64,000 nucleotides of DNA, from positions 2,121,453 to 2,185,452 of the forward strand of contig NADL03000478.1 in the NCBI GenBank assembly GCA_002205965.3. The letters run 5' to 3'. Each line of letters begins with the position of its first letter. Position 1 is the first letter of the stretch. Below, in pieces: positions 1 through 64,000 of this stretch. The DNA comes from Kappaphycus alvarezii. Lineage: Eukaryota; Rhodophyta; Florideophyceae; Gigartinales; Solieriaceae. The notes beneath the pieces are model-generated. The model was given only the letters and a program-made list of their open reading frames with translations. It did not search any database and had not been told where the DNA came from. The position numbers and the translations under genes were made by a program.

Positions 1-2106
1 TTTTGAAAACTTTACATGCCGTTGCAGATGGATAAAATCTTTATCTTCAGCAAATTTCTTACGTCATAATACAGAACATGTTTTATAATGGCTGGCAACA
101 CGACCATTATTTTTCTAATGTGTTTGTATTTTCTGCAGCGGACTTGATCATTTCATGTGCAATTACCGCACCTGACAGCATGCACGACTCTATAATTACA
201 GAGTAGGGATCAGTATGCAACAAAATAGAGGTCTTTTATAAGAAAAAAGGAGGTACATGTGCAGCAGATTCCGCATTTCGTAAAGGAAATTATCGATTTT
301 ACTAATATCTTCCCAAGGTGTGACGTTATCGTCTTCCATCGATGTAATTCAGCGTGCGCGGCATGCCAAATCCGCTCGTCAAAGCTCAGAATGGGGAACA
401 GGTGCTTTCAAAGGGTCTTTTTGCCGCTTTCGGGATAGGTTGGCTTATGGGGAAAGAAACGAGCGCAGAATTGTCCTTCATCTTGGTTTATTGCTGCTAA
501 ATTTGCGCACACAAACAGTCGGTCTCAATAAAATCTTGCAGTTTTACATGCCCCATCTCAGTAGATAAAGAAACATGTTTCTGGAGTAAACTACATCTTA
601 GTGTATATGTTAATTTCTGAGTTTTGTCCCTGGAGTTGATGTCATGACACGTTTCTGGCTAGTATTCATTTGTTTCTCTTTCTGGAGGCAAATTCAGTGG
701 ATTTGTTGCGACGGACTGCAATAGGACCCCCTGGCTTGGGTTTCCATTAGCAAATACCATCAGCAACATTTGCATACATGACTTTCGTGCCTTCCTGTCC
801 TCATTTCGTTGTAATTTTGCTTTCCTTTCTTGTTAATGTCTACTTTGCTCCTCTTCCTCGCAGCGTTCCTCTTACATCCGGTCTTCTCTGAGAATTTTCT
901 GCTTATTCTCCTCCAGTACCTATTCAAAACGCCCCCGTTCTGCAGTCCATAACTCCTGTTCCTGTAGTATTCTTACCCTAATAAGCTTGGTCACGCCAGT
1001 ATTTTCATCATCTTTTTCTCTCTTTCCCCGTTTGTGAATAATAGGGAACGCAAGCCCCGGCGCAGATGGCGCTCTGGAACTTTCCTTGGACTCTACGGGT
1101 ATATTTTCCTCTACACCACTTGTATGGGCATCTGACTATTCTAGTACGCACGCTTCTCCCTCCTCACAACCATTTGAAAAACATCTAAATCATCGCCATC
1201 CCCTTCTCCCATATCAACTCGCGCGGCCATCTCTGCTCGTATCTATTTCGCCTTCAGAACCGAGTGCGGAATTCTTCGATCTCCGGTTGGGACCCGCTTA
1301 TAGTAGAGAGTGGCGAATTTGCGGCGAGGGGAATTCGTAGATCCATTTTTCTCTGGCCAATGAGACCAGTGAATACGCTTTACAGTGTCCCATTCTTCAC
1401 CTCCGACAGTCAAATGCCTACCGAGAACTTCAAAGAAACTCTCAAGTTGGAGCTCTGTGAAGGAGTCTCCTCATCCTTCAGTCCCACAAGTAAGACCCCT
1501 GCCGTCAGAGTTTTGGTGTCCGCCCAGACTACAGCTCCATGGACGAGCACTGCGCTAATTTGCACATCTAGGTTGCGCACGCGAGGGTCTCGACGGACGA
1601 TGAAAAGAAGCGGGCGCAGATGTGTTTTGACATGTCTGACATGTCGCACGAGATACAGGTGCGTTACGTGCATATCCATTTGCGGGGTACGTGGTGGTGG
1701 CAATGGCGATGCAAATGGTATCAGCATGGGTCTTGAGATGGGGTGGCAGAGAGTCCGGCTTCACGGACTGGCTCGAAGGGAAGGAACGTTTCTTCGGAAT
1801 CTGTAAATGGCACTGAGGGCTGACGGGGTAACATCACCGCTGGTTGGTCGACGGGAAGAGTAATACAGGACTAGTTATGGTAATTGTAAGACCAAAGGGA
1901 AGTGAAACTGCTTCAGCAACAGCGTGCGTGTGGAAAAACGACTCGTGTCAACCAGTAGTCGTTATATATCCTACTATTTTCGAGCTGTTTCTTCGAAGTC
2001 GGATACCATATCTTTTTCTTTCAATGGTAGAAGTCACAAAAACTGTCAAGCGACCGTCTATATATATTCACTGGCTCGCAACTGTTGTTTTGAAGCAGTA
2101 CAAAGT
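1..2106. other. No confident gene (left edge)
   Basis: I see no recognisable gene here. Several open stretches occur, for example a reverse-strand one of 105 codons at 1410-1727, but none matches a family I know and most overlap on both strands. Composition is unremarkable, mildly AT-rich at the far left. A gene reaching in from outside the window cannot be excluded. Confidence 0.4.
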
Positions 2107-2420
2107 CGGACCTATCCAGTTCATGCTCCACTGGGCCGGCCCCACCTATCGTAGACAAACGACACTCGATAGGCAACGACTGGTAGGATAGGCGACAGTT
2201 GTTGCCTATCCTACCGGCCTCGACTGTTGCTCCGAAGGGGAATCATAGCTCGGACCTATTTAGTGTATACTGCACTGGGCCGGCTTTACCTTACATAGAT
2301 GAACGACTGCTGATAACCAACAGTCGTTGTCCATCCTACCGGCCCCCGACTGTTGCGCCGAAGGCCAAATCCATGACTCGGACCTATCCGCAGTACCGCA
2401 CATTGGGCCAACTCTGGTTA
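2107..2420. repeat. Degenerate tandem repeat, about 130-144 bp period
   Basis: A block beginning CGGACCTAT starts at 2107, 2251 and 2379 (spacings 144 and 128). Each is followed by a CACTGGGCC-like stretch, and later by CCTACCGGCC and CGACTGTTGC before the next unit. The third copy is cut short. There is no coding potential across the units. It may be a decayed satellite or the end of an unknown element. Confidence 0.7.
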
Positions 2421-3143
2421 CACATATTTTTCTGCAGTACCCGTTTGCATATTACGTATTCATAGCTTGACTAAGCGTTTGTGGAAGGGTTGTTTACAAA
2501 TTAGTATTTAAGATAGCTATCTCTGCTAGACTAGCCATCCTCTCCAAATCATCAATAAACTCATCAACCAAACCTCAACTACCTCAACTAATCAACTAAT
2601 CAACTAATCAACAAGAGTCAGACGTAAATACGTTCTACCCACAGTGTCGGAGGAATTTATGCGTCTCCGAAATGATAAAGCATTCGTGTACTCCACAAAA
2701 AAATCGTCTGGTAGGAACACTCGTCGAAAACTACGATTTGTGCATACATAACGCGGCAATGTTGATTGAGAGGAGGGTTTGCGCATGCACAATTTGCGCT
2801 TTTATGTTTTAATAAGGAATCTCCCAATATTGAATGAAAAATGCCTTAGACCAACCTATACCAGAATATAGTGGTATCATCCTTTTTGCTGAAATTGTTT
2901 TCTCCAGCCAACAACTTCTGTAATACGTGTAGGAACCATAGCAGACCAGTACAGTTACTTACTGTACTGCGCAACGACTTTTCATAATCTCGGTATGCTC
3001 CCAGGCAACCCTCCTCGGACTATCTGTTTAGGAAGCACTCATCGCAACCTCCTTCACAGCTGCGAAAATCACTTACCAGATCTTTCCCAAACCGCATCAA
3101 CCCAGAGCTTTCCCGATACCTTTTCGGCCGTCGCAACCCCCAG
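2421..3143. other. Intergenic, with short simple repeat
   Basis: No gene is seen. A small simple repeat made of AATCAACT-type units lies near 2575-2615. The remainder is presumably upstream sequence of the gene starting near 3144. Confidence 0.4.
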
Positions 3144-4159
3144 ATGCCTCCGCGCCTACTTTCCCTTTCCCAAGCCTTTCTCCCCCTGGTCCCCCTCCCT
3201 TACACACCGGTGGACCGTCCTCCCTCCCACCGTTGTTATCATCTACCCATCATCTGCAAAAAGCCACGTTCCAACAGCAAAAAGCCTCGTAAATCGTCTC
3301 GTTCAAAACCTACCTCCACTCCCTCGGGTGGTCCGTCGTCATCTCCCCCCCTTCCACCCCGCCTTCCACCACCCCACCCTCTCCTCAACTCTCCAACGCA
3401 TCTTCCGCGTCTGGTTCCGATACGTCCATCCCGATTCCAACCGAGGCGCGTCTGAAACTACCTGACCGTCCTGCCACATCAATAAAACGCAAGCGCAAGC
3501 CGCGTGCCTCCGATGTTGCAAAAGATCCCCCCTCGACAGAGTCAGAATCGACGTCGAAACCACTTTTGTCTTCGGAGAAAATTAAGCAGTTGACTGCAGC
3601 CTATCGCCGTGGTGGGGCGGAAGCATCAGCCCTTCTGGAAGAACTGGATAAAGATCCCGACTATCTGGTTCAAACTGGAAATCCTAGCGGGGAATACGAC
3701 CTGGCTTCCGCTATCATTGGCACCGGTCGGCCGAATGATCAAGGGTATACGTGCTGCCTTATTTGCAAAGCGGTCATCTTTTGCTACTAATTGTGATTTT
3801 GGTTTGCACGTTTGTGTATTACCCAGGATTTCCGTTGACAGAATTGGGTGACGAGGTGAGGGAGGGGTTGAAAAGGGGTTGGCGTTGACGTATTTGGTGA
3901 ATGGTGGGTTTGCGGTGAGGGCGTTTGGTGAGGCGAAGAGGAGGGGACAGCCGGCTGCGTTCTGGGCGGGTAAGACTGCAGTGTTGGGGTACTTGGCCTT
4001 GCGGGAGCTGCTTGTGAACGCTCCAATTGAAGAGGGGCGCAATTGAATGACCGCGAAAAGAAATTGCGGACAGGCGACGATATTCTTATTGATGCCTACA
4101 TGTGGGCTTTGAAAAAGCTTGACGAAGCTAAAGTCGAAACGCACGAAATTTCGCTCTGA
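3144..4159 (+). CDS. Putative plastid-targeted membrane protein of unknown function
   Basis: I do not recognise the family with certainty. Read with single-base shifts near 3350 (in a run of seven C), 3780, 3865 and 4038, one protein of roughly 335 residues emerges. It starts MPPRLLSLSQAFLPLVPLP, a Ser/Pro/Arg/Lys-rich leader consistent with a plastid transit peptide. A soluble part follows (EKIKQLTAAYRRGGAEASAL... NPSGEYDLASA), then a hydrophobic helix (LLIVILVCTFVYYPGFPL), a second amphipathic or membrane region (ALTYLVNGGFAVRAFGEA, AAFWAGKTAVLGYLALREL), and a charged tail ending HEISL. Every shift has the same sense, as if one base were missing, so sequence error is more likely than gene death. 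The continuous composition and sensible topology support a real gene. Plastid location is inferred only from the leader. Confidence 0.5.
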
Positions 4160-4640
4160 AGTAACTGTTACCATCGCAAGGCGTCGGTAATACTCTGCAG
4201 ACGGATCAGGTGGGTCTCGGAACGGTAGAGTGTTCACAGTAAACTGCAGCTCTCGGGACCGGCTTCCCATAATGTACTGACACACGCTTTCATCAGTATA
4301 AATTGACAAGCTACCAAAAAGGTGCAGTGCAAGTGAGCTGGCAAGATGGTACTGTAGGATGCGTCTGTCGTCTTGGGCTACCGTAGCGCCAGAGGACATG
4401 CACAGTGACAGCGTTTAAATACCTTGAGATTGGCAAGAGCGTAAATCACTGCCACTGGTGTCAAAATCAGTGTCAACAAGCACTGCAGAGGTTGACGGCT
4501 CGCCAACAAGTACCTTGAATGCCAGTGCACCATTAGAGGGTCTGGCGCAACACATCGTGGATACATGAAAAAACCAAAACCCTGTACCCTCAACCTCCCC
4601 ACGGTAGCTTGCAAACACCACTCGCTCGCGGCTCGCCACT
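4160..4640 (-). other. Open reverse-strand stretch of unknown status
   Basis: On the reverse strand, about 150 codons are open from 4639 down to about 4160, interrupted by one stop near 4416. The reading includes MSSGATVAQDDRRILQYHLA and LQFTVNTLPFRDPPDPSAEY. No family is recognised. It lies between the 3' end of the plastid-type gene and an inverted LINE fragment. It could be part of a small gene or the unique part of a decayed element. Confidence 0.2.
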
Positions 4641-4678
4641 TGCTCTGTTCGTCAGCGACCGTGTGCTCTCTGTGCACA

Positions 4679-4930
4679 GCATCTCGTCCTACGGGAATAC
4701 CGCTCCAAGGAAGCCGAGAGCGAGTGGTTGGGAGCTGAAATTCGGCCGGCGAGACGGGTTGTCAGATGGTGGGCCAAGGCGCCTGGAGAGCTTACGCTCA
4801 AGGTCCTGGACCTTGTTGCGGAACGCTCGCGTGGCGGCGCCTGCGGCGGCTTGCGTTGCTTTCGTGACAGAGGCCTGCTTGAACGGCGAAACAATAGTAA
4901 CGTCACAGGCAATGGGCCTTTCCATGGGGC
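4679..4930 (-). mobile_element. Inverted fragment of a non-LTR retrotransposon C-terminal region
   Basis: The reverse strand encodes MERPIACDVTIVSPFKQASV and about 55 further residues. These are nearly identical to the segment encoded on the forward strand at about 5551-5770 in the adjacent element. The copies diverge after a shared NFS-QPLAL motif, so this is a roughly 200-bp inverted duplicate placed head to head with the longer copy. It contains only the part after the zinc-binding motif. It could arise from abnormal target-primed reverse transcription (twin priming) or from a second insertion. Confidence 0.75.
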
Positions 4931-6010
4931 AGTCTTTCTTTGTTGCCAGGCTTGCCCCCCCTTCGCCAATTTGCTCATTGTGTTCACGGTAGCTCTTTCC
5001 TCACCGACCTTGGCCCCTTGGACCCCACAGCTCTTGCTGACATCCCTGTCAGCCTGCAAACCCATCTCAATAGGGTACAGCAAGAGACTGCGGCAAAGGT
5101 GTACTGGGAGGGCAACCTCTGGAAGGATGTTCCCAGCCACACAGCTCACCGTCCCGAAGCCAGCCGTCGTCGGATACGCGGTCTAGCTTTTCGGTACTCC
5201 GAGGCTGCCGCCTTTCTACAAGCACATCCGACCAATGCGACCAAAGTCTCTGATGCTCATTGGAGCATCATGCTCCGTCGCCACCTCGGTCTTCCCGTAT
5301 ACACGGGCTCGATCCCGCCAAGGTGTCATCATTGCCAGCAGACGTCAGATCTGTATGGACACTATGGGGCTGACCTCTGCCCCTCGGGGTTTGGCCGCCT
5401 ACACCGGCATAACTCCATCCGTAACGCCCCCGCATATCATGTCTTGCGCGTTGCGCGTTTGGACTACAAGGTCGAGGTCCCTCTGTTCATTCCTGGATCC
5501 GATTTTAGGCCTGCTGACCTCGCACAACCCCAGGCACCTGCCATCGGCCCCATGGAAAGGCCCATTGCCTGTGACGTTACTATTGTTTCGCCGTTCAAGC
5601 AGGCCTCTGTCACGAAAGCAACGCAAGCCGACGCAGGCGCCGCCACTCGAGCGTTCCGCAACAAGGTCCAGGACCTTGAGCGTAAGCTCTCCATGCGCCT
5701 TGACCCACCATCTGACAACCCGTCTCGCCGGCCGAATTTCAGCTTCCAACCACTCGCTCTCGACTCCCGTGGGGCGGCGTCCCCAGCCACTGCTCTGTTT
5801 CTGGAAGCGTTCATTCCGCGGATTGCGACCAGATATCACACCCCTGCTGATGCCACTTTTCGCTCGCGAATCTATCAGCGCCTCAGCTGTGTTCTGTGGT
5901 CCTCGGTGGCTATGGCCATCATTTCCCGCGTCCCACTGTACGTGAGCGATGTTGACCATCCAGTTCTTAATTCAATAGTCGATCAGTGAGTGTACACTCC
6001 AGAAACATCA
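4931..6010 (+). mobile_element. 5'-truncated non-LTR retrotransposon (3' end of ORF2)
   Basis: A single open frame (4940-5989, 349 codons) encodes the C-terminal part of a LINE-type polyprotein. It has a post-RT segment (PEASRRRIRGLAFRYSEAAA), a zinc-binding CHHCQQTSDLYGHYGADLC followed by GFGRLHRHNSIRNA, and then RPADL...ACDVTIVSP, which looks like a restriction-like endonuclease core. The RT domain is missing, so the copy is 5'-truncated as is usual for LINEs. It ends with an ATT-rich tail (TTTATTATTATTATA) about 30 bp past the stop. A shorter relative of its last 60 codons lies at 28020-28215 on the reverse strand. The open frame suggests a fairly young insertion. Confidence 0.8.
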
Positions 6011-6929
6011 TGAGTAAAGTGTTTATTATTATTATATTTTCATCCTTCCCTTGTGTCTAGACCACTCATCATGTATCCCATTCTGATAAGTTGAGTGCTG
6101 ACCATTTCTCCTCCATCCAATTCCTGCGGAGAATGTACTGGCCAGTGCATACCAGAGTCCTTCACTTTCCGATCTGTGGCAAGAGTAGAGTATTCACCGC
6201 CGCTTGCGACACCTGCTTAGAAGCATTAAACTTCTTCCACAGTTGTTTTACCCAGTACGGTACAGTACGCGGGTACTGTACAGTATGTGCGTATACAGCA
6301 GTGTACAGTACAATGATCAATTACCACGATGTCTTGAATGACATTGGACATTGCGGTGAGCAATGTTTCTGTACTGTGTAGACGACCGGGAACACAATCA
6401 AGCACAGTAATCTACGCAATAAACTCGATAATTCAAAAAAAAAATTAAGCCGTCGCTACATGACATTTACTAAATCCCCTCATCCCCTCGCTCCCCTTTT
6501 CCCGAATTCGATAAACCAAATTAGTTCGTAAGCCTGACATCAATGTCCATGTCCCAGTCTCCGTCTCTGTGGCTTTCATTCAGTCCTTCGGCCTTGCTGG
6601 ACAACCTTGGCGCCTGGATCATGCACCATCGGCGTGCGCTTACCAGAGCACTAATCACCGCCGCCCATTCTTCCCACAATGTGACATAGGCTCGTAAACC
6701 TGCTATTCCTTGTGTCCGAGTTCCGCCCTGTGTTCTTTCTCTCGGCTAACCACTTTGTAGAGTCCTCCCATTAGCCCGCAAAAATAATTCTCAGATGACG
6801 AGAAAGTCAATATCATCATTCGAACATGTCACCGCGTAGGTCGGCTTATAATGAGACCGTATGTCAAAAACGATGGTGGAATACGAGATGAGACAAGTTT
6901 TGCGAGGGCGTTGAGTTATGCGACCCACA
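6011..6929. other. Intergenic with GTACAG-type repeats
   Basis: No gene is seen between the LINE fragment and the 3' end of the elongase gene. A cluster of GTACAGTAC/GTACTGTAC-like words lies at about 6255-6313. The remainder is featureless. Confidence 0.5.
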
Positions 6930-7784
6930 TCATTGGTTCTTTTCATGCATGGTATCATCTTTCTCCGGCTTTGAATCATGCGATTGCATGTGATTGACAG
7001 CGGTGTGTTGAACCGTGAGGGCCTTTGTCTTATTATAGGAGCGAAAGTAAAAGTCACAAAACAGTTTGAAAAACGATAGGCCGACAGCTTGACCGAAGAG
7101 CCAACCGCGCATAGAGCCGGAACAACCAGATTGGGAAAAGTAAAGAAAAGGGTAGGGCCAGGTGGCCGTGAGATCAATGATGAACTGAACGATCTGAGCT
7201 TGAGTAATATATTTCTTCCACCAAACTTTGTGCCCGACAGCTGACATGGCATAGTAGTAGTACATGGCGACATGGACTGAGGAGTTGGCGACGACGAGAA
7301 TCCATTGAAGGATCATCGAGGTGGACATGTAGACGTAGAAGAGGGGGATGACGATGCAATGGTGGTAGACATGAAGAAAGTTGAGAGGGCGTTTCTTGAG
7401 GACCATGATGAGGGTGTCGATTAGTTCATAAAACTTGCTGAGATAGAAGATATACATCCACCAACCAAGACGGGATGTCATGGATTGCGAGTTTGGATCA
7501 CAAAGAATGTGACGGATGGAGGTGGGGAACGGAGTGTAGATGAGGAGTTTGAAGATTTCGGTAACGACACCAAGAGACATGAGAAGCGACAGGAGACAGA
7601 GGAAGAGGTTGTGGACAAATGTGAGGACGGGGAGTTTGATTGGAGGGCGATGACGCATGAAGCGTTGAAGGGAGAAAATCAGGGCGAGATAGGAGACAAT
7701 GGCGAGCGGAGGGTAGTAAACGGAAGAGAGGGGGTAAGCTTTCCAGTGGAACGAAGTTGGGAAAATTGAAGCCGAAGAAGCCAT
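6930..7784 (-). CDS. ELO family very-long-chain fatty acid elongase (3-ketoacyl-CoA synthase)
   Basis: ELO enzymes condense malonyl-CoA with an acyl-CoA in the ER, the first step of fatty-acid elongation. The ORF is clean, 284 codons from the chosen start MASSASIFPTSFHWKAYPLS. The frame is open upstream to 8060, but that part is low-complexity and the family normally starts close to the first membrane helix. Diagnostic motifs appear in order: KFYELIDTLIMVLKKR, the histidine box LHVYHHC, VHVAMYYYYA and TQAQIVQF. About six to seven hydrophobic helices are visible, and length matches the usual 270-320. The C-terminus is Lys-rich (KPEKDDTMHEKNQ), consistent with ER retention. It is divergently arranged with Vps52. 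Substrate chain length or unsaturation cannot be told from the sequence. Confidence 0.93.
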   Translation of the reverse strand: MASSASIFPTSFHWKAYPLSSVYYPPLAIVSYLALIFSLQRFMRHRPPIKLPVLTFVHNLFLCLLSLLMSLGVVTEIFKLLIYTPFPTSIRHILCDPNSQSMTSRLGWWMYIFYLSKFYELIDTLIMVLKKRPLNFLHVYHHCIVIPLFYVYMSTSMILQWILVVANSSVHVAMYYYYAMSAVGHKVWWKKYITQAQIVQFIIDLTATWPYPFLYFSQSGCSGSMRGWLFGQAVGLSFFKLFCDFYFRSYNKTKALTVQHTAVNHMQSHDSKPEKDDTMHEKNQ

Positions 7785-8084
7785 GGCTTTGATTTGGTGA
7801 GGGAAAATAAGGTTTTCGAGGGAGTTGGGATGGGGTGGAGACTGAGATGGGTGAGGTGGCCGGAGGAAGAACTTGCTAGTTTTAGAATGGATGAAGTTGG
7901 TAGAAACAGGAGGAAGGGACGAGTCAAAGAGGTAAGGTACTGATTTCAAGCTATTAAATTTGGGGACAAAGGTGAGCAACATGTACCGAGCACGGTTGCG
8001 AGTTTCGATTACAACAATCCGACGATGGCGTAATGGACAACGCACTGGCACATTGAACAAGCAAAAAAGCCCTTATTTTCAGTG

Positions 8085-8195
8085 TAGTGCACTGTACAGT
8101 AGTTTCGCTACACGATTGTACTGTGCAGCACTATTGTGCCATAACGTGTTACAGTGCATTGCGATGTACTGTACTGTACTGTACAGTACATTAGC
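8085..8195. repeat. GTACAGTA-type oligomer cluster in a divergent intergenic region
   Basis: Overlapping copies of TGTACAGTA, TACTGTAC and near variants lie between the divergent ELO and Vps52 genes, including a run of TGTACTGTACTGTACAGTAC character near 8165-8190. A further small group is at 8526-8545. The core GTAC(A/T)GTAC is near-palindromic, so it could act as a protein-binding site or form cruciforms. It could equally be repeat debris. The same words recur at many intergenic sites in the window. Confidence 0.6.
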
Positions 8196-8656
8196 TATAA
8201 TACGGCAGTGTTGGCCGCATACCCACCACTGTGCCATAATCAATTTGTTTTTGTGTTTTTCATTAAAATTTTTTATCAACTTCCAATATAGACTAAGGCA
8301 TGCCCTCTAGGTTTCTGGACAATCCTTTTCATTTATTATTTACCCAATCTCTTTTTTACCCTAGAGATGCACAGCCCACTGCGATCCCGCAGTGCGAGGG
8401 CCAAGTCACACTCCACAAATTTCGCCGTCGTCGACACTTGTCTACATCAACTTTACACTTGTTATGATATTCTTAACACAACCAACCACGTGTACACGTG
8501 TATCTTGTACATTTTCAGGTTACGTTACTGTACATGCTGTACAATACGTTAATTCAAAAGGTGTACAGTTCCCCCCCTCAGTGCATTACAGTCGAGCAAA
8601 CACTACCAGAGAATCAATCCTTACTATTAACCATCAATGGTTTCCCAATCAGCCAC

Positions 8657-10849
8657 ATGGATGAAAGCATTCACTTCTCTGTGATATGTGGAAAGATGCT
8701 TTCCCCCGCTCTTCCTTCCGACCTAGCGGAGGCTGATTCTCCACTTTGGACATCTCTTGGTCTGTCTGCCGCATCTATCACCTCAGACAGCTCCCTCCCT
8801 ACTATAGACCCGCAATCTCTCTCCCGCGACCTCAACTCAACATCTCACCAGGATCCCGCTACACTTTGGACTCTTGCCATCAACAAAGCCCTGTCTGCCT
8901 ACAAAAATGAGCATCACAATCTACAACGTCTGCTCCACTTTCAACACGTCCATCTCCCGCAGTTGCAACAAGCTGAGGAACAGATGATGACCTTGGCCAA
9001 TCGCTTGGAGGACGCCGAAATGGCCGCCATCGAGCTGCAACGGAAGGGAGATCAATGCGTAAAGGAGGTAGACCAATGGAAGAGGCAGAGTTCCTATGTT
9101 GTAGCTTATGCAGAACAGATGGCTCTAGATCCTTATCTCATACGACATATCGTTGATGGCAAAGTTGGCGAGCGTCAGTACGCCGCATGCTTGACTCGCT
9201 TAACAAAGCAGGTTGCGTGGTATGACATGGCAGATGTTAAGAACAGCGTCGCTTATGAAGAGGTCCACACATGTCTCAGCGATTTGGTCCAGACCGCCGT
9301 CAGCAGAGTCCGATTGTTCTTGGTAGACCGAATTGAACTGCTGAAGCGTCCCAATACAAACATCAAATTGTCAAGGAGAATGTCTTGGTCAAGCATCGCC
9401 CTTTGGTCGAGTTTGTCGAATTGCACGCCGCAGAGGTGTTTCGTGAGGTTCGCCACTCATATGTCGATACGATGTCCAGGACTTATTTCGTCCTGTTTAA
9501 AAAGTATCTTGCCGGATTGCTCGCGATGAAACAGCAGTTACCAAGCGAGTATTCAGATACATTGGTAGGCAGTCTGCATGATTCCGCCTCTAATTCTCAA
9601 ACGTTGTCAAGTATGTTTACGAATAGTAGCCAGGCCTCGACCAAGAAGGCCTAGACGGCACTACTGGTGCAAGCGCGATGGGGGCGGGAGTGGGACAGTT
9701 TGCCCTCGGGTCGAGATTGGATGTGCTAAAAGATGTTGAAGGACCAGCCATTGTCCTCGCCACCGCTATGGACAACAATGAAAAGTTTTACTACGAACAA
9801 ATCCATCGCAGCTTGGGGAAGATGTTGTCCGAGACATGCGCTTCGGAGCATATGTTTTGTGAGCAATTTTTCGGGGAAAGCGATGGCCGCATGTTCAACT
9901 CATTCTTTCGGCGCATTATAGGCTTCCTTCTGGATGCCGTCGCCGCCCATACGGCCCCAACAAAGGATACATTAGGCGTATTGCTAGCGCTAAAGGTCAA
10001 TGAAGCCCATCGATCCAGTATGCAAATGCGAAAAATCTTTGATCTCTCCGACTACTTTATCCAGGTAGACATCTTGCTCAAGCCCAAGTTTAAGATGCTT
10101 CTCGACGAAAACATTGCGAGTATGTCGGAGGCCAGCAGGACGATGTCGCGATCGACAAGGAGAGGCTCTGGAGACACAAGCCCGCACATCATTACACGTC
10201 GGTACGCGGAGTTTTCCGCCTCACTGCTTGCAATTTCCCGTTTTGGAACTCCAGATGACTCTATTCTTGAGGGCCTTCGCCGCCTGAGATCTGAATACAA
10301 TGGCTTTCTCAATGCTATGTCTACTTTGTTCACCCGTGCCAAACTGAGGTATATGTTTCTGATCAACAACATCGACCTCATTCTCTCCATGTGTCGAAAG
10401 CATGAAGTGACTGGATCTGAGGAAAACAAATTCTTTGCAGAGCTTCAGGAAGTTCACACCACTGCGTATGTCGAGCATGAGGTCGCCGACCACTTTCCTG
10501 ATGTGGTTTTTTTTGTACGGCAGTACGAAAGGGCAGTCAAAATCTCTACGGCGTCTGGGTCTACCCGAAAATCTTTTCCAAGTGAGGAGAGAGTAAGGGC
10601 GATTCTGCGACAATTTGCATCAAACTGGAGCCTCGGTGCAAAGCACATGCAAGACAACGCGCTAAGGGAGTTTCCGAATTACGATGTTGGAGCAAGCCTT
10701 ATTCGCGCTCTCTTCTCAAAATTGTTTGCGTATCACAAGCGATGCGTAGCTGCCATACAGCAGAGTACCCAAAACTGCTTGGCGAGCTCGTGACGAGCAA
10801 GGAAATATCTTACGAATTGCGCCAAAGGTCTCAGCAGCTCGCAAGGTAA
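8657..10849 (+). CDS. VPS52: Vps52/Sac2-family subunit of the GARP/EARP tethering complex
   Basis: Vps52 is a subunit of GARP and EARP, which tether endosome-derived vesicles at the trans-Golgi. The assembled protein (about 730 residues, family usually 640-720) has an N-terminal coiled-coil stretch (QLQQAEEQMMTLANRLEDAE) and LDPYLIRHIVDGKVGERQYA. It also has RHSYVDTMSRTYFVLFKKYL, SRLDVLKDVEGPAIVLATA, the hallmark SPHIITRRYAEFSAS, YMFLINNIDLILSM and the C-terminal ASNWSLGAKHMQDNALREF. Three shifts are needed: near 9366 (AAA run), between about 9611 and 9650, and near 10768. All act as if one base were missing. The second could alternatively be a 23-nt intron starting GTATGT at 9611. Start chosen at MDESIHF; 8696 is the alternative. 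It converges with the claspin-like gene 53 bp away. Confidence 0.88.
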
Positions 10850-10902
10850 ATGCGAAAATAAAAGTGGATGACACGCTTTTTACTCATCGAGAATGCCCGT
10901 GT

Positions 10903-12939
10903 CTATTCGTCGTGACTCTCGGCGCGAGCGCTTAGGGCTCCGAACAAGCCTTTGAATGATGTCCTCTCGTCCATGCTTCGGCGAGCTGCGGAGCGCCCTG
11001 CGACCTTACTGGTTTGATTATGATGAACAGAAAGATTTGAAGGAGTCCTCGGCTTTCTGGGGTTATACGAAGCTTCAAGGTTGTGTGAGGCTTTGGCCGA
11101 GGAAACCCGGGAGGGCTTGCTGGAGGGCTCTGGCTTCTCACCAAGGCGGAGAATGACCACCTCCCATGGATACAGAACGCTGCCTTTTTCGATCTTCCTG
11201 GTGATTCAGACTAGACCGTCTCTTCCCGTCAAACACTTGTTTCCCGGAATACCATGGCGAGGCGCGCTTGAGCGGGTTTCCAGCTTTATCCCGTTCAGAG
11301 CCGACCGCCGCACGCTCTTCAGCCGTTTTTCGTGAAGCGGGACGACATGCGCCCTCCAACTGCGCTCTTATGGCAGCACTGCGGCTATGATCAGCATCAC
11401 CAAATATATCAAATCGAGACAGACTGTTCTCGTCCTCCTGAAATAGATCTGCCTTAATCTTCTGCCTTGCCTTCCAAAGCGCGCGTGCCTTATCCCGACG
11501 ACTCGCATCCTGTTTGGCATCCTCTCCTCACTATTTTCTTCATCTTCGGCAAATTGGCAGCGGCTGTCATCGCGTAGAAACCTGATTGAAATGGGCCGAA
11601 ATTAGAAACTCCACACAAAGGAGGGAAACGGTAGTGTTAGTAGCAAATCGCATTTGAACCAATGCACTGTCACGTTGAGAGAATGTTAAGAAAGAAGAGA
11701 AACCTACATGGAGTCAATATAATTGGCCGGCCTTGAGCCATCATCCAAGTCCAAATCGACCTCCAAATCTCCCTCTGCAGCCTCCGAACCCCCCGCGGCT
11801 TCCTCCTCCTCCTCCTCCGCAACAGCCGCTTTGGCGACCTTGTCATCGAAACCAGAAGCCATTACGTCCTCATCTTCCTCATCCAACATAGAACGCGGGT
11901 CTGCCTTCAAAGCGCTAACCTCATCAGTGTCCTTTTGCAACAACCACTTTTGATGAAAGGCAGCAAGCTTTTGCATCTCCGCGGGGCTTATCTCGTGGTC
12001 ATCCACAGCATCGGCCAACATGTCCTCACCCTCCACAGACTCTGCACATTCCGGAGTGGCGGGTGAATCGCGGGCACTATCCCCATCATCATCCTGTGCC
12101 TCATGTTCAATGAAACCCAACATACGCGATGGGCCGCAATCAGCACTGCGATGGGTGTCCCGAGCGACGGGCGGGGAGTGATGTAGCATAGACTCCTGCT
12201 GCAGCTGATAAGCAGCGTGGCTTGGACGGGCGGTTGCGGGGAATGGAGCGGGGTTGGTGTGTGGTGGTTTCGTCGGGGCGGGGTGTGAGGTGGGAGGGGT
12301 GATGAGTGGGACGGTGTTGATGGTGCGGGGACGTGGGGTCGGGTGTTGGTGTGGATTGGGGCGGAGGGGTGGGAGGTGGGGTGGGGCGAGAATGGCGGGA
12401 ATGGGTGTCGGGTGAATCATCTTGCAAGGCACAGGCGGACTCCAAGGCAAGCTCCTCCTCATCCCTCCACTCTTCGTGTCGTTGATGGTCGTGGTGGGAT
12501 TGATGGTGGTCGGGTTGGTGTGCCGGTGCGTTGGGGTGTAGCTCCTGTGGGGATACAGGGAGGGTTGCAAGGAAGGGGGATTTGGAGGTAGAAAGGCTTG
12601 TGGATGAGTTTGGATCATGGTTTTGACAGCCTTTTCCTTTGCTCTGCCCATTTGGTTGAGGCGCCATAAGCGTCTTTGTGCGGTGGAGTTGAATTTGCGG
12701 ACGGGAGGTGGAAGGACTATGAGTTGGTCGTCCGAGTCGTCGGTGGAGCATGAGGATGAGTCTGCAGGGGTGGGGTGGGAGGTGGTGAGCGAGGAACGGA
12801 TACGGGCTTTGTAATCGGGATCCCAGGAGATGCGCGGGTTTGGAGCGACGGTGAGGGAATGAGCGATGAGGGGATTGGGGGCGGGGGTAGAGTTGCGCTT
12901 GGCACGTAGGGCGGCGAGCTTTTCGCGAATGGAGGCCAT
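10903..12939 (-). CDS. Acidic, low-complexity nuclear-type protein, tentatively claspin/Mrc1-like
   Basis: The protein starts MASIREKLAALRAKRNSTPA, and the first exon is open for about 411 codons. It contains a basic stretch (AQRRLWRLNQMGRAKEKAVK), a long Pro/His/Thr-rich linker, then AEMQKLAAFHQKWLLQKDTD and an acidic run. A GT-AG intron at 11582-11707 follows IDSM. Exon 2 gives FLRDDSRCQFAEDEENSEE and, after a one-base shift near 11530, SRRDKARALWKARQKIKADL and a basic C-terminus. A second shift is needed near 11150. The order of acidic domain, RRD-rich helical segment and Ser/Arg tail resembles the Mrc1/claspin replication-checkpoint family. I see no decisive motif, so the family name is an inference. 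Low-complexity parts also give long shadow frames. Confidence 0.4.
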
Positions 12940-13130
12940 TTCGAGTTTGGGGGACAAGGTGGGAGGGAGAGGGAGGGCGCTTGCGGTTGGATGTGGAGCA
13001 TATATCTGGGATGGGTATGGGAAAGGCAGAGTTTTGGATTGACGGGGTATTTGTATTTGACAGCATATTTTGGCGGGGAAATGACGAGAAAGAAAATAAT
13101 TTTGCAAGCGCGAAAATAAAAAATCCAACT

Positions 13131-13565
13131 ACTGTACAGCACTCTACTGTATCATACTGTACAGTACTGTACGACAGTACAAAACTGTAATACCCCAAAA
13201 AGTACAACACAGTATACAATAACTGCGGCTTTTCACCCACATCAGCCCTCAGGTCGCACCCCTCACCCCCAGTGCGGTGGCGTGGTTTGCTCTGTGGGGG
13301 TGCATTCGGTGTTGGAGAGTTGCAGTGTGTGATGGAACGTTTCCGCGGGAGGGGGGTGGAGTGTTTCGTGAGGTGATATGTGGTGAATCTATTGAATACA
13401 GACGGAAAGCGGGAACGTGAGCAAATTCGGAATGCGCTCTGTAACCTTACCGCACAGTGGATGAAATTCAACTCACGAGATTTGGATTGTAGTAGAACAA
13501 TCGAAAAGGTGCTTACTGTCCTCTGTATTGTATGCTACAGTGCAGTACAGTAGCGTACAGTAGAT
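13131..13565. repeat. GTACAGTA-type clusters in the divergent claspin-like/hydrolase intergenic region
   Basis: Two clusters of the near-palindromic word GTAC(A/T)GTAC lie at about 13131-13213 and 13532-13565, between the claspin-like gene (reverse) and the alpha/beta hydrolase (forward). The positioning upstream of two divergent starts parallels the cluster between ELO and Vps52. No TATA-like box is obvious nearby. Confidence 0.55.
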
Positions 13566-13913
13566 AAAAATATCCAAAATCACCCCTGGTGTTGACATCA
13601 ACAATTTCTTCCTGTCTGCTGGTGCAGGCCCTAGTGCTGCACAATAAGCGCATTTGCTCAAATTGCCACTCTGTGAGGGGAAATTCGTTGTTTCGTTTCG
13701 AGGACCAACTTTGTTGCAGACAACGACAGTACCCTACCTCGACCCCCACTGCCTGCGCCTTCAAACAACTGAAAGGACCGTGTCACAGTCATCTTCCATT
13801 AATACCATCGGCGACCCTCAGCACTCACCGCTTTCCAATGTCGCATCAACCACTCTCCCGACAATTCCCTACTCCGAAAACTCATCCCCCCCTGTTGCCG
13901 TGACCCCCAAACC

Positions 13914-15017
13914 ATGTTCCTCCTCCTCTTCCTCCTTGCCACATTCGCCCTAATCTACTATCTCTACAGGCGAATGCGCGGTCCAGTCTACTGGCCAGGT
14001 GCCGTATCACGCGCCGCCGCCCTCTATCCCTCCCAATTTGACGACCCCATCCTTCACAAACAAACCACCCATTCCACTTGGACCATGCCCAATTCCATTC
14101 AAATCCATCATCAAACCATCCCATCCTGCTCACCCAACCCCATCCACGTCCTCTGCGTTCATGGCGGGCCCGCTATCGCACCCGCCAAGCCATGGAAAAC
14201 CTGCTCTCAACCCTCTCTAACCTCACACCTAACCTTTCATTACTACCATCAACGCGGCTGCGGCCTCTCCACCCGCCCGTTTCATCACTACCCTTCGAAA
14301 AACTTTTATCCCGGCTGCTTAATATTGGAGCAGGTTCTCGGCTTGGCTGCCCAAATTGCCGATATTGAGCGTGCCCGTCGTCGACTCGGTGTCCCCCGGA
14401 TCGCCCTCCTGGGTCATTCATTTGGCGCATTGGTTGCAACCATGTATGCCGCTGAGTTTCCCCAAAATGTATCCTCCCTGGTCCTCGTCACCCCACCCAG
14501 CATGCTACAAATGCCTCAGAAACACTTCAACCTGTTCAAGGCTATGCGAGATCGCATGACCTCGGAAGAGGACAGGCGCAACATGGATCGCTTTGTAAAG
14601 GATTACCTTGCATTTGGAAAACTCCCCAAACTCAATGACCTCGCCGTCACAAAATTACATGCTTGCTTTGCCGAGCAGTTCAGAAAGGCCTGCCCCGATA
14701 TGTTTCTGGGTGACGAGCTTTCATTACAGGACGTGGGCGGATGGGCCGCATATGCAACCTATATGAGCCTGGGTATGGAGTATGATTATCGGTCCGTACT
14801 CAAGCGCATGTTGCGTGCCGCTCGATTTCGCACAGTCGTTGTCAACGGTAGTGACGACCTCGTCCCTATCATGGAGGGCGAGCCATATGCGGCATTGTTT
14901 CCAAAGGGAACTGTTGAGCAAAAGGTCGTCAAGGGTGGCCACTTTCTTCTCGACGAGGTCCCAGGGGAGCTGGCCAACGCCATCAGAGAGGTTTTGCTGT
15001 CGAGACCAAGGGATTAA
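13914..15017 (+). CDS. Membrane-anchored alpha/beta hydrolase, proline iminopeptidase-like
   Basis: A clean single-exon ORF of 367 codons. The start MFLLLFLLATFALIYYLYRR is a signal anchor followed by basic residues, so the catalytic domain probably faces the lumen or outside. The fold is shown by VLCVHGGPAIAP (HGGP oxyanion turn), HQRGCGLSTRP (the peptidase S33 D/HQRGxGxS motif), the nucleophile elbow ALLGHSFGALVATMYAAEF with Ser, VVNGSDDLVPIMEG with the acid, and VVKGGHFLLDE with His. All three catalytic residues are present in order. Family members hydrolyse N-terminal proline peptides or small esters; the actual substrate cannot be told. It converges with the DUF455 gene, stop codons about 250 bp apart. 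Confidence 0.85.
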   Translation: MFLLLFLLATFALIYYLYRRMRGPVYWPGAVSRAAALYPSQFDDPILHKQTTHSTWTMPNSIQIHHQTIPSCSPNPIHVLCVHGGPAIAPAKPWKTCSQPSLTSHLTFHYYHQRGCGLSTRPFHHYPSKNFYPGCLILEQVLGLAAQIADIERARRRLGVPRIALLGHSFGALVATMYAAEFPQNVSSLVLVTPPSMLQMPQKHFNLFKAMRDRMTSEEDRRNMDRFVKDYLAFGKLPKLNDLAVTKLHACFAEQFRKACPDMFLGDELSLQDVGGWAAYATYMSLGMEYDYRSVLKRMLRAARFRTVVVNGSDDLVPIMEGEPYAALFPKGTVEQKVVKGGHFLLDEVPGELANAIREVLLSRPRD

Positions 15018-15263
15018 AATCGTCAAAACTTGTTGTGATTTCCACTCTCGAGCACATGGGTAACCGCACACTCCTGTTATCCACGCGTCTGCTGATCATT
15101 GCGACATCCGATTCGCTAGGCGACCGTGGCAGCGAAGCGAGGACAGCACGTGTTGATTGTCGCAGCGCAACCCACTAGTAGGTATCACATTGTAACATGG
15201 AGCAAACTTTTGGACTTCCAGTGGTGACAACACAGTACAGTACAGTCCCCGACGGCATGCTAG

Positions 15264-16126
15264 TCACATATTGCCACCTTCTGCCGCTCTTTTCTTTGTC
15301 GCTTCCCTCTTTTCCCTCCTCACTCGCGCCATTTCTTCCGCAACCGGCAAATACCATTCAGGGACAAGGCCCGCGACCCTCCTTCTCTCCACATCGAAAG
15401 GCGGAATAAACGCGCCTGGGTTTCTCATGTGCAATGCAATCCTCCTAAATTCCTCTCCTCCATCGAGCCCCTCCCTTCACATTCATTGAGAAACCATTTG
15501 ACCCCAATCCTAACATGTTGAATCTCTTCCTCTGCAATAGTGGCCACAAGCTCAGCACTCATCTTATCCCCAAAGCCCAACAGTCTTTTCATCAAGCGCG
15601 GTCCCGCATCCAACCCCCTCGCTTCAGCGACCAGCTGTCCCATAACCAACCTCTCCTCCTACCGACCTTACTTTGTTCTACACCCTTCCACACGGCACCA
15701 TGGGCCGGTAACGCGCCGTAAAACGAGCCGAAATGGTGCAAACGATCATGCAACCAACTAAAATGCCTCGCCTCATCGCTTGCAACAGTATCCAGTCCGT
15801 GACCCACTCCTCCCCCAAACGCCATGGCCAAAGCGCAACATAGTATCCATACACAAATCAATGGCATTCAATTCGACATGAGCCAAACCATGGAGGTGAT
15901 AAATATTAGACGGGACATCAACCTCCTTTACACTCGGCATGTCCAAGGTAGCAACAATATTCGGAAGCGATGGTCGAGCAGGATACGGCGGCGGGGATAA
16001 GACAGGGCCCAGAGTGCGATGCGTTTGCCAATGCTGCATGGCCTCCTGCGTAAGCCGCACCTTATCCATAGGGTCTGGGGATTGCAAGATGCGTTGTGCG
16101 TAATGAGATACGCCCTCCGCGGACAT
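15264..16126 (-). CDS. DUF455 family ferritin-like protein
   Basis: DUF455 proteins have a ferritin-like four-helix fold with conserved His/Glu positions that suggest a di-metal site; their biochemical role is not established. Reading from MSAEGVSHYAQRILQSPDPM gives HLHGLAHVELNAIDL, DTVASDEARHFSWLHDRL, FYGALPAHGAVWKG, EARGLDAGPRLMKRL, IAEEEIQHVRIGVKWF and FIPPFDVERRRVAGLVPEWY. These are the family's signature segments in the right order, including the ExxH pairs. Three single-base shifts are required (near 15835, 15660 and 15455); one has the opposite sense to the others. Total length is about 285 residues, typical of the family. The family is mostly bacterial but also occurs in eukaryotes. 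Intact domain order argues for sequence error rather than pseudogene. Confidence 0.8.
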
Positions 16127-16385
16127 GGTGAGGATATGGCGGGTTGTGGGCTAGGGAACAAGCAAAATGCAAGAGGAACATCGGCGGAAGCGAAGATTGG
16201 CTGCTCGGAAGGCATTGAAAATGTTGTGAGTGGGTGAAACTGCGGTTTGGCGATCGAATGAGCATTCGGTGACCTCTATGATGAGCTCAAATTTTAGAAC
16301 GCAGATACCGCGTTAGTGTTTTGTACTTTGATCCGCGATGCATACTCGATGACAGTCACACAAATTATACGCAGCATCGATCTAA

Positions 16386-16410
16386 CTGTACTGTACAGTA
16401 CAGTACAATT
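16386..16410. repeat. GTACAGTA oligomer upstream of DUF455
   Basis: A palindromic run of ACTGTACTGTACAGTACAGT type lies about 260 bp upstream of the DUF455 start. It is one of the cleanest copies of the recurrent intergenic word and can form a perfect hairpin. Confidence 0.6.
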
Positions 16411-16462
16411 GCCTGGTCCATATCGGCACAATGTGCTGTCCAGTCTTGCACAATTACAATTG

Positions 16463-16951
16463 TCAAAGGGAGTTTCGAGTTTTCAATGATAACAGCTGCA
16501 GAGAGACGCCGGACACGCCTCCTTTCCCCTCCCCGCAACGACCCACAGTTTCCCATCTCACACTGACAAACCCAGTCCAATACGCGCCCAAGCACACAAG
16601 GTCCCACAACACACTCTTCTCAACCTCCAACGCCACCAATCCGAAAACCCTCCTCCACCACCACCGCACGTCCCCCCACACTTACCCAATCTGCACCTCC
16701 TCCTCCCCCCAGGCACTTCCGTAGGCACCCATTCCCCACTTGATGCCTTTCCTGCATCGTCATCTCCCGTACAACCTTAACATGCTCCGCAAAAATTAAC
16801 GTCATCACAGGCCCAGGACGTAGCAGCGCTACATTACCAGTCTCCGGATCAACGGCATAAACAAACCCGCTTACGGTTTGATTCCGCGAGTTTCGACGGT
16901 GGCTAGCGTGCGCTCGAAGTTTTGAAACCGCCTGTACAATGCGCTTTCCAT
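16463..16951 (-). CDS. Short Sm-fold protein, possibly Gemin6/LSM-like
   Basis: From MESALYRRFQNFERTLATVE, then after a one-base shift near 16870, the reading continues QTVSGFVYAVDPETGNVALL and VMTLIFAEHVKVVREMTMQE. The pattern of a strand, G-x-V-x-x-x-DPxTGN-hydrophobic, then a strand ending in a His-Val-x-x-V turn is typical of the Sm fold of Gemin6, which functions in snRNP assembly. The part after about residue 85 is Gly-rich and its frame is uncertain. A 9-bp repeat (GATGTGGCG, about four copies) sits just upstream at 16962-16992. The family assignment is an inference from one motif region only. Confidence 0.4.
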
Positions 16952-17489
16952 TGCTAGCGGAGATGTGGCGATGTGGCGATGTGGCGATGTGGTAACGGAA
17001 TCGCAGTGAGGCTGGAGGAATGTGCGTGGCGTTGCTTTGGGGGACTGTCCTTGTTACAAAAGACGTCGGGTGCCTTTATGAATTTTTTTTTATTTGTCTG
17101 GGAATTGGCATGAAAAGGCTGCCGTAATATGTGCGCGAAATCGCCCAGACTGTTCCCATTGGTTGATGACGCCTTCAATTTGCCGGATATTCATGTGCAC
17201 AGGACAACAACCTCTGACAGTTTTTGGCCGATGCGGCGTAACTTTACTTTCGTCGGCTGTCAGGGTGAGTATCGCCAACCGTGAAAAGGAGCCGTAGCCC
17301 CGTACATGACCAAGGCCGCTGTGAGCCGTATCGTCCTCGCGACCCTCATCCCCATGCCTCGGCACCAAGCGGTCTGATACAGTATCTTCGACAATTCCCC
17401 AAGAAAACCAGAGTCTCTCCAGCAGGTAGCCTTTCCCTCGTTTATCCTTCTCCCATCGCAAACCACCCCTTGGACTCCATTCGCCGAGA

Positions 17490-18811
17490 ATGGCCGATGT
17501 TAATCTTCCTGTAGACCCAGTCATGTCCAAATCCTCGTATACTCCTCTCCCCTCAACACCCCCGCCTCTCCTCCACCGCAATTGCAAACCTCTTACTCTT
17601 CTTCGCAAACACTGACTGTTACGTCCTTTTTCCTGCTCGGCATCGGCAGTCTGCTCCCATGGTGTGCCTTGTTGTCCACCCTCGACTTTTACACCCTGCT
17701 TGTTCCAACCATTTCCATTACCCAGTACATCACAAACGCTACACCTTCCCCTTTATGCTAGCCGGCATATACATCTCCCTCTCCCCTAAGCCGCCCCCTC
17801 GTCGTATATCCATTCTCTCGAGTTTCGCCATTATCACTTTCTTCTCCTTTCTACTCCCCGCCATGGTCCACGCACGGAACCCTTACAAAACCCGTTCTTC
17901 ACCACCGCCTTCTGGCTTACCATCATCACCTCGGTCACTATCGGTATTGCCGGTGCCCTTCTTCAAAGCACTCTCTTTGCAATGCTTGCCAACTTTCCAG
18001 GAGGCAATTGCACAACCGCATATACCGCTGGTGGCGGTGTCGCCAGCGTCTTCATAGCCGCCCTGCGTATTATTTGTCGTCTTGTAATGGAGTCTGGCGG
18101 AAGCTCTGTTCCCAGTATGCAGGCACTGCATCGAGGTTTTCGGGTGTTTTTCATCGCCTGTGCGCTTATATGTGCAGTATGTCTGGCGTTATGTGTTTGG
18201 CTAGAGTTTGCATGTCACGAGTACATACAGCGTGTTGCAAAAGTGATGCGAGGAAATCGAGGGGGGTGCGCAAGGGTGGGAAGAGATTCGGAGGACGATG
18301 GAGGAGATGAAAGGGCCTGGGGTTTGGTTATTGTTGTCGATGGCGTTGACTTTATCGGTGTTCCCTGCCATCGTTGTCAAGGTGCCGGTTACGATGAGGC
18401 ATGGCATTGGGGAAGGTTTGGCTAGTTGGTACCTTTAGTGGTATTACCATCTATGCTATTGGTGATACCATAGGGAAGGGAGTTGTGAAGGAGGAATTTG
18501 TGGCAGGATGGCGTGGTGCGCTTGGAACGCTAGTCAAGGGCAGAATACTGATGGTCCCATTGTACATAGCAGTTTGGGCGGGGCTGAGAAATGTAGGATT
18601 GGTAGCATCTTGGACGTTGGTGTTGTTACTTGGATTAAGCAACGGACCGGTGGTAACACTAGCGTTCTTGAGTTTGGGGTTTTTGGTGCCGGCCGAGAGA
18701 AGGGAGATAGGCGGCAGGTTAATGTTTTTGATGTTGATTTGTGGTTTGTCAATAGGCAATGTTGCTGGATGGTTGGCTGAGACTGCACTGAAGAGCTTTG
18801 TCGATTTCTGA
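17490..18811 (+). CDS. Equilibrative nucleoside transporter (SLC29/ENT family)
   Basis: ENT proteins carry nucleosides across membranes by facilitated diffusion and have about 11 helices. Visible family features are the first-helix signature SFFLLGIGSLLPWCALLSTL, FWLTIITSVTIGIAGALLQS, and FAMLANFPGGNCTTAYTAGG with the conserved Gly-rich helix 5. They continue with a charged central loop, ALTLSVFPAIVVKVPVTM (helix 7), and the C-terminal SNGPVVTLAFLSLGFLVPAE with GGRLMFLMLICGLSIGNVAG. The chosen start is MADVNLPVDPVM. The protein is spread over all three frames, with shifts near 17590, 17742, 17882, 18265 and 18420. The first three behave as one missing base; the last two are +1 or double events. 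This is the most broken conserved gene in the window, so it may be a real pseudogene, although the motifs are well preserved. Confidence 0.78.
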
Positions 18812-19190
18812 GCGGCAGACAACGAACTTAATTGTAACTCATCACGTAGAATGTCAATGCCGAGGGCTTCAGGCAATCCAAACATCGTTCTTAATCCGGA
18901 GATCGAGCTACTGGGGACCAACAATCGGTACTTGCAATGGAGCCGTAGTCGATTCTTGCGACGCAGCTGCAGTCGATTCTTGCAATAGAGCTGGATTGTC
19001 AAGCATCGCTTCGTAACAAGGGTCAGCGCCATTCTTGTCTGCCAACTTTTTGCTGCCGGATGTTTAGTTTAGCCTATGTGTCCAATGCATTAATCTGCAT
19101 ATACGTACGGTACGGTACAACTACACACTGCCATACGGTCAATGAAGCTGGACCATAAAATAGCATCGTATTCCAAACTTATCCGCTCAA

Positions 19191-20633
19191 TTACGCTCGC
19201 CGTCTTTGTTGAAATACCTTGCCAATGAGCTGGAATAAAGTCGCTATGATATATGATAACCATTCCAAGGTACGGAATATCACCGAAAAAGCACTCTCCT
19301 GTTCGGCCGACGCCACACCGAAGACCTCAATGCTAATCTTCACCACCGCAGCGAGCAATCCAGTAACAACCACGGGGCCCAAGCAAAGAATTCCATTGTA
19401 TTTGTACAGGCTGATCACTACCAATCTTGGAAACATCCCAGTTGGAAAGGCATCCGTCGGGTACCTATGCAACTGGCGTGGCCTTCCTCCAGTAAAGTAT
19501 CTCCCCTCATCAACATAGCCACATTCTTCGCGGCCAATTTTCCAGCCTCTTCCGCAGCGTAAGCCGTCTTCTCACAGGCCAAGCGTCCCAATTCCAACTC
19601 GCCAACTACACGATGCGCATCACCCGCCACGAATACATGAGGTGTCTCCGGAAGTTGGAGTGTGTCCAATACTAGCAATGAACCATCACGTTGTAATAAG
19701 GAATCATCACAAAGGCCTCCCGAGACTAGCGCTGATGTCGCGCCGTTGTTCTTCGCTCCCGTACAATCCAGAACCAGATCTGGGGTGATTATCACGGATG
19801 GATCTGAAGGGTCTGTGTACTGAAATCTCCCCCAGGTAATCGCATGCCTTTTTTCATATGCGACTTTAAGATCTTGACCCCACGTTTCGTCAGCCATGCC
19901 GACGCATACATTCCGCGCGTTTCGGAAATCGAGATAGTACACCACGTGGTGACGCTGCAAGAGTGACGCGCAATTGTGCAGATTCTTGATCTCGGAGCCC
20001 GGTAATTTCGGCACTAAGTTCGACTCCAATGGGACCAGCGCCTAAAACGAGAATTCTTAGAGAAACAGGGAGTTATGTCGCAAAACTGTTAGTACTGATG
20101 AGGTCAGGCCTTTCTCGAAAATGCTCCCCAGGGTGCCTAGGGATAAAACAAAGAAATATGATGCCTGCACACTCACTCTGTCGACGAGATGATCCTGTGA
20201 CGAAAGTAGCCAAACTCGCCTCTTCTTGTCAAAACAGTTGGATTTCCTCTCAATGTATGGGTACGAATTGGCTGTGCATAGTCGACTCCAGTAGCCCAGA
20301 TGCAAAAGTCGAAAGGTACAGAAAAGACAGTAACGCGATTCCCGTTGCGCCTAGAAACAGTTGCTTCACGATGAGTCATGTGCGTAACCTTGCCTTGCAG
20401 ATACGAAAAATCTGGATCAGAGTGCTGGGCAAAAGTAATATGTCGAATGTGACCGGATAAACAATGCATCGAAGAACAGCGGGAGTGAACTCGAAGAATG
20501 GCTTCTCATCAATGAGAATAACGTGAGCATCAGTAATGTTGGCGATAAAATATCGGAGAGCCGAGCGACCCGCAAACCCACCTCCCACAATCAGTAGAGT
20601 GGGTGCTAGCTTTCGGGGCATCGCTCTGCGCAA
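19191..20633 (-). CDS. FSP1/AIFM2-like FAD-dependent quinone oxidoreductase
   Basis: Members use NAD(P)H to reduce quinones. Exon 1 starts MRRAMPRKLAPTLLIVGGGF, the FAD-binding GGGFAG turn, then has FDFCIWATGVDYAQPI. A GT-AG intron at 20056-20176 (121 bp) splits a Glu codon. Exon 2 begins with ILVLGAGPIGVELSAEITG, the NAD(P)H-binding Rossmann turn, then VLDCTGAKNN and HVFVAGDAHRV, the FAD-contacting GD motif. It ends with PRLVVISLYKYNGILCLGPV and a helical tail that may peripherally anchor it to membranes. Four shifts near 20455, 19910, 19852 (run of six A/T) and 19460 all have the same sense. Alternatives within this fold are plastid or mitochondrial type II NAD(P)H dehydrogenases; the short length favours AIFM2/FSP1. 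It converges on the ENT gene. Confidence 0.75.
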
Positions 20634-21019
20634 TGGTACCGCACACTGGCGGAGCTATCTGCAGATTGGTGGGCGAGGTACCTTCTACCAGCACTTCCGC
20701 TACTCAACCTGTAGCAATCACCCTTTTCTCATAATTCGTGATTGATGCTCGAAATGCCCCCTCTCCAACCACAAAAGAATATGTCTGAGCAAATTTTTGG
20801 CTTTTTTGTTTTAAACGACCCCCGTCGGCCCACAACATTAGCATTTCAGGGAGCAAGGTACAACTACGTGGGGCAACCCATCCGTGCATGGCAGGAATGG
20901 GTAGGAGGAAAAGCTCAGTAACAGCCAGTACCACCGAAACCGGCTCTACCCGAAACTCCCTCTTGAAGCAATGCACGAACATGGACTTTAGACAATCTGA
21001 GAACCGATGCCTCCCATCC
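20634..21019. other. Intergenic, nothing recognised
   Basis: Sequence between the FSP1-like start and the end of the fibrillin-like gene, both on the reverse strand. Probably 5' sequence of the former; no motif stands out. Confidence 0.4.
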
Positions 21020-21912
21020 TCAGTTGTCTAAACTAGGTACCCCGTCAGCAGTTGCAAAAATGCGCATTTTCAAGATACGGTGACCCTCCAACGCATGACC
21101 AAGTCCAAGGAGTCGTAAGGCAGCTACAATTGTTTGGCTGCACATCGAGGGCCGCGGATTACGGATCTCCTTCGTCGCCCACGCGAGCGTACAAAGCGAG
21201 CCCCCCGGAGCGCCCCTTGCGACGGCGATGTCGTCCCTCAGTGCAAAGAATGTAAAAAATGGCAACTCTTTGGCAGTTCTTCCCTTCAAGGTACCACCGC
21301 CTTTATCCAACCCGTCCCAGCTCCATTCCCAGGTGCCGAGACCAATACTCATAGAATCGACAATGAATTCCATGCGATTTCGGCCTCCCGCTACCCAGCG
21401 AAACGGCCCCCATATTTTGAATGTGGCATAACCACCGAAGAAGTAAATGCCATTCTCAAATATTCCATCGCCGTCGGTGTCGGTAAGCGCAGAGGATGCG
21501 GGTGGCCTGAAGAAGCGCTGACGGGTGGAGAGGGAAAGTACAGGGCACGAGCGAAAGGATTTCTAGAGCGTGGATTTGCTATAAAGACGAGTTGCCAGGT
21601 GGCGTATAGTTTGGAGAGATGTGTGGTGACTTTGTGACGTTTTTGGAGACGCTCGAGTTGGAGAATGGAGGACGAGACTGTGTCCGAGGGAGGGGTGGAA
21701 TTGCGGTTGAGGTAGGCGTTAGCGGAACGCGTAAGGATGAAAGTTGCCGCAGCGGCTTGGATGGCATGAGCGGATGTTGAGGTGGTTTCGGGGTTGGAGG
21801 AGGGTTGGGGGTCCGGCGGTGTGGTTGACGACTTGATTGGTGCTTGGCAGCGAGGAGAACGCCATGGAGTGCTGGGAAAGGAGAGAGGCAGTGGCGAGGA
21901 AAAACAGAGCAT
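21020..21912 (-). CDS. PAP/fibrillin-like plastid lipid-associated protein
   Basis: Fibrillins are lipocalin-like proteins of plastoglobules and thylakoids. The N-terminus (MLCFSSPLPLSFPSTPWRSP) is Ser/Pro-rich like a transit peptide. It is followed by ILQLERLQKRHKVTTHLSKL and YATWQLVFIANP, the family's 'L-x-GTWxLVYT' position. After one single-base shift near 21500, TDTDGDGIFENGIYFFGGYA, KIWGPFRWVAGGRNRMEFIV and WEWSWDGLDKGG form a run of barrel-type strands. The end, FALRDDIAVARGAPGGSLCT, corresponds to the conserved 'YLDxDLRIxRGxxGxxFVL' of the family. Two independent matching ends make the call reasonable, although overall similarity is moderate. An earlier in-phase start exists at 21955 only if another shift is allowed. 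Confidence 0.5.
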
Positions 21913-22205
21913 TGTGAAAGAAACGGGCCCTGCGATGCTTTAAGGAGGTCGGCATCGAATGGAGCCTCGTTCAATAGCAAAGGCTCAGCGGAGATAAATG
22001 GATAGTTACTTGGGGGACAGTACCGTAGGGATGCTACTGTAGCTAAAGTGTACACGTATGACACGTTGTTATTGCGTAGTGAGAATTATAATGCCACTCG
22101 TTTCCATATTTGCAACTCGACGTCAGGAGCCCCTCTCGCTATCCGGGACGCCAACCGTAACAGGGACGAACGAAACGAGTCGGTGTTGGAATCGAAGATA
22201 ACATC

Positions 22206-22464
22206 TGAAACAACAGAGGAACATGGTCTTTACTCCATCTGAAAACCGATACCTCCAATCCTCTATTCATGCCATCTCCTGCATCCATTCAAGCCTTAAA
22301 TGCTGCAATGACCTATCACGTCACGCCCCTTCATCCGTTCAAGTACTGTCGACAGTGACATTAGAAACAGATAAATTCACAATCATCTGGATGTGGGGCG
22401 TCCGAACCCAGTGGCTGCAACTTGCTAGCATTAGACGAGGTCAATGGTCACTAAACCTGTTTCA
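22206..22464 (-). repeat. Left (3') LTR, 259 bp
   Basis: The 259-bp repeat starts TGAAACAACAGAGG and ends CACTAAACCTGTTTCA. It is identical to the right copy apart from G/C, T/C and G/A differences at about 22320, 22422 and 22446. It is preceded by target duplication ACATC. Relative to element polarity it is the 3' LTR; the adjoining interior has no clean polypurine tract, only a mildly purine-rich GATGTGAGGTG on the reverse strand. Confidence 0.93.
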
Positions 22465-22636
22465 CCATAGGCACCTCACATCAATTGACGTCCGCGTCAA
22501 TTCATTCTCACACCAAAAAAAGGCACAGTCTCATTTCTACTCGAGGGCATCACATTCCCACATCCTGTCGAGACCGAGTACAAATCCAAAACGTCGTTAA
22601 CATATCCTTGTTCGTTACTACACCACCGGGGAGCGC

Positions 22637-24604
22637 TCAACGCAGGCCTCCTGCAATCTGTTTCTCCAATTCACTAAGGAGTACCTGCGTTCGATCAATG
22701 CGATCCAACAGCTCTCCAATTGAAGACATCTCAGAGACGTTCACCACCCTCAGAATCACTCGCGCACCCAAAAGGTTTAACGCGGCTGTCGGGTCGCGTA
22801 ACGTTGGCTCTGTGTTACCATTGGTTAGGACGGTAAGCACAGGGTTGCTGTGCCTTACAATGCTTTGGATGTCACCAGAAGAATTGTTCGCCACTAATAC
22901 CCTTTCCAGATTATCAAGGAATCTTCTCGCTCCGTCTTCGTCAACTTTCACTGTTTTGACGCCCTTCCCAATGGACTTAGCGTTGTACCAAGTTGTGCAA
23001 CCTGTGGCAAAATCAATAAACGGAAAGTTGCCCGCAGTTGGGCGATACACTCGAAGCTCGTTCCGGTCCATTGAAGCGATTCTTTGGTACGCAGTGTCAT
23101 GATTACCCTCTGAAACGTACTGAACTTCTGCTTTTCTCCCTTTAGTCTCACAAAGCCAGTCAAAAGCAAAGTCCTCAAAGTTTTCCGTCCTCAATGCAAT
23201 AATGCTTTTCTCCAGACGGTCACGAAGAACAAGAGTCGCAATGGGTGTCAGCTGGAATGTGGGACGCTGCATCCTTCGTTCTTTCCATGTGTGGTGGTTC
23301 ACTGTCTTTGGATTCAAAAGTAAAAGTCTTGACGAAGCGGAAGGAGGATGCTTCGCGAGGAATGTTGAGTACTTTCCACGCAACGCCTTGTACAGATCGA
23401 AATCAGAAACTTTTTCTCCCGCCTCAGCAGTGCCTTGTACGTGCTCACCGACTGCATCTAAAAACAGTCCCGAGTCAAATGCAAGACGAGGAATAGCTCC
23501 AACGAGCTCAATTCTTTTCTCGACTTCGCTCATCTTCTGTTCCATCGTATTTAGTTCACCGATCTGCCATGGGTGCGGAGACTTCTCATCGTCCCACAAA
23601 ACTCTCGTCATAGCTAGGACCTCTTCTTCCGTAGGCATCGACGTCACTAGTAGAGTGCCGTCTTTTTCCCAGTTCCGAAAATGCTTTTCCGCATTGTTTG
23701 AAACAAACTTGAGAACTCGGCACTCACCCTTTGACGAATACGACCCTTCTTCCGGAGGATCAATGATCGCTACCACGCGAGTATCATCTTGAAATCTTGT
23801 CTGGTCAAAGTAAAACGACTTTGTTCTCCAGACGCGGTAGTTGCCGTTTTCTCTCGGCAAAAACAGTAGCATTTTCCCTGACTTGTACCCAACGTACAAC
23901 ACAGCACTCCTCCGGTAAAGAAGAGCCTGCATGGCGTACATCATAGATCCTCGAGTTTTTCCAATACCTGGCTGACCGGTAACTGCAACCCTAAAGCGAT
24001 TCTGCAATGCGTCCAGGGCATGACGCACGCAACTCCGACTTTCTTCACGAGTGATGGTAGCTGTCTTACCTTCTAGGCCATCAGTATCAAGTGCTTGTAC
24101 ACCGTATTGCACGTAAACACCATGGCCAAGATGTTCTACACGAGCGCCTTTTTTCCTTTGAGCGACGTATACTTGACTTTTTGAGGCCAAAACGTGTTGA
24201 AGTTCTTCATGTAGTTCTACGAGCTCTTGTGCAAGCGAATCAAGTGTCTCATCCCTTTTCCAACGCACATCATCATCAATCCTCTCCCCTTGTACAAACT
24301 CTCGAGCAACCTTGACGCCGGCGCCTTCGAAAGATGGTAGACGCCCGTTCTGTCGCGCATCCGGCTTCCCACGGGGCGGTTCGGTACAAGACACCGTAAT
24401 CGCGCGCTTGATTGGTAACAAGCAAAACCGCGAAAAGGGCCGTTTGTCAATACGGAGAAGATTTGAACGAAAGGATTTACCAACAGGCACGCCTGAAGAA
24501 GCTGATAAACACGCGGGCTGAGCACTTATGGTGGTGAACAGACGAAAGTGGCAAGAAAAAGCGTTGTACGAATGACGGAAGGCGGTAGGCATCGCCCGGG
24601 ACAT
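22637..24604 (-). CDS. RHS/Crinkler-like P-loop ATPase, cargo of the LTR element
   Basis: An uninterrupted 655-codon ORF. After a roughly 100-residue basic N-terminus it has a helical segment (LAQELVELHEELQHVLASKS), then a P-loop domain. The Walker A VTGQPGIGKTRG is at about residues 208-219, YRRSAVLYVGYKSGKMLLFL follows, and a Walker B-like VVAIIDPPEEG is at about 277-287. This arrangement (GQPGIGKT, then a strand, then IIDPP) is that of the trypanosome retrotransposon-hot-spot (RHS) and oomycete/fungal Crinkler-RHS proteins. The C-terminal third contains LRTENFEDFAFDWLCETKGR, then NFPFIDFATG and YNAK about ten residues later. That could be the D...(E/Q)xK core of a PD-(D/E)XK nuclease; this last point is inference. 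Clean reading while several host genes show shifts suggests recent selection or recent insertion. No signal peptide is evident. Confidence 0.8.
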   Translation of the reverse strand: MSRAMPTAFRHSYNAFSCHFRLFTTISAQPACLSASSGVPVGKSFRSNLLRIDKRPFSRFCLLPIKRAITVSCTEPPRGKPDARQNGRLPSFEGAGVKVAREFVQGERIDDDVRWKRDETLDSLAQELVELHEELQHVLASKSQVYVAQRKKGARVEHLGHGVYVQYGVQALDTDGLEGKTATITREESRSCVRHALDALQNRFRVAVTGQPGIGKTRGSMMYAMQALLYRRSAVLYVGYKSGKMLLFLPRENGNYRVWRTKSFYFDQTRFQDDTRVVAIIDPPEEGSYSSKGECRVLKFVSNNAEKHFRNWEKDGTLLVTSMPTEEEVLAMTRVLWDDEKSPHPWQIGELNTMEQKMSEVEKRIELVGAIPRLAFDSGLFLDAVGEHVQGTAEAGEKVSDFDLYKALRGKYSTFLAKHPPSASSRLLLLNPKTVNHHTWKERRMQRPTFQLTPIATLVLRDRLEKSIIALRTENFEDFAFDWLCETKGRKAEVQYVSEGNHDTAYQRIASMDRNELRVYRPTAGNFPFIDFATGCTTWYNAKSIGKGVKTVKVDEDGARRFLDNLERVLVANNSSGDIQSIVRHSNPVLTVLTNGNTEPTLRDPTAALNLLGARVILRVVNVSEMSSIGELLDRIDRTQVLLSELEKQIAGGLR

Positions 24605-24803
24605 GGTGACGCTTTGGTGAGTTCGGCAGTGAGGGCCGACCTCGCGGCTTATCCCGTATCATCGGAAGGCGTATGGATACCTTTCTTGTAATATCTTGCA
24701 CCAAGTCCTTGGTTTTTTTTTTCTTTTTTTTTGTTGTGCACAACGTATGCCTCTTCCAACGGGCACTCGATTTGTTGACATCAAGAAGTGCTGGAGAAGC
24801 TCT

Positions 24804-25226
24804 CTAGAGCCTATCGAAGACCCATTCCCAGCCGGTCACAGGCTCATTCCAATTCAAGTTCAAATGGCATCCGGCCAAATTAAAGTTCCCGCCATTGTTC
24901 TGAGCAGCCCAGCCACTGCTAATCGGCAGTTCATCACTTGCTGGGTTCATGCGACTCTGTATTGTCCCGACAGAAAACACACAGCGTTTAACCGTAGCTT
25001 CCACGTTCTCCGAGCCTCTTGCCTGGAGCCGTGCTTTCCAACGTAACTCCCACGTCTTTGCAAACTTGAGCCTTTCGCTCAACGCTGGGCTTTTCAACGC
25101 AGCCTCCTCGTCTATTCCACGACCGAGCAGCCTGAGAAAAAGACCCAATACAAACGCCATCACAGACGCTGATGGGCAACCTAAACTGGCACTCCAGTTT
25201 CGGTAGACCATAACTTTTTTTTGCAT
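24804..25226 (-). CDS. Leader ORF of the LTR element, unknown function
   Basis: A 140-codon ORF starting about 95 bp after the 5' LTR. It begins MQKKVMVYRNWSASLGCPSA, has one hydrophobic stretch (VMAFVLGLFLRLLG), and continues with a charged helix (ERLKFAKTWELRWKARLQAR) and an Asn/Trp-rich end. I do not recognise it, and it has no zinc knuckle or capsid-like motif. It occupies the place where gag would lie. It may be a decayed gag, a captured exon, or chance. Confidence 0.3.
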   Translation of the reverse strand: MQKKVMVYRNWSASLGCPSASVMAFVLGLFLRLLGRGIDEEAALKSPALSERLKFAKTWELRWKARLQARGSENVEATVKRCVFSVGTIQSRMNPASDELPISSGWAAQNNGGNFNLAGCHLNLNWNEPVTGWEWVFDRL

Positions 25227-25308
25227 ACTACGCGTCCCATACCACGCAGCATGGACCGGTCCTGGACTTTTCCTCCTACCGACAACCTCTCATTCGCCGA
25301 GACTTGTT

Positions 25309-25320
25309 GCGATGCTACCA
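25309..25320 (-). promoter_or_regulatory. Putative tRNA primer-binding site
   Basis: On the reverse strand, TGGTAGCATCGC begins one base after the 5' LTR. TGG is the complement of the CCA end that every tRNA carries, and TGGTAGCA resembles the primer sites used with initiator Met tRNAs ending in TGCTACCA. The matching host tRNA was not available to check. Confidence 0.7.
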
Positions 25321-25321
25321 G

Positions 25322-25580
25322 TGAAACAACAGAGGAACATGGTCTTTACTCCATCTGAAAACCGATACCTCCAATCCTCTATTCATGCCATCTCCTGCAT
25401 CCATTCAAGCCTTAAATGCTGCAATGACCTATCACCTCACGCCCCTTCATCCGTTCAAGTACTGTCGACAGTGACATTAGAAACAGATAAATTCACAATC
25501 ATCTGGATGTGGGGCGTCCGAACCCAGTGGCTGCAACCTGCTAGCATTAGACGAGGTCAATAGTCACTAAACCTGTTTCA
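25322..25580 (-). repeat. Right (5') LTR, 259 bp
   Basis: Partner of the left repeat, with the same TGAAAC...GTTTCA ends, followed by target duplication ACATC at 25581-25585. Given the polarity set by the primer site and the ORF strand, this is the 5' LTR and presumably holds the promoter for the cargo gene. Confidence 0.93.
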
Positions 25581-26052
25581 ACATCGACCTTGTCATTTTT
25601 CTGAATCGTTGTGCTTGTAATGCAGAAAAGCTAAAAGAATTTATGCAAGTATCAAACGCCCCGCTGTGGCACAACAATTGTCCCGACACTAGCCCATCTG
25701 TGTTCACGTCCGCTTCAATAAAAATGCTCAAAGAGAGAGAGTCAAGTGGCAGATATATAAATTCCTAGAGGGAACGCAGTCTTCCCGAATCCCGAATAGT
25801 CGCGCCCTCTGTCACGCACTATCCTTGGTAATACCAATTCTTTCGATTCCACTTAGCAGAACAAAGGTTTCCCTTCGCTTCGAAAAGACACACATTTCGC
25901 TTCGTATATCGCAGCCGCATTGTTCCAAGCCGAGCCCCTCTGCATATAAATGCCCTCCTCACACAATGCAAATCTCGTCGTGCCCTTCTGTATTCACGCA
26001 ATTTCAATCCTCCCCCATTTTGTACAACTACTCAGCAAGACGTTTTGCACAA

Positions 26053-27881
26053 ATGACTACAGTGGAAGTTCACTCTCAACTTCATGATGACCAGGAAGCT
26101 GCCAATCAAGAATTCGACCTCATCGACAAGCTCACTGATTTCGCAATCGCCGCAGCTGATATCAAAAAGTACGTCCCTGTTTCAACCTGTCTCTGAATTA
26201 CTGCGTAGTAATAGTAGACGGGCCTGTTACATCCATGACCAATGCTGCCAACTCAAGTTGAGTTCAGTCTTGCCACAAACCTTTCTTGTACTTACCAATT
26301 TCCTTACGTTAAACTCTGATCGCATTTCTCGTCACATCTATTCGTTCTATCTTGCCCTCCTGTGTTCATTTATATTTAATCTGTTTTTGTCGCAAGGATG
26401 AAAGATGCAGGCTATCACACCGTCTCCTCCGTCCTCATGAGGACGAAAAAGGCCTTGTGTGAGGTCAAGGGCCTAAGCGAGCCCAAAATTGATAAGATTC
26501 GAGACGCTGCTCTCAAAATTTTCGGTGCCGGTTTCATAACAGGCACAGAGGCCAGGCAGAAGCGCATGAATGTGTACCATATCACAACAGGCAGCAAGGC
26601 TCTCGATGAAATTATTGGTGGCGGCATAGAGTCTGGTTCAATTACAGAAGCTTTCGGTACGTTTTCCCCTCCAAAGATACGCTCCTTCTCGCGCCATATG
26701 GATTGTCGTGTGCAACACTTGAAGGTTGCAATGTTGTAAGCACTTGTACTTCCAATCCACGGTGTAAGGTGTAAGAGTTGTGTTTCTCTCTCTTCCTCTG
26801 CCATCGTCAGCATTTCGACATAGGCTTCCTTGGTTGCAGTATGATCACAACATCGTTCAATCTCAGTATCATCCCTTGCATGTCAGATCGAATGCTATTC
26901 TGGCCTCCACCGTTCTGTGATTTATCATGGTTGATTCGCGCAAATGTTATAGCTCCGCCGTCAAAACTTTTCCATCTCGCTGCACATTGCCATCCTACTC
27001 GTTTTCTCACGAAAACGCCCGCATTGTTGACTCACCAAACCTCCACGTTTTCCAAATGTTCATCGAATCGCGCGACATCAACTGCAACACATAGGTGAAT
27101 TCCGGTGCGGAAAAACACAACTCAGCCACACTTTTTGCGTAACAGCGCAGCTACCTACGGAACTAGGCGGGGGTAATGGACGTGTCGCATTTATTGATAC
27201 CGAAAACACTTTCCGCCCTGAGCGTGTCGCGGATATCGCGGACCGCTTTGATTTAAACTCAGACGACGTGCTTGATAATATCCTTGTGGCTCGAGCGTAC
27301 ACCACGGAGCATCAAACAGAGCTGCTTGGCCATGTTGCAGCACGAATGGCAGCGGAGCGATTTGCGTTGCTGATAGTTGATTCTGCGACTGCGTTATTCC
27401 GGGTCGATTTTACAGGGCGAGGGGAGCTGGCCAGCCGGCAACAAAAGTTGAACCAGTTTTTGAGTACTTTGACGAAAATTGCGGAGCAGTTTAATGTGGC
27501 GGTGTGGATAACGAATCAAGTGATGAGCACACCGGATGCAATGGCGTTTGCGGCCGATAAAAAGCCGGTTGGAGGTAAGGATCTGTTTTGGCTGCGGGAA
27601 AGCTTTAAAGAGCTAGAGTACCTTTATGAGAAGAGTTTTGTCTTACCATTGCCTTTTCAAACGTTGGATTTCTTCTGTTCGGATCTTTGTGAAATGACAC
27701 GCGGTCAAATTCATTTTGTCGAAAAGGTCACGTTATGGCCCATGCAAGCACAACAAGGTTGGCATTGAGGAAAGGGAGAGGAGAGCAACGAATTTGTAAG
27801 ATATTTGATTCGCCAATGTTTGCGGAAGCCGAAGCAACATTTGCTATCGGAGAGGGAGGCGTTTGCGATGCTAGTGACTAA
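26053..27881 (+). CDS. DMC1: DMC1 meiotic recombinase (RecA/Rad51 family)
   Basis: DMC1 forms filaments on single-stranded DNA and drives meiotic strand exchange. Four exons join cleanly: 26053-26168, 26397-26656, 27095-27574 and 27727-27881. The introns of 228, 438 and 152 bp are all GT-AG. The product is 336 residues, typical of the family, with no frame break. The N-terminal helix-hairpin-helix part reads [17 protein letters not shown]. Then come [20 protein letters not shown], Walker [37 protein letters not shown], Walker [17 protein letters not shown], and [13 protein letters not shown]1 rather than RAD51 is favoured by [13 protein letters not shown] (His where RAD51 has Asn) and the ITTGSxxLD start. 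A TATATAA box is at 25754, about 300 bp upstream. The gene lies 472 bp from the LTR element. Confidence 0.95.
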
Positions 27882-28019
27882 AGACGCAACATAGGGTAGT
27901 GTCCCCAAGGGTAGACGCAATTTAAATAAATTGTGCTTTATAAGTGTGGAACTCAGACTTTCCCGGCCAGATAGCTTCCGTCCCCCGTTCATAGTTTGGC
28001 ATGAACAGAGAAGATGAAA

Positions 28020-28215
28020 ATTAATCATTTAATCTCTAGAGTGTACCCCGATTGACCGCCTAGACAGTTAAGAACTAACTGCATGGGCCACGTCGGCCAC
28101 GTGCATTGGAGTTTGCGAAATGATGGCCATGGCCACCGAAGACCACAGGGCACAACTGATGCGCTGATGGATGTGCGTACGAATAGCAGCGTCCGAGGTT
28201 TGGCATAAAAGGTCA
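28020..28215 (-). mobile_element. 3'-terminal fragment of the same LINE family as at 4.9-6.0 kb
   Basis: The reverse strand encodes AIRTHIHQRISCALWSSVAM and AIISQTPMHVADV, closely matching the last 55 codons of the 4931-6010 copy (ALWSSVAMAIIS shared exactly apart from A/V). Only about 200 bp remain, so this is a heavily 5'-truncated insertion. It lies just downstream of DMC1. Confidence 0.7.
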
Positions 28216-30600
28216 CTTTTCCCGACTCGAAAAAGAGACTGCATTACATGTACGATGCATTATCCCCTTAGCTAACCAAAAATATTTTACTTGTTTGGCA
28301 GGGGGGTGAGATCCTTTAAGAAAAAGGCCCGTGCAGAGTTGCTTCGACACTAAGCCGTCCGGAACGGCCTAACCCCAGGCCGCTTTACTTAGGTACGAGC
28401 TCAGCCTCAGATAAGGCTGAGATCCCCCTATCGAGCCCAGGTCGCTTGGGAAACATAAAACGAGGCCGGACATTAGGGCAGCCGGCGCAATCAGCACCAC
28501 TGATTATTTTGATGTTACTTCTGTGAACCCATTAACACCTTACGTCAAGATGAGAAATTTAACCCCTTAATGAGCTTGAATGCAGCCCAGGTTGACAAGC
28601 TTTGAAAATACCAGGGGTTCATAACCAAGGCTTCCTGGCTGCCTGTTCCTATCTCCACGCTCGGAGGGTGCACCCCGATGAGTTTTCCACGATCAGGAAG
28701 GTGGCACGATTGGTAGCCAGCCGAGCCCTGGACCAATACTCTGTTGAGATACGATGTTATTTAGGACAACTCGTCCGCTGTGAAGTGCATGTTATTGGTA
28801 CGGAATTTCACGGTGTCTAATAATTGGATGGAAACCGATCTGAAATCGGAGTATGAGTAGGCATTTGCCTACATTGTCCTGAAGGGGACTTGATCCTGAG
28901 GGGTACCTTGCCTAGGCCCCTGGTGGTTTTCTCCTTTAACTACTACTTGACTTGCTTGGGGTTTGTCAGAGTGGGTTTGTGTCTATTCGAAGTAGACGCT
29001 AGGGTTTTCTATTACCAACATGGCAAGGGTAATCTAAGTCTTTGAAACTTGGTTGGGTTCAAGAGTTTAAATGCATGCATACTCTAGAGTTGTGAAGTAA
29101 AAAAGAGAGGAGTGACCGGACGATCAAAAAATCCGAACCCACTACGAACATACTCAAGGGTGAGGGCTATTCTCTGTCAACCGCACGCCGCGTTGATTGT
29201 CACTTCCAAAGCGGTTTGATTGTTGACGGGGCTACCAGCTATTTTTTTAGTTGGTAGAAATGATACGTTATTTGTACATCCTGAATTATTGTTTGAACGC
29301 AAATTCATAGGACTCCCAGAGAATCTGGAGAATAGAACCTTGGGGGATGTCTTTGCATACATGACGCAGTCAACGACGCCCCTAACAACTTTTAATATGG
29401 TTGCCGTAGACGGGTCATCGAAATGTATGGCTTCTTAGTGTACCGAAGCAGCCTGACGTTCCACAATTGGAATGGGTTATTGAGATTAACGAGATACATT
29501 TGTTGTGAACTGAGGCTGCCAATCATTTTGAATAGTCCATGAACGTGATTTTCGCCACAGTGTAGCGATATTTTCGCTGACCGGGCAGTGTCGCCAACGA
29601 CATTCTTGTTACGGGTGCCAATGACTATTGCCAGCGTTGTGAAGACCCATGACGAGCTCTTCTCCTGAATGTTCTTCTCCAAACCTTTGCACCACTCGCA
29701 ATAAACCCAGCCCACTAACCCCTGCATGTGGCCCTTTTATTTTTATTTCAAATACTTATATCGCATTGCTCCCGCATAATTATCTTCGTCTCATTTTCAC
29801 CGTTACTGCTAATCCAATCCCGTCTTCTGCATGGACGCCGCAGTCGTGGCATCGGCCTCTGCTACGATAGAGTGGCATGCGGTTACGCCGCTGCTTCGTT
29901 TGCAAATGCGCGTGCCTGGAACTTGGGAACTGTTTTCATGAGATTTACCGGTGCTATCATCGGCTCACTCTTTTTTCTGGGTGTGTCTGTTTAGCAGAGC
30001 CACGTCAATTTTTAAATAAAGGTCTCAAGTTCTCTTCTTTACATGGTTCCACAGATTCTCAAGTGGATCCAGTGATGAATGCATCATCCCTTTTGTTGGT
30101 AGATAACTGTTCCTTACAGCAAATACATGTTTCCTCTACCCGAGAGCCATCCTTGATTTGTTCCTTTGAAACCACTGGCCCTACCTTTTCTTTCAGAAAC
30201 GAAATAATAAAAACACTTTTTCCTTATGAATCTAAACTTACTGTCCAACTCTATTTTCTGTTTTCTGTTTGAAGATTTGGTTCTCCTTTTTCGAGGAGAA
30301 ACATTTCCACTGGTGATCTTCTTCTTAATCCAAATGCAATTCCGATATTTTATGAAACAGTTTTTTTTACGTTGCTTCGGATTTATGCATATTCAAAGCC
30401 AAATCGTCGCTTCAACTTTTTATTTCTAGGACGGAAGTGAAAATTATCAGATATATGTCCTATGTCAAGATCCATAGCATCAATGTTAAATCATCATCCT
30501 TATTGTAAACCATTGCATCGGCTCACCTGCAAAAACGCTTAGTCTTCCATGAAACGGAGCCACTTACGCCTCATTTAACATCAAGGAATCAACAAGAGCC
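28216..30600. other. No recognised gene; short palindromes
   Basis: Open stretches up to about 130 codons occur on both strands (for example 28602-28820, 29877-30272) but none matches a family. Several short palindromes are present (CCTCAGATAAGGCTGAG, AGGCATTTGCCT near 28860). Composition falls in GC to the right. This is probably old repeat-derived sequence. Confidence 0.35.
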
Positions 30601-33600
30601 TACTTTAGAATCAGAAGTTTATTCTTGATGACTAGTGTGACAACAGACTACAACGAATACCTCAGGATGATGGTACCAGGAACGCGTTCGGGAGAGGGCT
30701 CGTCATCAATTTAGGGAGGAGACCGAGGGGGCTGAGGTAGATATCGAAGGATCCGAAGATGAAAGAGCCATGGGAGAAACTGGTTGACTACAGTGTAGGA
30801 GTTGCTGCGAGGAACAGAGAGGAGATTGAGGGGATGATCGTAATGTCGGAAATTTTGGTTAGGAATAGGGAGGAATTTGAGAATCGTGAGGAAGGATTTG
30901 AAGATATAGATATTTTTGAAGAAGATATTCTACGATGCTGTGTCGTTAGAGTGAATTTTTGGGGGTTGTATTGGAGGGATGGATATTTTGCAGGAATTTT
31001 TTGGTTATGGCCTCGAAGATGGAAGGTTTGAGGAGTAGATCGACATTTTTATTCTGAGAGGGTCTATTTTTAATATTTCTTGCCTATAAGATTCCCTTGA
31101 ATTCATTTTATTGTATTTAGTTCGTGTTTTTTAGACTTAAAGGTTAGTAGAAAGGTGTATATGAGCTGAATAAATCTATATCTTTAGGAGAGGTCAAGGA
31201 ATTCGGTAGGAAACTTTAAGTGAAGATCTAAATAGTTTCGAAGCTGAAAGTTAGCTTATGACCTAAAAGTTGTTTCTTTACGTTAGGCACTGAGCATAGG
31301 TGGTATATGCTGCTTCTTCTTGTCTAATTTGTATCACCTTAAACCCATTTTCTTATCTATCTCTTTATGTACCTACAAAGATACTACGGTAACACATTTG
31401 TCACTTGCAACACCTCAGTCTTCGGAAAGCTAGTTCTGAGAATCTAATCCTTGCGGGTTTATTCAAAGCATCCGTGATAATATTTGGAATATATTTTTCA
31501 TAGACTCTTTCAAGTAATGGACAAAGCGATTACATCTTATCAGGAAATGCTCCAGCGTCATGAGTGGCGTTGTACCGCTCCATTTCATTTTACTCCGCAA
31601 TTGAAGAACATAACAAAAGATACAGAGATTCGAATGCTTCTGCTCTAGTTATTTTGTGAATAAAGTCATTAATACCATTGGCAGGCTCGCTCTGTGGTAC
31701 GGTTTGTACTGTGATTGGCATGGTGGTGCTTACTATGAAGGTGTAGACGTGTATGCGCGGGAGTCTGTTTCAAACTCCAGAATTATAGCATTAAGTGCAG
31801 TTTGCCGAGCAAAAAATATTATTCATTGTATTTTACTTTCGTGCTGTACGCAGTAGTTTCGTGATTTTGCACTGGGCTGGCTCATTTCTGTTGATTTGAG
31901 ACATAGTAATTGTTATTTTGTATTTGAAATTCGGAACGGACTCGTTGCCCGCGAAAATTTGAAAATACTTCCGTTGGCATTAATTGCACCGCATTTCACT
32001 CTAAGATTACAATTTTACCTTCCAATTGATGGAATAAAATAAACTTTTTGGTGCTTTATAAACTGCGGTCAGCGGAAATCGCGATATTTTGCGTAGTTCA
32101 TCTACAAGATACAATATAATTTGAAGCTTTCATACTTAAGGCGCACTTTCAATCAACAAGCGGGCCTCTTCTAAAGGTTAGGTAATCAAGCAATGACTTT
32201 GTATCTGAATATTTATTTGGAGATATCATCTGCTGGTGAATTTCATATTTGATGACAAGAGACTGAAAAGAGGGCATTTGGTCTTAAAACACCGAATACG
32301 TTCGGAACAAACTCAGTTAAATATGCAAAAGATACATTAACAAGTTCATATTGGATAATCTCCCAGAATATGCCTCTCCCTCATTCCACACAAGAAATGC
32401 GAAGCTGTAAGTCAATACGCCTGCGACGCTCGTTACGATACCTCTACCCCACACAGTGGCGCTTTAAGATAATGTTATCACTAACTGCACACAATAGTTT
32501 TTGAAATCGCCTGTGGTACCAGGCGTACTCAGATTGCAGTGGATGCACTTGAATATCAATAATTAGAGAACAAAACGCAGAAATGAAGAACTGAATCATA
32601 CTGTTACTCTTTCTAGTGCCATTTTCTACCGATAATTGACCATAAATTGCAGAATCTGCCGGAAAAGTCGCCCCTACAATCCTTTACGATGTAAAAATTA
32701 CTATTTGGTGATTTTCTCTCTTTGAAAGTGCCCCATTCCTTACCTTTCTCTTAGGCATCATAGACTTTGCAATATACGAGGAACCTAATTACCTTTGACC
32801 ATAAAAACTCTTCCTTGGCTTAGAAAAGTCCTACAAAATGGCACAACATCAGAAATGATCTTTTTGTCATCGGTTTTCTGCAGCAAAGACCTATGAAATT
32901 GTTTTTAGACCGAAAAATATCAAGGTCAGCCATATATCTAGAATACTGCTTTGCGCGGTTGAGTTCACTTCCGTTTGGCAGGACGCTAAATTCTACTCTG
33001 AAACCGTACAGCTTGTGCGTACCTCTAAAGTAAATTTTCTGCTCTTGCATATTTCCTGAATGTATATATGCTTTTAAAACGTCCATACTGTTTGGTCCGA
33101 AAATTATGAGACTTGATTCCGTCAGGAAGAAATTACCCGAAGAGAAGACCGATTGAACGCGCTTGAAGAAAGCGTCGCTAAGAGGTTAGCAAAGAAGATA
33201 AATAAATTTGGTAGTCATTTTTTGGAACGCAGGGCATTTTGAACTGAGTACCTTCGCGGCTATCTGCAGCTGTTCCCAGTATTTCAGGGTAACCAACATA
33301 GTGAAAAGCATATATTTTCCGCCCTGTTTAAAATTTTGGCCGTTTGTATTGTTCTAGCAGTTTACGGTGTCCGAGACGTCATTAAATACCGCGTGAAACT
33401 CTGTAGCATCATATTCGGTCATATCTTGTAAAGAAATTGCTCCCTCGTCTGCGTAGAAACGTCGAGGAGGCAATAAGAGAGCTTCTCTTCGTCAGTGCCG
33501 TAATACTTTGCGTTATAGAATCCTTCAAACTGCTCGCCCCGCTTAATGACAGTGTCTGCGAGTAATTTATAAGCTTAGCGAGGTTTTGCTAGATAAGAAA

Positions 33601-36600
33601 ATGAAAAGAGTACTTTCATGGAAGTTTTAGGGATTTTTAGTGCGCTATCGTTCGTAGTAGTGCGCTTTATTTAGTAGCTGCGGTTTAAGTTTATTGGAGG
33701 CAGTACAAAGACTGTATAGAAACCGCCCTTTTTGATGAGAGGCGGTCTTAGTCAAAGAAGTAGTCGTTTACTAAATGAGGGCGGTATGGTTCCTGGTTTA
33801 TGCTCACTGCAAATAAAAAACTGAAAACTGACCTAGTTGTAAGTGTCCCACGTAGTAATTATTAAAACGAATTTTTGTATTTTATTGTTATTGTTATTTT
33901 TAAAATTTTCGAGGTTTATTACTGTATGACTGAATTGATTTCAAAACTATTCCTGTTTACCAGGAACTTATCAGATATTTCGGAGTATACAAAAATTCTT
34001 TAGAGGAATATAATACGAAACTTCGCGCTCCTGTAAGAAAAATACTATTCTACAGTACAGTGCAGAGTAGGGACAGCACCGCGTTTTGTACAGCAGCTTA
34101 AAATCGATGAACAATCATTGGTGAGCTTAGGTTGTACAATTATGATTTAGAAAGGCCCATTGAAATGATGGAACTGAATATATATCTACAAAAACATGTA
34201 TATCGTTGTTTTGAGTCGAACAGTTAGGAAAATCTTTTAATATCTAGTAAAGGTTCAGAATATATGGGTCCAAACTAGAATAAATCTTCCCGCTGTTATT
34301 ATAATAACGTAGATTTCAAATAACGGGTAAACTGTCTCCACCATTAATTAAGATAATTTGGCAACTGCTTAAAAGTAGGGGCGATGTAATGCAAAAGTGC
34401 GTAGAGATATGTTTTTGACCATCTTAAACTGTTTGATTCATTAATTAATTGTTTCTTGTCTCTTCCAAATCCTTTGAAACAAATCGGCTGGAAATAAACT
34501 TGCTGTTACGTATACAAAGTCTATCAGGATAGCTTACATCATTTATATCCTTTTATAGAGACAGGATTTTAAACGCTCTCCAATATCCTAATACCATTGT
34601 AAGCTCCACATGGACATGGCCCACGAATCCATACATTGTACCCAAAAGATATATATAAACCTATCCCATAACCTTGTCCTAAATGTCAAAAGTTTGCGAG
34701 TAATGTAATAGATCAAACGTCAATGGCTCGTTGATTGGCATACCTATTCCATCCAAAGAAATTTAGCAATGATCTATACATGAGTTTTAGGAGATTCTTA
34801 TCAGTGCAATCCAGGTAACTGTTAATTAACACACAAATTGAAATATAAAATTCGTTGAAAAATGAACATAGATAAGATATGAGTGGGATGCAGTTCAAGA
34901 AACGCCAAGTCTATTGTAGTGGATCTTTTCATCTAAAATTACAAAAATTCATCTAAAGTGTTCTCTTTCATGATTGTAAAGGAAAAGTAGCGCCTATTAT
35001 ATATGTTTTCGAACAACTCTAGGAGATTTTACGGCTTAAATTAAATTCCACCTTTTAAAACAAAACAAAAGTGTGACACTAAAATTTCTACTGTAACGGC
35101 GACTTTTTATATCATAGACGTATGTTCAGACATATCTACCATCTTTTTTACAAGAGAGGCGAAAAAATAAGCGGGAGTCTAAATAATTATGAAATTGTCT
35201 TCTTATAAACTTATACATGGATAAGAACATAAAATTCTTACCGATGCTACTCTGAATTAAATTAAATATACTACGTAATCTGGAGCGAATTCGTTAATAG
35301 TCCTGCATCTTGATTTTTTTGAATATTAATTCTATAAAAAAGACAGTGTTATTAAAAGTTGAATGTTGAAATTAGCTGAGCAATATTGCCTATTTGATTG
35401 GAACACCAAGCGGCCAAAAAGGAGTTCCTTCCTTCATTAATATTTTATAAAGTACTACAGTTGCAATTAAGGTTAATTTCTAAACCAATTTTCTTAGATT
35501 GATGATTTTATGTTAAAAATACTTATCTGCACAGATTAAATTATATTCTAAGTAAGTAAAGTACTTTTCAACGAGTAATAAATCATATTGAACACAGTTT
35601 CAACAGATTGTTGCGCGAAGCTGCATGGAAAAGGAAAATTTAATTAATCTACCTACGCAACAAGATTGTAACATTACTAGAAGCAGTCTCGCAAAGTGTT
35701 GGGTTTTGCATTATTTAATATTACAAAAATATTTTGTAATGGTACGCGTAACCTTTTTTAATTTATTCTTTTTAATATTCAAAACATAAGAGTTTTTCTG
35801 TCATGAAATTATGAATTCAGAACTCAAAGAGGCTTTTATTTAATACCTTTTTCGACCTAAAATTTAGGCAATGGAAAGATGAATGTGCATCAAATTAAAG
35901 CACTATAACGCAGTGTTTGAATTTATACGTTCTCAGAAAAGATTTGAAGCACGAAATATTCTTCTGTCCCTGATAGAAAGTAATTTTATAAGTAAATTTG
36001 CTACGAAATGTTCATATCTGAACGCAAAAAGGGTAATTATGTATTTTATTTATTTTTACTCCATTTAAATGGTAATATTAAGCATGGCGTGTAATGTTGA
36101 CCTTGGAGTTACGCAAAAAAGTACGCAAAAATGGATTGAAATTTAACAGTGTTACTAAAAGAACAAAAATGTACGGTCTATGAAGATTTTGTGGTGTACG
36201 AAGGATTATGGATTACTCAGTTGGAGAAATATCCTCATTTGGCTTTTGGTATGATTGAACTGGCGCGCAGACCGAGAAGTGATATTTTTTGACCAGTCTT
36301 CGATAATTTCCGGCGAACTTGTAGGTAGGGAAATGATTGCATCAAAATCTAGTGGAGCAAAATTACACTCGACATGCGGAAACGGAGCCGTGTCACCGGA
36401 CAAGAGAAGCTCTTCATGCACCATCCAGGCATGGAACTGCTGGCTCATGAGTTAAATTTAAAAAGTGGGTCCTACAACGTATAGTGCTGGCAGTATCCTT
36501 AAATATTTGCATGAAAATCAGTTTAAAATAAAATTGAATCATCTTCAGGCCCCGAATCATGGCATTGAATCAATCGAATGTACAATTTTTTTGAACCAAA

Positions 36601-39185
36601 CATTTTCAAAACTTTCTTTCGCATCGACGACACGGCAATCTAGAAATAACTGTAAACAAACAATTTACCCAGAAACGTTAAGTGTAGCACCTTCATTATT
36701 TTATAAAGCAATTTTGTTGAAGGATTTGTGGTCACTGATTTTTGAACCCTGAAAAAGTATTTTGGAACCTTTTTTAATTGAAAAGTGTGATAGATTCAAC
36801 TGAGTGAATCAGAAGAAAAAAGAAGTGTCATTGAGAAAATTGCATATCTGTCAGCCAAAAAACAGCGCCGATCCTTTTTGGAAAATAAAATCAAAACGAA
36901 AAGCTTGTAGAATCAAAAATTTGGAACCAGGACCCACAACCCTGAATTTTCCATAGAATTTTAAGCCAAATCAAATTAAAAGGAAAATAAAAAGCAATAA
37001 TCATTGGTTTAAGACTACCAGATACTCTTTTCGAAGGAACTGAGTAAATAATCGTAGAAAGATGCATTTCATACATTTTATTATTGATGTGAGGCTTAAC
37101 CGTGCCAAATTTTTTAATTAATTTTGTTACAAGTTGTTACATTAGTGGAGCCCGGTATTTTGTAATACCAATGAGGCAGAGAGTTTCCACCTGAAATCTT
37201 TGAATCTAAATTATCGAAATGCCATCGAAATTATTTCGATGCGGCTTGGAATGCTCAAACAATTTTTCGATGGCTTCTTCATCAAAATTTACTGTATTAA
37301 AATTTGCTTGTTGATCTACATCTTATGAGGGCGGAGTCAAGTCAATCTGTTACTTCCTCTACATATTCAAAACGATTAATTACTCTATTTGGAGTAATCT
37401 TTTTGTTTCGTTACAAGATCTGACTTCAACTCTACGTAAAAAATAAAAGAGGAGTGATTTAAGCACATCTTCTCTGAGCATTGTATTTTTTGGAAGAGAT
37501 GGGAATCTGAGTATATGTAGAAAACATTTACTGCTTGTGTCGAGAAACGTTTTCGCAAGTGGTCATATATAGTGATTATTTGTCTCTGGAAATTGATTTA
37601 GTAAGTGTTATCTCCATTATATTTCCGATATTTAAGAATTAATCAACTAATGTACTTCAGATTCTTTGGTCCAATCATCTCCGAAATCCTGCTCTTTCAC
37701 GCTGCTACGCCCATGCAGATGGAACTGATTTCCTTATTATCGGACCCCGCAAAGTGGCATATGTAGCGGAATAGCAGATACGAAGGTGTTATATTCGAGC
37801 CACAGGATTCTGTCTGGCAATTGGAAAAACGAACTACACAGAAAAAAATTAAAGAATATTCTCTGTCCCTCTCTTTCGTTAACCACTCTGATATGCAGTA
37901 GCACAGTTTTACGATGGCGAAGAGAAGTTGGTTTGGTAGAGCAGAGCATGATTACTTGGACATTCCAATACTACACTGAACTATACAGTACAGTAAGGGC
38001 ATTTATTTCTACTGCCTATTTCCATCGGCATTGGTACTGTATATCCACCCGAGTGGACCTGAGGGCGTTTATTCCGGTCCACTCGGCCCCCAACTTGGAC
38101 CTAGTGTTTCCGCAGGTGAAAGGCAGCTATTAACCCAAGTGTCGACTTTACTCATATCTAAGTTGGATCTCCAGTACTTTAATGACATTGATTTACTTTC
38201 GCCGCCATCGCAGATAAACCTAACCTAGCTAACTATTATTTATACGTAACCGAACACTAGTGCTCCAGAATAAACAGAAACCCTAGTGTTGACTCTGAAA
38301 TTGACTCTCAACTTCCGCCTTTGCCGCAACCTTACCGACGGCAACTTTGGCTATAGAAACGTTTATCCGCCCGCGTTCCCCTTCTATTTCCTTGCTCTCC
38401 ATCCAATATTATACTAAACATTTCAATGTCTATTTTTGATACTTACTAACACTTGCACGCCAAACTCCGCCGTTTATATCAAGTTTGACGTTGGTGACAA
38501 ACCCCTTATCTCTAAAGGAGATAATTAGCACTGCGGAACCCCCAATTATTTCTCCTTTTGTCCTATATTGCACCCCTGGTGTCCACGGTTCTTTGAACTC
38601 GATTATTCTCAGGGTTCTAGCATTCCGCGGAACCTTGCCCAGCGTTACAACCTCGATGATAATTAAACCGTCCAGTTGTCCAGGAAACCGCCCCTGCTCT
38701 ACGATCTTAACTTCTCCTCGCTGTCTGCGAGCTTCGCTACTGCACCACAGGGTGCTGAAAGAGTAATAGGGACAGCGAACACGCTTTGAGTCTTGGTCTG
38801 TGTATGTTAGCTTTTTCATTGTCTGAGGGGATTCCGTACCTAGACGAGAGCAACTGGGCACTGCGCATTGCACTAAAGTGGCCCACTCGTGTGATTTTAC
38901 AGCACCATCATTTACTTTAGTTGGCAGTCAGCAAGAATTCTCTCACTGTATGGAAAAATATCTGCTGTTAGGATTGGGCAGACTTGTCCAAGATTAAATC
39001 AAAGATATATAACAAAAATCATCTCTGCCAGTGGAAGCACAGTACGAGTGCCAATCGCACTACGCAATATTCTCTTGTGCTGGCATAAGCTGCATTGTTC
39101 TGGCCTATGGTATTAAATTCCGGCGAGCATTGAAAGTAGAGATATTGCACGTTTGATAAGATTATTTTTCTGCAAAAGTCACACT
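30601..39185. other. AT-rich gene desert with transposase relics
   Basis: About 8.5 kb with clearly lower GC than either side and no ORF above 150 codons. It contains one readable transposase relic (32820-33086), short homopolymers and scattered GTACAG words (about 34052, 37985). No tRNA, rRNA or organellar protein-coding signature was noticed. An inverted GTGGGTCC pair near 36470 and 36930 could mark a small decayed element. Likely heterochromatic or decayed transposon DNA. Confidence 0.5.
32820..33086 (-). pseudogene. DDE transposase relic
   Basis: The reverse strand reads HKLYGFRVEFSVLPNGSELN and a few residues on SRYMADLDIFRSKNN. This matches the core of a DDE endonuclease family (the 'hK.yGfKvE.sVLPnG ... 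gS.sDldIFR' segment). Only about 85 codons are left and no flanking domain could be followed. Inactive. Confidence 0.55.
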
Positions 39186-39390
39186 AGAGAATTTTTGCAG
39201 AACGAATTTCGTAAACTTTAACGTCCACAGCGAGGACAAATTGAACACGTTGCTGATTCCTACAAAATTGTCACACGACACAAAAAAAACCTGTGCAGTC
39301 TTTTGATTTTACGAAGTAAACCTCGTGGGTTTTGGCCGGAGTTGTTTGCGATCGGAGTCTTAGTAACTCCCCACCACCGCAACCCCAAAC

Positions 39391-40663
39391 ATGGACGCAA
39401 CCATCTTAGAGATGCGATTCACTTGCAACCGCTCCCCAATGTCTACACCAGAACAAGCAAAAAAGAACGCAGCTATTGGCCCCGTTGCTACTACCCTCCA
39501 TCAAACCATGCCGCCGACTCCCCCTCTTGTGTCCCCTCCTATCCATATTTCCTTACAAAAAGCGCCAACCCCACTGCGACGGATGCAGCACTTTCTCTTC
39601 ATTCTTTGCTGCCAACGCTGTAACCCTTACCTCCCACACCGCCTTCGTCATCTGATTTAACAACAACAGCAGTGTTCTCCCAAGAGCCAAGCACAGGAAC
39701 CACAACAGCAGCGGCTGGCGCATCAGTACTCAATGATACTGATAGTAACGAGGATGATACAGTACCGCAATACGAAAACACTCGCAAACTGCCAAGGTTT
39801 AATTATTCCAACTGGGACTACGCTTTACTCAAATGCGTCCGCGCTACTGACGCTCATCGTCAAGGTCGAGGTTCGAAGTGCAAGGCATTTGCCGCTGCTC
39901 GGGATATATTTCTCGCCGAGGTCCCGAGTATGGTGTTCAAACACCAATCCAAGCCTAAGCAAAAGTCTCACACCGACCGTTTCAACTTACTTGTCGAAAT
40001 GCGACGAGCGACAGTCAAATAGAATGCATCCACCTCCGGACTTGCGGAGGAACTCAATGAGAAAGATCAGCTTCCTGACGATTTGATCCTCGAAATTGAT
40101 GAATATGATGATACCTCACAGAAATCGAGGAAGGAAAAAAATATTGCTGAAAATAGCCTTGTTTTAGTTGGAGAAGAGATCAGGAAAGCAGCGCTAAAGC
40201 TGCACAAGGAATAATCGTCGGGAAGTGGGGCTTTAGGTGACGAGAAGATTGAGAGGGGAAAGGATTCTCCGGTAAGAAAAATGTCAGTCTTGCAAGATGT
40301 CTGTGAGGTCAACCAAATTATAATAGATTGCGTTAAAAGGAGGATGGAACTGGATGAAAGGCAGCTATCGCTCTCTAAAGCATTCGAGCATCGTTTGATG
40401 AAGAGGGTTTCAACAATTCTCACCATATAATGGAGAAACAGATCAAACTTGAGGAACGGAGGTTTGATTTAGAGAGGGAAGAAAGAATCGACGAGCGGAT
40501 AGAGAGGGTAAAATTTATGAAAATGATGAACGTGATGCTTGCAAAGCTCAATTGGACTCCTCGCGGTGGGTCCAGAGGAGCGAAGTACGCGTCCCGAGCT
40601 TACCAGCGCTCCATGAGGAGCGATCAGCGCAAACCAGGGGCAAAAAGTAGCATTTCTCAGTAA
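39391..40663 (+). pseudogene. Harbinger Myb-like accessory gene, broken
   Basis: The reading passes through NYSNWDYALLKCVRATDAHR, GSKCKAFAAARDIFLAEVPS, then KSHTDRFNLLVEMRR, a trihelix/Myb-like DNA-binding segment. A TAG at 40019-40021 follows TVK and the same frame continues with STSGLAEELNEKDQLPDDLI. A later shift and a further charged coiled-coil part (EKQIKLEERRFDLEREERID) complete it. Such proteins recruit the Harbinger transposase to element ends. The stop is probably a CAG to TAG change. Confidence 0.65.
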
Positions 40664-40761
40664 TAAGTGATTCGATAATTCTCAGTTATGTGCTGATTCT
40701 AAGTACTTTCATAGAGAGGTTGAATGTAGGTTAAAATGAGTTATAATTGGCCTCCTTTGAG

Positions 40762-41753
40762 TCAACACGTTCTCATGTTATGTAGCAACACTGAAGTCTT
40801 ATATTTCAAGCCAATTGGGCCTTGGCGAACTTTCAATCCCTGTGCATTGTCGTTCCGGGACCATCTCTGTTTTAAGTCCTTATAGCTCCATTCTACTGCG
40901 ACGAGAAGCGCAATCATGACAGAGTAAAATATACGTTGAGCTGTTGTCGCACCAGCGTCATGAAACGCCCTTTGTAAGTATGACCAGAGGATGGACGCAA
41001 GGTCACCACAGATGTGAAAATGTCTTCCGTTCACGTTCATACATGATGCCAATACGTCTTCAACCCCAGACATCCGAAGCAAAGTGAGGTCATGCCTTCT
41101 ATCTTCTATTGGAACGTAAGCTGAAAACATCAAGCCGTCGGGCGTAGATACCGTTTGACATACTAAACAATGCATTCTTTTATGGCCAGAATAGCAGCTT
41201 CGCTGAAGACTTCCATGGTTGCCAGGTCGTGGCATACGTATCTTTGTGCAGTCAATAAATCCGACACAGATTTCGAAGGACAATCATCATTTTTTAGAGC
41301 ATTGACGTATAGAGGTGCTCGACTTCCCATCTATTGCAGGCGAGACCCCACAAGATGGCCGTAGTCCGCTGAAATTTTCTCTACTGGTTCCCAGAAAACC
41401 TCCTTTATGCGAGAACTAACTATTCTAAATTCCTCTTGCATATCAAGAAGTCGTATTGGAGTTGAAATAGGGCGGAGAACGATACAGCAAGAAGTAAAGT
41501 CATCACAGTAGTATCGGCTTCTTTTTGCAAAGGCTGATCCTAAGCATATATGCTTCGCGAGTAGGCCGATGAGTCTCCTCGGAAATCGATAGCGACTATA
41601 GCACGCCATATTCCTGGGGGCGTTAAAGTTGAACACCGTAAATGACAACCTCGTGGTTCTGATTGATATCCGACTGATTTCGGTTCTGATAACCTCAACC
41701 TGAGTGAGTGCAGCAGCGGCTGCCTCATCTGCCTCATCTGCGATTATGATCAC
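40762..41753 (-). pseudogene. PIF/Harbinger DDE transposase, two frames
   Basis: The N-terminal part (41753-41331) includes NAPRNMACYSRYRFPRRLIG and helices typical of the region ahead of the catalytic core. After a frame change at about 41300, the core reads EICVGFIDCTKIRMPRPGNH, YSGHKRMHCLVCQTVSTPDG, EDRRHDLTLLR and VAVEWSYKDLKQRW. These carry the first Asp, the RRHD Asp and the final Glu of the DDE triad. The catalytic residues are therefore preserved, although the frame is broken once. Confidence 0.8.
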
Positions 41754-42033
41754 TTGAGCAGTCTTGAACTGCTAGTTGGGCTCTCTGTCGTTGTATTCCT
41801 AGTCGATCGTCGCGGTACGGCATGTTGCTGGACTAAGATGGAACAACAACAAAAGTAGCGACACAGGGGTAATTGGCTAATAAATACAGTACAGTGCAGC
41901 TCATGCATGCTCGTACTCATTGGTTCCACGAATTTACTGTCGCGTAAATTCCACCGATTTGTGAACTTCGCGTTTTTGTTCGTTTCTTGACATACGAAAA
42001 TTAAATACGAATTTCGTGTAGCGTAAATTCTCT

Positions 42034-43295
42034 ACTGATGCAAATACTCGCAGTAGTAATCTGAAGAGGTAGTTGCTGGAAGGCCAAACTATTGTTGCAT
42101 CTGGAGATTATTCAGATCCTACGCGCCTCAACGTACTGACGCTCAAAATGTACGAACCGACGTTTCAACGAATCAAAGTTGAATGTTAAGTCTCAAATCT
42201 TTGCATTGAACAGTTTAAGGTGTTGTTGATTCCATTCAGGAATAGTCTGTTCCAACATAAATAATGATATATCCCAGTCGCACGTTTGGTCTAGGTTATA
42301 TTCAAAAATGTGCATTTTTGTGTTCTACTGTATGTATTTTGACAATTGGCAAAAATCCAATATTTTGGTTTATGGAGCACGGGCAGCCGTTCCGATTGCT
42401 GATGCGCAGCGAACATTGTTCGCTCGTCACGCGGCGAGACTCGTCCAGAATAACGCCAGTTGTTTGTTGGAAGGAGTTTTGAGCGACACTTAGGCCACAA
42501 CTTGAAATTGTGTATACAGTGTATTCCAGAGAACCTCCGTTCTGAGGGTATGTACAGTAAGTGGTTACCCTACTTACAGTAGTCCTAGTGTGCGATTGCT
42601 CTTAGCCGGAAAATTAAGTATACCAACCCATTCAAGTAAACCCAATTCCCCCCTCTGTGTACAGTGTACAGTACAGTACAGTACAGTACAGTACAGTACA
42701 TGTACACATCCTACAATACGTTTACAGTAAAGCAGACAGGAATTATCTTGCCCCTCGAGAGAGCCCCTCGAGAGTTCATGCACTGTTGTGTAAAGCTGAT
42801 TCCGTCTATTGTACTGAACGCATTAAACTTCATTAAACTTGCTAGCTTGAGTAGCTTTCAAGCCAGCTTAACTGAAGTACAGTACTGTACAGTACAGAAT
42901 AAAGTAATGCTGTACAATCGAACTCTTTGCCATTATCTGAACTTTAATAAATATACGGCGTAACTTTACCTTTTGAAACAGTATTGTACTCGAGTGTGAA
43001 TTACAGCAGAGCTGTAATGATTCCCGTTAACATACGGTACGTGTCAATACCAGACCATTGATAGTTTGAAACCATTCAACCAGACCAGAGAAAATGACAA
43101 AATTAAACGTCATAAACTGTAACTATCCGATTATTTCGCCCTTGACCTTTGATGATAGTCATCATTTAATGCAGCTTCAGGCCGCTTCATCGCCCATACC
43201 CAGGTCCTCCTCTTCCAGCCATCCACACCATCAAAGTATCATTACTCCTTAAGTGCCTCTTTGTCACCCGCTCTCGTCATCCCTCTGTCAACCCG
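42034..43295. other. Intergenic, with long GTACA repeat
   Basis: No confident gene. A perfect (CAGTA)n run of about ten units covers 42660-42702, the longest of the recurrent GTACAGTA word, with a second group at 42872-42897. These lie 400-640 bp upstream of PEN-2. Confidence 0.5.
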
Positions 43296-43938
43296 ATGAA
43301 CTCCGAAACGCCGGCGACCGAATCTTCCCCAGCCCCTCCCCCAAATACAAACACCCCCGTAGCCCGTGGCGTCGCCCCATGGGAACGTCATCAAAACCTC
43401 AATGACCCACATCACCCTCAATCCGTCGAACAAGCAGACCGCTGGCGCAAGGCTGCCGCAGATCTTGACCTCGCCTATCAACGTGAGGCAAAACGTAGAC
43501 GTCGAGCAGAACGTGCCGCCGCCAGGAAAGAACGCCAGGAAGAAGAAAAGCAACGCAACCTTGAAAGTCATGCCCGCCGTATGTACTATCTTGGCTTCTT
43601 CTTTCTTCCGCTAGTTTGGCTCGTCGCACTTTTTTACTTTCATCGAGAGCATCGCGCAGAGAATGCAAATCCTATTATCAAGAAATGTAAGTTGCCCGCA
43701 TTTCACTAACCTGGCATCGCTTTGTTTACCATCTCGGCCGTTTCAGAGTGCAAATCAGACCAATCTAAACCCATTTCCCTCTTCTGTCTTGCCAGATTAC
43801 AAATACTCTCGCATCATGGTCGTCATCTATACAATTCTCTTTGTTGCCTGGTTTACCGTCTTCCAGGTTTTCGCCGACTCTTCTCTCAGGAAACTTAACA
43901 TTTTATTCTTCACTGGTCGAAGCATCTCAGGATTCTAG
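43296..43938 (+). CDS. PSENEN: PEN-2, gamma-secretase subunit
   Basis: PEN-2 is the smallest subunit of gamma-secretase and triggers presenilin endoproteolysis. Exon 1 is 43296-43686, a GT-AG intron of 109 bp follows (43687-43795), and exon 2 is 43796-43938; the junction splits a Tyr codon. The product is 177 residues. The C-terminal half aligns with the family: YYLGFFFLPLVWLVALFYFH (first helix with the LPxxWL core), NANPIIKKYYKYS, and IMVVIYTILFVAWFTVFQVF (second helix). The N-terminal half is a 90-residue extension rich in Pro and then Arg/Glu (REAKRRRRAERAAARKERQE), likely a coiled coil, which animal PEN-2 (about 100 residues) lacks. It converges on the VTE6-like gene 112 bp away. Confidence 0.85.
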
Positions 43939-44050
43939 TTTCAGCTCCACCCACATCTCACCCAAACTGCCGCTCTTCTCTCACATATACCCACACCTTT
44001 ATAACTAGTACCGCTTCCCTTCTCTCCAAGGGCCTGACTTTTCGACGTCC

Positions 44051-44995
44051 TCATCCGCCACCAAGCAAAATCATCAAACCCATTCCCACCGCGGCCCCTA
44101 CTGCCGTATTTACAAAGTTGACGAACTCATTCGACCAACCCCACTTCTCTTGTACTCCCGCTCCAATAAACGACTCCACAGTCGTCCCAACAAACGCCCC
44201 GACCACGATTATCCCAACCTCCCACCATCCCATCAACAACCCTACCACCATCCCATACACGCCCACTACTACCGACCCCACAATCCCTGCAACCGTCCCC
44301 TCCAAACTAACCCCTCCTTCCCTCCCCTTCTCTACTGCTTCAAAAGTAGTCACCAAGTAAGTCTTCGTCCCAAATGCTTTCCCAATTTCACTCCCCAGTG
44401 TATCAGACATCTTTGTACCCATCGCTGCCACATACCCAACCACCAACACTCGGTAAGCAACCTCCGCCATCGCTTCCCCATCCCCCAGACCTCCAAACAC
44501 CCCTACCACCAACGCAAACACCGCGCAAATAGCTCCCATTCCAGCCGCCCCCCACAAATTCTCCGGACCTCGGGCACCACCCCTCTTTTCCGCAATGCCC
44601 AACCTCTCCTTCTCCTGCCGCCCCACCTTTGTCACCAATGATCCCACAATCAAAAAACCAAAACACAAAGAATATCCAGGCCACCATAGACAGCTCCACA
44701 GCAATATCCCCAATCCTAATGCATGTAACAAGGCAGTCTCCGTCAACACTCTCTGCCCTACAACCTTAGCCAGTGCGAATAGAACTCCATTCAACAAAAC
44801 TCCTTGCCCCGCATGCGACCATACCAAACTCGCAGGCGTCAGAACCATTGCCATGTGGTAGTTTTTGCACCGGCGATGGCATTGCCCAACGCGGTGCGAG
44901 CGGATGGCGCGGACTTTGCAAGCGGTGGATGGAGAGGGATTTGTTTGGCGGAGTCTGGTGGATCGGTTAGTTAAGGGTGGGAGGCAGAAGGCCAT
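44051..44995 (-). CDS. DUF92/TMEM19 family protein, VTE6-like phytyl-phosphate kinase
   Basis: Plant plastid VTE6 of this family phosphorylates phytyl phosphate for tocopherol and phylloquinone synthesis; animal TMEM19 has no assigned reaction. The clean 314-codon ORF has a Ser/Arg/Thr-rich leader of about 48 residues (a likely plastid transit peptide), then several helices. TKMSDTLGSEIGKAFGTKTY and LVTTFEAVEKGREGGVSLEG closely follow the VTE6 pattern ('KLSDTxxSEIGKAYGKTTYLVTTF...GTEGAVSVEGT'). VGAFVGTTVESFIGAGVQEK and NEFVNFVNTAVGAAVGMGLM complete the family. This is one of two genes that suggest a plastid-bearing host. Confidence 0.82.
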   Translation of the reverse strand: MAFCLPPLTNRSTRLRQTNPSPSTACKVRAIRSHRVGQCHRRCKNYHMAMVLTPASLVWSHAGQGVLLNGVLFALAKVVGQRVLTETALLHALGLGILLWSCLWWPGYSLCFGFLIVGSLVTKVGRQEKERLGIAEKRGGARGPENLWGAAGMGAICAVFALVVGVFGGLGDGEAMAEVAYRVLVVGYVAAMGTKMSDTLGSEIGKAFGTKTYLVTTFEAVEKGREGGVSLEGTVAGIVGSVVVGVYGMVVGLLMGWWEVGIIVVGAFVGTTVESFIGAGVQEKWGWSNEFVNFVNTAVGAAVGMGLMILLGGG

Positions 44996-45422
44996 GGAGG
45001 GTTTTCAGGGTGCGTGTCAGGAGACGAGTCAGTCGCAGGATGGGGGGTCACTACCTAGTGGGCTACCACCTGGGAGAAACTGGGGACGGCTCTTTGTGGT
45101 CGATGGCTATTGGTCTTTGCTGGACGAGAAGTGGAGTACTGATTTTGCCAGATGCCTGAAACTAAACCCTTGAATCCGCCTATAGACTGGTGGTTTTTTG
45201 GAATGCTGTACTGTATTTACCATATCTCGAACTGATACACAGAAACAGCGAGATATACAAGTCAAATGAGAGCATGCATCGCAGTTGTAGAATCACTCGC
45301 GGAGTACATGAGAGTCGGCGTAGGGTGAGTCCCTGTTGCTGAGCATTGCGACGCGTGGAAAGGAACCTATTAAGGGCATGATCAATATCCAAATGTTGGC
45401 GGAACGAGAGGCGAGGGTTAGA
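44996..45422. other. Upstream region, no gene recognised
   Basis: Probably 5' sequence of the VTE6-like gene and 3' sequence of the next reverse-strand gene. No motif of note. Confidence 0.35.
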
Positions 45423-45956
45423 TTATTTATTGAGATGATGCGGTTGTGTCCACAGAGACCGGAGCGCTGAGGTTTGGCAGAGGCTTGCGATTGTTCGAAT
45501 TTCAGTCGGTGGTGCGGAAGCTGATCGAATACGAGGGGAGGGGGCGGTCAAGGTAAGCCTGCGTCCGTTAGTTGCATTGTTGCTTTCGATGAAGGAATGC
45601 CGAAGGGTCCTAGACGAGTGAAATAGAGACGCTGAACGCGTTGCACGACGGAGCCTTGAACTTGCATGTAGAGTTTGATGATTTTGCACATGTGGCCAAG
45701 GCAATGGCGACAGTATTCGGTACAGCGCCGGGAGGCATCCCAAGAGAAACGCGTTTGGTGTCCAAATCTAAAGTTACAGTGCCTCATAACCTTGGCTAGA
45801 GGATACTTGGTACGCCCGGGTCCCGTGGGCGTTGATCCGCAGGAATGTCGCTTTTCTGAAACCTCGTTGCTTTCGAATGGAAAATGGCGGCACTGGTTTC
45901 ACATGTGCATGCGGTTTCACAAGTGTGTGTGAAATCAACAGTACAAACTTGTTCAT
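45423..45956 (-). CDS. Hypothetical Cys-rich small protein
   Basis: Two overlapping reverse frames read on: RKATFLRINAHGTRAYQVSS in one, then MRHCNFRFGHQTRFSWDASR, RRCTEYCRHCLGHMCKIIKL and YMQVQGSVVQRVQRLYFTRL in the next. A cluster of five Cys with His suggests metal binding. Joining them needs one shift near 45780. I do not recognise the family. It may be a real short gene because the segments are consecutive and well composed. Confidence 0.3.
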
Positions 45957-46627
45957 GCGAAAATATTGGAGCTGTAACGCACAACTCGGCTAGGTTTGAG
46001 CTTGATGTAGATGTATCCCGTTTCAGATGCAGTACTCGCCTTGATCTTCTTTCCGTTGGACGCATTTCGTTGTAACGTGGCAGAATCCTAGCAACCTTGG
46101 AACCCTCTGCCCTCTTTTGCAAGCTACATTCGTTACAGAAGAGATCACCAACGCCTAGCGGGGTGACATGACTTCACAATACAAACAATACATTGGCTGG
46201 CACACATCTCCATCACTGCCGTCAGAGCCACGAGGCTCGTCTCCGCATCGAAATGGAATGAGATCTTATCATTTTATCGTCGAACAATGGCCTGCCCGTC
46301 CTGGATACCATCTAGTATCCCTGTGTTCCTAACGGGTACATGTTCACTAATCAGCCATGCGCCTCATCAAGTGATCTGAGTAACTCCGCAGCTAGAGCAT
46401 CGTAATAGTCACGCATGATGTTCCATTTACTCTATACACTCAAAACACACTCCAATCTTTCCCAGTCTCCAAAGAATGCAACACAGTTCTTCCATTCCCT
46501 GCTAGCGGGAAAAATGCTGACACCCTTATAAACCTCCTCGAGGCTCCTTCATTCGTAATCTTATTAATAAGTGTGTCCATTATCAGCCAAATCACACCTC
46601 CCCTTCTCTGCAATTTCATCAACCACG
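45957..46627. other. Intergenic, nothing recognised
   Basis: Upstream of the Cys-rich ORF and downstream of TMEM16. No gene or repeat is evident. Confidence 0.4.
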
Positions 46628-48714
46628 TTAATCCTCATTGTCTGTCACATTTGAGTCGACGGATGGCGGCTTCTTCGAGGCTAGGAAGCGTTCTTTTGCT
46701 CTGTGATCGCGCACCCATGATGGCACACCTTCATAGATTGCCATGAAAGCAAATCGAGCCACAATCAGAAGATGTTCAATCACAATCATCCAGAAGTACT
46801 CCTCAGTCTTACTCACCCCTTTCCCAACTACTGCATCCGCGTAGTTAGCTGTCACCGTGATAATTCCCAAGTTGGTCATAACCGAAATGATTGAAATGAA
46901 CTCAAACGCATGTATCCAAGCTCCAATATCCAAAGCCCTCCGGGGTGATGCCCGCCGAGTCATATTCACCAGCTTGTAACTATCCGTGTAAATCTCAATC
47001 ACATTGTTCAATGCTGCCAGAGCTGCGCCAAACGGAAAAGCCGCAGCAAAAAGCGTGATTTGGGAAAATTGGCGGACTAATTCAAAGTAATCCTCAAAGA
47101 CTCCATCGTACGGCTCCATATCAAGCTGCGTCGAAATCGGATCAAGATCTGCGGGCACCACAAAACACTCTGACTCGTCTAGATCTGGGTTCTCTTCCCT
47201 TTTCTTTTTCAACGCTTCTGCCATTTTTGCCTTCCGCTTTCTTCTAGCCAGAAAGATCGGAATTATGGTTTCTTTGATATTCCCAATGACAAGTTCAACG
47301 AGAAGGACAGTACGGATGGATGTTGCCAGTCGAATATAATCCTGTCGAACAAAAGCGACGTAGAGATATGCCGCGTTCATGTTGAGGAATTGAAAAAGCA
47401 CAAGTTTTAAGACAAGACTGTTCTCGTACTCGGAGTGGTACTTGTGATTTTCGTGATCAGTTAGCTTTCTCGCGATGATACTATAAATGGCATCAAGAAT
47501 GTTGAGACATCCGAGGTACACAATCATGGGTAAATTCTTGAGAACAATGCTTTTCATGATAAACGGAGACGACCACTTGTACAAATGCGCCTTATCCTCT
47601 AACCACGAGTTCATTATGTCCTCGAAGTCAAGCGCTGCCATCATGACCTTTGAGGATACGACGAGGGAGGCAAGGACAACGACCGTTGAAAGGAAAAACC
47701 GTATCAACTTGAGATGACGTGGGAAAACAATAATTTGTTCACCTGTGATATGGTGGCTCATTTCAACGCCGAAGAATTTGTTTCGAAGATCTTCCTTTTT
47801 TGTCATGGACATCAATGACTCGTCGTGGAGTCACCCATTATAAGAGATGTCCACATGTACACAATCTCAATATTCCTCCCTTTCCAGACACTTATGAGGG
47901 ATGCTCCCCACAGGGTTGCGAATATGCTGTACACAAACAAGAACACGGCTGCTTTTCCTTGGACAAAATGCGAGAGGACTGTAACAGCCAGACCAGCAAA
48001 GCCGTAGGTGAAAAGGGCTTTTGTGTAAAACGTTAGGAATGCAAAATAGAGAGCAACCTTTTCGCCAAAATAGTTTTGCAACTTTGAAATACCATCCACG
48101 TCGTAAAACGGCGAGGATATGGAAAGTTCCTTCATGATTGCATCTGCACTTGGCCGGTGATGGAGCGGAAACACATCATCGAGATAGTTTTGCCGCTTAC
48201 ACCACTCCAGGATGCTCTCGTTACCGATGACATCGTCGAAATTAGAGTCTGGTTTTATCTTGTCGAGGCAATACTCAAGCAGTAGAATCTGCTCGCTTTG
48301 AGTAAACAAACCATTCGGGGCAGAACTTGAGGTGAACTTTGAAATTTCAGATCGAGAAAACGAACGGACATGTCCTTCCAAGTCTCTCTTTCGCAACGCT
48401 AATTCCTCAGCTGTATCAAGCATTTGTTCAAATGGAAGGGTCATGATGAGTACGTTGTGTTCCTTGTCCTCCGCTGTGACGAGTCTGGTATTGATTCCGT
48501 TTTCTTCTACCTTTAACTTGGCAAATTGAAGGAGTTCTGTACCTTTTGAACTAAGAAAGGCGGCGGCTATAGAACCTTCGAAAGATGCGACTTGATCGAG
48601 TGAAGGTGTAGTGTCGGCGACGGGTTGATTTGCATCATCAGTACTTTGTTGTGGAAGAACTGGTAGTGGTTTTTCGCCACTCGTAACCCTGTGCCGGAGT
48701 CCTGTTTGTTCCAT
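46628..48714 (-). CDS. TMEM16/anoctamin family lipid scramblase or chloride channel
   Basis: Anoctamins are Ca2+-activated lipid scramblases and/or anion channels with ten helices. The gene is two abutting frames of 300 and 395 codons that overlap by four bases. One single-base shift near 47830 (after WTSLIMGDST, continuing ESLMSMTKKEDLRNKFFGVE) restores a protein of about 695 residues. Family features: a soluble N-terminal domain, ISKLQNYFGEKVALYFAFLT ahead of helix 1, FLFVYSIFATLWGASLISVW, DYIRLATSIRTVLLVELVIG, and MEPYDGVFEDYFELVRQFSQ followed by FAAAFPFGAALAALNNVIEI (the conserved 'YxElvxQFGyvtlFaxaFPlaplxAlxNN' region). The Ca2+-site helices follow, ending with an acidic tail. The length suits a fungal/algal-type anoctamin. 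Scramblase versus channel cannot be decided. Confidence 0.88.
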
Positions 48715-49679
48715 GGTTTCCTATGAATATGTCAGCTACGAGGGTAGAGCTGTATTCATTCGCTCTCCATGCAATCCTTTGGCAGGGGTAAACTTTCAGC
48801 GAGACGCCTTGGAAAGGAAAGGGGGTGTTGATGTGCGATGATCGGGAAAGTGCGAAACGGAAACGCGACCAACAAACTTGGCACTCTTGTGCAGATGATA
48901 TCAGTCGAATCACTCAAAAGAAGTCGTTGCATTCATACAGCAGTGGTACAGTACAGTATTTATGTGACTGAGGTACTGCATCAAAAATTTTCGATCACCA
49001 TACATTGGCGGGCTCGAATTCGGGGTCAAGGTTGAACTTCCGGATCAACGCCTTCCAGTGCATTCGTTACATACTTTTTTTGCCCACGTGTACACGTTTC
49101 TTTCTTTAACAGGTAATTTTGCGGGACTAACTAAAGCCAGGAAGCTGACAATCATTGGCCACTTCAAATGGTACTCAAGTATACTTACCGTTACTAACCT
49201 TATGATCTACAGTACAGTACAGTACTGTACGGTATGTCATAACCTCTTGAAGCAGACTGTACTGTACACTACAAGTTGTTACTGTACAGTACAAGTTGTT
49301 ACGGTACTGTACTGTACGGTTGCAAACTCCCTTGGTTTTCAGCCTTCCAAGCCCCCACAGTAAAAACACCCCTTACTGTACTGTTGTTGGTTCAGTCTGA
49401 GGGTGCGATATGAAGACTGTACAATTAACGTGGGTTGATGGACTGTGTTCAGATACCAGGCAAGAGTCTCAAGTCAGCGCCAAATTGCTGGGTGGGATCT
49501 CCCAGTCGAAATCAGAGTCCAACCGCTTTATTAATACTGCAACTCCCAACCCTCTGCGGCTGGAGCTTCATCGATCTTTCCGGGTTTGGGCTTGTGCTAA
49601 TGCTAGCATCAACCGTTCGCAGCCCATGCAAGGCTAAGACCGAGCCAATGCAAGTAGCCTGGTCTCCTGCACTCATTAG
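48715..49679. repeat. Intergenic with GTACAGTA-type clusters
   Basis: Copies of GTACAGTAC/GTACTGTAC occur at about 48948-48960 and densely at 49205-49320 and 49372-49385, upstream of TMEM16. Several are separated by CAAGTTGTTAC spacers, giving a short irregular array. No gene is seen. Confidence 0.5.
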
Positions 49680-49960
49680 TTCAGCACTACCACCTCTAGT
49701 GTAGTTCAGCTGCATGTCCTACGGTTCGCTACCACAACGGCGACCACCATCAGCTCAGCACTACTACCTCCGGTGTAGTCTAGCTGTGTGTCCCTTGGTT
49801 AGCAACCGGCGCAAGCTCAGCACTCTGGCATCTTGCAGAGCGTAGCTGCATTCATCCCTGTTCTCACCCCGGATTCTCGGATTCTGGCCGACCCAGCACT
49901 CACGCCTTCTCGCGTAGTCTCGCGGCTCATGTCCCTTCTACATTCTTAGAGGGACCACGT
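49680..49960. repeat. Degenerate tandem repeat, about 70-75 bp
   Basis: The block CTCAGCACTAC...GGTGTAGT..AGCTG.......CC recurs at about 49680, 49752, 49815 and 49890, with increasing divergence. It is non-coding and lies next to LINE sequence, so it may be part of an element's untranslated region. Confidence 0.6.
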
Positions 49961-50290
49961 ACAAATCGCAGTCGTAAGCATTACTGCATTCTGGTTCGGG
50001 AACCAGCCGTCAACAGTCGGTTACGTTCCTTAGTGCAATATCAACCGAACAGAAGTGCAACTGCTTGCACGTACACAGGTACATTACAGTAAGTGAGTTA
50101 CCTTACACTAAACAGGCTGCGTGCATTCACAACTGTACAGTACGTACAGTATAGTATTTTTCCTCCTTGAGAGGCGTCCCGTGCTGTGCTGTACAGTACA
50201 ATACCTAATTCTTACAGTACTTTACAGTATATCATTCAGTACATAGGGTGTGGACAAATTACGAAGATATACCGTACGAGTACAGGTTGC
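49961..50290. other. Intergenic with GTACAGTA words
   Basis: Words such as TGTACAGTACGTACAGT lie at about 50130-50240. No gene is seen. This is the region at the 3' end of the reverse-strand LINE. Confidence 0.4.
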
Positions 50291-52205
50291 TCATGTTTCG
50301 GACACACTCTCGCTTCGATACCGCATGCCGGCGCAATGGGCTGCGGCAAGACCAGATCGCGGAACTTGTACATTGCAACAGATGTGCCTTGACGACAGAG
50401 TAACGACGGGCAGAGCGAAATGAGATCGGTTTGGCGTCATCGTCAAGGAAATATCGAGAGCGCGCAGAGAGCGCGCCGGGGTGTCAATTGTTCGCGAGAC
50501 GAAATTCCAGTGGACATGGAAGAACGAAACAGCATCCTCGGGTAGGAGGAGTGCGTCACCCACCCTCCGCTGGAATGTCTGAAGCTTAGTTGCATCAGCG
50601 AGCTCATCAACGCCAGCAGCCTTCTCGGTAGCTTCTCGGATCGTAGCACACGCCGTGCCGTAATGTCGTATGCAGTCGGCTTTTGCGGCAGTGAACCATG
50701 CACAGGGCGGTTGGGTTGAATGAGGATATTGGCGGGGAAATCGGCGGTGCCGGCCAGCAAGAAGGGAACTTTTTGCCGACTTGCGAGACCGGCGGGCTTG
50801 TACACATGTCTGGTGAAGAGATTCCAAATGATGTTGTGCCGGTGCACAACGCCATAGCCAAACTTGCGGGTCGAGGAATGATCGCCTAGGGGGTCCATTG
50901 GGGCACCGCAATGGTGGCAACGGAGCTACCGAGTCCTGGTGACAGGGGAGGTCAGAATGTTGACGCAGCATTACTGAGCAAACATCAGGGGGACCCTGAG
51001 GGTACAGAGGGCTAAGCAGTGAGGAAGGCGGAGGCGCTCGGGAGATAAGGGAGTTGCGACAAGCGCGCCGGCGTATAGATGCAGCACTGTAGTCCTGGGG
51101 TTGGGGTGGGCGTTCTAAAGATCATCCCCCCTGTATGTGCGCGCTTCGGTGGCTTGCAGCATCTGCACCGCGAGGGTGAAGGGGCAATCAGTGCGTTGGG
51201 CGAGTCTTTCGGGCTCGAAGGCGCCTAGGTCGACTGCGCCAACCTCAACGCCAGGGGCCGGGGGCGCTTGGGGAAGAGTGACGTAGCCACGGAGTGGAAT
51301 GCGGGGAATACGCCAATAGAAGGAGAAGAGAGGATGGTCAGGGCCAGTGACTCGACGCTTTGCAGCTGTCATCAGGCTTGCGGCGTGGGAAACGTGGATA
51401 GTATTTGTAAGTGGCTGGAATTCATGTCCGCCGAATCGGATGGGGAGTGTGACCTGCGAGCGAGACGATGGTTTTGGTGGAACGTGACTTAGCCGAGCAT
51501 ATGCCATCATTTCGAGGTTATCAAATGGATCGCGAGCAGAAGTAAAACCTCCGTGGGCCCCAGGCGGAAGTTCTATTGAAAGCGACCGACCGGCGATGTG
51601 ATACAGTGGAGGTGGAATGGGGTGCGGGCATCAGGAATTGTGTCAAGCAGGGCCCGTCCAGATTTGCATCTATCTAGGGAAGCCTGGAATTGTTGGCGCA
51701 TGCCCATATGAGGGCGTCGAGAAGCGAAATGCCATCCTCAGACACCGGGGAGACCGTGACAGCCTCAGTAATGGCATGGAGGCGGGTCGAACACATAGTG
51801 GGCCAAAAGATGAGAGGCCTGCAGTTGTTGATTTCGAGACTGAGCCGCTGCAAGATCTGAAGCCCCGTATCCACTTCCGCGAGTGGACCAATAAGAGTCC
51901 CGTCGTCTGTCTACCAGTTGCTCAACAGAAGGTCACACTCCGCGGATACGCCGTTAATAAGTCGCTGGAGGACAAGGGAGAAAATGAGCATACTGACGGG
52001 ATCACCTTGTTGGAAACCCTCGCGACTGTACAGGAAAGAGGGCGGATGGGATGGTAGGACGAGAGGGGGAAGGACACGGCCGTAGATCATTTTGAAGAAA
52101 CGAGCGCACCATTTGTAGCGGGGTTGTGTGGGTCGGAGATAGGAAAAGTCGTAAGGGCGCGCATAGCATGTGAGTACTGCGGGTCCTCAGCGAAGCGCAT
52201 TGCAT
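50291..52205 (-). mobile_element. Second non-LTR retrotransposon family, decayed copy
   Basis: Reading right to left, the RT core appears as GFQQGDPVSMLIFSLVLQRL, then TDDGTLIG (the xxDD box, with a stop just before it). It is followed by the post-RT LPIRFGGHEFQPL, the zinc-binding CHHCGAPMDPLGDHSSTR with GYGVVHRHN, ADFPANILIQP, and a C-terminal AKADCIRHYGTACATIREAT region. The zinc motif parallels that of the 4.9 kb LINE, but the terminal domain differs, so it is a separate family. Frames change several times and stops occur; inactive. The 5' end (near 52205) abuts unrelated forward-strand coding-like sequence. Confidence 0.75.
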
Positions 52206-53537
52206 GAGGGATTCACGTTACAAGTCCAACTGCCACCATGTCATCTATCTCCTCAAATCTACCCCGGCCCACCCTTCTTCCCCTCCTCTTCATCGGCTGG
52301 CGCGGGCTACTTGCGCTCGCCGCCATCACCCCGCGCCCCGTACTGGGCATGGATGCGGCCTAACTACACCGCCGTTGTCTCCCGAATCTCTGCTTCCCCT
52401 ACGCATGCTTCAACCCTTGTGAATTCTACCGACGCTGATCTCCCAAGCGTCGAGCTAGCTATTGGCTCCCATGTTATGAACCGGCCAAGGTCCCCCTGTT
52501 GCTATCGCTCTTGCACGGGTGTTCGTTTATTCGTCTACATCATCCCTCGACTCGACCCGTGGATGGAGAACTGCGGGCAAACACCGCCACCGGCCTCGCA
52601 GCCAGGCCGCTTGGGCATATCTCCCATCTAGGATCAATCGTTCTTGTCCTTTGAGGCAGCCCAACGCGTTCTTCTGGAAGCCGCCACCCTCGCCGAGACA
52701 TCCTTCCCCCCCTGTGTTCATACCCCACGTCGGAAAATGGACTGTACGTCTACTTCCTCGATGCTGCGCGCAAGAATGTCCTGCTTATCATCTCTCACCT
52801 TCGCCTCGTCTTCCCAGATGCCCAGATAACCACTTCGCCTCTCCCGGACACAGCCGAATCCCTGGACGGCTTCGCTGGTAAAGGCGTTGCGACTCATTGA
52901 ATCGCGGGGCCACCGCCTCCTCGTCAAGGAGCTTTGCTCAAGGATTCTTCCCATGTGCGATCGGAACGCGCCACGGCCCTCCGCCCCCACGTCCGCCAAA
53001 CTGCTGAAGCCGTCCGCTCCGCCCGTGCCCGCGAGCCCTCCCCAGCTTCACCCCTGCCGCAAGTCGCTCCTACATATCTTGCTGCCCCGGCCCCTCCTAC
53101 TGAACCCGCCTCTAAGGTTGCCCACGCCACTGTTGCTTCTCATGCCCCAGACTACGCACCTCCAGAAATTGCCCCATGCAAAGCGGTACGAGCCCTCCAC
53201 ACCCTCTTCTGCTTCAGACGGTGCCCAAGAGGCATCGACTCAGCCCTCCTTTCCCCCAGCTGCCCATCCGTCCCCAGGATCGACGCACAAGATACAGTAT
53301 TTTCAATGCGTCAATCCCGCGGGGGAGTCCCAGGTGGACCCCCTCACGACAACCTCAGCGACGGCTTCTCCTCCTCCGCTGCCTCTTTTTCAAGGCACCC
53401 CACTGCCTAAGGGCCCGTCTGATGCGACAACTCCTCCACCGTTACCTCCCACTCATCACTCCCTCATGTCCCTAGTATTGGCTGATCTCACCGCCTCCAG
53501 GTCCATGGACGTCGGAGCGGACCAAATCAAGGACTAG
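52206..53537 (+). pseudogene. Fragmentary Pro-rich ORF, unknown, probably element-derived
   Basis: Across three frames a protein-like reading can be followed: FEAAQRVLLEAATLAETSFP, LYVYFLDAARKNVLLIISHL with RLVFPDAQITTSPLPDTAES, then a Pro/Ala/Ser-rich tail to a stop at 53537. No family is recognised. Its place among transposons and its frame changes suggest the first ORF of a decayed element, but this is inference. Confidence 0.3.
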
Positions 53538-53941
53538 CGAAGCCCTAGCACTACGCTGCGTAGGGATGGGAGTACGGTGACATTTTCTATAGATGCAAGA
53601 TTCGCATTCATCTACGTTTTGATTCGGATCTATTTCGATGCCAACAACCATTCCGTTTCGAGCCATGCGTTTGATCCCTTCAGGGTTTACATGGGGAAGT
53701 CTTGCGTGCCAAAGCAAAAGGTCTTTCAGAGCAGGTGCCATTTCCCGCCTTTCAGTTGGAACCTTTTTGATCGTGTTTGAAGACCATTGGGACGTGTTCC
53801 ATCGGCAACAACTGGCGTGTTTTCGATTATACGACATGCACCATTTTCAAACTCGTCCTTTCGTCTTACATTCTCTATTGTCGATACTGAGTTGAGATTG
53901 AACTTTAGTTCGGGGACAGAAAGCCCGAAAATAGCTGCGAA
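53472..53941 (-). mobile_element. Copia-type gag-pre-integrase/integrase fragment
   Basis: The reverse strand encodes SVPELKFNLNSVSTI, then LLLWHARLPHVNPEGIKRMA, CESCIYRKCHR (the HHCC zinc site) and SARASLVLDLVRSDVHGPGG, the start of the integrase core. This is the standard order in Ty1/copia. Only about 470 bp remain, cut on both sides (piggyBac sequence begins abruptly at about 53942). Confidence 0.75.
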
Positions 53942-54991
53942 TTGAAGGCTTCTGCATGTGGCCAGTCTGGAATAATGTTGAGATTGGAGCTCGTGATGGG
54001 GAAAACGGGTGGCCTTCGGCGTGACTTCACAGAGCAATTCTGTCACACCACCGCCCTTACACTTCGTCTTGTTCAACCTTGGCTGAAGACGGGTCGCGTC
54101 GTATGTGGGGATTCATTTTTTGCATCGGTGTCAACTGCGGAAGCCTTGATGAGATATGGAACGAGATTTATTGGTGTGGTCAAGAATGCGGTTAAGGAAT
54201 TTCCGATGCAACATTTGTCGTCACAGGAGCTCACGGAGCGCGGAGATCATATCTCGATGGTTTCGAAAAATCCTGATGCCAACAAATCTTGAATGGCTGT
54301 GTTGTGGATGGATAGAGATCGAAGATATTTCGTCAGCAGTTGCCATACAACCTATCAGGGAACCTCAATTTGTAGGGAAAGATGGAGAACTGCCGATGGC
54401 GAGACAAGGAAAGTGGAATTCGAGATTTCAGTTCCAGATGTTGTGGAGAGGTACTACGACACGTGTTCCCAAGTCGATCGCCACCACAGATGTAGGCAAG
54501 ATACTCTTGGAATTGAGAAGAAATTGGAAGTCAAAGATTGGTCGCTCAGGGTCAATTCCTCTCTCCTATCGATCATAATTGTTGATTCACTTTTACTATA
54601 CAAGAATTCTTTTGGTCCAAGACTCTGCGCATCACAATCTAAGTTTTATGAGATGCTTGCCGAAGAACTTATTGAGAATAAGTTTGATTCAAGATCACGT
54701 AGGGCATCTAACTGCTTACAAAATGAGGATGACAGTGATATATTGGAACCTGTTTCAGGGATTGGAACTCATCATGCTGCAACTAACAAGAAGAGGAAAT
54801 CGAGCAACGGTGAGTATACTAACGCATCTTACCAAGGTCGCTGTCGAGTTTGTAAGGTCAGTAAGTCAAAATTTCTTTGTTCTACTTGCCGTGACAATGG
54901 GCTTGGTGATGTTTACATCTGTCACGCGAGCACAAAAAGGTGTTGCTTCATGGACCACGTGCGCAAGAAACACCATAGGGATCTCAATTAG
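53942..54991 (+). pseudogene. piggyBac-type transposase, partial with one stop
   Basis: One frame runs 350 codons with a single TGA at 54290-54292. Before it: GLRRDFTEQFCHTTALTLRL, QPWLKTGRVVCGDSFFASVS and RFIGVVKNAVKEFPMQ, the DDE_Tnp_1_7 core of piggyBac. After it: MAVLWMDRDRRYFVSSCHTT, SVPDVVERYYDTCSQVDRHH and VNSSLLSIIIVDSLLLYKNS. A C-terminal Cys-rich domain follows (GRCRVCKVSKSKFLCSTCRD...CHASTKRCCFMDHVRKKHH). The N-terminus is missing, lost at the junction with the copia fragment. The TGA could come from CGA. No TTAA-flanked ends were found. Confidence 0.8.
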
Positions 54992-56100
54992 GATTCTAAG
55001 TTGATATAAAATAGTGTGACATTTTGTTTTAAAAGAAAAAAAGATCAATGAGTTTTATATCTATAGCTCCCTACTGGTTGTACTTGCGTCATCTGACTTG
55101 CGAAGTTAGCTGCTGTCTATGGCGCACTGAATTACCCCTTTATGAGATGTCACCGTATTCTGTCTCATGTTCAAGTGGATGCCTATTGGCGAACTGAGAC
55201 AGCAGCTTGTTCACAACCAGTCGAGTCCCCGTTGGAATTTTCGGACTTCTTACAGAACCCCAGCGAGAATCTAACTCACGATCTCTGGGTCAGCAACCTA
55301 CGATTCGCATCATGGGCCACCATCCCAGTGATGGATGCGAGGAAGTGACTGGGAGTGTATAAAGTTGAAAGCTATTGCATCTTCAGTACGTCGGTCAGTC
55401 GAACACTACTGTAAGTAACTCCTTACAGTGCAACGTTTTTACTAATATTTATTGGGACAAAAAAAATTATTTGGCTACCACAGTACAGTACTTCCTTTTT
55501 TTTGTCCTCATATGAGGTGTGCATACCGAAGTTTAAGGGGCAATACCCATTATACTGCAAATGTTCCTCTTCTCTTTGGACTTTCGGTGCTTAGCTCGAA
55601 GTTCAAGGGGCAATACCCTCAGTAACTGCAAAAATTTAAACCCTGAGCTAAAAGGGAAAAGAAAAAAAGAAGAAAACAAAACAAAACAAAAGAAAGCAAA
55701 TGAAAGCAAAAGATAACAAAATAAAACAAAAGAAAGCAAAAGAAAGCAAAAGAAAGCAAAAGAAAGCAAAAGAAAGCAAAAGAAAGCAAAAGAAAGCAAA
55801 AGAAAACACAAACGAAAACAAAACGAAAACAAAAAAGAAAACAAACGAAAACAAGGAAAAAACAAGGAAAAAAAGAAATAAATAAATTTAGAAGCACTCA
55901 AATAGAGGTGCGAACCAAACAGAACGCCTTCCAGTGCCAAAAAAAGCACTATTACTACTAACGGCTCGAATACCGCCGGGCTCCCTGTGCCAGATATGAC
56001 AAGTGATCTGGTTGCGTAGCGAAAGCCATGTCAGCCATTGATTGGTCAAAACCTGCGTCAGGAAGCACCTCGATGCACCCGCGATGTTTTTATCGAAATC
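54992..56100. repeat. Intergenic with AAAGAAAGCA microsatellite
   Basis: A purine-rich tract covers about 55655-55880. Its core is about seven perfect units of the decamer AAAGAAAGCA (about 55729-55805), flanked by variants with AAAAC units. Repeated GGGGCAATACCC words lie near 55537 and 55607. No gene is seen; reverse-strand Phe-rich ORFs here are artefacts of the repeat. Confidence 0.75.
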
Positions 56101-56727
56101 AACACATGAGCCTACAGTATTTTTCATTTGAACAGAATGCAACTATAAAAGCAGAGAGCGATCCGGCTCTCCGACACAAAAAGGGCGAAGATCGCTTAGG
56201 CTGCACCCTCTTGCCTTTCACCGAAGTCCCTGCATGGTAGCGTCGCCTGAGTCGTCTACCTCAACCTACCTGTGCATACCTCACGTCCTCATCCATCCGT
56301 GTACCCTCCTCTTCCATTTTCGGCGCTTGTCTCCATTCTCCATCTCCCCAAAGTCCTCTTGTCCTGCAACCTACAGAGTCCTACGGTCAGGGAACGGGAC
56401 AAGTGGCAAGAAAGCACACGAAAGGCCACAAACGTCAAGTGGTCGGAGATTATTGCCTTCTTCTTTCCTCGTTTCGTTGGCTTCGTTGATCTTCGGTCGT
56501 GCTCAGTGATCGGCTGTGCTCGAGTGTTGTTGGAATACCGCCTGCTTCTTTTGTGGGTATTGACCCGTGGCCTGGAGCCTAGAGAGTGCTGACGCCAGGA
56601 TACGAGCGCGGGTCTAGAGAAGCTAGAAGGACTGCTACTGGACGTAATAGTTGGCAGGCTGTGGTTGTTATTGAGGATTCTTATTGTAGTTTTCGTTGGT
56701 GTAGAAGAACTCAACCGGAGTGTTCGA

Positions 56728-56885
56728 CTGGGGTCTGAAGTCCGACCTCCGCACCAGAAGCATTTTATCTGGGTCTGAAGTCCGACCTCTGCACGAGGAG
56801 AATATTACCTGGGGTCCGGGGTCCGACCTTTTCACCCGAAAAGCATTCGGGGGCCAAGGGTCCGACCCTATCAGAGCTGTAGACG
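56728..56885 (+). repeat. Four degenerate ~40-bp tandem repeats in the copia leader
   Basis: The unit GGGGTC(T/C)G(A/G)(A/G)GTCCGACCT plus about 22 variable bases recurs four times between the presumed 5' LTR and gag (gag starts 56994). The core GTCCGACC is kept in all four. Such leader repeats could serve in packaging or dimerisation, or be slippage products. Confidence 0.7.
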
Positions 56886-56993
56886 GTGATCGAATACTGT
56901 CAAGGTTATTGAAGAAGATTTTTTTGCCACGCGTAAAAGACAGTTGACCCAAGGCGTGCTCTCGCACTTCCTCTTTTTACACTGCGACTAGCC

Positions 56994-59900
56994 ATGGCGG
57001 GCGACGACAACGACTCACTTAGCAAAATGTCCAAGCTCAAAGTCCCCGCCAACTTCATAGAGTGGCGCCGAAAAATGAAGGCCTACCTACGTAGGTCCGA
57101 TCCGCTCCTCGTCGGACTCAAACCAAAGCCGACTATTCGAGCCGCGTCAAGTGACGCTCTGGAGACATGGACCCTCAAGAACGCAGTAGGCAAAAGGAAC
57201 ATCGTACTTTGTCTCGGAGATGCCGTGGCTTCGCAGAAAAGAATTTTCGTCGACGACAATGAAAAAACGGGCGTCGAGTTGTGGGGTGAGTTGAAAAGGA
57301 ATTTCACCATGTAGGACACCCACGTGATAAAGAATCTCAAACAAAAACTGGACTCCTTGGTTTTCAAGGAAGGTGGAAACTTCGACAAGCACGTTGCATC
57401 CTTTTTATCGATTGGGGAACTAGCTACATACGAAACGGAGATATCAGAGAACGAGAAAACCTCCAAGATGTTTCGATCATTTCCTCCTTCCTTCACTCCG
57501 TTGGCAATGGTTTCAAGCCTGCAACAGCTTAACTTCGAGAAGGTGGTAAAAGCTGTTCAGGCAGAGCTCGCCCGACGATCCAACCCCATAATCAACAGTC
57601 CCAAGAGAAGGCACCGCAAGATACCCAAGCAATCACTGTGAGTGCAAAGAGACGCGGGAACCGAGGGCATTGACGAGGAAACTGTCGTCGAGATGTTCAA
57701 AGTGGTTGGACTCGTGGCGGTGGATCAGGGCTTCGAGGTGGTATTGACGAACGGACCTGCCATTTCTGCGGCAGAAGTGCACACTTCATCTAGGAGTGCT
57801 GGGACCTGTTGAAAGCCGGGCAGGGCATTCAGTCCCAAGATAGAAATCATAGTCGTGCGGATAATCAACGACAGAGCTCCGCCAACCCTCTTCAAGTCCA
57901 AGATACTTCTTCTCCTCTAGCTCCAAGCCGCTAGGGTGGAAGCAGTACTCGGGGTTGGAATAATCCCCCTCGGAACTTCAGAACCAGCCGGAACCCTCCT
58001 CGCCACTCCGTTCGATTCGAAAATACTCCCAATGGCGATGAAAACAACCGGGTTGGCTTCATGGTAAAGTTGACCACTGCGAACCGTGATTCGGAGACGT
58101 AGTTGCGCAGAAATCTCGCCACCCTATCAAATGAGAAGTCCTTGTTCGCCTGCGTCGACTCGTGTGCCACTCAACATTTCTTCCCTTCCTGCAAATCCTT
58201 CATAACATGCTTTCAGACTCCCAGCCGTGATGCTTGAGCCCCGTCAGGGCTATTAAAGCTCCCCGGAAAGGAAGAAGTCAGGATTACAGTGCGAGCAGGT
58301 ATGATTGTTGAGGCTTTTCACGCTCCGCACTTCTTATTTAATATACTCTTCGTGGGTCTACTGAGCTCCGAAGTTTATTGTCGCGTTTACAGATACCATC
58401 AAACCCTACAATGGTTGCTTTTTCCTTCACAAGCAGACATGGGCGATCATCTGGGAGACGTCAAGGACAAACGGATTGTACAAAATGAACATGGGGGAGA
58501 GTTGTTCGAGTTCAGCACTAACAGCGACTATCTATCCCACCAAAGGCGCAGCTCTTGAATGGAACGGACGGACCGGTCACCTGGGCGTCGATAGGTACAT
58601 AAGGCTTTCCGAACTGTTGCCTTCCGTACCACAGTTCAACAGTTCATCGTTGAAACAACTCCAGTGCAGCCCCTATCTCAAGCGAAAAGCACGTTGATCA
58701 CCTGTACCGTCAAAAAGTTTCGTCTATAACCATCCACTCCATCTGATTCATCTCGACATCTTCGGTACTGTAACGCCAAATATAGCCGGCAGTCGGCATA
58801 CCCTCAGCATCCTTGACGAGTATACCGCCAAGTCCGACGTTTTCATGCTAAAGGAAAAATACGAGACGTAACACAAATTAGAATGGTATCTCAATCGGTC
58901 CGAAACCGAATTCAATGGTCAACTTCGGTTACAGAGCATCAAGCTTGACCGGGCCGTGGAGAAAAGGGGTGAAGACGTGGAGCAATTCGGGCATCACCAA
59001 CGGATAGGACTGAACTACTTTCCGTCTCACGCGTCCCAAAGCGACGGATCTGCCGAGCGCTTAATTGAAGAGCACTGGAACCGAACTCGCGTACTGCTCA
59101 TGGCAAAAGAAATCCCAAAATCGGTCTAGGGGGAAGCCACCAAACACTACAACTGGCTTCGGAACCGTGCGCCGTCAGAAAGAATCGATAGCAAAATCCC
59201 CATTCTTTTGTGGAGTCCCACGACTGGGATTGACTTCTCAGATATACCTGAGTTTGGCCAACAAGGATACGCATTAGTTTACCGCTCGAAGACAACACCT
59301 CAAAAAAACTGCTCCCTCGTACTGTCTTTGGGCATTTCGTTGGCGTGGAAAGTGATGTCTCTCTTTTCGAGTCTTTGTTCCTTCCACGGCAAAAATCATC
59401 ATCACATACGCCAAGGACTTTCACTCCCTAACATCTACCGAGCTACCCAGCCTCTCGTCTTTTATGGACGGAATCTCAAGACAAATGGAACTACAAGCGC
59501 TCGATGAAGGTCAATTACAAGAACCAAGTCTCAACGACCACACTGATGAGGATCTCCCTATGTCCGTTCTCACCGCTGTCATCGTCATGGAACCCTCCGC
59601 CTTCGTTTCGAAGAAAACCTTAATAGATCCCATTTTACCGCAATCCTTGAAGCAAGCTTGCGAAGACCCAGATTGTGCAGCGGCAATAGGCAGGGAATTC
59701 AATGCCCTTGTCAAACGGGGCACCTGGAATCTCCTCCCGCGTGCCAAAGATATGCGAACGGTCCTGTACCTTTGGTGTTTTCGCCTGAAGCCCCAAACGG
59801 ACGGATTCGTCTTTCACAAGGCTTGATACGTTGTCCGTAGCGACGACAAACAAAAGCCCTACCTGGATTTAGATCCAGAGAAAACGCATGCCCTTGTCGC

Positions 59901-60504
59901 TACTCACGAACTGTTACGCATTCTAATCGCCCTTGCCGCCGGTCAAAATTTAGAACTTGAACGAGCTGACGTCTCCAATGCCTATCTCTACGGGAAAATG
60001 GACGTAACGATTCTCATGAAGCAACCGACGGTTTCTTCCGGCACACCTGTCAAACCAGGATATATACCTGAGCTAACGATGTGAATATATGGCACTCGTC
60101 AAGCTTGGGAAATCTGGGGTCCGCTGTTCAATAATTGTCTCCAATCATGAAGTTTATGTACTTCCCAGTATGAGGCACGACTCTACTTCTATCATGAAGG
60201 CCAGGACTTCATTCTTATTGCCGTTTTCGTCGACGACCTCACCTTCGCCTCCAATGGCAGCTCGCTAATGCCCTCGCTCAAGGAAAAGATCAATGTTCGT
60301 TTTGATGTCAAGCTTTTCGGAGTACTTCGTTCTCTCATCAGTTTGCACATGTCTCGTAGCCAAGAATTAATTAAGGTTAATCAAACGCAGTACGCCAAAC
60401 AACTTCTGGAAACCCATGGGCTTCATGAAGCGAATAGCGTAAGCAAAACAATACCCTTGATCGATGATTGTAGCATAAACCGGTTGCTCGTGCTACAACG
60501 TTAG
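56994..60504 (+). pseudogene. copia gag-pol, gag to RT, multiple stops
   Basis: Gag starts MAGDDNDSLSKMSKLKVPAN with FIEWRRKMKAYLRRSDPLLV (the W-x(3)-M helix of copia gag). The CCHC knuckle CHFCGRSAHFI is followed by a stop in place of a residue before EC. Protease: ACVDSCATQHF. Integrase: HLDIFGTVTPNIAGSRHT, SHASQSDGSAERLIEEHWNR. RT: REFNALVKRGTWNLLP, LERADVSNAYLYGKMD, VFVDDLTFAS. In-frame stops at 57312, 57790, 58235, 58695, 58869, 59127, 59824, 60082 and 60148 interrupt it, along with frame changes. Most stops fit a C-to-T or G-to-A change of Gln, Arg or Trp codons. Confidence 0.85.
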
Positions 60505-61184
60505 AGCTAGTACCGAAAATAGGGTCGGTTACGTTTAGAAGTAGTGTCATAACGACAAACGCAAACGTAGGGTCACGATGACCAGCGTAGTCGTACAGTG
60601 GAGACCGAGGCGAAGGGAACTGTAGTGGATCAAGACGGATCCTACCTTGCCACCCCTATACGGACCGTAGCTAAAGCGTATAGCGTACGAGAGCCGTCGT
60701 GGCTAAGGCGTCTTCGACGTCTGTTAGCGTACCGTGCCCTCACCCAAGTCCCGTGGGGGTGAGGTGCCGGAGGCGACTAGGCGCAGGGAAAAAGGACGAG
60801 AGAAAGGGAGGGTCTGGATCGTTAGGCCAAAGTCGAGAGTTGGGGCGGTCCGAACGTTAGACTTTACCACACAACTACTCGATGCTTGGTACTTCCTCCC
60901 GTAGTGGGGAAGTGCGGGCACGTGAAGTACTACGCTACCTACGATACTACGCAACACTACACGTGTCCACCACGCTACGACTTACGGCCCACGACTAGGG
61001 TTCACGACGGCGGTGCGTATACGTACCCGTTACTGTAAGCGTGGCTGTACTCATGTGTACAGGAGCGGTGTAAACGTGGACAGTCGGCACTGTAAGGGCG
61101 TGGTACGTAGTACAGTACTGTAATAACGTGGTACAGTATACTGAATAACGTAGTACAGTATACTGTAATAGGCATCCGCAGTTA
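60499..61184. mobile_element. 686-bp insertion in copia RT/RNase H, ending in GTACAG repeats
   Basis: The copia reading stops at about 60498 and resumes at about 61198. The segment between is flanked by TGCTACAA on both sides (60491-60498 and 61185-61192), a plausible 8-bp target duplication. It has no coding capacity that I recognise and is CpG-rich. Near its right end are three units of about 25 bp containing (A/G)TACAGTA(TA)CTG plus AATAACGT. I see no terminal inverted repeat, so the class is unknown. Confidence 0.6.
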
Positions 61185-61197
61185 TGCTACAATGATC

Positions 61198-61778
61198 TCC
61201 TCCCCGCATGGGGACGAGTCCCTTTTGCCTCCGGTTTCTCATGCACAGTACCGTCAACCATCGGCGGTTTCCTTTATCTCGTCGTCAGCATATGCGCCTA
61301 AATTTCATTCCCAATGTCCGCCCTTGCTCGTCACCTCCATGCGCCGACTTCGCGCCACTTTTCCTACCTCAAACGCCTCATGCGTTACCTAGCCGGTACC
61401 TCAGACGATGGACTTCACTTCAAAAGCAACAGCGACCTTAACCCCTCTTCCCTTGTCGCGTTCATTGACGCTGACTGGGGGGGATGTAAGGAAATCAGAC
61501 GATCAACCACAGGTTTCGTTATCGCCGTCAACGGCGCTCCCGTTTTCCGGAGGAGCAAACGCCAATCGGTTTCGGCTATCTCTTCAGACGAATCAGAGTA
61601 TGTGGCCCTATCTTCTTGTGCCAAGGAAGTGTTATGGCTCAGTAAGCTGTTTTGGGTGGTCTTCCCACTGCGGGGAAATATAGTCGCGCGCGATAACGTT
61701 GTATCTGGAGCACGTGTCGTAGGGAATCGTAAACGGCTTCAACGTGTTCGAAGACGTTCCGAGCGATCCGTTAAGTAG
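61198..61778 (+). pseudogene. copia RNase H domain
   Basis: Reading resumes with TIGGFLYLVVS (the 'GxLxYL' motif after RT), then SALARHLHAPTSRHFSYLKR, GTSDDGLHF, AFIDADWGGCKEIRRSTTGF, RRSKRQSVSAISSDESEYVA and CAKEVLWLSKLFW. These are the catalytic Asp and Glu segments of copia RNase H in an intact frame. After about residue 130 the sequence no longer resembles copia, marking the junction with the next element. Confidence 0.85.
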
Positions 61779-63951
61779 ACAATCTCTCCCGACAACAGAC
61801 AAACGTGTCCCGCTGGGTCCGTGGGTATCGAAGGGGAGGGCGGTCGCTGCCTTTTTCGATCCCGCTTACGACTGGGCTTGCGCAACGGGCGTCGGTGCGT
61901 AGGCGGTTGTTCCCGCTGGACGGTTGCGTCCGCGTCGTTGGACGAAGGGGCTTTGGCAGTACGATCGCCATCGGTACCCATAACGTTGTCATTGGGACTT
62001 GGGGTACGCACGACGCGCGAAGGAGAAACGAGTGAGGGGTTTTGAAGGGGGATTGCGAAGGCGCCCGACTTTGACGCGGTGGACAATTTTCGTTCGAATT
62101 GATCGAGATCGTCACACGTGTGATATAATTTCCCCGCAATTTCGAGGGGCCCATGTAATACGTGAAAAGGCGAGCCAACGGGGCTCCTTGGCGCTGCCGC
62201 CTTTATTCGTTTCCCGGCACCGTATCAACGGGAGCAGCTTCCGCACTAATGACAGGGCGGTCGCGGATAGCTGCCGATATCGTATCCGACGGGACCTCGG
62301 GGATGTCGTTCATATCGTTACCCCCCTCCAACTGGTCCGACAGTAGCAACGCATCCCAGAAGCGATCACGCAAACGGCGACCCTGTGGGCGGGATGCGTT
62401 GTTGCTCGACGCGTTTGGTGAGTTACGAAATGAGCCCCGATGGCCAACCACGTTGGGTGTTCGCGCCCCATTACGGTTGGGAATTACGCGCGGTGCGTTG
62501 TTGAACGTTACCGCACGTGGCGTCATAGGCGGGGGTGCCGGTTGTCCCCCTGGAGGCGACGGAGATACGGCCCGACGTCGACCTCCTCCACACGTTGCGA
62601 AGCAAATTACGCATATGGGGACGCGAGTCCATTTGGTACACGTAATTAAGATATGCCGCGAAGAGCTGCTGCTCGAACGAAATGAACGGGCAACGGTACA
62701 TCGAATGATTATCCCGGCAAAGCAAACACGTATTGCTTTGATCGTTCCGGGGAATCTTCGCGATTGCCGCCTTAAGCTGGCCGTCCGATAGCGTAGGCAC
62801 TGGGTTGAGGAGGATCTGCTCGATCTTGGGCGAGATGTAAAACGTTTCCACTGGCGGCCCCGGGTCAGCTGGACGGCAGCTAGACACGGGGGAATGTTGC
62901 ACCGGTTCACGGTGTTGGGCACGCGGCATCAGTAGCAACGGTTGACCGGACTCACGTGTGTCGGTCAACTCACCTTCCTCCGACGACTTGTCCGATCCGT
63001 AGTCGTCGGTGGCTCCGTTGTAGGCGCCCAGATACAACCCAGACTAACGGGGCGCACGCGGGGTCGTAGGCGTCTTCAACGCATTCTGTCTAGCACGATA
63101 CTTTTGCCCTTCGGCTTGTGCGAGGCGAATAACGTTGGAGAAGGACGAACGGACCTCGTACGACATCCGGTGCAGGACCATCCGGTCTACGGTGTGCCCG
63201 CGTTAGTGAGGTCCCCGCGTGTGGAGGAGATCACCCTGCGTGTAGTAGTTCACCAGCATATCGTTGCTGTATATGGAACTACAATCCGCGACGTACTCCT
63301 CGAGGCGGTCCCCGTACGACTTCTCGTCCTCGTTGGCATTTTGGCGTATCTGCGTTACGCGGTTCACTGCATTGACAGTACCGCGTCAGTAAAGGTACCG
63401 TTGGATGTATGCGTTAACCAACATGCCAGGTCACGGACCCCGTGGGACGTCCCATCGCACACGTCAGCGGACATCGCGGAAGCGTACAACCGTGACGCTG
63501 CCTTGTCAACAAGGCGTCCGAGCATGAGTAACGCCATGCCTTCGGAGACGTGGGCCTCGTTGAACCCTATGCGGACGTCTTCAAAAAACGTTAGCAATTT
63601 GATGGGCCTAGACCCATCAAATCGTTCGAGACTTGGGGTCAGGTCGATGAACCTACGTAACTGTTTATCGACCCGACTCCATTCACTACCGGTAACGTGG
63701 GACGACGTATTGTCCAACCGGTAAAGGCGGTAATCCACAACGGTAGAGAACGCCGGAACGAGGATGCGAACCGGATGCAACCCTGGCTCCAAAGGGCAAA
63801 ACGTGCCAAACTGCGAGCATTGCGCTCCGTACGCGAATGCTTGGCGCTCCAAGGTCGACGTAGGGCCATACAGCGCCTGGCCAACGGAAGGGTACCCGTG
63901 CAACGTTTGTTGCGTTTGAGGCTTCGGAGGCGGAGGTGCATGCGGTTGCAC
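61779..63951 (-). pseudogene. Gag of another LTR retrotransposon, continuing off the right edge
   Basis: Reverse frames read MQPHAPPPPKPQTQQTLHGY, SLERFDGSRPIKLLTFFEDV, FNEAHVSEGMALLMLGRLVD (a capsid-like helix bundle). After a shift near 63370 they continue RQNANEDEKSYGDRLEEYVA. A stop occurs near 63209, then MYLGAYNGATDDYGSDKSSE and a zinc knuckle CLLCRDNHSMYRC with the spacing C-x2-C-x3-H-x4-C. A basic, Pro-rich end follows to about 61780. The knuckle spacing recalls BEL/Pao gag, but capsid similarity is too low to classify. Pol would lie to the left and is absent, so the element is truncated at its junction with copia. The 5' LTR should lie beyond 64000. Confidence 0.6.
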
Positions 63952-64000
63952 GTAGGGATTGAGGGAACGGTGTACGGAAACGTTTGGGAGGGAGTAAGGG

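Follow-up and report, generated by a model that had tools for sequence, protein, structure and literature searches.

A probable non-autonomous LTR retrotransposon family in Kappaphycus alvarezii that encodes an RHS/Crinkler-type ATPase

RHS genes of trypanosomes are insertion targets of retroposons, and the link between the widespread RHS/Crinkler proteins and retrotransposons is known mainly in this form, as genes into which elements jump. A locus in the red alga Kappaphycus alvarezii raises the question of whether such a gene can itself be carried by an element. Within the window (the whole stretch of 64,000 nucleotides that was analysed), an open reading frame (ORF) for an RHS-type ATPase lies between two long terminal repeats (LTRs; Table 1). 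We consider it probable that this copy belongs to a multi-copy family of non-autonomous LTR retrotransposons whose gene specifies an ATPase of the RHS/Crinkler type, with a C terminus that may be a nuclease. The reading draws on the LTR–gene–LTR arrangement, 5-bp target-site duplications, solo LTRs, the presence of one gene in three LTR subfamilies, purifying selection on that gene and a primer match to tRNA-Met.

Table 1 Features of the element in the window, by position
Feature	Position	Strand	Evidence
Target-site duplication ACATC, left copy	22201..22205		Direct reading, scripted flank test
3' LTR (sense of the ORF), 259 bp	22206..22464	-	98.8% identity with the other LTR
Conserved internal 3' end (GACGCGGACGTCAATTG...CTATGG)	22465..22498	-	Window against L052 by eye, plus L051
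ORF of 655 codons for an RHS-type P-loop ATPase, C terminus a putative nuclease	22637..24604	-	Profile matches, homologues
D531...N541-A-K543, candidate C-terminal active-site stretch (putative assignment)	22976..23014	-	Conservation, fold
Mosaic section of the ORF, about codons 100-375	23481..24305	-	Comparison with array copies
Walker A motif GQPGIGKT, residues 210-217	23954..23977	-	ORF translation
Leader kept across LTR subfamilies	25088..25320	-	About 86% to the C500 copy
Primer binding site TGGTAGCATCGC	25309..25320	-	Perfect 12-nt complement of host tRNA-Met 3' end
5' LTR (sense of the ORF), 259 bp	25322..25580	-	Repeat comparison
Target-site duplication ACATC, right copy	25581..25585		Direct reading, scripted flank test

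The two LTRs, which differ by three mismatches and no gaps, end in TGAAAC...GTTTCA and are bounded by an exact 5-bp duplication, reproducing what a first-pass annotation of this DNA had described. With TG...CA termini, target duplications of fixed length, a tRNA primer site and solo LTRs elsewhere in the genome, the element has the structure of an LTR retrotransposon. That annotation had also proposed an LTR element without gag and pol, and this holds for the window copy: beyond the RHS-like ORF the interior amounts to only 889 bp, and its sense strand has neither gag nor pol and no other ORF of 150 amino acids. Two shorter ORFs on the opposite strand (205 and 196 amino acids) overlap the ATPase ORF. 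By eye, no classical polypurine tract adjoins the 3' LTR in the window copy or in the copy L052, a point against the preferred reading, and a conserved G-rich stretch stands there instead; the conserved internal 3' end is a plausible second-strand priming site, and the leader may possibly serve as a packaging or recognition sequence.

The ORF is intact, as first annotated, and contains both GQPGIGKT and IIDPPE. Ten homologues were recovered in one search and 16 in another (the same ten and six more). The window protein (P0001) scores 25.3 bits against PF07999, above the gathering cut-off of 25, and P0002 matches with an E value of 1.2e-8; 6 of 11 aligned proteins exceed the cut-off, reaching 35.2 bits, and four have no match at an E value of 0.01. 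The related profile TIGR01631 gives 22.5 bits for P0001 and 39.9 bits for P0002 (E value of 1.5e-10), matching five of six proteins weakly, with none reaching its curated cut-off of 89.75. We classify the protein as RHSP-like. Its C terminus weakly resembles PD-(D/E)XK nucleases, a group defined by an alpha-beta core with D...(D/E)xK; D531 is invariant in two alignments and K543 nearly invariant in one, and the fold suggested for this region at first pass gains a resemblance but not a firm assignment. The N terminus looks, by eye, like an organelle presequence.

On the minus strand a single C separates the LTR from TGGTAGCATCGC. The tRNA-type primer site previously placed one base inside the right LTR is present, but it starts in the interior, with that one base between it and the LTR. 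A match to tRNA-Met was predicted before the host gene was located and was then confirmed over 12 nucleotides; the matching gene begins AGCATCGTGGCGCAG, and the search for a tRNA-Met with a matching 3' end gave nine sites in the genome, one of which was read, compared with none for the control. Homology to the tRNA ends after these 12 nucleotides, which we count against the preferred reading. Across the 336 Mb there are 38 occurrences of the sequence CACTGGTAGCATCGCAA and none of its reversed control; by reading, 31 of these sites fall in listed leaders and one in a Ty3/gypsy element of the chromovirus type, whose own, different LTR is followed by the same primer site. The six further exact sites are on C459, C479, C642 (two), C737 and C784. 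In nine of the 40 leaders listed the exact 17-mer that includes the primer site is absent, another point against the preferred reading.

The gene and the LTRs are coupled across the genome. The 336-Mb genome contains at least 51 clusters of RHS-like coding sequence, spread over 30 contigs. Among the matches listed, an element leader or LTR lies upstream of 32 of the 51, an LTR downstream of 22 and both in 17, with no leader on the wrong strand within 2.5 kb of a cluster. When 40 LTR matches of 133 candidates were scored, 38 lay outside the window, so the repeats are not peculiar to this locus. A scripted flank test found four or five of five bases equal at all nine loci (six exact), compared with a maximum of three in 72 wrong pairings. 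Together with two insertions read by eye (a solo LTR on C21 with GAGAC, and C665 with TAGGT), duplications of this quality flank all 11 insertions with readable ends. They include solo LTRs, of which L040, L041 (four of five bases) and L044 were scored by script and L045 by eye.

Three LTR subfamilies carry the RHS gene, and their LTRs have diverged widely while the orientation and position of the gene have stayed constant. The third, at C500, has 271-bp LTRs with two mismatches and CACCC on both sides. Between subfamilies the gene is under purifying selection, with dN/dS of about 0.22 against the copies on C500 and C598. Because all three subfamilies carry the gene at this ratio, we regard it as a long-term resident and not a passing capture. 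Among close copies dN/dS is higher (0.57 for C455, 0.58 for C446 with 0.36 in one part, and 0.76 for C669) and differences are few, which leaves any selection on single recent copies weak or unproven.

Such selection could serve the host instead of the element. Host RHS-like genes, maintained through a function such as defence or genome conflict, might have been caught by LTRs and spread as passive cargo, an alternative that we find rather unlikely. It would account for relatives on other contigs and in Gracilariopsis chorda, for the 14 of 51 clusters without LTR or leader among the matches listed, and for the copy L051 on C598, which is intact but 5'-truncated and lacks a 5' LTR. L051, the one of these 14 that was read, nevertheless retains its 3' LTR and so looks like a decayed element, and the constant placement of the gene in three subfamilies with diverged LTRs also argues against passive carriage.

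An improbable alternative is that the window copy arose by deletion from a full element, with gag-pol and the RHS gene, which survives among other copies or among the seven leaders (of 40 listed) that have no listed RHS match within 4 kb. These seven are on C721, C189, C36, C595, C484, C21 and C736. In favour, the leader on C736 (1318168) lies 6.3 kb from an RHS-like match on the same strand (1324700), but a comparable gap of 10.8 kb at C665 holds a nested gypsy element in opposite orientation. All of the best 150 of 6546 PF00665 integrase candidates exceeded the cut-off when scored, and among these the one nearest an orphan leader (C721, by eye) lies at a distance of 9.8 kb and on the other strand.

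Some copies form head-to-tail arrays of units of about 3.1 kb, on C312, C204, C523, C467, C588, C589 and C860. Compared with the mosaic section of the window ORF, array copies differ by 1-52% per 75-bp bin, mostly by more than 10%, and by 0-8% in the preceding stretch. These seven contigs might suggest a tandem gene family with an LTR-like intergenic spacer, single units of which were moved by recombination; we reject this highly improbable reading, as duplications flank dispersed and solo copies at every readable insertion, the primer site matches a tRNA and one array sits inside an exact AAACG duplication. Equally remote is an assembly artefact, for although many array copies have broken frames and several array contigs, with flanks 95-99% alike, could represent alternative versions of a single locus, dispersed copies lie on different contigs with different flanks and the window ORF is intact.

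Under the preferred reading of a non-autonomous retrotransposon, RNA would be transcribed from the 5' LTR, copied by a reverse transcriptase and inserted by an integrase, both borrowed from host LTR elements that encode reverse transcriptase; recognition would depend on the primer site, the leader and the end of the LTR, which is conserved. The chromovirus with the same primer site exemplifies a possible source of these enzymes, and integrase matches are abundant in this genome. The earlier proposal of a trans-mobilised parasite accords with a non-autonomous, multi-copy element that has a primer site in common with a gypsy element, but among the matches examined in this genome the search for an autonomous partner yielded that shared site and no helper with a matching LTR, which counts against the preferred reading. 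Some insertions would have become tandem arrays through unequal LTR–LTR exchange, and copies would have exchanged segments. The weakest steps concern the protein: the gene may be retained because its product benefits the element, and the likeliest way would be to cut or remodel nucleic acid, whether at rival elements, at the insertion site or in copying intermediates.

Like TRIM and LARD elements, the Kappaphycus element has LTRs, a tRNA primer site, target duplications and solo LTRs, lacks gag and pol and needs a helper; to our knowledge those elements have no conserved protein gene, whereas this one keeps a single ORF under purifying selection between three LTR subfamilies. With Retand, which carries aORFs, and maize Bs1, both LTR elements that contain additional or captured ORFs, it has in common a non-gag/pol gene between LTRs, but here there is no other long sense gene, and the ORF encodes an RHS-type ATPase. 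Trypanosome RHS proteins (PF07999/TIGR01631) are likewise P-loop ATPases of multi-copy, mosaic genes tied to retroelements; in Kappaphycus the gene lies inside the mobile element, the reversed relation suggested at first pass. Crinkler–RHS proteins of the NTPase and REase type, as described in PMC5289972, have an NTPase followed by a restriction-endonuclease-like domain, a predicted order that the window protein shares, differing in its presequence-like N terminus and its carriage by an LTR element.

An RHS gene as the sole gene of a moving LTR element offers a concrete route for the spread and duplication of such genes, and turns the side that the RHS protein takes, host or element, into a testable question. 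Selection has kept a gene that is not known to be required for copying of the element by a helper. Speculatively, and with considerable doubt, a red-algal LTR lineage may have specialised as parasites of other retrotransposons, with an RHS/Crinkler-type ATPase-nuclease as its only gene, used in conflict between elements, and RHS-type proteins of other eukaryotes may descend from such element-borne genes.

Bounded by two ACATC copies, the window element is, by kind of element, a non-autonomous LTR retrotransposon. All structural features read in the first-pass annotation were re-found: direct repeats of 259 bp with 3 mismatches (script comparison), identical flanks, a 655-codon ORF with GQPGIGKT, and a tRNA-type primer site that begins one base beyond the LTR, in the internal part. 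The ORF leaves 889 bp of internal sequence, too small for gag and pol, and two antisense ORFs (205 and 196 amino acids) overlap it. That the family is a decayed full element is possible. The protein is RHS/Crinkler-like, a kind described in a review (PMC5289972), and matches Pfam RHSP (PF07999) at 25.3 bits (cut-off 25, E = 1.2e-5) and nSTAND3 weakly. Our literature search, whose range stopped short of the main paper on these proteins, returned no recognised description of an LTR element with an RHS protein as its only gene.

Features of the window element and other observations in the window
Feature	Position	Strand	Details
Element	22206-25580	minus (ORF sense)	between ACATC copies at 22201-22205 and 25581-25585
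5' LTR	25322-25580	minus	259 bp, then one C, then TGGTAGCATCGCAACAAG
Leader	25088-25320	minus	conserved stretch downstream of the 5' LTR, primer site included
ATPase ORF	24604-22637	minus	655 residues, GQPGIGKT at 210-217
Start of ORF	24395-24604	minus	first ~70 residues basic, Ser/Thr-rich, organelle-presequence-like (by eye)
Inverted repeat	4693-4930 / 5547-5784		238 nt, 95% complementary, 616 nt apart; overlapping ORF 4940-5989 has no Pfam match
A+T-rich stretch	30001-38000		GC 0.31-0.38 versus 0.42-0.57 elsewhere
Purine-rich repeat	55638-55892		10-bp period, AAAAGAAAGC units

A single copy with LTRs absent elsewhere is not what the 336-Mb assembly (884 contigs, window included) holds: the LTR query gave at least 40 matches (the best 40 of 133 candidates), including both LTRs of the window, with pairs spaced 2.8 to 3.1 kb on several contigs. 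Among the loci read, dispersed LTR-gene-LTR copies lie on contigs C455, C446, C500 and C669 (the last with an internal deletion and a diverged 5' part), and solo LTRs on C64, C678, C695 and C21. A scripted test of five LTR-gene-LTR, three solo-LTR and one array locus found 4 or 5 of 5 flank bases equal in all nine (exact in six), against at most 3 in 72 wrong pairings. With exact duplications seen by eye at C665 and at the C21 solo LTR, whose outer end is mutated, all 11 readable loci have 4-5 equal bases, eight of them exactly. In the five intact pairs, 1 to 3 substitutions separate one LTR from the other (plus 7 gap positions in locus L031 and 1 in L035), so the insertions look recent.

In loci L031-L052, 25 RHS-element 5' ends carry the 12-mer TGGTAGCATCGC; one further occurrence follows a gypsy LTR and another lies elsewhere, in L040. 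In the old C665 copy the 12-mer is altered. Genome-wide, CACTGGTAGCATCGCAA has 38 sites and its reversed control none; as read from the lists, 31 fall in listed leaders, and 9 of the best 40 leaders lack the exact string. From the primer site we predicted, before such a gene was found, a tRNA gene starting AGCATCG; joined to NGGCGCAG, which we take to be the continuation in a eukaryotic initiator tRNA, it gave nine exact sites (control, 0), each of which has T at the N position. ARAGORN calls the one site read tRNA-Met (CAT), presumably the initiator given those assumed features. The 3' end of this tRNA, ...CTCAGCGATGCTA plus CCA, can pair with TGGTAGCATCGC for 12 nt, where the complementarity stops.

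The ATPase gene belongs to the element. Searching with it gave matches in 74 segments (68 of 433 candidates were scored), which group into 51 clusters on 30 contigs, a rough count, as the C27 copy gives two clusters and array contigs are possibly versions of one locus. A leader or LTR lies upstream in at least 32 of the 51, an LTR downstream in at least 22 and both in at least 17; these are lower bounds, LTR and leader matches each numbering at least 40. Within 2.5 kb of a cluster, none of the best 40 leader matches has the reverse orientation. Fourteen clusters have neither partner among the LTR and leader matches listed. One of these, L051 (C598:1276200-1280700), has an intact frame in a 5'-truncated gene and, on reading, a 3' LTR of array type (type B, 96%) and no 5' LTR; it is a candidate domesticated copy.

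Contigs C312, C204, C523, C467, C588, C589 and C860 carry head-to-tail arrays of the form [LTR-gene]n-LTR. Two AAACG copies flank the C860 array, which points to a single insertion that expanded, probably through unequal exchange between LTRs. The leftmost LTR of this array is truncated and is complete on C523 with the same flank. Flanks are 95-99% alike among C860, C312 and C63, and among C860, C204 and C523; several of the array contigs may therefore represent the same locus. The C860 array lies inside an ORF that reads by eye as reverse transcriptase, and retroelement-like genes are thus among the element's targets too; the insertion point is ...VDARNAFNS... (L033 1285-2385; L038/L032 right flanks). 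Measured per 75-bp bin against the window copy, the divergence of array units is 0-8% across the leader and the initial 100 codons, 1-52% (in most bins above 10%) for codons ~100-375, and from there to the ORF end either 0-4% or ~19-47%, with sharp breaks. Such a mosaic is compatible with template switching in the copying step and with gene conversion alike. Many array copies have broken frames, for which sequencing error is a possible cause. A 76-bp satellite-like tandem repeat adjoins a damaged RHS element on C63 (L042 2902-3545).

Since the element is without reverse transcriptase or integrase and integrase is abundant in the genome (all of the best 150 matches among 6,546 candidates exceed the cut-off), we infer that it is mobilised in trans, a foreign reverse transcriptase and integrase copying and inserting it. 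The first-pass annotation proposed looking for an autonomous partner with the same LTR or primer site, and one candidate shares the primer site. Nested in the old C665 copy in opposite orientation is a Ty3/gypsy chromovirus-like element (L049 8383 to L050 3890; LTRs 93%) with reverse transcriptase, integrase and chromodomain-like pieces, recognised by eye without a profile. One of the seven remaining CACTGGTAGCATCGCAA sites lies directly behind its 5' LTR, so that the primer site is common to both.

The copies make up an LTR family that is integrated in the genome, has a primer site matching a tRNA and carries a gene that is conserved from one subfamily to another. Array LTRs are ~77% identical to the window's type A, and C500 carries a third type (271 bp, 2 mismatches within the pair, CACCC on both sides). 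Comparison of type A with C500 shows ~86% identity over the LTR's terminal 58 bp, the primer site and ~235 bp of leader; the stretch preceding the 3' LTR is kept too. Such conservation is expected for sequences that a foreign reverse transcriptase and integrase must recognise. Over residues 87-648, the C500 frame shares 62% identity with the window protein, and an in-frame stop lies upstream of that part. Against the window ORF, dN/dS is 0.22 for C500 (dS 1.25), 0.225 for C598 (dS 0.87), 0.39 for the C312 array ORF aligning over its full length and 0.27 to 0.56 for fragments from broken array copies. Among close copies it is higher on few differences (C455, 0.57; C446, 0.58, with 0.36 for one part; C669, 0.76). 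Selection on the ATPase gene over long times is therefore clear, and on single recent copies it is unproven. A host function may possibly keep the gene; because gene and LTRs have long been coupled, we favour its being kept for a benefit to the element.
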